A DNA stretch of 39,063 nucleotides. Source: Nitrospira sp. UW-LDO-01. GTDB taxonomy: Bacteria; Nitrospirota; Nitrospiria; Nitrospirales; Nitrospiraceae. Location of the stretch: positions 1-39,063 of the forward strand of contig NIUT01000158.1 in the NCBI GenBank assembly GCA_002254365.1, written 5' to 3'. Below are positions 1 to 39,063 of the stretch, piece by piece. Each line of letters opens with the position of its first letter. Position 1 is the first letter of the stretch. The translations under genes and the position numbers were made by a program. The notes below the pieces were generated by a model. It searched no databases and was not told the DNA's origin. It saw only the letters and a program-made list of their open reading frames with translations.

Positions 1-1015
1 GCCCTGCAAAGAAGAGGGAAGCGCGCGCTTTGAATTGCAGGGTATTGAGCAGCAGTTGGGGCGAATTGATGAACGTATTGCGATGGAGACTCCCATACCG
101 GAGGAACTCGGCCTGTTCGAGGCCAGGGATCATGCGAAAGACGCGCTTCTGTTCTGGGTACGTGAGTTTGGTTTGAAAACCTACCAAGTTGTAACAGGTG
201 CGATGAATATTTTCTGTCCGCAATTGCACCACTGCCGCAGGCTCCACGCCGGTCCGTGGATCTTTGAGTCCCACCGGTTTCATGGGACCGAACTGCATTG
301 TCTGGCGGCCGCGCTCGGCCAGCACTTCAATCGGTACACAGGCTTCAAAATAGGGTGTCTTCTCAAATTCCTTCGGCTGAACCTTCTCTGCCGCCATCAT
401 GGCATCATAAAAGGCATTGTACTGGTCTGCCGTCATGGGGCAATTCAAATAATCATCTCCGCCTTTGTCATAGCGGGAGGCGCGAAAGACGATATCCATG
501 TTGATCGAGTCGGCGTCGACGATCGGCGAGATTGCGTCAAAGAAGTACAGGTGCTGTGATTTCGTCGCAGCGCGGATCGCTTGGGAGAGCTTATCCGATG
601 TGAGTGGCCCAGTCGCGATGATGCAGAGGCAGTCAGTGGGAATCTCCGCGATCTCCTCGTGCAGAATTCTGATGTTTGGATGGCCTTCCAGCGCGCGGGT
701 GATGTGCTGAGAAAATATATCACGATCGACCGCCAGCGCCGATCCCGCCGGCACGCGGGCTTGTTCAGCGGCGGCGATGATCAACGAGTTCAGCCGCCGC
801 ATCTCTTCCTTCAGAATGCCGGGGGCATTGAAGGGATCAAGAGAGCCGAGCGAATTCGAACAGACGAGTTCGGCCAACCCGCCGGTCTTGTGCGCCTTGG
901 TCATCTCTTTCGGGCGCATCTCGTAGAGCGTGACCTTGGCGCCGTGATTCGCCGCTTGCCAGGCCGCTTCCGACCCAGCCAGACCCCCGCCTACGATGAC
1001 AATGTCGTCACGCAT
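1..1015 (-). CDS. trmFO: TrmFO, methylenetetrahydrofolate--tRNA-(uracil-5-)-methyltransferase, partial (3' end outside window)
   Basis: Reverse strand from ATG at 1015 reads [58 protein letters not shown]..., a FAD-binding GxGxxGSE N-terminus and TrmFO/Gid signature; open to the window edge, so absent from the ORF track. Confidence 0.93.
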
Positions 1016-1404
1016 GTGCTTAGAACATCCAATCGCTTGGAAAGTGAAGGCGCATTGTACGAATCGATTTTTTGCTCTGTCAAGGAAAAGGGGGGGTGAG
1101 TTCATGAGGTGTCTCCGCAATCTGTTTGTGTGGTCTGCCAAGACTCATGCAAATGGATTTGGACAAGATCAAGATATAGTTGGGTTCCGATGATGGTCTG
1201 TCGAAGAGCTTGCCCCGAACACATTGAGTTACCGATTTTGCAAAGTCCCTGTTGGCTTCATGAGGTTGTGGGGGTGGAGATATACTCCCGATGCTACCCT
1301 AAGCGGTATATTTGCGACATGAGTTGTTGCTAAAGGTCGCCCTGCAGCTCGATAAGCTTCCACGCTTGTCGAATGGCACGTGTTGAGAGTAATCCACCCC
1401 TGCG

Positions 1405-1434
1405 TTGACTGCTCACAAGGCGCAGTGCTAATGT
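1405..1434 (+). promoter_or_regulatory. putative sigma70-type promoter for tRNA-Val
   Basis: TTGACT-N18-TAATGT about 32 nt upstream of the tRNA; the -10 is weak. Confidence 0.35.
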
Positions 1435-1465
1435 TTGCCCTCGTTTCTGACCCCTTCTCGGGTTT

Positions 1466-1540
1466 GGGCGATTAGCTCAGTGGTAGAGCGCTTCCTTCAC
1501 ACGGAAGAGGCCACAGGTTCGATACCTGTATCGCCCACCA
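1466..1540 (+). tRNA. tRNA-Val(CAC)
   Basis: GGGCGATTAGCTCAGTGGTAGAGCGCTTCCTTCACACGGAAGAGGCCACAGGTTCGATACCTGTATCGCCCACCA; cloverleaf, anticodon loop TTCACAC, encoded CCA. Confidence 0.96.
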
Positions 1541-1773
1541 TCTCCTTCCCATCGATACCCTGACGGCGTTGTAGTGTCCGTAGTGTGTAGGACATTTCAG
1601 CCGGCTTGTTGGCAGCAATCGAGTTTTTCCGCAGCCTGCGAATAGGCTTCTGCCTGCCAAACCCCTCGATTCCTGGACAGAAACCGGGTTGTCGGCTAGA
1701 CTTCACATTGTCTTTTGTGGCGTGTCTGGTTCGAGATTCCAGTACGAGGCGTCGAAACAAGCGAGGTCATGCT

Positions 1774-2115
1774 ATGAGAGGAACTGTGACAGGTATCGGA
1801 GTCCTAGCGCTGCTGTTGATGGCAACTGGTTGCAGCACGACACACCAACAGAGTGCCGGGACGAATGGTCGGGAATATACTCCCCCGACGAGTATTTATA
1901 ATATCCTGGATAGCACCGCCTTGGTCTATTCCACTCCGGCTGCGGGATCAGCCGTCAATGACCATCCGCTTCGGTGGTTGGGCTTCATTGCGCACCCGAT
2001 TGGCCACGCCTTTGATTATGCAATCAATCGCCCGATGTATACGATCGGTGGCAGCTCTCCCTACCTCCATGGGTATACGGCTGAAGATAGTATGTTGGAC
2101 GCCCAACGTCAGTAG
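1774..2115 (+). CDS. small putative lipoprotein
   Basis: MRGTVTGIGVLALLLMATGCSTT...; signal peptide with lipobox LMATGC; ATG at 1774 is internal to the 1606..2115 ORF. Confidence 0.75.
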   Translation: MRGTVTGIGVLALLLMATGCSTTHQQSAGTNGREYTPPTSIYNILDSTALVYSTPAAGSAVNDHPLRWLGFIAHPIGHAFDYAINRPMYTIGGSSPYLHGYTAEDSMLDAQRQ

Positions 2116-2143
2116 GTCGGGGTATCTGATCGTAGAAGGATGA

Positions 2144-2176
2144 AGCCCGCTCTTCGTATGAAGAGCGGGCTTTTTT
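2144..2176 (+). terminator. Rho-independent terminator
   Basis: AGCCCGCTCTTC-GTAT-GAAGAGCGGGCT followed by TTTTTT. Confidence 0.92.
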
Positions 2177-2224
2177 GTCTCTGCTTTGCTCGAATCGTTT
2201 CCAATCGTGCTATTGTTTTCCCCG

Positions 2225-3388
2225 ATGAGTCGTCCCTTCCTGAGGTCGATCCGATACTGGCTCTTGACCGGCCTGCTCGTGCCCATGGGGCTCACTTTGG
2301 GATGCGCGGGATCAGATGCACCTGTGCGGCCTCCGCTGCCTCCCTCCAAGAGCGATCTTGTGCTCTTGGCCTCGACAACCCTCTGTGAGCGCAAGGCGGA
2401 CTTCTTGCTCAAACATCCCTCCGCAGAGCAGCTCTCAAGAGACTGGGGAAGCGGTCAGGAACTCACCATTGCCGGGGAGCGCAGTGCCTCGCACGGAGAC
2501 GAATCCTATTTTTTCGATGAAGACGGTGTGTTGGTGGGGGCGCTCTTTACGTTTCCTCGAGGCCTCGACTTGGCCCCCTACTCGGTGCTGCGTGATACGC
2601 TCTTCCGGCTCAAACCTGCGCTTGAGTTCTATTTGAACGTGGCCCAATTGGAAACAAGAACGAACATGGAGAGCAGCTCGCTTCTGGAGACCGGTGATGA
2701 AAAAAGCACCACGCAATATCTTGTGACCGGATTGCGCGACCATCCGATCCTGCTTCAGGCTTCTTTTACCATTGACCCCTATGTGCGACTCTTTTCCCCC
2801 TACCGACGAGAATTTCTGGACCGACTTCGTCAGCCGGTTGGGGGTACTGGAGGCCAAACTATGGAGAGTCAGGGGACGGAGGATAAGGAACCCTTCCCCT
2901 CGTTGCAACAATTCGCACGGGGGCAAACGGCGCAGCTCGCCTATTGCGGTGAGAAGAACTATGACATTGCCGCGGATGCCTATCAGCGAGCCATTCGGAA
3001 TGGGTTCACAAACAAGGTCTGGCTGGCCGAAGCCCACCATAAACTCGGCGTGGCTTTGCTCATCAAGGGGCAGGTGGAACAGGCGAAAGCCGAGTTGCTC
3101 CAGTCACTCACGCTCAGGCCAAATGTCCCGGAAGTGCTGAATAACCTGGGCACGGTCCAGGTCAAACTTGGCAACAAGGCCGCCGGAGTGAATTCGTTTG
3201 AGCGCGCGATCGTCCTGCGCCCCAACTATGCGCTGGCCCGCTACAACCTGGCCGAGGCGTCCGAGGCAACGAATCCCAAACGTGCGCTCTCCGAATACGA
3301 AACCTATGTCGCGATCGTCGAAGGCATTCCAGAGGAAGCGGATCGGATCATTCATGCTAAAGAACGCATCAAGGTCTTGAAGCAGTAG
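2225..3388 (+). CDS. TPR-repeat lipoprotein
   Basis: MSRPFLRSIRYWLLTGLLVPMGLTLGCAGS (lipobox LTLGC); C-terminal TPR-like repeats (AEAHHKLGVALLIKGQVEQAKAELLQSLTLRPNVPEVLNNLGTVQVKLGNKAAGVNSFERAIVLRPNYALARYNLAEA). Confidence 0.85.
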   Translation: MSRPFLRSIRYWLLTGLLVPMGLTLGCAGSDAPVRPPLPPSKSDLVLLASTTLCERKADFLLKHPSAEQLSRDWGSGQELTIAGERSASHGDESYFFDEDGVLVGALFTFPRGLDLAPYSVLRDTLFRLKPALEFYLNVAQLETRTNMESSSLLETGDEKSTTQYLVTGLRDHPILLQASFTIDPYVRLFSPYRREFLDRLRQPVGGTGGQTMESQGTEDKEPFPSLQQFARGQTAQLAYCGEKNYDIAADAYQRAIRNGFTNKVWLAEAHHKLGVALLIKGQVEQAKAELLQSLTLRPNVPEVLNNLGTVQVKLGNKAAGVNSFERAIVLRPNYALARYNLAEASEATNPKRALSEYETYVAIVEGIPEEADRIIHAKERIKVLKQ

Positions 3389-3461
3389 TTTCTTTTTCCT
3401 CAGACAAGAACTCCTCTTGGTTGGTGGGACCACCCGGCGTTGTTGAGGAATGAGAAACGAG

Positions 3462-3875
3462 CTAACTGCGGGCCTGCTCTTTTTCTTCCTGAGCGGTTTT
3501 GCACTCGATGCAGAAAGTGGTGACTGGGCGCGCTTTGAGCCGCTTGTACGGAATCTCCCCACCGCACCCTTCGCAAATCCCATAGGTCTCGGTGTTCATC
3601 CGCTCGAGTGCCTCGTCAATTTTCTTCAATAACTTTCGTTCCCGGTCGCGAATGCGCATGGAGAAACCTTGATCGACCTCGGCAGAAGCTTGATCACTGA
3701 CATCGGGAAGGGCTTCGGGGTTTTCACGGTGTGTCAGCACCTCGCCCGCCTCACTGAGGAGTGAGGCTCGTTGGCGCTCAAGGTCGTGACGGATGTCGGG
3801 ATACTTCGTGATTGTGGAACTGGTTTCTGGATTTGTGGTGGAAGCCGTCTGTTTCTTAGCGGGAGGTGTTTTCAT
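3462..3875 (-). CDS. DksA/TraR-family C4 zinc-finger protein
   Basis: ALERMNTETYGICEGCGGEIPYKRLKARPVTTFCIECKTAQE, typical DksA/TraR zinc finger. Confidence 0.9.
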   Translation of the reverse strand: MKTPPAKKQTASTTNPETSSTITKYPDIRHDLERQRASLLSEAGEVLTHRENPEALPDVSDQASAEVDQGFSMRIRDRERKLLKKIDEALERMNTETYGICEGCGGEIPYKRLKARPVTTFCIECKTAQEEKEQARS

Positions 3876-3976
3876 GATGAGGGCTCGCTGTGGGAAAACT
3901 GAACATATTGATGTATACGGAAACTATATCAAGCTCAATGAGAGGGGGTCAACGCGGGTTGGTTAGGTATCAAAGG

Positions 3977-4579
3977 CTATAAATCTCGCCGCCCCTCGAT
4001 CGATTTCAGCAGGGTGACTTCGTCGGCGTACTCGATATCCATACCGACCGGAATGCCATAGGCGATACGAGACACACGGACGCCGAACGGCTTGAGCATG
4101 CGGGTGAGATAGATGGCTGTGGCCTCTCCTTCGATGGTGGGATTCGTGGCCAGGATGACTTCTTCGACCCCGCCAAGCTTGACCCGCTCAATGAGTTCCT
4201 CGGCTCGGATGTCTCCTGGGCCTACACCATCCAACGGAGAGAGGGCTCCTAATAAGACATGATAGAGCCCACGATAGGCCCCGGCTCGTTCAACAGCATA
4301 GAGGGTACTGGGTTCTTCAACCACGAAAATCTTGCTGCGATCGCGTTTTGGGTCACGACAAAACTCGCACAACTCCCCTTCCGCGATATTGCGGCATTGG
4401 CTACAAAACGCCAACCCCTCCTTGACCGCTCGTATGGCATCGGCGAGCCGTAGGGCGTCCTCCCGTTCCATCTTCATAAGATGAAAGGCCAACCGTTGCG
4501 CGCTCTTGTGCCCGATTCCTGGGAGCCGGACCAGTTCTTTGATGAGTCGTGCGAGCAGGCCCTGCTGATCGACCGCCAT
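3977..4579 (-). CDS. recR: recombination protein RecR
   Basis: LARLIKELVRLPGIGHKSAQRLAFHLMK, C4 zinc finger CSQCRNIAEGELCEFC, Toprim domain; downstream of ebfC and dnaX. Confidence 0.97.
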   Translation of the reverse strand: MAVDQQGLLARLIKELVRLPGIGHKSAQRLAFHLMKMEREDALRLADAIRAVKEGLAFCSQCRNIAEGELCEFCRDPKRDRSKIFVVEEPSTLYAVERAGAYRGLYHVLLGALSPLDGVGPGDIRAEELIERVKLGGVEEVILATNPTIEGEATAIYLTRMLKPFGVRVSRIAYGIPVGMDIEYADEVTLLKSIEGRRDL

Positions 4580-4581
4580 CG

Positions 4582-4905
4582 CTAGAACAGACCCGGGATC
4601 TTCATCCCGCCTGTCAGCGCTTTCATCTCACCTTCCATCAATTCCTTGGATTTACGGAGCGCCTCGTTCGTGGCGGCCACGACCAAATCCTGGAGCATGT
4701 CGACATCACCGCCCTTGACGACCTCCGGGTCTATTGCCACGCTGACCACCTGCATGGCCCCATTCGCTGTGACGGTGACAATCCCGCCGCCTGCTGTTCC
4801 ACTGGCGGTTTTGGACGCTGCCTGCTCTTGGATTTTAGCCATCTGCTCTTGCATGGCCTGAGCTTGCTTGAGAATGTTATTCATATTGCCGAAAGGATTC
4901 TTCAT
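4582..4905 (-). CDS. ebfC: YbaB/EbfC family nucleoid-associated protein
   Basis: MKNPFGNMNNILKQAQAMQEQMAKIQEQ...; located between dnaX and recR. Confidence 0.95.
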   Translation of the reverse strand: MKNPFGNMNNILKQAQAMQEQMAKIQEQAASKTASGTAGGGIVTVTANGAMQVVSVAIDPEVVKGGDVDMLQDLVVAATNEALRKSKELMEGEMKALTGGMKIPGLF

Positions 4906-6671
4906 TCGCTTGCCTCCTGTTGGGCGATGGTGCGGACTTCTGCTAACTCCACGCCGAATATCTCAAGCGCCTGCTTCACGGTTGGGTTCGTCTTTGCCTG
5001 TTCAAACAATGCGGCCCGATGCTCTTGTTCCTTGGCCGCCCGCGCTTGGGCCATTGTCGGGCCTTGAGGATGCGTCTCGGTCAACTCGATAATGCGGACA
5101 CGGATCGGCGGTCCCACCTGCCGCTCACATAACTGTGCGATCACCTTGGTATTCTCTTCCTTCTCGAGTCGAGCTCTGGCCACTGTGGCCTGTTTGGAAA
5201 ATCCGATCGTGACAACGCCGCCTTCTAATCCGACGAAGCGACCAGCCTCGAGGAACGGGGCGATGTTTGGAAACGACGCCGCAATCTCTTCTTGGACCAA
5301 TTCCCACCGCAATGTTGACGGTTGAGGAGAAAGTGGAGCGAGCTCGGTGGCTGATGATCCAGCTGACGGATCAACGATAGGCTTTGGGGAAGGATCGGAC
5401 GAAGGTATCAGTCGCTCAACCTTGCTGGCTTTGGAAGGTGGAGGAGGTTGGCTGGCTGGCTTCCGGATCGGTGAAGTGGCTGGCGTGGTTTTGTGTCCTT
5501 CTGAGTCGCCCAACGGTTTGTGGCTTGAGGGTGGGGATGTTTGTTGGGGAGAGAGAGAGTCACTCGGGCGTGGGCGCAACAACCTGGTCGCCCGCACTGC
5601 CGCGGTCTCCATCACAAAACGGGGGTGGGTGCTGAATCGTAATGAATCTTCTGCTTGAATGAAGATGGCCAGTAGTTCCTGGAGTTGTTCTGGCGTTACC
5701 GCCCGGGCATCCGACGAAAGCTGATTGAGATCTTCTTCCGAGGTCTCAATCAAACTCCTGAGCTCGGTCGCGCTAGGAACAACTGCTGCCACGAGCAGAT
5801 TACGGATATGTTCTACAACGTCCGCGCAGAACGCCCGCAAGTCATGTCCCCTATCGAGCAGGCTGGCCAAGCTGCTGAGAGCTGCAGGGCTGTTTTGGGT
5901 CAAAATGGCTCGAATGAGTTCCTGTACCAGTTCTTGAGGGACGGCTCCCAACAGCAGTTCGAGGTCCGCATGGCTGATGGCCTTGCCGCTGTAGGCAATC
6001 GCTTGATCCAGCAAGCTCAAAGCATCGCGCATACTGCCTTCACTGGCACGAGCCAGGGCCAGGAAGCTTCGTTCCTCCAGTGTCAACTGATCTTGGGCTG
6101 CGACATGTTGAAGTCGTTGGATGATTTCGGATCTGGCAATCCGGCGGAAGTTGTAATGTTGGCACCGCGAGAGGATCGTCACGGGAATTTTGTGGATTTC
6201 TGTTGTCGCAAAAATGAACACGGCGTGAGCCGGTGGTTCCTCAAGCGTCTTCAATAAGGCATTGAAGGCGGAATTGGAGAGCATATGGACTTCATCGATA
6301 ATATAGACCCGAAATTGACCATGAAACGGCGCGAACTTCACGTTCTCGCGGATCTCTCGTACATCATCCACGCTGGTGTTGGACGCGCCGTCGATCTCGA
6401 TGACATCCACCGAACTCCCTAGCGCGATTTCACGGCAATTCTCGCAGGTGTCACAGGGGTGACTCGTGGGTCCTTGTGCACAATTGAGGGCTTTGGCAAA
6501 GATTCGAGCTACGGTCGTTTTTCCGACGCCTCGTGTACCGGAAAACAGGTACGCATGTGCCACCCGTTTGGTGGAGACTGCGTTCATGAGCGTCTGAACC
6601 ACGTGAGACTGCCCGATCACATCGTCGAAGGTGCCGGGTCTATATTTTCGCGCGGAGACTTGGTAGTCCAC
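4902..6671 (-). CDS. dnaX: DNA polymerase III subunit gamma/tau
   Basis: MDYQVSARKYRPGTFDDVIGQSHVVQTLMNAV..., Walker A GTRGVGKTT, zinc module CAQGPTSHPCDTCENC. Confidence 0.97.
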   Translation of the reverse strand: MDYQVSARKYRPGTFDDVIGQSHVVQTLMNAVSTKRVAHAYLFSGTRGVGKTTVARIFAKALNCAQGPTSHPCDTCENCREIALGSSVDVIEIDGASNTSVDDVREIRENVKFAPFHGQFRVYIIDEVHMLSNSAFNALLKTLEEPPAHAVFIFATTEIHKIPVTILSRCQHYNFRRIARSEIIQRLQHVAAQDQLTLEERSFLALARASEGSMRDALSLLDQAIAYSGKAISHADLELLLGAVPQELVQELIRAILTQNSPAALSSLASLLDRGHDLRAFCADVVEHIRNLLVAAVVPSATELRSLIETSEEDLNQLSSDARAVTPEQLQELLAIFIQAEDSLRFSTHPRFVMETAAVRATRLLRPRPSDSLSPQQTSPPSSHKPLGDSEGHKTTPATSPIRKPASQPPPPSKASKVERLIPSSDPSPKPIVDPSAGSSATELAPLSPQPSTLRWELVQEEIAASFPNIAPFLEAGRFVGLEGGVVTIGFSKQATVARARLEKEENTKVIAQLCERQVGPPIRVRIIELTETHPQGPTMAQARAAKEQEHRAALFEQAKTNPTVKQALEIFGVELAEVRTIAQQEASE

Positions 6672-6773
6672 CTGATACCTATGCTCCTAACTGCAAGTGC
6701 TCAGGCTCAACTGTCAGAACGACGACTCCCGCTGAAACCGTATGGGATACGTGCTGCACATAACGGATAAAGT

Positions 6774-6875
6774 GGGGCCAGGTGATCCTGCGGCACACAG
6801 AACTGGCTGCTTACCGTTGCTTCCTTCCGGATCTAGCGGGGTTCACAGGGTTCTATTGCACAGGGCCCAGCCCCT
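6774..6875 (-). ncRNA. ffs: SRP RNA (4.5S, small bacterial type)
   Basis: Reverse complement AGGGGCTGGGCCCTGTGCAATAGAACCCTGTGAACCCCGCTAGATCCGGAAGGAAGCAACGGTAAGCAGCC...GGCCCC; diagnostic GGAAGGAAGCA apical loop and complementary termini. Confidence 0.93.
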
Positions 6876-6984
6876 GTTCTCGAATCTGAATCCACTAAAA
6901 CAGCCCGCGCTCTACGGTGTGCCTGTTCGCCCTCACGAATGACCCTACGTGGTAAGGAGCGGCCGGTACACACGAGGTGCGGGA

Positions 6985-7076
<92 letters not shown>

Positions 7077-7098
7077 ATCGAGAAGTGCAAAGGTGGGC

Positions 7099-7127
7099 AT
7101 CTTAACATGCGTGTCCAGCAGCAGCAA
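7099..7127 (-). promoter_or_regulatory. putative sigma70-type promoter for tRNA-Ser (and possibly ffs)
   Basis: Minus strand TTGCTG-N17-TAAGAT about 22 nt upstream of the tRNA-Ser 5' end. Confidence 0.4.
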
Positions 7128-7407
7128 GGCGACCAACGCTGCCATTGGGCAACGTCCTTTTTGGGGTGAATGGTGTTTGGTGGGTGCGGCAGTGGTGAAC
7201 AATTAAGTGCGCTCTTGAGGGTAGGCAGCAAAGGTAGTGGATAGGGCATCATTATTACCGGATCAGGCCATTCATACTAGGTATGGAATACCCTCGGTCG
7301 TATGGGTTGACACTTGTATGGGTCCGACGGTACAACGCTATACAACATCGCGTGTTTATGCTGTCTTGAATACTAGATAGAAACAGCTCCTCGGCATCCT
7401 CCACTGT

Positions 7408-7490
7408 GCGAGAGTGGCGGAACTGGCAGACGCGCGAGACTTAGGATCTCGTGGGTAACCGTGGGGGTTCAAGTCCCCCCTCTCGCACCA
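7408..7490 (+). tRNA. tRNA-Leu(TAG)
   Basis: GCGAGAGTGGCGGAACTGGCAGACGCGCGAGACTTAGGATCTCGTGGGTAACCGTGGGGGTTCAAGTCCCCCCTCTCGCACCA; anticodon loop CTTAGGA. Confidence 0.96.
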
Positions 7491-7534
7491 CCATCATTCC
7501 GAATCCTCTTTAAGAGCTGGATGGGAGACAGATT

Positions 7535-8857
7535 TTGACGATGAAGATGGAAGTCACTGAGTTAGGACCAATGAAACGCGCCTTGAAAATCGAGGTGCCA
7601 GCCGCCGAGGTCACCCAACAGTTTTCGCGGGCGTATGTGGAACTGAATCGACAGGTTCACGTCCCTGGTTTTCGGCCGGGGAAAGCCCCATTGGCAATCT
7701 TGGAAAAGCGGTATGCCAAGACTGTTGAAGAAGATGTCATTCGAAAACTGGTTCCGGACTTTTATGATCGAGCGATCAAAGAAGCGGGGATCCATCCGGT
7801 TGTGGTGGATATACCCCCTCTGGATCGCGTCAAGATCAAAAAAGATTCCCCGTTTACGTTTACGGCGACGGTCGAAATCAAGCCGACCATCGAACTTCGT
7901 GACTATAAGTCCCCTAGTCCTATGTCTCTGCAAGCCGACAAGCGCACCGTTGCCGAAGACCAAGTGGACCGTGCCCTCGAGGTATTCCGAGAACAACAGG
8001 CCCGATTGGATGCAGCTCCAACTGGTACAGCGTTAGCTGATGGAGATTATGCCATTGTCGATCTGGAAGGGTTTTTGGACGGCGTGGCTCTCGAGGGGAC
8101 AAAAAAAGAAGGCCAACTGCATCGCGTGGGCTCGAAGGCCTCCTTGCTGGGGATTGAAATAGACGTGCATTTGCTGGGAAGGCATGAAGGTGAGGTGGTG
8201 GATATTCCGCAGACCTATCCCGTCAGCCATCCGGATCACCGAGTTGCGGGAAAGGTGGTTCAATTCCGCCTCGACATCAAGGGGGCCAAGCGCAAGACTC
8301 TTCCAGCCCTCGATGATGAGTTCGCGAAAGACTGTGGCCCATACGCCTCACTCCAGGGCTTGCGAGAAAAGTTACGCGGTGAAATGGAAAAGGCGCTCAA
8401 GAAAGATATCGAAGAATCCTATAAGGACACCCTTCTCAAACGCCTCGTTGAGACTCATCAATTTGATCTTCCCGACACACTTGTTGAGCGAGAGCTCAAC
8501 ACGATCGTACGACAGCAACTGCAAGCACGACAACGTGGCAAAGCCACCGACTCCCTTCCCGAACCGGATGCGGAGGAGGTGAAGACAATCCGTGAGGAGC
8601 ACCGTGAAGAAGCGAATCGTCGCGTTAAAGCGGGCCTGATCCTCGAAGCCATTGCCGAGAAAGAAAGCTTGTCGGTAAGTCAAGATGATCTGAATCACGA
8701 AGTCACTCGATTAGCCAAGGAACTTCGTGTGCCGATGGCCGATCTTGTCAAAATGATTCAGGCGGGCGGTCAAGATTCCATTGAGGAATTGCGTGCGCGG
8801 ATCTTGATCGACAAAGCGCTGGATCTTGTCTATCGTCAGGCAGTCATTCAAGGATAG
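7535..8857 (+). CDS. tig: trigger factor
   Basis: MEVTELGPMKRALKIEVPAAEVTQQFSRAYVELNRQVHVPGFRPGKAPLAILEKRY; upstream of clpP-clpX. Start could be 7535 or 7541. Confidence 0.96.
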   Translation: MTMKMEVTELGPMKRALKIEVPAAEVTQQFSRAYVELNRQVHVPGFRPGKAPLAILEKRYAKTVEEDVIRKLVPDFYDRAIKEAGIHPVVVDIPPLDRVKIKKDSPFTFTATVEIKPTIELRDYKSPSPMSLQADKRTVAEDQVDRALEVFREQQARLDAAPTGTALADGDYAIVDLEGFLDGVALEGTKKEGQLHRVGSKASLLGIEIDVHLLGRHEGEVVDIPQTYPVSHPDHRVAGKVVQFRLDIKGAKRKTLPALDDEFAKDCGPYASLQGLREKLRGEMEKALKKDIEESYKDTLLKRLVETHQFDLPDTLVERELNTIVRQQLQARQRGKATDSLPEPDAEEVKTIREEHREEANRRVKAGLILEAIAEKESLSVSQDDLNHEVTRLAKELRVPMADLVKMIQAGGQDSIEELRARILIDKALDLVYRQAVIQG

Positions 8858-8920
8858 GTTGGCACTCGATCATCCGGTGGGTTTCGCGCCGACACTCCTT
8901 GAGGAAAGGAAACGAACGAC

Positions 8921-9547
8921 ATGTTGGTTCCGATCGTAGTCGAACAAACGAATCGAGGTGAACGCGCCTATGACATCTACTCTCGGCTCCTCAAGGATCG
9001 CATCATTTTCCTTGGGGCCCCTATTGATGATGTGTTTGCCAACCTGGTAATCGCGCAGTTGCTCTTCCTTGAGGCGGAAGATCCTGAAAAGGACATCAAT
9101 CTCTATGTGAATTCCCCAGGGGGCAGTGTGACAGCCGGATTGGGCATCTATGACACGATGCAATATGTGAAACCACCGATCAACACGATTTGCCTCGGTC
9201 AGGCGGCGAGTATGGGAGCGTTGTTGCTAACCGCTGGAACGAAGGGGAAACGGTTTGCCCTACCTAATGCCCGTGTGATGATTCATCAACCCCTGGGCGG
9301 ATTTCAAGGACAGGCGACGGAAATCGACATTCATGCCAGGGAAATTCTAAAAATTCGTGAACGTCTCAACGAGATTATGGCCAAGCACACCGGGCAACCG
9401 ATCGAAAAGATTGCCCATGACACCGAGCGAGATTATTTCATGTCAGGTGAAGAGGCAAAACGATATGGTCTCATTGATGAGGTCATTACAAGGCCATCCA
9501 AGTTTATGAAGGTGAGTGAGTCTGGAGACGGGGCAAAGGGTAAGTAA
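8921..9547 (+). CDS. clpP: ATP-dependent Clp protease proteolytic subunit
   Basis: [32 protein letters not shown]...; catalytic Ser in AASMGALLL and His in MIHQPLGG. Confidence 0.98.
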
Positions 9548-9560
9548 CACAGGAGGGCAC

Positions 9561-10817
9561 ATGGCTAAGCAGGAAAAGATGGACCGACACTTGCGGTGTT
9601 CTTTTTGTGGCAAGAGCCGTGATGAGGTCCGGAAGCTGATCGCCGGGCCAACGGTCTATATCTGTGATGAATGTGTCAACCTCTGCAATGACATCATCGC
9701 TGAGGATTGGGAAGAAGCCAAAGAAGAAATTTCCTCGAAGCTCAAGAAGCCTGCTGAAATCAAACATCACCTTGATCAGTATGTCATCGGGCAGGAACGT
9801 GCCAAACGGATTCTGTCTGTGGCGGTGCACAACCACTACAAGCGTATTTCTTCGAAAGAAAAAGGGGTGGATGATATCGAGCTTCAGAAGGGCAACATTC
9901 TCATGGTGGGCCCTACCGGAACGGGGAAAACCCTGTTGGCCCAGACTTTGGCCAAATATCTGGATGTCCCCTTTACGCTTGCAGATGCCACAACACTAAC
10001 TGAAGCCGGGTATGTCGGCGAAGATGTCGAGAACATTATCCTGAAACTCTTGCAAGCGGCCGACTACGATGTGGAACGGGCTGAACGTGGGATTGTGTAC
10101 ATTGATGAAATCGACAAGATCAGTCGGAAAAGCGACAGTCCATCGATCACGCGGGATGTATCAGGCGAAGGGGTTCAGCAGGCATTGCTGAAACTGATCG
10201 AGGGGACGGTTGCGAATGTTCCTCCCCAAGGAGGGAGAAAGCATCCGCATCAGGAATTTATTCAGGTGAATACGAGCAATATCCTGTTCATCTGCGGTGG
10301 AGCATTTGTGGGCTTGGAGCAAATCATCGAACAGCGACTGAATCGAAAGTCAATGGGTTTCGGCGCTGAAATCCGTGGAAAGAGTGATGTGCGATTAGGT
10401 GATCTGCTGGCCAAAGTCCAACCTGAGGATTTCTTGAAGTACGGGCTGATCCCAGAATTTGTTGGACGGTTGCCCGTCGTAGCTACATTAGAAGAGTTGG
10501 ATGAGCGAGCCCTCATTCGTATCCTGACGGAACCTCGCAATGCCCTCACGAAGCAATATGAGAAGTTGTTGTCGTTTGAGAAGGTCAAACTCCGATTCAC
10601 GGAAGGGGCCTTGGGTGCCGCCGCACGGAAAGCCTATTTGCAAAAGACTGGCGCTCGAGGACTCCGGGCCATTCTGGAAGAGGTGATGTTAGACGTCATG
10701 TATGATGCTCCCTCGCAGAAAGACATCATGGAAGTGGTCATTACTGAAGATGCCATTGTGGGTAAGAACCCACCGATGCGTATCTTTGAACAGGAACAAG
10801 ACGCAAAGACGGCGTAA
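9561..10817 (+). CDS. clpX: ATP-dependent Clp protease ATP-binding subunit ClpX
   Basis: [30 protein letters not shown]..., zinc-binding domain, Walker [18 protein letters not shown] before ATG 9561. Confidence 0.98.
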
Positions 10818-10996
10818 GTGTTTGATAAGTAAAACTTGTTCATTGCCGGAAGAGACTGATCGCAAGCTGAGGGTATTCAAAGTCTTTTCCGGCGGGCTCA
10901 TGCCATCCTGATCCCCATCCGGCACTACTCTCCTTCCTCGACAAGTAGAAACACCGCGCTATACTTAACACGTGTGACCCAGTGAAGGGAGAACGT

Positions 10997-11515
10997 GTGA
11001 AGTATTCCGTAATGACAAGCCTTCGCCACAAGGGCAAAGTGCTCCAGGTTGATGTGGAACGGGAAATGGTGACTCTACTGGGCGGAAATGGCGATGTCAT
11101 TGGGAGTTTGTCCTGGGATGTGGTGATCGATCAAGTTCTTGCCTATCGCAGGCCTCCGGTTCAGAAGGAAGTTCGGGTAGAGCCAAGAATTTCCCTCACA
11201 TTTCGAGTACGGTACAACACGCCAGAAGGGCAGCAATTTGAGAGCCGTGCCGGTGGCATTGGAGGAGGAGGGCTATTTATTGAGAGCCACAGTCCTCTCC
11301 CTGTCGGAACCAAATTGGCAATGGAGTTTTCGCTTCCTCAGAAGCCAGACCAATGGCTCCCGGCCAAGGGGACTGTCGCTTGGGTATGTCCAAAAGCTGA
11401 TCAGTATACCTTCAGTCCAGGAATGGGAGTGCGATTTACAGAAGTAGATGAGGGGGTACGCGATCGAATTCATGAAGTCGTGAAAACAATCCAAGTGACG
11501 AGCCAAGCAGCCTAA
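10997..11515 (+). CDS. PilZ-like domain protein (copy 1)
   Basis: GTG start with upstream GGGAGA; N-terminal SLRHKGKVLQVDVEREMVTLLGGNGDVIGSLSWD then PilZ-like FRVRYNTPEGQQFESRAGGIGGGGLFIES...GMGVRF. Confidence 0.75.
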   Translation: MKYSVMTSLRHKGKVLQVDVEREMVTLLGGNGDVIGSLSWDVVIDQVLAYRRPPVQKEVRVEPRISLTFRVRYNTPEGQQFESRAGGIGGGGLFIESHSPLPVGTKLAMEFSLPQKPDQWLPAKGTVAWVCPKADQYTFSPGMGVRFTEVDEGVRDRIHEVVKTIQVTSQAA

Positions 11516-11528
11516 GTCCCGGTCCTAA

Positions 11529-12077
11529 TTGAGCCATCAGGACAACATCGTCTCTAATATGAAGCTTCCTATCGTTTCCACTGCAGGTCATCGTGGTAAG
11601 TCGTTGATCATCGACGCTCAGCAAGAAACAATTCACGTCCATGACACGTCAGGTCAGTTGCTTGGAAATGTATCGTGGGGTTCACTCATCGAACGAGTAC
11701 TGGCAACTACCGAGGATGCTCGGTTCGCTCATTGTCGGACACAACCGCGAGCCCCTCTCGCCCTGAAGGTCCGCTATACCACTCCAGAGGGAAAGCAATT
11801 CGATAGCCTGACGGGAGGCATCGGTGGGGGAGGGCTCTTTATTGAGAGCGGTGCCCCACTAAGTCCTGGTACTGAACTCACGGTTGAGTTTGCACTCCCA
11901 GATCGCCCCACGGAAAAACTGAAAGCCAAGGCGAAGGTTGCCTGGGCTCGACACAAGCCGGAACGATACCTCCTCTTTCCCGGCATGGGCATTCAGTTCA
12001 TGGATTTAGATGAGAAGATACGGGAGGATCTAGTTAGTCTTGTCGAAGCGTTGAATCGAAGTCGGGCCCCATCCTGA
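11529..12077 (+). CDS. PilZ-like domain protein (copy 2, paralog of upstream gene)
   Basis: GHRGKSLIIDAQQETIHVHDTSGQLLGNVSWGSLIERVLA...LKVRYTTPEGKQFDSLTGGIGGGGLFIES...GMGIQF; aligns along its full length with copy 1. Start is TTG 11529 or ATG 11559. Confidence 0.75.
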   Translation: MSHQDNIVSNMKLPIVSTAGHRGKSLIIDAQQETIHVHDTSGQLLGNVSWGSLIERVLATTEDARFAHCRTQPRAPLALKVRYTTPEGKQFDSLTGGIGGGGLFIESGAPLSPGTELTVEFALPDRPTEKLKAKAKVAWARHKPERYLLFPGMGIQFMDLDEKIREDLVSLVEALNRSRAPS

Positions 12078-12201
12078 AATTGCTCGACGGGATATGTCTG
12101 ACTGTTGAGGTCTCGACTACTTTTTCTCGCCCCCCATCTTTCCTGCCAGGTTTCCCAGATTCAAGACATGAAATTGAGAAGCCGTTGGCTCCCCATTGAT
12201 T

Positions 12202-12224
12202 GGACAATTCTAGTGTCCGTTTTT
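12202..12224 (+). terminator. possible weak intrinsic terminator after the PilZ pair
   Basis: GGACA-ATTCTAG-TGTCC then GTTTTT; short stem. Confidence 0.3.
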
Positions 12225-12250
12225 CTGAGCCAGAACAGAAATGATAAGAT

Positions 12251-13033
12251 TCAGCTGGATTTCGGGGATTCGTCTTGAACCGGCGGAAGCTCTTTAGCGG
12301 CTTCGATGGATTGCTGAATTTCCTTTTGGGCGGCGTCGACCTCAGCCTGGATCGTGTGCATCTGAGGGTCGACATTGCTTCGGATGTCCGTCACGGCTTG
12401 CCTGAATGTTCGTACAACCTCTCCTAAGCCCTCACCCAGATTCTGTAGATCATCAGGCGATACTCCGCCGACTATGGTAGGTGAGGAAGCCTTTGCCTTG
12501 AGAGCAGCTTGTTGTGCCTGTACGCGGGCTACCGCCTCTTGATTGACGATAGCGGAAGGACGTTTCGTTGCGGGTCTTGTTTGAGCTCCCGTAGGCAGAG
12601 GTGGATATGATGTGCGGGACATTGGACCTGGATTCGCGGCCCGCTCTTCCATCGACACTACCTGACTGGGCTGTGACGAAGCGGTTGGCAGCGAAGGAGC
12701 GATCGACGCGGGAGCTGTTTGAGTACTTGCAGTGTAAAGAAACGAGGCTGTGGTCCCAGGAGTCAACTCAGGGCCGGGCATATAGGGGGTATTCGCTTTG
12801 GCTGCTGTGGGTATCGGGCTTCGAGTCGTGGTGGCCTCGGGGGAAATCTGAGCTGGTTGTTGAGGGGGTGTTTCCTGGAGAGGTTGATCTGATGTGGGTT
12901 GGGGGGCATCGTTCACTTCCTTTTTAAACCCTCTTAACGCTTTGCCCACCCCTTCGCCGATTTGGGGTAAGCGACCGGCTCCAAATATGATGAACACGAT
13001 CACAAGGATGATGATGAGCTCGGAAAACCCCAT
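12251..13033 (-). CDS. tatA: Sec-independent translocase TatA-like protein with long C-terminal extension
   Basis: From ATG at 13033: MGFSELIIILVIVFIIFGAGRLPQIGEGVGKALRGFKKEVNDA, canonical TatA TM/hinge/amphipathic helix, then ~200 aa of Pro/Thr/Ser/Ala-rich tail and a C-terminal helix-like segment. Confidence 0.88.
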   Translation of the reverse strand: MGFSELIIILVIVFIIFGAGRLPQIGEGVGKALRGFKKEVNDAPQPTSDQPLQETPPQQPAQISPEATTTRSPIPTAAKANTPYMPGPELTPGTTASFLYTASTQTAPASIAPSLPTASSQPSQVVSMEERAANPGPMSRTSYPPLPTGAQTRPATKRPSAIVNQEAVARVQAQQAALKAKASSPTIVGGVSPDDLQNLGEGLGEVVRTFRQAVTDIRSNVDPQMHTIQAEVDAAQKEIQQSIEAAKELPPVQDESPKSS

Positions 13034-13150
13034 CGTACCAAACAAGGATGACCTCGCATTGAGCGTAGGAAGAAGCGTTACCGAAGGACTGTAGCTGCCT
13101 CTTTGATGGACTGTCAAGAAAGCGCCAAGCCACGAACTTGTCGCGTTATA

Positions 13151-14353
13151 TTAGAGAAGAGGGACAATCTCGGTTTGAAGCGGCAAGCCATGTACAATGG
13201 CTTCTTGATCCGTGACATACACATCGAGCTCACTCCGAATGCCGAACTCGCCAGGGAGATAGATGCCCGGCTCTATTGAAAAGCAGGTGTTCGGGAGGAT
13301 CTGACGCCCATCATGCGTTTCGAGGTTATCAATGTTGGCCCCGTTGCCATGCACCTCCTCGCCGATTGAATGGCCGGTACGATGAATGAAAAAGTCTCCA
13401 TATCCTGCCTCCCGGATCTTGTGCCGGCAGACATCATCGATTTCCCACCCGAAGGGAAATCGTCCTGCCATCAGCTGTGTCTGGACAAACGATACGGCTG
13501 CATCGCGCCCTTGTTGGACATGCTGAAAAATCAAACGATGCTTTGGTGGCACCAGTTGTCCTGTATAACCGGTCCAGGTGATGTCGCCGTAGACGGAGCC
13601 AGGTGCTGTTTGCTTTGCCCAAAGATCAATCAAAACGAGACTGTCACGTGTAATCGGGGATGAATGGGATTCACCTGGCGAGTAGTGGGGATCGGCGCTA
13701 TGGGCATCGACGGCCGCGATTGGTGCACTGGAGGTTGTCATTCCCATCTCGTGAATACGAGAGAGAATGAATTGTTGCAGACCATATTCGGTTAAGAGCC
13801 GCTGGCGTTTGAGACACGAGGCGACATGGGTGAAAGCCTCATCGACGATGCGTCTGAGAGTTGTAACGGCATACCGATGCGATTCCAGTTGTTCCTCCGT
13901 CCAGACGGCCTCAAATCGTTGGACAAGATCGGCGGATGTTACAACCTCAACTCCAAAGCTTCGAACAAGGTCGATTGTGCCAGCATCCACTCTGGAGAGA
14001 TAGGGGACAGCGTTAAGTGGCGAATACTGCATGGCGATGCGCCGTTGACCTCGTAAGAGGCTGTCCAATACCGTTCGTTGCTGTTCCCACGACACATAGA
14101 GGTGGGAGGAACCTGGCAGCTCATCCAGTACATGCGGTTCAATCCGATGAAGAAGCTTCACCGGTTCTCCGGTCGTGGGGATCCAGTAGTACCAACGGCG
14201 AGTGACATGTTGGGAAGGATCAAGGAGCAACACCCGATATGCCAAGGGATCCGAACCTCGAAAATCATAGAAAAGCCATCCATCGACTGTCTCCTGATCT
14301 TGAAGCGCGTTTTGAATCGCACAGATCCTCGTATGATGGGCAGTCTGGCTCAT
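13151..14353 (-). CDS. M24-family metallopeptidase (Xaa-Pro aminopeptidase/dipeptidase-like)
   Basis: Creatinase-like N-terminus and metal-ligand series DLWA / DITW / HRTGHSIG / SIEPGIY / RSELDVYV. Confidence 0.9.
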   Translation of the reverse strand: MSQTAHHTRICAIQNALQDQETVDGWLFYDFRGSDPLAYRVLLLDPSQHVTRRWYYWIPTTGEPVKLLHRIEPHVLDELPGSSHLYVSWEQQRTVLDSLLRGQRRIAMQYSPLNAVPYLSRVDAGTIDLVRSFGVEVVTSADLVQRFEAVWTEEQLESHRYAVTTLRRIVDEAFTHVASCLKRQRLLTEYGLQQFILSRIHEMGMTTSSAPIAAVDAHSADPHYSPGESHSSPITRDSLVLIDLWAKQTAPGSVYGDITWTGYTGQLVPPKHRLIFQHVQQGRDAAVSFVQTQLMAGRFPFGWEIDDVCRHKIREAGYGDFFIHRTGHSIGEEVHGNGANIDNLETHDGRQILPNTCFSIEPGIYLPGEFGIRSELDVYVTDQEAIVHGLPLQTEIVPLL

Positions 14354-14404
14354 GAGAGTTGCATCATAGCTTCAGGGTGAAAGGGCGTCAATCAGACGGT
14401 AGGC

Positions 14405-14881
14405 TTGCCCATGCTTCATGCTACAATAGGATCGATGATCGCCGCATCCACGCATGATATCGCCGCCTACCGCGTGAGTTTCTTCTTTGGGCCGGAGCCG
14501 GTTGAAGGGAAAGCGGAAGTGCTGGCCTGTGTGTTTAATGTCAAGAAGCGGAGCTGGAAGGCCGGTATTCAGGTTGCAGTGGAGATTAGTAACAGACAGC
14601 TCTCAGACGTAGAGCGAACGATCCAGTTGACCGATCGACTCGCGAAGAGTTTAGTGGCTGTGGAGCCTCAAGAACGGTCCGACTATCAAGAGCGGAGTGG
14701 TGATGTCTTTGTCCAAGCAGTGTGTCGCTGTAAGTTAGATCTCCAACTCATGGCAGGACTGACTCAGGACAGCCCTCGGATCCTCGCGGAGGAATTGAGG
14801 GTCGAACTAGATCAAGAGATCAGTAAGCATCCCGAATACATTATCTCCGACATCCTAGATGAGCTCGACCTTACTCCCTGA
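14405..14881 (+). CDS. conserved hypothetical protein
   Basis: 158-aa ORF without a competing ORF of similar quality on the other strand; RVSFFFGPEPVEGKAEVLACVFNVKKRSWKAGIQVAVEI; exact start uncertain. Confidence 0.6.
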   Translation: MPMLHATIGSMIAASTHDIAAYRVSFFFGPEPVEGKAEVLACVFNVKKRSWKAGIQVAVEISNRQLSDVERTIQLTDRLAKSLVAVEPQERSDYQERSGDVFVQAVCRCKLDLQLMAGLTQDSPRILAEELRVELDQEISKHPEYIISDILDELDLTP

Positions 14882-15029
14882 TCATTCGTTCTGCTCCGTG
14901 CCGTATCTGGATCGATAAAGGGGGTTGCATTCAGCAGCAAATTTGTTATAACGCATGTGCGTATTCGTGTATGATTAGGGTTGATGGGTTTGTCCGTTTG
15001 TGCTGTTGATGAGGAAGGAGGAGCCACAC

Positions 15030-15422
15030 GTGAGACTTCCGCTGGTGATAGTTTTGGTTGTCATTGCATACGGTTCGATGCTTGTGGCACCGGCTTGGAG
15101 CCAATCCACATCGACTGATTCTCTACAAGGAACGGCCTCTGGAGCCGGCATGGGCGCTGCTTCAGCCGCTGCCACGATCTTGTACTTCCCGTTCAAAGCT
15201 GCGTTTGCCCTCGGTGGAGGAGTTGTCGGTGGTTTAGCCTATGTCTTTTCAGGATTCAGTGAGTCAACGGCGAAGAATATTTGGGTTCCCAGCGTGTACG
15301 GAACCTATGTCATTACTCCAGAGCACCTCAGCGGCGATCGCCCGGTTCGGTTCCTAGGCGTGGCAGCTGAAGACGAGGGACTCGTTCCTGCCCCTACTCC
15401 GGTACCTGAACCTGCGCAGTAA
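15030..15422 (+). CDS. hypothetical exported/membrane protein
   Basis: GTG start preceded by AAGGAGGAG; signal peptide VRLPLVIVLVVIAYGSMLVAPAWSQ, Gly/Ala-rich hydrophobic segment. Confidence 0.7.
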   Translation: MRLPLVIVLVVIAYGSMLVAPAWSQSTSTDSLQGTASGAGMGAASAAATILYFPFKAAFALGGGVVGGLAYVFSGFSESTAKNIWVPSVYGTYVITPEHLSGDRPVRFLGVAAEDEGLVPAPTPVPEPAQ

Positions 15423-16165
15423 TGATGAAACCTGTCATCGGCGTGACTCCTGATTTTAATGCCGGTGACAGAAAGGATATGGGTGGGGCCGAGCCTACCT
15501 ACTTCCTGAGGGCCCGATACATTCGAGCCATCGAAGAGCTCGGCGGTGTTCCCCTAATCCTACCCTTAGTGGTCGCATCCGCCGATCGACGGCGACTTCT
15601 CGACTGCGTGGATGGGTTGCTTCTCACAGGGAGCGGCCCTGATCTTCCGCCTCGCCTGTACGGAGAGAAGCAGCGCTACCAATTTCCACTGGTCAGTCAG
15701 CGGCGTGCCGACTTCGAGATGGAGATGGTGCATCAGGCCAGGCGACGGGACCTTCCGCTCTTGGGGATTTGTGGAGGGATGCAGGCAGTGAATGTGGCCT
15801 GTGGAGGCAGTCTCTTTCAGGATATCCCTGCCCAGGTCCCACACGCGATGGACCATCGCCAGAAACCGAAGGCGGTCTCTGTCTCCCATACAGTGACCGT
15901 GGTACCGAACAGCCTATTGAGGAAAATTGTCGGGAAAGAAAAATTGATGGTGAACAGTTCCCATCATCAATCCGTGAAAGCCGTCGCTCCATCACTCATA
16001 GCCAGTGCAGTGGCTCCCGATGGCATTGTGGAGGCCATTGAGTCCCCGACCCATCGATTTCTTCTTGCGATTCAATGGCATCCTGAGTTTCTCTTCGACC
16101 GGCATCTAGTGCATCGTCGGCTCTTTGAAGCCCTGTTACGCGCGGTGCGGCGGACTCGGGCATGA
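15422..16165 (+). CDS. class I glutamine amidotransferase-like, gamma-glutamyl-gamma-aminobutyrate hydrolase family (peptidase C26)
   Basis: KPVIGVTPDF..., nucleophile region GICGGMQAVNVACGGSLFQDI, and QWHPEF. ATG at 15422 or 15425. Confidence 0.9.
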   Translation: MMKPVIGVTPDFNAGDRKDMGGAEPTYFLRARYIRAIEELGGVPLILPLVVASADRRRLLDCVDGLLLTGSGPDLPPRLYGEKQRYQFPLVSQRRADFEMEMVHQARRRDLPLLGICGGMQAVNVACGGSLFQDIPAQVPHAMDHRQKPKAVSVSHTVTVVPNSLLRKIVGKEKLMVNSSHHQSVKAVAPSLIASAVAPDGIVEAIESPTHRFLLAIQWHPEFLFDRHLVHRRLFEALLRAVRRTRA

Positions 16166-16297
16166 GCCTTCTGGACAGTTCCGAGAGGCCGAATCATTCT
16201 AGATTGGTAGTCCCCGCGATAGGCGTGCCGTCAGAAGGTGCGTTTTGACGGTGATCTCTTCAGGCCAAAGCGTTAGGCCTCAGGCCGGAGAATCGCC

Positions 16298-17725
16298 GTG
16301 AACAATCCCTTCTTCCGGACGAAACCCATTAATCAAATTCTGGCCGATGCCGAGCAGCCAGAACATCGCCTCAAGAAAACACTGACAGTTTGGGACCTGA
16401 CGGCGCTGGGAATTGGTGCGATTATTGGAACCGGGATCTTTGTCCTGGTCGGCACTGCTATTGTGGGTGATGCTCATCGACCGGGGGCGGGGCCTGGAAT
16501 TGTTCTCTCCTTCATCCTCTCCGGTGTCACCTGTGCGTTAGCCGCTCTCTGTTATGCCGAATTCTCGGCGATGATTCCAGTCGCTGGGTCTGCCTATACC
16601 TTTTCCTACGCGACGGTAGGAGAGTTCCTCGCCTGGCTGACCGGATGGAATCTGATACTAGAGTATGGCGTTGCCTGTATTGCTGTCGCGATTGGTTGGT
16701 CAGGGTACTTCAATAAATTACTCAAGCTTGCAGGTCTTGAGCTGCCCTATTGGGCTACCAATCCACCGCAGTGGGCTGGTGGGCCGGAAGGCAGCATTGC
16801 GAATTTTCCCGCCGCCATCATTGTCTTGTTGGTCACCACCATCCTCGTGATCGGGATTAAGGAAAGTGCAAGGGCTGCGGGGATGATCGTGCTCCTGAAG
16901 CTGGCAGTAATTCTTTTCTTTATCGCCGTGGGAGCTCCCGCTGTGAGCAGCGACAATTGGACACCGTTTATGCCGAACGGATTCGAGGGCGTCCGAGCCG
17001 CTGCCGCCATCATATTTTTTGCCTATATTGGGTTTGATGCTGTCTCTACGGCTGCCGAAGAGGCGAAAAATCCTCAGCGAGATGTCCCATTCGGCATTCT
17101 GGCATCTTTGAGTGTGTGTACGGTCTTGTATATCTCCGTTGCGGCCGTATTGACCGGACTAGTCCCGGTCAGTCAGATCGATATACATGCGCCGGTCGCT
17201 GAAGCGCTCACGCTGGTCGGGTTCAAATGGGGTGCCGTGATCGTCGCGATTGGAGCGGTTGCCGGGATCACCAGTGTACTGGTGGTCATGATGTTGGGGC
17301 AAATCCGAGTCTTCTTTGCCATGTCGCGAGATCAACTGCTGAGTCCAGGCTTATCCAGGGTTCATGCACGATTTGGGACGCCGTATCGCGCGACCATTCT
17401 CACGGGTGTCGTCGTGGCAATCCTTTCGGCGTTCTTCCAGATCGGAGACGCGGCTGATATGACCAACATCGGAACATTTTTTGCGTTTATTTTGGTGAGT
17501 TTCGGGGTCATGCTGCTGCGATACACCAAGCCCAATCAGCCTCGCCCATTTCGTCTTCCGTTCATGCCCCTTGTGCCGATTTTCAGCATTGCCGCCTGCC
17601 TCTACCTTATGGTCGGGCTGCCGTGGGCCACGTGGATTCGCTTTGGAGTGTGGACTGCTGTAGGTATTGTGGTCTACGTCGGCTACGGTATGAAGCACAG
17701 CAAACTTTCAAGGCGAGACATCTAG
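16298..17725 (+). CDS. APC-superfamily amino acid permease (cationic amino acid transporter type)
   Basis: LTVWDLTALGIGAIIGTGIFVLVG...AGPGIVLSFILSGVTCALAALCYAEFSAMIPVAGSAYTFSYATVGEFLAWLTGWNLILEYG; multiple TM segments. Confidence 0.94.
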   Translation: MNNPFFRTKPINQILADAEQPEHRLKKTLTVWDLTALGIGAIIGTGIFVLVGTAIVGDAHRPGAGPGIVLSFILSGVTCALAALCYAEFSAMIPVAGSAYTFSYATVGEFLAWLTGWNLILEYGVACIAVAIGWSGYFNKLLKLAGLELPYWATNPPQWAGGPEGSIANFPAAIIVLLVTTILVIGIKESARAAGMIVLLKLAVILFFIAVGAPAVSSDNWTPFMPNGFEGVRAAAAIIFFAYIGFDAVSTAAEEAKNPQRDVPFGILASLSVCTVLYISVAAVLTGLVPVSQIDIHAPVAEALTLVGFKWGAVIVAIGAVAGITSVLVVMMLGQIRVFFAMSRDQLLSPGLSRVHARFGTPYRATILTGVVVAILSAFFQIGDAADMTNIGTFFAFILVSFGVMLLRYTKPNQPRPFRLPFMPLVPIFSIAACLYLMVGLPWATWIRFGVWTAVGIVVYVGYGMKHSKLSRRDI

Positions 17726-17781
17726 AACCGTTGATGGTCCCGACGAGGCGGACGGCATGCCCTGATTCTGAGCTATACTGC

Positions 17782-18234
17782 CTAGGTGGAGGGCGATATT
17801 GTCGACGCAGGAGCTGGGATTGGAGCGGCGTCTGCCGGAGTTGACACTGTCCCGGGCGTGGCTGTACCTGCAACAGGTGGCGCAGGTGGAGTGGAAACGG
17901 TTCCTGCTGGAGCGGCAGGAGGGGATGGAGGAGTAGCTGCCTTTGGCGGTGCAGCGGGTTTTGGTGGCACCGGTTTTTCCGGCTTAATGCCTCCCTCCCA
18001 GGATGGGCCAGAGTACATATTTGCCGTTAAGCCCTTGGCTTTCCATTTTTCTTCAAAATCAGCGGCGGCCTTGTTCGGTGTTTCCCCAACACCCGTGACA
18101 TCATTCCACGGATACACTTTTGGTCCGATCTGGCATTCCGATTCTGTCCGTCGCAAATACAACGCGATCGGATTTCCACGGTAGGGCCCAAGAAAAATAT
18201 GAACAGATCCGACGTACTCGAGCAATGAGGCCAT
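17782..18234 (-). CDS. hypothetical protein with Pro/Ala-rich C-terminus
   Basis: MASLLEYVGSVHIFLGPYRGNPIALYLRRTESECQIGPKVYPWNDVTGVGETPNKAAADFEEKWKAKGLTANMYSG... then ~70 aa of P/A/T; convergent with the permease. Confidence 0.65.
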   Translation of the reverse strand: MASLLEYVGSVHIFLGPYRGNPIALYLRRTESECQIGPKVYPWNDVTGVGETPNKAAADFEEKWKAKGLTANMYSGPSWEGGIKPEKPVPPKPAAPPKAATPPSPPAAPAGTVSTPPAPPVAGTATPGTVSTPADAAPIPAPASTISPST

Positions 18235-18381
18235 AAGGCCCTCCCAGAAATGCTCATGATGCCACAAGAGGTGAGAACGGAGCAAGACTACCCTTGAGTG
18301 GCGCCTTCCGACCTCAGCGGCCGTCCCTTCGAAGGGGCGACCCATAGATCGTCTTGCAAAGAGAACAAATCCTCACAAGGC

Positions 18382-19485
18382 TCATGCCTCAGCTTTCATG
18401 ACCCGCTCTCGGGTTTGGTGAATGGACCGCAAGAGAGCGCGATGGCTGCGGCAGCCAACCGCCAATCTCGCATCAGAGATTGTGACGGGTCGATAGGGAA
18501 AGAGGTACCGGTCCTTCAGGCGGCGGATGCGGGCAAGGGATTGGGCCAGCCGTTGTGGAGAGATGTCTGAGTTGGCAACAGCCTTGGTGACGGCCTGCAT
18601 GGCGGTGACCACCCTGTTCCGATCCTTGCAGATCAGCGGCATGTCGCAACCTGCTTGGATGGCCAGAACAGCCGCGTCTCCGATCCCGTAGTGATCGATG
18701 ATCGCATGCATTTCGAGGTCATCGGTCAGCACGACTCCGTCGTAGTACAACTCTTGGCGAAGCAATTTTGAGATGATGGTTGGGGACAAGGTGGCCGGCC
18801 GCTGCTCATCCAACGCCTGATACTGGACATGGGCGGTCATCATCGTGGCAACGCCGCTGTCAATGGCTCGACGGAACGGGGGGAGCTCAATGCGCTCGAG
18901 GCGTTCACGAGAAGCGGTCACGACGGGCAATTCTTTGTGTGAGTCCGACGTGGTGTCGCCATGTCCTGGAAAGTGCTTCCCGCAGGCAACCACCCGATTG
19001 TCTTGGAGGCCACCCACCGTGGCCAATCCCAATTCGGACACAAGGTTGGGCGTTGCGCCGAATGCTCGGTCACCGATAACCGGGTTTGATGGATTACTAT
19101 TCACATCCAGCACCGGGGACATATTCATGTTGATCCCGACAGCCGCCAATTCTTTTGCAGTCGTCGCGGCCGCGGCATAGGCCAGCTCTGAGGAATGGCA
19201 CTGCCCTAGGACTTCACAGGGTGGGAAAATCGTAAACTCTTTCGGCAACCGCGAGACACGTCCGCCTTCTTGATCAATCGAAATCAAGAGAGGAGAATGC
19301 GGACTGCAGCGTTGAAGATCATTCGTCAGGTCGACGATTTGTTCGGTCGATTGTAGGTTTCTTGCGAACAGGATGATCCCACCGGGCTGATATTCTTTGA
19401 TGAACGAAGCGAGGTCTGCCGACACCGTTGTGCCGTCAAAGCCCATCATGAAGAGCTGTCCGGTCTGATCAGGAGCGGTCGTCAT
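18382..19485 (-). CDS. nagZ: beta-N-acetylhexosaminidase (GH3, NagZ-type)
   Basis: GKHFPGHGDTTSDSHKELPVV and ISIDQEGGRVSRL GH3/NagZ signatures. Confidence 0.93.
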   Translation of the reverse strand: MTTAPDQTGQLFMMGFDGTTVSADLASFIKEYQPGGIILFARNLQSTEQIVDLTNDLQRCSPHSPLLISIDQEGGRVSRLPKEFTIFPPCEVLGQCHSSELAYAAAATTAKELAAVGINMNMSPVLDVNSNPSNPVIGDRAFGATPNLVSELGLATVGGLQDNRVVACGKHFPGHGDTTSDSHKELPVVTASRERLERIELPPFRRAIDSGVATMMTAHVQYQALDEQRPATLSPTIISKLLRQELYYDGVVLTDDLEMHAIIDHYGIGDAAVLAIQAGCDMPLICKDRNRVVTAMQAVTKAVANSDISPQRLAQSLARIRRLKDRYLFPYRPVTISDARLAVGCRSHRALLRSIHQTRERVMKAEA

Positions 19486-21014
19486 GCCTGCGTGCTCTCA
19501 GACTTCAGCGAACGATTAATCAGGAACTGGATCAACAGTCTCGTCCCAATGCCAGTCGGACCTTTGGGAATGTACGCGCGTTCCCGCTCGCTCCAATCGG
19601 TACTGGCGATATCGAGGTGTACCCACGGATAGTCGCCCACGAATTTGCTGAGGAACAGGGCAGCGGTGATCATCCCGCCGCCACGCCCACCGATATTTCG
19701 CATATCGGCGACATCGCTTCGGAGTTGCTCGAAGTATTCCTCCCACAACGGCATTTCCCACACCCGCTCTCCGGCTCGGAGCCCGGCGCTCGTGATCGCA
19801 TCCTTCAACTTCGTATCGGTGCCGAACATGCCGATCGCGAATTGTCCCAGGGCGACCACGCAGGCCCCGGTCAGTGTTGCGATGTCGATGAGTGCGGCCG
19901 GTTTAAATCGGGTGGCATAGGCCAAGCCGTCCGACAGAATCAACCGACCCTCAGCATCCGTGTTTTGGACCTCCACGGTTTTTCCAGAGAGCGTGGTGAC
20001 CACGTCTCCAGGACGCATGGCACGACCACCGGGCATGTTCTCCGCTACCGGAAGGATGCCGATGAGGTTGAGGGGTAATTTCAGACGGGCCGCTGCGCGT
20101 ACGGTGGCTAGAACCTCAGCTCCGCCGGTCATGTCGGCTTTCATTTGCTCCATGTTCTCAGCTGGTTTGAGGGAGATCCCTCCCGTATCGAACGTGATGG
20201 TCTTACCAACCAGGACCACCGGGCGATCGTCTTTCTTTTTGGATCCGTGGTACTGGAGAACAATGAATTTAGGTGGTTCGTGGCTGCCCTTCGCAACGCC
20301 AAGCAACGCACCCATCCCGAGCCGCTCCATCTCTTTTTGTTCCAGGATCTTGAGGCTGACCCCGGCATCCTTTGCTACGGCCTTCGCCTCGCTGGCAATC
20401 TTGGTTGGGGTCATCACGTTCGAAGGATGGTTGCAGAGGTCACGAACGAAGACGGTGGCTTCAGCGGTCGCGATCCCACGGCGGATACCCTCAGAAACGG
20501 AGTTCAGAGAGCTTTTCTGCGAGACCAGTATGGTCATGGCGGTGACGTCCTTGCCCGTCGGCTTCTCACTACGATAGGACGTGAACTGATAGCTTCCTAA
20601 GATCGCTCCTTCGGTCAGGGTCTGGGACAAGTCGCTCAGTGAAGCCCCGTGTGGTATGGCGCTCGGCAGCGTCACCGTAAAGGATCCGGCTTTTGATTGG
20701 CGAACCCGTTTGACGGCATACCCCATGGCTTGGCGAATCTTTTCCAAGCTGAGTTGATGTGGCTTTCCAAGGCCCGCTAAAACCAGACGCTTCGTTGGAA
20801 GCTTTCCATGGGTGTGAAGCAAGAGGACCTCTTGAGCCTTCCCCTCGAACTCCCGTGATCGCAGGAGGTCACGAAGTGATCCACCAAGGGCTCGATCCAA
20901 CGAAGCTCCATCGGGGGATGAGAGGATGTCATCCTCGCAGAGTAGGATGACGAGCGCTTCTGTACGGTCGGTATCGACGCGTCCCTGTTTGGCGTGAACC
21001 CGCATGATATTCAT
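19482..21014 (-). CDS. pepA: leucyl aminopeptidase (M17)
   Basis: VGKTITFDTGGISLKP...MKADMTGGAEV...NTDAEGRLILSDGLAYA M17 signatures; overlaps nagZ start by 4 nt. Confidence 0.95.
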   Translation of the reverse strand: MNIMRVHAKQGRVDTDRTEALVILLCEDDILSSPDGASLDRALGGSLRDLLRSREFEGKAQEVLLLHTHGKLPTKRLVLAGLGKPHQLSLEKIRQAMGYAVKRVRQSKAGSFTVTLPSAIPHGASLSDLSQTLTEGAILGSYQFTSYRSEKPTGKDVTAMTILVSQKSSLNSVSEGIRRGIATAEATVFVRDLCNHPSNVMTPTKIASEAKAVAKDAGVSLKILEQKEMERLGMGALLGVAKGSHEPPKFIVLQYHGSKKKDDRPVVLVGKTITFDTGGISLKPAENMEQMKADMTGGAEVLATVRAAARLKLPLNLIGILPVAENMPGGRAMRPGDVVTTLSGKTVEVQNTDAEGRLILSDGLAYATRFKPAALIDIATLTGACVVALGQFAIGMFGTDTKLKDAITSAGLRAGERVWEMPLWEEYFEQLRSDVADMRNIGGRGGGMITAALFLSKFVGDYPWVHLDIASTDWSERERAYIPKGPTGIGTRLLIQFLINRSLKSESTQA

Positions 21015-21110
21015 TGGCTCTCCTTGGTGAATATGAACGATTAACCGCTATCAGCCCTTGAGAGTTCGTGGTCGTAATAGGTCTGGCATTCCGATGGTCC
21101 AGGGGATCCC

Positions 21111-21812
21111 TCACACACCTCTCATCTCGGGTGCCCAAATATGTTTGTGCAATTGGAGTTGAAGACGAGCACTGAGGCGATCTGCGAGCAGCCATTCTGC
21201 TAACTGGCGAGGATCGAGTGTCCCGAACACCGGACTGAAGAGGATTGGGCAGCGATCGGTCAAATGGAATTGTTGGAGAATGTCTTTTGCCCATTCATAG
21301 TCGGTGCGATCTTGAATGACGAATTTCACTTCATCTCGCGGTCTCAGCCGCCTCACATTCGGCCAGTGCATGCGGTCTGTCATACCACTTCCTGGGCATT
21401 TCACATCCAGAATGATACGAACGGATGGATCGACGGTGCTGGTATCGACTGCGCCACTCGTTTCAAGCAGGACGGTGAAGCCGTCGTGGCACAATCGATC
21501 TAACAGAATCGTCGTTTCCGCTTGTGCCAAGGGTTCGCCTCCCGTCACCTCGACCAAGGGGCACCCATACGAACGAACTTTCCCAAGAATGTCCTCGATG
21601 GATTGGTCTGTTCCTCCAAAGAATGCATACGCTGTGTCGCACCAGGTGCAGCGAAGCGGACAGCCGGTGAGGCGCACAAACACGCAGGGTAATCCAGCAA
21701 AGGTTGATTCCCCTTGAATGCTATGAAAGATTTCGGTGACGCGCATGAACAACGTGTGGGCTAACTCATGATGGACGTGGTGATTCGCCGAAGAGGGAGT
21801 ACCTCCGGTCAT
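21111..21812 (-). CDS. queE: 7-carboxy-7-deazaguanine synthase (radical SAM)
   Basis: MRVTEIFHSIQGESTFAGLPCVFVRLTGCPLRCTWCDTAYAFFGG; CxxxCxxC cluster. True start 21812 or 21746. Confidence 0.92.
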   Translation of the reverse strand: MTGGTPSSANHHVHHELAHTLFMRVTEIFHSIQGESTFAGLPCVFVRLTGCPLRCTWCDTAYAFFGGTDQSIEDILGKVRSYGCPLVEVTGGEPLAQAETTILLDRLCHDGFTVLLETSGAVDTSTVDPSVRIILDVKCPGSGMTDRMHWPNVRRLRPRDEVKFVIQDRTDYEWAKDILQQFHLTDRCPILFSPVFGTLDPRQLAEWLLADRLSARLQLQLHKHIWAPEMRGV

Positions 21813-21822
21813 CAAGATTCGT

Positions 21823-22503
21823 TCAGGGCCACTTGACAACCGGCCAGTGATGACGACGGGCGATAGCATCCATTCCCCGAATCGGATTGACCACGGTCGG
21901 ATGTCCTACGGCGCGGAGGAGGTCAATGTCTCCCGGACTATCGCCATACGCGTAGCATTGGGATAAATCCAATGTGAGGTCTTGGGTCAACCGATCGATC
22001 AGCTGACGTTTTCCCGCTCCATATGGGAGTGGAGGCACAAGCAAACCCGTATAGAGGCCCTGCTGCTGCTCCAACCGGCTGGCAAAACAGCGATCCACTT
22101 GAAGTGCGTCTGCGACAGGGGCGATCAGAAAGTCGAGCGATCCGGTCACGAAAATGATGGTATGGCCTGCCCGGCGGTGTTCATCAAGCTTACGCATCGC
22201 GATTGCCGAGACACGAGGACAGAGCTCTTCCCGACAAAATTCTTCACCCAGGGGTTCGATCACCTGGGAAGGTTTCCCGGCCAAGTACAGCTTCCGTTGG
22301 CGGAGAGGATGGAGCGATAAGGGAGGAATGTGCCGCAAGAGCCACGCAACGCTGTCTCGAGCTTCAGGCCAACCGACAATCCCCCGACGCCATAGCCAAC
22401 GGAAGAACCTCAACTCACTTGCTTCGCCGGGTAAAATTGTATTGTCGACATCGAAAAATGCAGCAACCGTAGAAGCAAGGTCTCGTTGATCAGTCTGTAT
22501 CAT
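21823..22503 (-). CDS. HAD-IB family phosphatase (SerB-like)
   Basis: AAFFDVDNTILPGEASELRFFRWLWRRG motif I, FVTGSLDFLIAPVADAL motif II, YAYGDSPGDIDLLRAVG motif III. Confidence 0.9.
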   Translation of the reverse strand: MIQTDQRDLASTVAAFFDVDNTILPGEASELRFFRWLWRRGIVGWPEARDSVAWLLRHIPPLSLHPLRQRKLYLAGKPSQVIEPLGEEFCREELCPRVSAIAMRKLDEHRRAGHTIIFVTGSLDFLIAPVADALQVDRCFASRLEQQQGLYTGLLVPPLPYGAGKRQLIDRLTQDLTLDLSQCYAYGDSPGDIDLLRAVGHPTVVNPIRGMDAIARRHHWPVVKWP

Positions 22504-22558
22504 GCGAGTGTCACGGAGACGTGAATTGAGAGGGCAATTCTACCGGACGATTCGTTCA

Positions 22559-22588
22559 TTGACAAGAATTTTGGGCTACTTCTATAAT
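22559..22588 (+). promoter_or_regulatory. consensus sigma70-type promoter upstream of tRNA-Leu(GAG)
   Basis: TTGACA-N18-TATAAT, both hexamers exact. Confidence 0.7.
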
Positions 22589-22761
22589 GCAGCCTCCTTT
22601 TCCCTCGTGTGCTGACTTGGGGGCTTCACCGCAGGGTTCGTGATACGAGCCTGCGAGAAGGCCAGGGTGAGTGAAATCCCATGACGGATGTTTCATGGCC
22701 GTCACGCGGTTGAGCACCCCAAGAACATGGTGGCAGGCCGCGTTGAAACTTCCTGCTGAGT

Positions 22762-22845
22762 GCCGAAGTGGTGGAATGGCAGACACGCACGTTTGAGGGG
22801 CGTGTGGCGCAAGCCGTGCGGGTTCAAGTCCCGCCTTCGGCACCA
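22762..22845 (+). tRNA. tRNA-Leu(GAG)
   Basis: GCCGAAGTGGTGGAATGGCAGACACGCACGTTTGAGGGGCGTGTGGCGCAAGCCGTGCGGGTTCAAGTCCCGCCTTCGGCACCA; anticodon loop TTGAGGG. Confidence 0.95.
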
Positions 22846-22864
22846 TAAGATTCTTCGTCGTAAA

Positions 22865-22884
22865 GTTCAGGGCACTCCCTGAAC
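22865..22884 (+). other. perfect 8-bp inverted repeat downstream of tRNA-Leu
   Basis: GTTCAGGG-CACT-CCCTGAAC, 19 nt after the tRNA CCA; no T-tract follows. Confidence 0.6.
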
Positions 22885-23201
22885 CGCCAACGGTGCTTGG
22901 GCTTCAGATCACTCGTATAGGCCGATTGACCGAGTCGCTTCCTAACCCACGGCTTCTCCTGAATTGGTTCTTGCCTCGATAGTATCGGACGACTTCGAAT
23001 TTCCATACAACCTAACCTACCGCATCCACGCATGGTTCCTTCGTATGGAGTAACTGGCACCTCTAGCGCGGGTACGAACGGTACTGGTGAGAAGGGATCG
23101 CCCCAATCCTGTCTCTGGTAACAGTGCTGCCCAGGCTTCTTGCCTTAGAAGCGAATCATTCCTGATGTGAGGTGCCGTTAGGATCTAGACTTTCAGCTCT
23201 A

Positions 23202-23207
23202 TATAAT
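23202..23207 (+). promoter_or_regulatory. candidate -10 element upstream of kinase 1
   Basis: Exact TATAAT; no good -35 at the expected distance. Confidence 0.3.
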
Positions 23208-23338
23208 AGGACACTGCGGGCCATTTGGGCCTAGCCTTGGTGTGTGTATGATCGGTCATGAGGGTATGTCGTTAACCTTCCTCTACCGCCACCTCAACTA
23301 GTATTCGGCTATCCCATCACGAGACTAAGGAGCTTCAC

Positions 23339-25996
23339 ATGAACGGCCCCCTTCCTCTTGTCGATGTCCTGCGTCAACAAGTTGCTCATCTTGTGCGTGA
23401 ACAGGCCGAGCGAGACACGGTGTTGCATGAGCGAACTCGGCATCTTCGTGTGGCTCAGGCCCTCGCTCATCTGGGTAGTTGGGAGTGGGAAATCGAGAGC
23501 GGGGCTGTTCGGTGCTCGTCTGAGTTGTATCGGATCTTTGGCCGTGAATCTGGGGCAGAGCTGCTGACCTTTGATGGGTTTATCACGGCAGTGTTCTCAG
23601 AAGATCGTGATCGGATCCTGGCCTCTATCAATCAGGCCCTGGGTGGCCGAGCGTCGTATGATGTGGAATATCGGGTCGTGCGTCCAAACGGTGAGGTGCG
23701 GACCATTCATTCCTGCGCAGAGGTTTTGCGTGACGACAATGGAAAGCCCTGTCGCATGTCCGGGTCTGTTCTGGACATCACCGATCGGACACGCATAGCA
23801 GAAACATTGCGCTCCTCGCAGGACAAACTGAGGCAAGCGCTCCACGCATCGGGTATCGGACTGTGGGACTGGAACACGTATACCAACGAGATGGTCCTGT
23901 CAGAGGAATGGAAGCGTCAGCTTGGGTACGACCAGGCGGAGCTTTCAGACTCATTCGAGACGTGGGAAGGTCTGTTGCATCCGGATGATCATGATCGTGT
24001 CGTGGTTTGCTTGCAGGACGCTGTGTGTAAACGTCAGGACGAATATCGCCAGGAATACCGGCTCAGGCACAAAGATGGGACCTATCGATGGATTGAGTCT
24101 CGCGCCGCGTTGGTGACAGAAGCTGACGGTCGCCAGATCCGTTTCCTCGGTTCACATATGGACATTACGGATCGCAAACGCATGGAGCAAGCGGTCCGAG
24201 AGAGTGAAGACCGGTACCGAACGTTGGTCGACCTGTCCCCATCCGGAGTCTTTGTCTTCTGTGAAGGGCGGGCCGTCTACGTTAACCACAGAGGCGCTCT
24301 TCTCCTCGGGGCGAGCGATCCTCCGGAGCTTCTCGGTCGATCCATGTTCGAGTTTCTCCATCCAGACGACCACCACGATATCCATGAACATGCCCGTCGG
24401 GTGCTTGCTGGAAACGGGTCAGTCCATAGCGCGGAACGAACCTATCTCAGGAAAGATGGAACGTCGATTCCTGTTCAAATGGAGGCCGCCAGGATCGTCT
24501 GGAATGGTATCCCCGCCATCATCGTGCTGATCTCCGATGTCACTGAGCGCAAGCAGGCAGAAAAAGCCTTACGGGCGAGCGAGGAGCGGTTTGCTAAAGC
24601 GTTCAAGACCAGTCCCCATCCCATTCTCATCAGTGAGATTGAAACAGGCCGGTTGGTCGAGGTCAACGATGCGGCCAGCCACCTGTTATGTCATCACACG
24701 GAGGAACGGGAAAACCAGATTGTTTCAGAGCTCGAGGTTTTGGGCCCGGCTGAGGAGCAAGTCCGTTTTCGCGAGCGAATGAGAGAGGTTGGGCCGCTCC
24801 GCAACCTGGAGGTGAGTCTCCGGGCCAGCAACGGCGATATCCGCCGCTTCCTCCTGTCGTCGGAGGTCATCGAGTTGAATGGGAAGCCGTGCAGGGTGAC
24901 GGTTGGGGATGATGTCACTGATCGGAAACGAGCTGAAGACGAGTTGCGCCGATCACATGGTTTGTTGCGGCAGGTCATCGATGGCTCACCGAATTTTATC
25001 TTTGCCAAAGATAGGGAAGGGCGGTTTACCATGGCCAACAAAGCGGTTGCTGATTGTTATGGGACAACGGTGCACGATTTGATTGGACAGACGGACGCCG
25101 ATTTTAATCCCCATTGGGATGAGGTGGAGTTTTCCCGCGAGAAGGATCTCGAGGTCATGACGTCTCTGCAGGAATGCTTTGTTGCTGAGGAAAAGTTCAC
25201 GGATTGGTCTGGAGCAACGCGCTGGCTGCAAACCATCAAACGGCCGATTGTCGATGACCAGGGGTGTTTTCATATGGTGCTTGGATCGGCGACAGACATA
25301 ACGGAACGGAAGCGGATGGAAGAAACGCTGCTCCAGCACGAACGGGATCTGAATGCAGCGCTACAGGATCGAGAGCGGATCAGCCAGGACCTGCATGACG
25401 ATATTCTTCAATCAGTTTATGCCGCCGGGCTCGGGTTGGAAGCTTGTCGGTCGATGATGAAGCGGCAACCCGAGTTGACCACAGATCATTTCATGGCGAC
25501 CTTGGAACAGGCCATTGGGCAACTCAACCAGGTCATTGAGAAGATCCGTAATTTCATCTCAGGGCTTGAGGCTCGTGTCATACAAGGTGCGGATTTCATA
25601 GAGGACTTACGAACTATGGTACAGACGATGTGCAGGGCATCGTCCATTCAATGCCGGGTACGGATCGATGACAGGGTCGGGGAGTATTTCTCACCTGAAC
25701 CGGCGGTCCATCTCATCAACATTGTAAGAGAGGCATTGAGTAATGCCCTTCGTCATAGTCATGCCACACGTATTACCGTGTCGTTGCGTCAGTTCCTTGG
25801 ATCAGTCCGCCTGACGGTGACGGATAATGGCATCGGATTCAACCCAAAGTCGGTTCAGGGTGTTGGTCATGGTCTAGAAAATATGACGGCACGAGCGCAC
25901 AAAGCCGGCGGGGTGTTTGCCGTACGATCGGAACCTCACCGCGGGACCAGGGTTCTTCTTGATCTCCCCAAAGATTCCCCAGACTATTCCAATTAA
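23339..25996 (+). CDS. multi-PAS sensor histidine kinase (5 PAS + HisKA_3 + HATPase)
   Basis: Five PAS/PAC units each ending DITDRK/DVTERK; ERISQDLHDDILQSVYAAGLGLEA dimerisation/phosphoacceptor; IVREALSNALRHS...VTDNGIGFN...GHGLENMTARA ATPase boxes; upstream AAGGAG. Confidence 0.93.
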   Translation: MNGPLPLVDVLRQQVAHLVREQAERDTVLHERTRHLRVAQALAHLGSWEWEIESGAVRCSSELYRIFGRESGAELLTFDGFITAVFSEDRDRILASINQALGGRASYDVEYRVVRPNGEVRTIHSCAEVLRDDNGKPCRMSGSVLDITDRTRIAETLRSSQDKLRQALHASGIGLWDWNTYTNEMVLSEEWKRQLGYDQAELSDSFETWEGLLHPDDHDRVVVCLQDAVCKRQDEYRQEYRLRHKDGTYRWIESRAALVTEADGRQIRFLGSHMDITDRKRMEQAVRESEDRYRTLVDLSPSGVFVFCEGRAVYVNHRGALLLGASDPPELLGRSMFEFLHPDDHHDIHEHARRVLAGNGSVHSAERTYLRKDGTSIPVQMEAARIVWNGIPAIIVLISDVTERKQAEKALRASEERFAKAFKTSPHPILISEIETGRLVEVNDAASHLLCHHTEERENQIVSELEVLGPAEEQVRFRERMREVGPLRNLEVSLRASNGDIRRFLLSSEVIELNGKPCRVTVGDDVTDRKRAEDELRRSHGLLRQVIDGSPNFIFAKDREGRFTMANKAVADCYGTTVHDLIGQTDADFNPHWDEVEFSREKDLEVMTSLQECFVAEEKFTDWSGATRWLQTIKRPIVDDQGCFHMVLGSATDITERKRMEETLLQHERDLNAALQDRERISQDLHDDILQSVYAAGLGLEACRSMMKRQPELTTDHFMATLEQAIGQLNQVIEKIRNFISGLEARVIQGADFIEDLRTMVQTMCRASSIQCRVRIDDRVGEYFSPEPAVHLINIVREALSNALRHSHATRITVSLRQFLGSVRLTVTDNGIGFNPKSVQGVGHGLENMTARAHKAGGVFAVRSEPHRGTRVLLDLPKDSPDYSN

Positions 25997-26027
25997 TCCA
26001 AGTGGTTAGAAGAGCATATCCCGGAGG

Positions 26028-26072
26028 CCATACGGATTGGAATTCAGTCTCTGGTTCCATCGATCCGTACGG
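26028..26072 (+). other. long imperfect hairpin between the two kinases
   Basis: CCATACGGATTGGAA - TTCAGTCTCTGG - TTCCA(TCG)ATCCGTACGG: 15 paired positions with a 3-nt bulge and one G-U. Confidence 0.6.
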
Positions 26073-26151
26073 TTCCTGCCGAGTTCCTTCAAAAGTTTCA
26101 GGCCATTTGGATCTAGACTTTCACCCGTGGTCGTAGGAGACTAGCTCCCGC

Positions 26152-26176
26152 TTGGTTCCTGGTGATTAGGAACCAA
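26152..26176 (+). other. perfect 9-bp inverted repeat upstream of kinase 2
   Basis: TTGGTTCCT-GGTGATT-AGGAACCAA. Confidence 0.65.
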
Positions 26177-26305
26177 TAGCCTTGGTCTGAGAGCCTCGGT
26201 TTTTCCGGTACATGCCGCCATTGTGCCCCAGTGTTGCGTCGTGAAGTCGTTGTCGGAACAAGTCGACCGGAGCTTGCGAAAGAGTGTTGAGGGAGGAGTC
26301 CCACT

Positions 26306-29300
26306 ATGAATTCGACCAGTCACCTGGCTGAATTGGATTTGCTGCGCAGGCAGGTCGCCGATCTTTCACGGGAATTAACGGAGCGGGATCAGGCCTTACA
26401 GGAGTTCTCGCGACAGCGAGACGACGAATTACAGGATTTGCGCGAACGTTCGGACATGTTGCGCGCGATCGTTGCCGGGACGGCTGCGGAGACCGGGGAA
26501 GACTTCTTCTCAACTCTCGTGTGCCATCTCAGCTTAGTACTGGGCGTCCAGTATGCTGTTGTTGGGGAGATCCAACACCATCCGGTGAAGAAAATCCGTA
26601 CCCTCGCCGTCTCAGCCAACGGCAATCTTGTCGACAACTTCGAATACCCACTGATGAATACTCCGTGTGAAACCGCGCTGGGTCAGTCCTTTGCCTGTTT
26701 CGAGCGAGATGTCAGGGCGGTGTTCCCACTCTTTGGGCATCTGGCTCAGCTGGGTGTCGAAGGATATTGTGGAGTCCCGCTCAGGGCAAAAGGCGGAGCG
26801 GCCATGGGACTCCTCGTCCTGATGGATACCAAGCCTCTCCGCAATAGCGATCGACTACGATCGCTGATGGCGGTTTTTGCCTCGCGGGCAGCGGCGGAGC
26901 TCCAACGGCGGCACTCCGAAACAATAGTCCAACAACAGCAGCGGCAGTTGCTGGAAGCCCAAGCACGTGCGCACCTGGGGAGCTGGGACTGGTATTTCGA
27001 CAGCGGCATTGTGCGCTGGTCGGAAGAACAATTTCGGATCTTCGGCTATGAACCCGGCCACATGGCTGTCAGCTATGACACCTTTGTGGCCGCTCTGCAC
27101 CCGCTGGATTGTTCGCGGGTGCAGAGCGTAATCGACGCTGTGCTGAAGGGCGGCACAACCTACGACATCGAATGTCGCATCATCCGTCCTGATCGTACGA
27201 TTCGTGCGATCCATTGCCGAGGCGAAGTCTGTCGAGATGTCGACGGTCGTCCTGTTTCTCTGTCGAGCAGTGTGTTGGATATCACCGACCGTCAGTGTGT
27301 TGAGGAGGAACTACGGCTTTCTCAGGAGCGACTCCAACAAGCTCTTCGGGCATCAGGCACGGGGCTATGGAATTGGAACACCGAAACGAATGCGGTGGTT
27401 TTTTCCGAGGAGTGGAAACGGCAGTTAGGCTATAGCGGGAGAGAGCTTGTCGATGCATTTGAGACATGGACAACCTTTCTGCATCCAGACGATCGTGAGG
27501 GTGCCATCGCATATGCCAGGCAATATCAAGCTGCGCCCGATGGCGACTATCGACAGGAGTTTCGTCTGCGGCACAAAGACGGCACCTATCGATGGATTGA
27601 GGCGCGGGCCTCATTCGTAGCAGAACCTGATGGCCGGCGGATCCGTCTCCTTGGATCCCATACCGATATTACCGATCGTAAATTGATGGAGGAGTCGATA
27701 CGGGAGAGTGAAGAACGATACCGGACATTGGTTGAGCTCTCTCCATCCGGTGTTTTTGTCTTCTGTGAAGGACGAGCGGTCTATGTCAATCGAACCGGCA
27801 CCATCTTAATGGGGGCGCGAGAGACTCAGGAGATTCTTGACCGACCGACCTTTGACTTCATCCATCCAGACTATCATCAAGAGGTCCGTGAGAATGTGAA
27901 ACGGCTGCTGAGCGGTGGCGTGTCAGTCCATAGTGCGGAGCGAGTCTATGTGCGGTTGGATGGCACGACGATCCCCGTTCAAGTCGAAGCCGGACGGATC
28001 ACTTGGGACGGCAAGCCGGCCATCCTCGGCATATTCTCGGATATTACCGAGCGGAAACAGGCAGAAGATGCTCTGGCCAATCTGAATGCGACGTTGGAAC
28101 GCCAGGTGAGCGATCGAACGGAGGCGCTGCGCCGGAGTGAAGAACGGTTCAGGCAATTTTTTGACCATGCCCCGAATGTAAAGGCTTTGAAGGATCACAA
28201 CGGCCGCTATTTGTATACCAATCGGCGGTTCGATGAGGTGTTCGGGCTTGCACCCGGTGCGGCCTTGGGACGGACAGATGAGGAGCTATTCTCTCAGGAG
28301 CAGGCCGCACAGTTTCGAGCGAATGATAGAAAAGTTTTGGCCAGCGGCCGTGGACAGGAATTCGAGGAGGTGACGCAGCAGCGGGATGGGCTTCGTGTCA
28401 GTATCGTCGTGAAATTCCCGGTGGCCGATGCCGCTGGTCATCTCTCGGCCATCGGCGTCATCGCTACTGATGTGACCGAGCGCAATCGTACGCAAGAGGC
28501 GTTGAGGGAGAGTGAGGATCGGTGGCAGCAGTTCGCGGAGTCGGTTAGGTCGGCATTCTGGATTGCGGACGTGGGACAGGACGAACGGCAGGTGCTGTAC
28601 GTCAACTCAGCGTTTACCTTTATCTGGGGCATTGAGCGCGAGGAAATCTATCAAAATTGGTCGCTGTGGATTGAATCAATCCATCCGGATGATCGTATGC
28701 GGGTGAAGACCAGCCATGATCGATTTGTCAGTGGTGGGATGACGGCGGTGTTCCATTGTGAGTACCGGATCGTGGGACGGGATGGCCATATCCGCTGGAT
28801 TTCCGATCGACGCGTCCGAATGGCTGGGAGAGAGAATCGCATTGCGGGGATCGCAGAAGATATCACCCACCATAAGCAGCAGTTGGCGTTGATGGCTCAA
28901 ACAGAGGCGATCGGAAAAATCGGGGGATGGCAGTTCGATTTTCTCACAGACCGGCTGTGGTGGAGCGATGAGACGTACCACCTCCATGAAACGACGCCGG
29001 AGATATTCAACCCGACGGTGGAAGCGTCGTTGAATTTTTATACACCCGAAAGCCGTCCGATTATGGCCGAAGCGTGGCTGAATGGGGTGACACAGGGACA
29101 GCCTTGGGATCTCGAGTTGGAGCTACTCACAGGGCAAGGCCGTCGGATTGCGGTGCGTGCAGCCGGCCAGGTCGATGTTCTGGACGGACGAGCAGTTCGG
29201 GCGTACGGAACATTCCAAGATATTACAGAGCGTAAACTGGCGGAGGAAGCGCTCCAGCGGGCACATGATGAACTCGAGCGCAAGGTACTCGAACGTACGG

Positions 29301-31852
29301 CCCAATTGCAGGCCAGCGAGGAACGATATGCGCGTGCCACAGCCGTCGGCAAAGTGGGGGTATGGGAATTGGATGTTCTCAAGGGACTCTACCATGGTGA
29401 CGCCAATCTCAAGATGCTGTTCGGCTATGGGCCGGAAGAACTGTCAACCGATCCCTTTAGTTGGCTGAAGCTTGTTCATCCGGACGATCAGTCGGTTGCC
29501 ATGAAGAGTTGGGGACAGGTGCAGAGCGGAGCCATCGACGAATGCCACTATGAGCTTCGAGTGGTCAGAAGGGACGGAGCCATTATTTGGACTGATGTAC
29601 GTGGACACGGCGTTCGCGATTCCAAGGGACAACTGACACATTTGATCGGGGCCACTGTCGATATCACGGAGCGGAAGCAAGCGGAGCAAGCATTGCGCGA
29701 GAGCGAGGAACGATTCTCCAAAGCCTTCCGCACGAGCCCTCATCCAATCGGGATTACGGAGGTCGTAACGGGTCGTTGCGTCGAAGTGAACGATGCTTGT
29801 CTGGAGGCATTCGGTTTTCGTCGGGAGGAAGTGATCGGAAACACCACCTTTCTGCTAGGTATCTGGCCAAAGCTCGAAGATAGGGCACGAGTCATCGAGC
29901 GGTTGAAAGCCGGAGAACCGATGCGCAACATGGAGTTTGCTTTAAAGACCAAATCGGGTGGGTTCCGCCATTTTCTGGCTTCCGCTGATCTCGCCGAACT
30001 CAACGGGGTGCTCTGTGTGGTGACGGTCGCGAACGACATCACGGACCGCAAGCAAGCCGAGGAAGCACTGCGCATCAGCGAGGAACGGTTTGCGAAGGCG
30101 TTCCAAGCCAGCCCCCATCCGGTTGTTATCAGCGAGCTGGACTCTGGTCTGATCGTAGAGGCGAATGAGGCTGCATGGCAGCTCTTCGGATATCATAAAG
30201 AAGAATCTATGGGACATACGACGTTTGAAATAGGTCTCTGGCATTCCGTGGAAGAACGGGCACGGTACTTCGGGTTATTGAAGCAACAGGGATCCATCCG
30301 CAATATGGAAGTGCAACTGCGGAGTAAAAGCGGTGATATCCGGCACTGTCTCTTGTCGTCGGAACTGATCGAGTTGAACGGCAAGCAATGCGGCGTGACG
30401 GTCGGCGATGATATTACGGAGAGTAGACGCTTGGAAAAAGCGCTGCGGTTGACGCAATTCTCTGTGGATCAGGCCGTTGAGGCGATCATCTGGTTGGATC
30501 CGAACGCTCGAGTGTTCAATGTGAATGATACGGCATGCCGAATGCTGGAGTATTCACGAGGGGAACTGTTGGGCATGACGGTCCACGACATTGACCCAAA
30601 TTTCCCCGTGGAGCAATGGATCGATCACTGGAACTACTTGAAGGAACGGGGATCGTTGACATTCGAAGCAAGGTTTTGGTCACGAACCGGAGCCGTCTTG
30701 GAGACGGACGTGAGCGTCAATTATTTGCTCCATGAAGGGAATGAGTACGCCTGCATGATCGTGCGGGATATTGGAGACCGCAAGCGGGCGGAAGCTGACC
30801 TTCGCCGCTCCCATATGTTTCTTCGACAGGTCATTGACACCGATCCAAACTTCATCTTTGCCAAGGACCGTGACGGACGTTTTACGATGGCGAACAAAGC
30901 GGTTGCCGATTGTTACGGCACCACGGTGGAAGAGTTGGTTGGCAAATCGGATGCGGATTTCAACCCTGACTCAGTAGAGGTCGCATTCTTTCGTCAAAGG
31001 GATCTTGAAGTGATGGATTTCATAGAAGAATGCTTTATTCCTGAGGAACGGATCACAGATGCAGAGGGGAGGACACGCTGGTTACAGACGGTGAAACGCC
31101 CGATTCTCGACGAGGACGGAATACCTCACATGGTGTTGGGTGCGGCGACCGACATCACGGAACGCAAGCGGATGGAAGAGATGCTGATCCAACGTGAGCG
31201 AGATCTGAGCGCGGCGATTCAAGAACGAGAACGCATCAGCCAGGATCTTCATGATGGGATTCTCCAATCCTTATATGCGGTGGGGCTCGGATTAGAGGGG
31301 TGTAAACCACTCATTCGGAAACAGCCTGGGCCTCTCACGAGAAAGTTCATGAAGACCCTCGATCAGAGTATTGGGCAACTCAATCAAGTGATGGGAGAGG
31401 TTCGGAATTTCATCGCCGGCCTCGAGTCGCATGTGATACAGGGAGGCGACTTTCCAACGGCACTCCGGAATTTGGTTGAAACGATGTCCAGTTCGGCGTC
31501 AATCAAATGCCGGGCGAGGATCAATGAGGCGTCCGCACGGCAGCTTTCTACCGAGCAGGCGCTGCATATCATCAACATCGTACGAGAAGGGGTCAGCAAC
31601 GCGTTGCGGCACAGCGGTGCGACACGCATCACGGTGTCACTCCAAGATCTCACGCGGTCGGTTCGTCTGACCATCACTGACAATGGGATCGGGTTCAACA
31701 CCAGTTCGGTTCAAGGAGTTGGTCATGGACTGACCAATATGGCGGCACGGGCTCAAAAAGTCCGCGGGGTGTTCCTGCTTCGATCAACGCCTTGCCATGG
31801 GACGAAGATCTCTCTCGATTTGCCAAAGGAGACAACCTATGCTCACAACTAA
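26306..31852 (+). CDS. giant sensor histidine kinase (GAF + ~11 PAS + HisKA_3 + HATPase)
   Basis: 1848 aa; N-terminal GAF-like segment; eleven PAS/PAC units counted by DIT[DE]RK-type ends; ERISQDLHDGILQSLYAVGLGLEG; IVREGVSNALRHS...ITDNGIGFN...GHGLTNMAARA. Confidence 0.93.
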   Translation: MNSTSHLAELDLLRRQVADLSRELTERDQALQEFSRQRDDELQDLRERSDMLRAIVAGTAAETGEDFFSTLVCHLSLVLGVQYAVVGEIQHHPVKKIRTLAVSANGNLVDNFEYPLMNTPCETALGQSFACFERDVRAVFPLFGHLAQLGVEGYCGVPLRAKGGAAMGLLVLMDTKPLRNSDRLRSLMAVFASRAAAELQRRHSETIVQQQQRQLLEAQARAHLGSWDWYFDSGIVRWSEEQFRIFGYEPGHMAVSYDTFVAALHPLDCSRVQSVIDAVLKGGTTYDIECRIIRPDRTIRAIHCRGEVCRDVDGRPVSLSSSVLDITDRQCVEEELRLSQERLQQALRASGTGLWNWNTETNAVVFSEEWKRQLGYSGRELVDAFETWTTFLHPDDREGAIAYARQYQAAPDGDYRQEFRLRHKDGTYRWIEARASFVAEPDGRRIRLLGSHTDITDRKLMEESIRESEERYRTLVELSPSGVFVFCEGRAVYVNRTGTILMGARETQEILDRPTFDFIHPDYHQEVRENVKRLLSGGVSVHSAERVYVRLDGTTIPVQVEAGRITWDGKPAILGIFSDITERKQAEDALANLNATLERQVSDRTEALRRSEERFRQFFDHAPNVKALKDHNGRYLYTNRRFDEVFGLAPGAALGRTDEELFSQEQAAQFRANDRKVLASGRGQEFEEVTQQRDGLRVSIVVKFPVADAAGHLSAIGVIATDVTERNRTQEALRESEDRWQQFAESVRSAFWIADVGQDERQVLYVNSAFTFIWGIEREEIYQNWSLWIESIHPDDRMRVKTSHDRFVSGGMTAVFHCEYRIVGRDGHIRWISDRRVRMAGRENRIAGIAEDITHHKQQLALMAQTEAIGKIGGWQFDFLTDRLWWSDETYHLHETTPEIFNPTVEASLNFYTPESRPIMAEAWLNGVTQGQPWDLELELLTGQGRRIAVRAAGQVDVLDGRAVRAYGTFQDITERKLAEEALQRAHDELERKVLERTAQLQASEERYARATAVGKVGVWELDVLKGLYHGDANLKMLFGYGPEELSTDPFSWLKLVHPDDQSVAMKSWGQVQSGAIDECHYELRVVRRDGAIIWTDVRGHGVRDSKGQLTHLIGATVDITERKQAEQALRESEERFSKAFRTSPHPIGITEVVTGRCVEVNDACLEAFGFRREEVIGNTTFLLGIWPKLEDRARVIERLKAGEPMRNMEFALKTKSGGFRHFLASADLAELNGVLCVVTVANDITDRKQAEEALRISEERFAKAFQASPHPVVISELDSGLIVEANEAAWQLFGYHKEESMGHTTFEIGLWHSVEERARYFGLLKQQGSIRNMEVQLRSKSGDIRHCLLSSELIELNGKQCGVTVGDDITESRRLEKALRLTQFSVDQAVEAIIWLDPNARVFNVNDTACRMLEYSRGELLGMTVHDIDPNFPVEQWIDHWNYLKERGSLTFEARFWSRTGAVLETDVSVNYLLHEGNEYACMIVRDIGDRKRAEADLRRSHMFLRQVIDTDPNFIFAKDRDGRFTMANKAVADCYGTTVEELVGKSDADFNPDSVEVAFFRQRDLEVMDFIEECFIPEERITDAEGRTRWLQTVKRPILDEDGIPHMVLGAATDITERKRMEEMLIQRERDLSAAIQERERISQDLHDGILQSLYAVGLGLEGCKPLIRKQPGPLTRKFMKTLDQSIGQLNQVMGEVRNFIAGLESHVIQGGDFPTALRNLVETMSSSASIKCRARINEASARQLSTEQALHIINIVREGVSNALRHSGATRITVSLQDLTRSVRLTITDNGIGFNTSSVQGVGHGLTNMAARAQKVRGVFLLRSTPCHGTKISLDLPKETTYAHN

Positions 31853-32501
31853 ATCTCCCACTCAAGTCATTCGGGTGTTGCTCGTCGATGATCATGAAGT
31901 GATCCGTGTGGGGCTCCGGACCGTACTGAGTCAGAATCAAAGCGTCAGTGTCATCGGGGAAGCCGGTACCGTGGGCGATGCAATTCTGCAGTCCCAGAAG
32001 CTGAAACCCGACATCATTTTGATGGATGTCCGCCTTCCCGATGGGTCCGGGGTCGATGCCTGTCGCGAGATTCTTGGGACGCTCCCGAACACCCGAGTTA
32101 TTTTCCTGACGTCGTACGCTGACGATGATTCTGTGCTGGCAGCCGTCCTCGCTGGCGCACAGGGCTACGTGCTCAAGGAGATCGATTCAAACGCCTTGTT
32201 GGAGGCCATCCGTTCGGTTGCAAGGGGTCAATCCATTCTGGATTCGATGGTCACCGAGCGGGCGCTACGATGGCTGAGAGGGCTGCACGACCTCCCGGCT
32301 ACGCCGGGCACGGATCAACTGTCATCTCAGGAGGAACGAGTGGTGGCTCTGGTCGCCGAAGGTAAGACCAATAAGGAAATTGCCGTTGCCCTCGGACTCA
32401 GCGACAAAACAGTGAAGAATTACTTGGCGAACGTATTTCAAAAACTTCGTATCACGCGGCGTGCGCAGGCCGCAGCTTTTTTTGTGAAACGACAAGGATA
32501 G
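31839..32501 (+). CDS. NarL/DevR-type (LuxR HTH) response regulator
   Basis: VIRVLLVDDHEVIRVGLRTVL...DIILMDVRLPDGSG...FLTSYADDD...GYVLKEI; C-terminal LSSQEERVVALVAEGKTNKEIAVALGLSDKTVKNYLANVFQKL. ATG 31839 lies inside the end of kinase 2. Confidence 0.95.
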   Translation: MLTTKSPTQVIRVLLVDDHEVIRVGLRTVLSQNQSVSVIGEAGTVGDAILQSQKLKPDIILMDVRLPDGSGVDACREILGTLPNTRVIFLTSYADDDSVLAAVLAGAQGYVLKEIDSNALLEAIRSVARGQSILDSMVTERALRWLRGLHDLPATPGTDQLSSQEERVVALVAEGKTNKEIAVALGLSDKTVKNYLANVFQKLRITRRAQAAAFFVKRQG

Positions 32502-32773
32502 GCTCATCACATTCGGCTCTAGTCAGGGTAGAGACAAAATTTATCTGCCGCAAGCCCATCGTGCTTTGGTGTTCCTCGTTCAATTCCTGTAGGATTCACC
32601 CGCTGTATTCGGATTCATAACTAAATAGAGCGACGAGGATCCACTGCATCTTGGGGAAGGAGTCTCGACGCTGTTGCTTGTTGTGGTCCTGAGTTCTTGC
32701 CGAGTGTGCGGACGACAATGGCGGGTTGCGAGACACCGTTGTGTTGTCCTGGCCTACCGGGAGGTTGCCCCTC

Positions 32774-35077
32774 ATGGCAGCTGGTCTTTTTCTAGGAATG
32801 CTGCTTCTGCTGAGTCTCTCTCTCTGGCGTGTCCTTCGACTTCAGCGTGAGAACCTCCTGAAGGCCCAGGTCATTGAGGCGACGAAGTGTGGTGTCCTGG
32901 TGACCGATGCCACGCTCCCACATCATCCGATTCGCCAGGTGAATGGCGCCTTTCTCGCCCTGACCGGCTACGCAGAGCATGAAGTCCTGGGTCAAACCAG
33001 CACGATTCTGAGTGGCCCCGATACCGATCGTGCATCCATGGAAACGCTCGGGTTGGCCCTTCAGGATGGGTGGGCTTGTCGGGTCTCTGTTCGCCATTAT
33101 CGAAAGGACGGCACATCGTTTTGGAATGAGGTGATGCTTTCTCCGATTAAAGACCGGGTTGGCCGAGCGACCACCGTCATTTGGATCATGCGCGATATCT
33201 CAGATGTTCGAGCGTTGGAAGCCGATCGTCGTGGGAGACCGTCGCCTACGTTGCTGTGCGAGTCCGTCTCAGAAGGAATGTTGGTGACGACGGACGAAGA
33301 GGTTGTGTACGTGAACATGGCAGGGTTGAGGATCCTCGGAGCGAGTTCGGAAGGTCAAGTTATCGGCCGTGGATTCTTGGACTTGATTCATCGGGATTTC
33401 CAAGAGACGGTTCGGGAACACCTTATCCGAACATCATCGCCTGAATCAGAGTGTCAATGGGAGACCAGAGTCCTTCATCGAGATGGACGTACCGTTGCGG
33501 TCGAGATGTCGGCAACGCCAATTGTGTGGGAGGGACAGGAATCGCTTCTGATCTGTTTCTCGGACCGGTTACATGCGGATCGAAGGGGAAACGACGTCTC
33601 CCAGGGCCTCCATGATCTTCGCCGTTCAGAGTCCATTACAGATATGAACAATTGGGCCTGGGACGTCGCGCACGGTACGGAACTGTGGTCTGCCGAACAA
33701 TACCGAATTCTGGGATACGAGCCTGGGTCAGTGCCGCCAACCTATGACACTTTCAAGAAAGCGCTTCACCCGGGGGATCGTGATCGCGTTCTCGCCTTGT
33801 TCGAAGAGACGTTTACCTCCGACCGCCCATACGATATCGACTGTCGGATCATTCAACCCTCCGGTGTGGTACGGTTTGTCCGGTGCCGGGGCGTTCTGAT
33901 GCGTGGGCTCCCAGATCAGCCGATCCGGATGTCGGGCACCATCGATGACATTACCGACTACAAACTCATGGCGACGTTGGCGGAGGAACGAGTTCTTCAG
34001 CTCAAGGTTGTGTTGGATGCCTCGACCACGGGGATGGTTCTAGTCAGCCGGGAAGGTACGATCTCTCTTGCCAACGGGAAGATTGAACAGATGTTTGGGT
34101 ATGTGTACGGGGAACTGGTCGGCCGTCCTGTTGACTCTCTATTCCAGACTGCTGATCGTGCACAGTATGCTCGTGAATCCCGAGATGTCTTGTCAGCTTC
34201 GAGGGAGTGTCTTTCAAGAACCGGTGTGGAACTCTCTAGTTTGAGAAAAGATGGTTCGGGATTCCTTTCCGAGATCGGTTTGTACCCGATTGCTCTCTCT
34301 TCAGGGTCGTCGCTCCTGGTCTCTATTGTGGACATCACGGCTTCCCGTCAAGCTGATCGAACGTTTCGGGATGATCAGATGCGGTTGGATCTTGCCGTGC
34401 AGGCCGGGCAGGTTGGGATCTTTGAATATGATTACCAAGGGGGTACTGTCTGGTGGTCTCCGATCCTACGGACCATCCATGGCATCGGGATGGAGGAACC
34501 GGCTTCCCTGGAGAGGTATCTGCAGCTGGTCCATCCTTCAGATCGAGAGATGACGAACGTGATGGCCCGATCTGTCAAAACTCCCCATGATGAGGATCGG
34601 ATCTTTGAAGTGACCTATCGAATTATTCGGCCGGATGGAGCCACTCGCACGATCAGTCTCTGTTACCAGACCTGGTTTGACCGAGAACATGCACCAGCTC
34701 GACCACGTCAGACCGTCGGAATGCTTGTCGATATCACGGATCGGAAGGCTTTTCTGACTCGCACGCCCCCTCTCTCCACGATGGAACCACCTCGGACTAT
34801 CTCTCGTAGTGTCTTTCATGAGTTCAACAACAGTCTTACCGCTGTACTTGGTTTCAGCGAGCTGGCCCTTTCGCTGATTCCTACCGACAGCAAGGCCCAT
34901 CGTCATCTTCAGCAAGTCATTGCAGCCGGTAGAAACGCTCGGGAGCTGGCTCAAACCATTCGCCGCGCGTCGGATCACGCCGCTTGCTCTCCGGAATCCA
35001 TTCTGCCCCCACAGCCCGGGTCGGATCCATCGGCGTCACAGACTGAGGTGCCGGATGTTGTCGGTCCTCATCGTTGA
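32774..35077 (+). CDS. membrane-anchored multi-PAS protein with DHp-like motif and no HATPase domain
   Basis: N-terminal TM (MAAGLFLGMLLLLSLSLWRVL), five PAS units, terminal FHEFNNSLTAVLGFSELALSLI DHp-like segment, then an ~30-aa Pro/Ser tail and stop. ATG 32774; ORF is open from TTG 32726. Confidence 0.85.
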   Translation: MAAGLFLGMLLLLSLSLWRVLRLQRENLLKAQVIEATKCGVLVTDATLPHHPIRQVNGAFLALTGYAEHEVLGQTSTILSGPDTDRASMETLGLALQDGWACRVSVRHYRKDGTSFWNEVMLSPIKDRVGRATTVIWIMRDISDVRALEADRRGRPSPTLLCESVSEGMLVTTDEEVVYVNMAGLRILGASSEGQVIGRGFLDLIHRDFQETVREHLIRTSSPESECQWETRVLHRDGRTVAVEMSATPIVWEGQESLLICFSDRLHADRRGNDVSQGLHDLRRSESITDMNNWAWDVAHGTELWSAEQYRILGYEPGSVPPTYDTFKKALHPGDRDRVLALFEETFTSDRPYDIDCRIIQPSGVVRFVRCRGVLMRGLPDQPIRMSGTIDDITDYKLMATLAEERVLQLKVVLDASTTGMVLVSREGTISLANGKIEQMFGYVYGELVGRPVDSLFQTADRAQYARESRDVLSASRECLSRTGVELSSLRKDGSGFLSEIGLYPIALSSGSSLLVSIVDITASRQADRTFRDDQMRLDLAVQAGQVGIFEYDYQGGTVWWSPILRTIHGIGMEEPASLERYLQLVHPSDREMTNVMARSVKTPHDEDRIFEVTYRIIRPDGATRTISLCYQTWFDREHAPARPRQTVGMLVDITDRKAFLTRTPPLSTMEPPRTISRSVFHEFNNSLTAVLGFSELALSLIPTDSKAHRHLQQVIAAGRNARELAQTIRRASDHAACSPESILPPQPGSDPSASQTEVPDVVGPHR

Positions 35078-35426
35078 CGATCAAGACCAAATCCGTCAGC
35101 TGATCCGTGACACCTTGGAGAGGGCGGGGTACCATGTCGAAGAGGCGCGTGACGGAAAGGAGGGGCTTCAACGTTATCGCGAAAACTCCGTCGACCTTGT
35201 CCTCATGGATATTCTTATGCCGGATCAGGACGGATTGGAGGCCATCATGGCGCTTCGGCGTGAGTTTCCAGATTCTCGGATCATTGCCATGACCGGAGGG
35301 ATTGATGGAGTCGGCGTCCCTAATTTTCTGGACGTGGCAACCATGCTAGGTGCAAGGCTGACACTTCAAAAGCCATTTGAGCTCCAGACTCTCCTCGATG
35401 CGGTCGCTGCCGAGGTGATGAGCTAA
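35055..35426 (+). CDS. single-domain CheY-like response regulator
   Basis: MLSVLIVDDQDQIRQLIRDTLERAGYHVEEARDGKEGLQRYRENSVDLVLMDILMPDQDGLEAI...IIAMTGG...LQKPFE; overlaps the upstream gene by 23 nt. Confidence 0.92.
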   Translation: MLSVLIVDDQDQIRQLIRDTLERAGYHVEEARDGKEGLQRYRENSVDLVLMDILMPDQDGLEAIMALRREFPDSRIIAMTGGIDGVGVPNFLDVATMLGARLTLQKPFELQTLLDAVAAEVMS

Positions 35427-35518
35427 CCCACCTTCCGGTGCACTCATTTTCTTTGCGTTGACAGCGCATGGTAATCTCGTCAGACTCGGACGCCTTCCAG
35501 TGAGCGTGGTTCTTATCT

Positions 35519-35938
35519 ATGAAACTGCTGAATTGCCTTCTGGGGATCCTTGTAGCTGCCGTCGGATTCTGGCTGATTTGGGGGACAGTTGCTCCGATCG
35601 TTGTACTCGGATGGACGCTCGTCGTGGGGGCTTTTCTTTGGCTGAAGGCGGAGTCGATCACCGAAATCTGGGCGTGGGCGACGTTGTTACTCGGGCTGGA
35701 AAGCTTTGCTTGGCCGGTGGTGTTGATGATTCAACTCGGGGGCCCGTCAGAATCGCTCCCTGAGGCCGAGATGGGAACAATTCTTTCAGCGGTTGTGCTG
35801 GGTCTGTTCTCTTCCGTATTTTGGATTTCGTTTTCTTATGGCCTGTTCAAACGGGCGTGGCGAACAGATCAACCCTTGTCCGACGATGCGCCACTCAGGA
35901 CGTCGATAGCTCACTCGGGGAAAAGGAAAGGCGTGTAA
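35519..35938 (+). CDS. hypothetical integral membrane protein (about 4 TM)
   Basis: MKLLNCLLGILVAAVGFWLIWGTVAPIVVLGWTLVVGAFLWL... hydrophobic segments; 139 aa. Confidence 0.65.
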   Translation: MKLLNCLLGILVAAVGFWLIWGTVAPIVVLGWTLVVGAFLWLKAESITEIWAWATLLLGLESFAWPVVLMIQLGGPSESLPEAEMGTILSAVVLGLFSSVFWISFSYGLFKRAWRTDQPLSDDAPLRTSIAHSGKRKGV

Positions 35939-35940
35939 CG

Positions 35941-38202
35941 TTATCCACTCTCTACCGGGTCCATATCGATAACGAATTTGATCTGCTTCTGTCGGTATTG
36001 TCTTTCCATGCTCTCAACCGAATCCCGGAGCCGACGTGCGAGGAGGTCGGGATCAGCTCCCTTCACCAGGAGCCGGCGGTGATGCTGCCCTCGAAGCCGT
36101 TTTCCCAGCGTCGGGACAGGTCCTAGAACGACAAGATGTTCTTCGACAGAGGTCTGTCGTTGAAGGTTGGCGCCCCAGCGGGTAGCGGCCTCTTCGACGA
36201 GGACCGTATTGTGCCCAGTGACGGTAAGATCGGCTATGTGGCACACTGGTGGATAATTGAGAAGTCGGCGTGCGATGAGTTCCTCATTGTAGAACTGATG
36301 AGGATTCCAAGATATGAGAGCTTGGACGGCGTGGTGGGAAGGGAGGCGAGTCTGCACGATGACTTGCCCTCCAGCGGATGCCGGGTACGCCACGCTTGCC
36401 GCATCAACAAGGAGGTGGTACGTCCGCTCCGCAGCTCGAAAATCCGAGACATGTAATCCGGAATCGGCTTGAAGAATTCCCACCACATGGTGCTGTGGAA
36501 GGGGCTCATGAGTGAAGAGTGCTTGCGTCCCTATCAGAATATCGCATGATCCGGATCTCGCACGTTCCCACAGTGAGCGCGCGGTGGATGGGCGGCGGAG
36601 TGTGTCACTGTCGAGGCGCACAATCGTGGCATGAGGAAACAAATGATGAGCTTCAGCCTCGACCCGTTCAGTACCTTCACCGACGGGACTGACCGGGGTG
36701 GCATGGCATAGGGGACATGCATCAGGCAACTGTTCCGCAACTCCGCAGTACCGACAGGTAAGGCTTCCGGCTTCTCGGTAGTAAGGGAGTGCGACGGTGC
36801 AGGAGGGACAGCGCGGTACCCAGCCACAGTCTCGACAGATCAGCGTTCTGGCGTATCCTCTCCTATTAAGGAAGAGCAAGATCCTTCTTTTGCACTTGAG
36901 GGCATCGCGTATCGCGGAGCGCAGGCTATGGCTCAGGAGAGTTCCTCTCGACTCCTTGGTGAGATCAACCAGCTCAATCTTTGGCTGCAGGGCTATGTCC
37001 TTCTGAACCCGATGAACTTCCGCTTCGGTATCGAAATTCGATTCCAGGGATAGGTGTTCCGATGCGAGAACCACCACTGCATGATCCTCCTTTGCCCGTA
37101 GACTGGCCACCTCCCTGGCATGATATCGAGGCTCTTTGGGTTCTTTGAGGGCTGAGTCCTCTTCTCCTTCGACCCAGATGAGTCCGACGGAATCGAGCTG
37201 TGCAAAGATAACTGAACGGGTTCCCACGAGGACTGATGGAGTCGGGCCTTGACGATGATCCAATCGTTGAGGCGAGTGGGGCAGCTGGGCAAAGTCAATC
37301 TGAAGTCCGGTGAGTGGTGCGAGCACTTGTGTCAACCAGCGTGCTTTTGCCGTCTCACCGCATACCACAATTATCGATCTGTTGTGTGAACGCACTTGGC
37401 GAATGGCCTCTGCAAGTCTTCCTATCCGTTGTTGCCATGGAGCCTGGAGAACGATTTTCTTCATGTGGTCCGCCTGTAGGCACTGGTGGAGATGAGCACG
37501 CCAGGCGGGGTCTATCCCGTAGGGTTGACTTGTATCGACTACAGCGTGAGGCAGGGTTTGTTGTTGCTCTGGCTCAGTGAGGGGGATCCGCTGTCGCTTG
37601 CGAGTCTGGATATGCTCTGTGTTCGACAGTACACGATTGATCCACGAGCGCTCAATGAGGGAATCGACCGCTTGCAAGGCATGGCCATGTTGGGCTGGTT
37701 GGAGTGTGGATGACAAGATCCCAGAGGCTCGGTGAGCGATTCGCTGTAGCGTTGGTCGAAGGGATTCTGGGCAGGTACCTGTTTCCAGTGCTGTGCGGCC
37801 TAGCTGAGTGGCGATATAGCGTGTGGGTGAGATGAGTGATGGAGGGCGGAGTAATCGAAGGCATTGGCCCCAGGGAGCCACATAGTATTGTGCAACTTTG
37901 TGAGAGAGTTCGAACAGGGTGGGAGAGATCGTCGTATTGTGCCGATCTTCAACCAGCGAAAGAATCGTTTTTAGGGAGGCAGACGTCATCTCGGATGCGA
38001 GTTGGGAACTGATGGAAATCACGACTCCCTCTAGGACGGATCGGCCGAATGGTACCTTGACGAGACTGCCGATTTGAATACGTTGAGTGATGGAGAGTGG
38101 AATAAGATAGGTGAACGCCTTCGTGATGTGCCGTGGAACGAGGACATCCGCAAACCGAGGCGCTGTTTGCGGCTGTGAGGCCGAAGTGCTCTGGAGAGCC
38201 AT
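35941..38202 (-). CDS. priA: PriA (primosomal protein N') homolog with degenerate helicase motifs
   Basis: N-terminal ADVLVPRHITKAFTYLIP...GSLVKVPFGRSVLEGVV; FLNRRGYARTLICRDCGWVPRCPSC...CRYCG...CPLC zinc region; VLGPVPTLGKRLRGQHHRRLLVKG and FVIDMDPVESG C-terminus. Confidence 0.9.
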   Translation of the reverse strand: MALQSTSASQPQTAPRFADVLVPRHITKAFTYLIPLSITQRIQIGSLVKVPFGRSVLEGVVISISSQLASEMTSASLKTILSLVEDRHNTTISPTLFELSHKVAQYYVAPWGQCLRLLRPPSLISPTRYIATQLGRTALETGTCPESLRPTLQRIAHRASGILSSTLQPAQHGHALQAVDSLIERSWINRVLSNTEHIQTRKRQRIPLTEPEQQQTLPHAVVDTSQPYGIDPAWRAHLHQCLQADHMKKIVLQAPWQQRIGRLAEAIRQVRSHNRSIIVVCGETAKARWLTQVLAPLTGLQIDFAQLPHSPQRLDHRQGPTPSVLVGTRSVIFAQLDSVGLIWVEGEEDSALKEPKEPRYHAREVASLRAKEDHAVVVLASEHLSLESNFDTEAEVHRVQKDIALQPKIELVDLTKESRGTLLSHSLRSAIRDALKCKRRILLFLNRRGYARTLICRDCGWVPRCPSCTVALPYYREAGSLTCRYCGVAEQLPDACPLCHATPVSPVGEGTERVEAEAHHLFPHATIVRLDSDTLRRPSTARSLWERARSGSCDILIGTQALFTHEPLPQHHVVGILQADSGLHVSDFRAAERTYHLLVDAASVAYPASAGGQVIVQTRLPSHHAVQALISWNPHQFYNEELIARRLLNYPPVCHIADLTVTGHNTVLVEEAATRWGANLQRQTSVEEHLVVLGPVPTLGKRLRGQHHRRLLVKGADPDLLARRLRDSVESMERQYRQKQIKFVIDMDPVESG

Positions 38203-38222
38203 ACTGCATTCTAACAGTATGG
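38199..38222 (-). other. perfect 8-bp inverted repeat covering the priA start codon
   Basis: Minus strand CCATACTG-TTAGAATG-CAGTATGG; the ATG is in the right arm. Confidence 0.6.
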
Positions 38223-38328
38223 AATCATGAAGGACACCGAGTCTGTCGTCCCTCTAGAGTTAGGACGGAATAATTGGAGAGATACCGTGGTAAGAAAGTG
38301 AGAAGAATCCACCCTTCGCGAGGGGAGA

Positions 38329-39063
38329 CTATTCCGTCGGAGTCCCACCTGCTGCTGGTTGTTGCTGAGACGTGTCTGGTCTATTCGGCTCCATCGGCGT
38401 GGAAGGACTGCCGGTATCGGGAGTACCAGCACGACTGCCAGATCCAGTCTGGGAAGTCCGCGACGAATCGTCCACAGACACAGTTCCTGGGGTAACAGGG
38501 TTCTCAGCATCCGAAGCAGGCGTAGAGGGGTTCTGTTGATCGAGATTTCCACGCGCATTCAAATTGGGAGCATTGGTGCTCAACGTGTGCGTGTGAGTCG
38601 GCTCCTCCGAAGCGTCGGCTTCGGCGAGATATAGCACGACCTCCACACGACGATTCTTTTTGCGGTCCTCTTCCATCTCATTCGACGCGGTTGGCTTGCT
38701 GTCCCCAAGTGCCACGGCTGTGATCCTGGCTGAGTCAATACCGCCTTTCTCGACAAGATAGCGAAGAACACCGTTTGCACGGACCTTGGACAGTTCCCAA
38801 TTGCTCGGATAACGAGCCTTGAGGGAGGGACCGATTTCGACGTTATCGGTATGACCTTCAATTCGAATCAATCGGGTATCGCCGCTGGTTCGCAAATATT
38901 CAATGAACTGATCGAGCACGGCATAATTCTCAGGCTTGATTGCGGCATCTCCTGATTCATAGCGCAAGAACTTGGCTAGTTCGCCCAGATTGAGACGACT
39001 TTGTCCGGAGGCATCATGTACTGTCAGCTTGCTGGTGACCAGATCGGTAGTTGGTCTAACAGG
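38329..39063 (-). CDS. OmpA/MotB-family peptidoglycan-binding domain protein, partial (5' end outside window)
   Basis: IRIEGHTDNVEIGPSLKARYPSNWELSKVRANGVLRYLVEKGGIDSARITAVALGDSKPTASNEMEEDRKKNRRVEVVL; frame remains open to the right edge (PVRPTTDLVTSKLTVHDASGQSRLNLGELAKF...). Confidence 0.92.
   Translation of the reverse strand, partial: PVRPTTDLVTSKLTVHDASGQSRLNLGELAKFLRYESGDAAIKPENYAVLDQFIEYLRTSGDTRLIRIEGHTDNVEIGPSLKARYPSNWELSKVRANGVLRYLVEKGGIDSARITAVALGDSKPTASNEMEEDRKKNRRVEVVLYLAEADASEEPTHTHTLSTNAPNLNARGNLDQQNPSTPASDAENPVTPGTVSVDDSSRTSQTGSGSRAGTPDTGSPSTPMEPNRPDTSQQQPAAGGTPTE

Follow-up and report, generated by a model that had tools for sequence, protein, structure and literature searches.

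The window analysed here, a 39,063-nucleotide stretch of contig NIUT01000158.1 of Nitrospira sp. UW-LDO-01 (assembly GCA_002254365.1), contains a priA gene at positions 35941..38202 of the minus strand, which encodes 753 amino acids followed by a stop codon and was assigned from its open reading frame, profile matches and an alignment to Escherichia coli PriA. Upstream of priA, and likewise on the minus strand, an OmpA-family gene (38329-39063) runs off the window. Also in the window are two large multi-PAS histidine kinases of 885 and 1848 amino acids (23339-25996 and 26306-32501), the larger of which overlaps a LuxR-type response regulator, and a 783-amino-acid multi-PAS protein (32726-35426) in which no kinase domain was detected and which is overlapped by a response regulator ORF.

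The priA frame starts with ATG, has zero internal stops over its 753 codons and matches TIGR00595 at 343.7 bits (curated cut-off, 230.35), in line with the intact PriA ORF reported by the first-pass annotation. The TIGR00595 alignment begins only at profile position 17, past motif I. PriA_3primeBD (PF17764), Zn_ribbon_PriA (PF18319) and PriA_C (PF18074) were all found above cut-off, and no Pfam helicase-domain family was detected in the protein, even at E≤1. The protein thus retains the 3′ DNA-binding domain (residues 19-119; 37846..38148, minus strand; PF17764, 1.2e-19), the Cys-rich region with all eight cysteines (residues 456-499; 36706..36837, minus strand; PF18319) and the C-terminal domain (residues 652-749; 35956..36249, minus strand; PF18074, 1e-12), which keeps its D.DP terminus. 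The flanking landmarks named previously, GTRS, RYHARE, FLNRRGYA, the Cys clusters, FRAAER and DMDPVE, are all present. Actinobacterial PriA (the NCBIfam PRK14873 group) likewise lacks helicase motifs. The window PriA is not of that lineage, since it scores far better on PRK05580 models (416.7 bits on the PriA model NF004066) than on PRK14873 models (182.9 bits at best).

Aligned to E. coli PriA, the window protein was found to be eroded in helicase motifs I, II, III, V and VI, as originally claimed; the earlier assignments of these motifs held, and their coordinates required correction by up to about 12 nt. All remnants lie on the minus strand. At motif I (Walker A; LQAPWQQRIGR, residues 252-262, 37417..37449), the E. 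coli sequence GVTGSGKT is replaced by A-PWQQRI, which falls one residue short of a canonical P-loop, and the catalytic lysine K230 of E. coli aligns to R259. At motif II (VEGEEDSALKE, residues 344-354, 37141..37173), DEEH is replaced by EGEE, and at motif III (LASEHLSLE, residues 379-387, 37042..37068), SATP is replaced by SEHL. Motif V, GTQMLAKGHHFP in E. coli, reads GTQALFTHEPLP (residues 558-569, 36496..36531), in which GTQ is retained and AKGHH is gone (AKGHHFP to FTHEPLP). Motif VI survives as VDAASVAYPASAG (residues 599-611, 36370..36408), with DAASVAYP in place of QVAGRAGR and neither arginine retained. A pattern search of the whole ORF returned neither GxxGxGK[T/S] nor QxxGRxGR, so that no intact copy of either motif lies elsewhere in the frame. 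Matching replacements recur in every genus orthologue read, which argues that the motif loss is not due to chance.

The host genome is 3.9 Mb in 230 contigs, and a profile search of it found no second PriA, intact or otherwise; the gene is present in a single copy, and nothing else therefore fills the PriA role. The three other matches to the PriA model correspond in frame length to Mfd (1157 aa), RecG (872 aa) and UvrB (677 aa), the RecG identity being confirmed by a separate RecG search and that of UvrB being based on length alone.

Both selection and predicted structure indicate a maintained protein. The dN/dS ratio (Nei-Gojobori) of the window PriA versus its relatives is 0.21-0.25, and ratios of 0.18-0.39 were obtained within genera carrying the dead protein versus 0.11-0.17 within intact genera. 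Selection on the dead PriA is purifying and somewhat relaxed, roughly half as strict as on intact relatives, with a dN/dS about twice theirs and far below 1, unlike the relaxation expected of a pseudogene. Along the protein, constraint is strongest in the second lobe, together with the Cys-rich region (dN/dS 0.12-0.20), and weakest in the winged-helix/linker part (0.27-0.42). An AlphaFold2 model (pLDDT 79, pTM 0.78) retains the PriA fold: its best PDB match is 8fak, E. coli PriA on a fork (E 2.9e-46, TM 0.82 by target length), and each of the nine best matches is a PriA. In the model, the first strand (residues 248-253) enters the first helix (residues 256-272) with almost no loop at the expected P-loop site. 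The low dN/dS and the kept domains support the proposal, made with the initial reading, of a retained structural role for a helicase-dead PriA. Local pseudogene decay or assembly error, for which the 230-contig assembly leaves some room, is exceedingly improbable given the open frame, a dN/dS of about 0.2 and the recurrence of the same state in 117 distinct sequences, including those from the single-contig genomes G012 and G023.

These 117 distinct PriA sequences come from four families of the order Nitrospirales, and they extend the helicase-dead state, which was correctly recognised at first in this genome, to a trait of the whole order. Within the genus, 57 of 60 genomes carry PriA, and across the order 56 of 59 have a PriA match that exceeds the family cut-off. 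The genomes in which it was not found are G007, G018 and G036 in the genus and G277, G283 and G304 in the order, most of them at least 90% complete. Each of the 22 sampled genera of the window's family has the degenerate protein, as do three further Nitrospirales families. Not one of the 117 sequences has the Walker A pattern GxxGxGK[T/S] or the motif VI pattern QxxGRxGR, and DEEH is kept in only four, every one from family f28. All eight cysteines are conserved throughout (117/117 by alignment column count). No close relative has intact motifs; the nearest intact proteins are outside the order, where most of the phylum, including families of the same class, retains every motif. The intact comparison set comprises 36 orthologues, 3 from three same-class families outside the order and 33 from intact families of the phylum, and all 36 carry Walker A, DEEH and motif VI. 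Because the one-residue P-loop gap is common to 117/117 order sequences, the motif loss is ancestral to the order.

Could ATPase activity persist at a non-canonical site composed of the replacement motifs APWxxR and EGEED? These motifs are themselves conserved in the genus, K230 is replaced by arginine in 102/117 order sequences, and the third DEEH residue (E322 in E. coli) is the sole near-invariant of the four, being found in 116/117. Such a site is hard to reconcile with a P-loop shortened by one residue and with the absence, from almost every sequence, of the Walker B Asp/Glu and of the two arginines of motif VI; in addition, K230R alone abolishes the ATPase activity of E. coli PriA (PMC4504706). 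A surviving ATPase is accordingly very unlikely, and the conservation of the E322 equivalent suggests a structural role for this residue. Order PriA proteins are instead presumed to have no ATPase activity, on the strength of the motif loss and of the Deinococcus radiodurans precedent described below.

A second motif-dead clade was found in the phylum, covering ten families, in which all three motifs are lacking in every sequence (0/17). It consists of families f9, f15, f17 and f19-f25 (L145, L148, L150-L157, L171, L172, L174-L178); in several of these families the erosion of PriA exceeds that in the order, but both the tip of SSB and the pocket that receives it on PriA are intact. In PriA trees computed with the helicase motif columns removed, the order sequences are monophyletic (support 100/100, and 100/99 once families f27 and f28 were added), and the second dead group forms a separate clade (100/100) adjoining the intact families f16 and f26. 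A single motif loss in the phylum, followed by reacquisition of intact copies through transfer elsewhere, is consistent with an AU test on the PriA tree, where joining the dead sequences in one clade is not rejected (p 0.286), so that the gene tree alone does not force two losses. This history is nevertheless improbable, as the two dead clades stand apart in both trees with strong support for each, and the motifs are intact in three families that belong to the window's class but not to its order. The manner of decay also differs: the order combines the P-loop deletion (117/117) with K to R (102/117), whereas the second clade shows the gap in only 1/17 and K to E in 13/17. The second clade, moreover, keeps the SSB tip and its pocket. 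From the intact families in the window's class, the differing decay and the SSB data, two losses are favoured, and the motif loss of the second clade is probably independent of that of the order. The earlier suggestion of an independent loss is thus borne out by taxonomy with respect to Deinococcus-Thermus and Actinobacteria, both separate from Nitrospirales, but is not secured within the phylum, where the AU test leaves a single loss unrejected.

The degeneration also reaches the site at which PriA docks on SSB. On Klebsiella pneumoniae PriA, the SSB-tip pocket is formed by W82, Y86, K370, R697 and Q701 (PMC5531588), which correspond, at one number higher, to W83, Y87, K371, R698 and Q702 of E. 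coli PriA. In the window PriA, the N-terminal side of the pocket (residues 102-106; 37885..37899, minus strand) has K102 in place of W83 and keeps Y87 as Y106, and K371 is replaced by V396 (37015-37017, minus strand) in the E. coli alignment, so that the W83/Y87/K371 triad reads K/Y/V. The other two positions are P718 (R698) and A722 (Q702); they vary in all groups and are uninformative. With conservative substitutions allowed, the complete triad is present in only 5/117 order PriA sequences, four of the five from f28, and in 51/53 sequences elsewhere (16/17 in the second dead clade and 35/36 among intact sequences).

The partner surface is lost as well. SSB lacks the terminal PF in 60/60 distinct Nitrospirales genomes and ends in PF in the other phylum genomes (49/49), among them those of the three same-class families and of the second dead clade. 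SSB is encoded by a single copy in 57/59 order genomes; the extra copies in G296 and a weak match in G095 are also without PF, and the tip is likewise absent from the single-contig genomes G012 and G023. Many order SSB tails bear an acidic stretch with a conserved tyrosine instead of PF, as exemplified by the tail of the window genome, HDEPGYETGDEG (SSB locus G000:C12:2707-3054; L187, L318). The SSB tip is highly conserved and docks about 20 proteins in E. coli (PMC10164576), and a search covering part of the literature found no published report of its loss in Nitrospira. Taken at the level of residues, these data point to a loss of PriA docking on the SSB tip in the order, and the tip loss lends support to the earlier idea of an unusual restart pathway. 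RecG was considered as a second SSB-tip partner, and was set aside because its pocket arginines (R467, R474 and R614 in E. coli) are not conserved phylum-wide.

Family f28 offers an intermediate state. It branches first in the order, with moderate support for the grouping of the rest (93/48). Its PriA proteins (L209-L212) have lost Walker A and motif VI and keep DEEH and the full pocket triad, and its SSB has already lost the tip. Most simply, this pattern would mean that loss of the motor and of the SSB tip came first and that Walker B and the pocket drifted later. As the genome counts represent one shared event, the coincidence of both losses is not by itself proof of a causal link. There is perhaps an even chance that Nitrospirales dismantled the SSB C-terminal-tip hub, with restart and other SSB-dependent repair proceeding without tip docking or via a replacement tip, for which the acidic, tyrosine-bearing tails would be candidates. 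In such a course of events, the amphipathic tip of the single SSB would have disappeared, on or close to the basal branch of the order, along with the ATP motor of PriA, and the PriA pocket and DEEH would have decayed later.

What does a PriA without a motor do? It is likely that the order protein serves as an ATP-independent fork-recognition scaffold for loading of DnaB with DciA, without docking on the SSB tip. Fork recognition would proceed via the 3′ DNA-binding domain, the Cys-rich region, the second helicase lobe and the C-terminal domain, and PriA would help the DciA loader to position DnaB on the single-stranded DNA of the lagging strand, with neither ATP hydrolysis nor unwinding. A double-stranded lagging-strand arm would have to be cleared by another enzyme, for which RecG and a UvrD-type helicase are candidates; both are present in the window genome, as are DnaB and DciA. 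Active PriA has been proposed to push SSB along the lagging strand (PMC4129139), and the lost SSB docking would fit a PriA that no longer does so. In E. coli, the ATPase of PriA is dispensable for PriA-PriB restart in vivo (PMC10175261). Fork binding and cooperation with DciA are what we infer for the order protein; the partnership is suggested by co-occurrence, which is not discriminating because DciA is universal in the phylum (118/118 genomes). A PriA repurposed outside replication restart, its architecture merely inherited, would agree with the lost SSB-pocket residues and with a dN/dS above that of intact PriA; we give this alternative little weight in view of the retained eight cysteines, 3′ DNA-binding domain and C-terminal domain with its D.DP terminus, the occurrence of PriA above cut-off in nearly all order genomes and the lack of a second PriA in the window genome.

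The pseudohelicase type of PriA is known already from Deinococcus, and the Nitrospirales form is a variant of it. PriA helicase motifs are well conserved, with Deinococcus-Thermus as a notable exception, and D. radiodurans PriA shows no ATPase or unwinding activity, yet binds forks and DnaB (Lopper 2015, PMC4504706). As in the window PriA, its Walker A and B motifs are decayed, the catalytic lysine is an arginine and the other domains are kept. The window PriA differs in being also degenerate in motifs III, V and VI, with a P-loop one residue short, and in representing a trait of an order in a different phylum in which the SSB tip is lost too. D. radiodurans PriA has been tested at the bench, whereas the window PriA is known from its sequence and a predicted model. 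With the E. coli and K. pneumoniae proteins (8fak, 4nl4, 4nl8), the window PriA shares the domain order, the Cys-rich region, the C-terminal domain and the predicted fold, but is without catalytic motifs and has an eroded SSB-tip pocket. The pocket residues are not conserved in Staphylococcus aureus PriA either; that protein, however, is an active helicase, and S. aureus SsbA retains a DDDLPF tip (PMC5531588). Two further dead clades in one phylum, together with a graded intermediate family, amount to a natural experiment on the need for the PriA motor. The linked loss of the SSB tip raises the interest beyond that of another pseudohelicase and is the less expected of the two findings: it raises the directly testable question of how free-living bacteria of a whole order cope in its absence.

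Two candidate correlates of the dead PriA were rejected: the presence of DciA, for its universality in the phylum, and the loss of RecG, which seems absent in f21 and most of f22 of the second dead clade but also in the intact G177. RecG is present in the order. The genomes in which it seems absent are G210, G229, G240, G264 and G274 (f21), G236, G248 and G272 (f22) and G177 (f16), all with a completeness of 99-100% and with a best RecG-model match at the level of Mfd only. Among the PriA matches, G078:C88:595-2052 and G047:C77:595-2052 have identical coordinates and scores in genomes of different genera; as G078 has its own PriA besides, contig G078:C88 looks like contamination.
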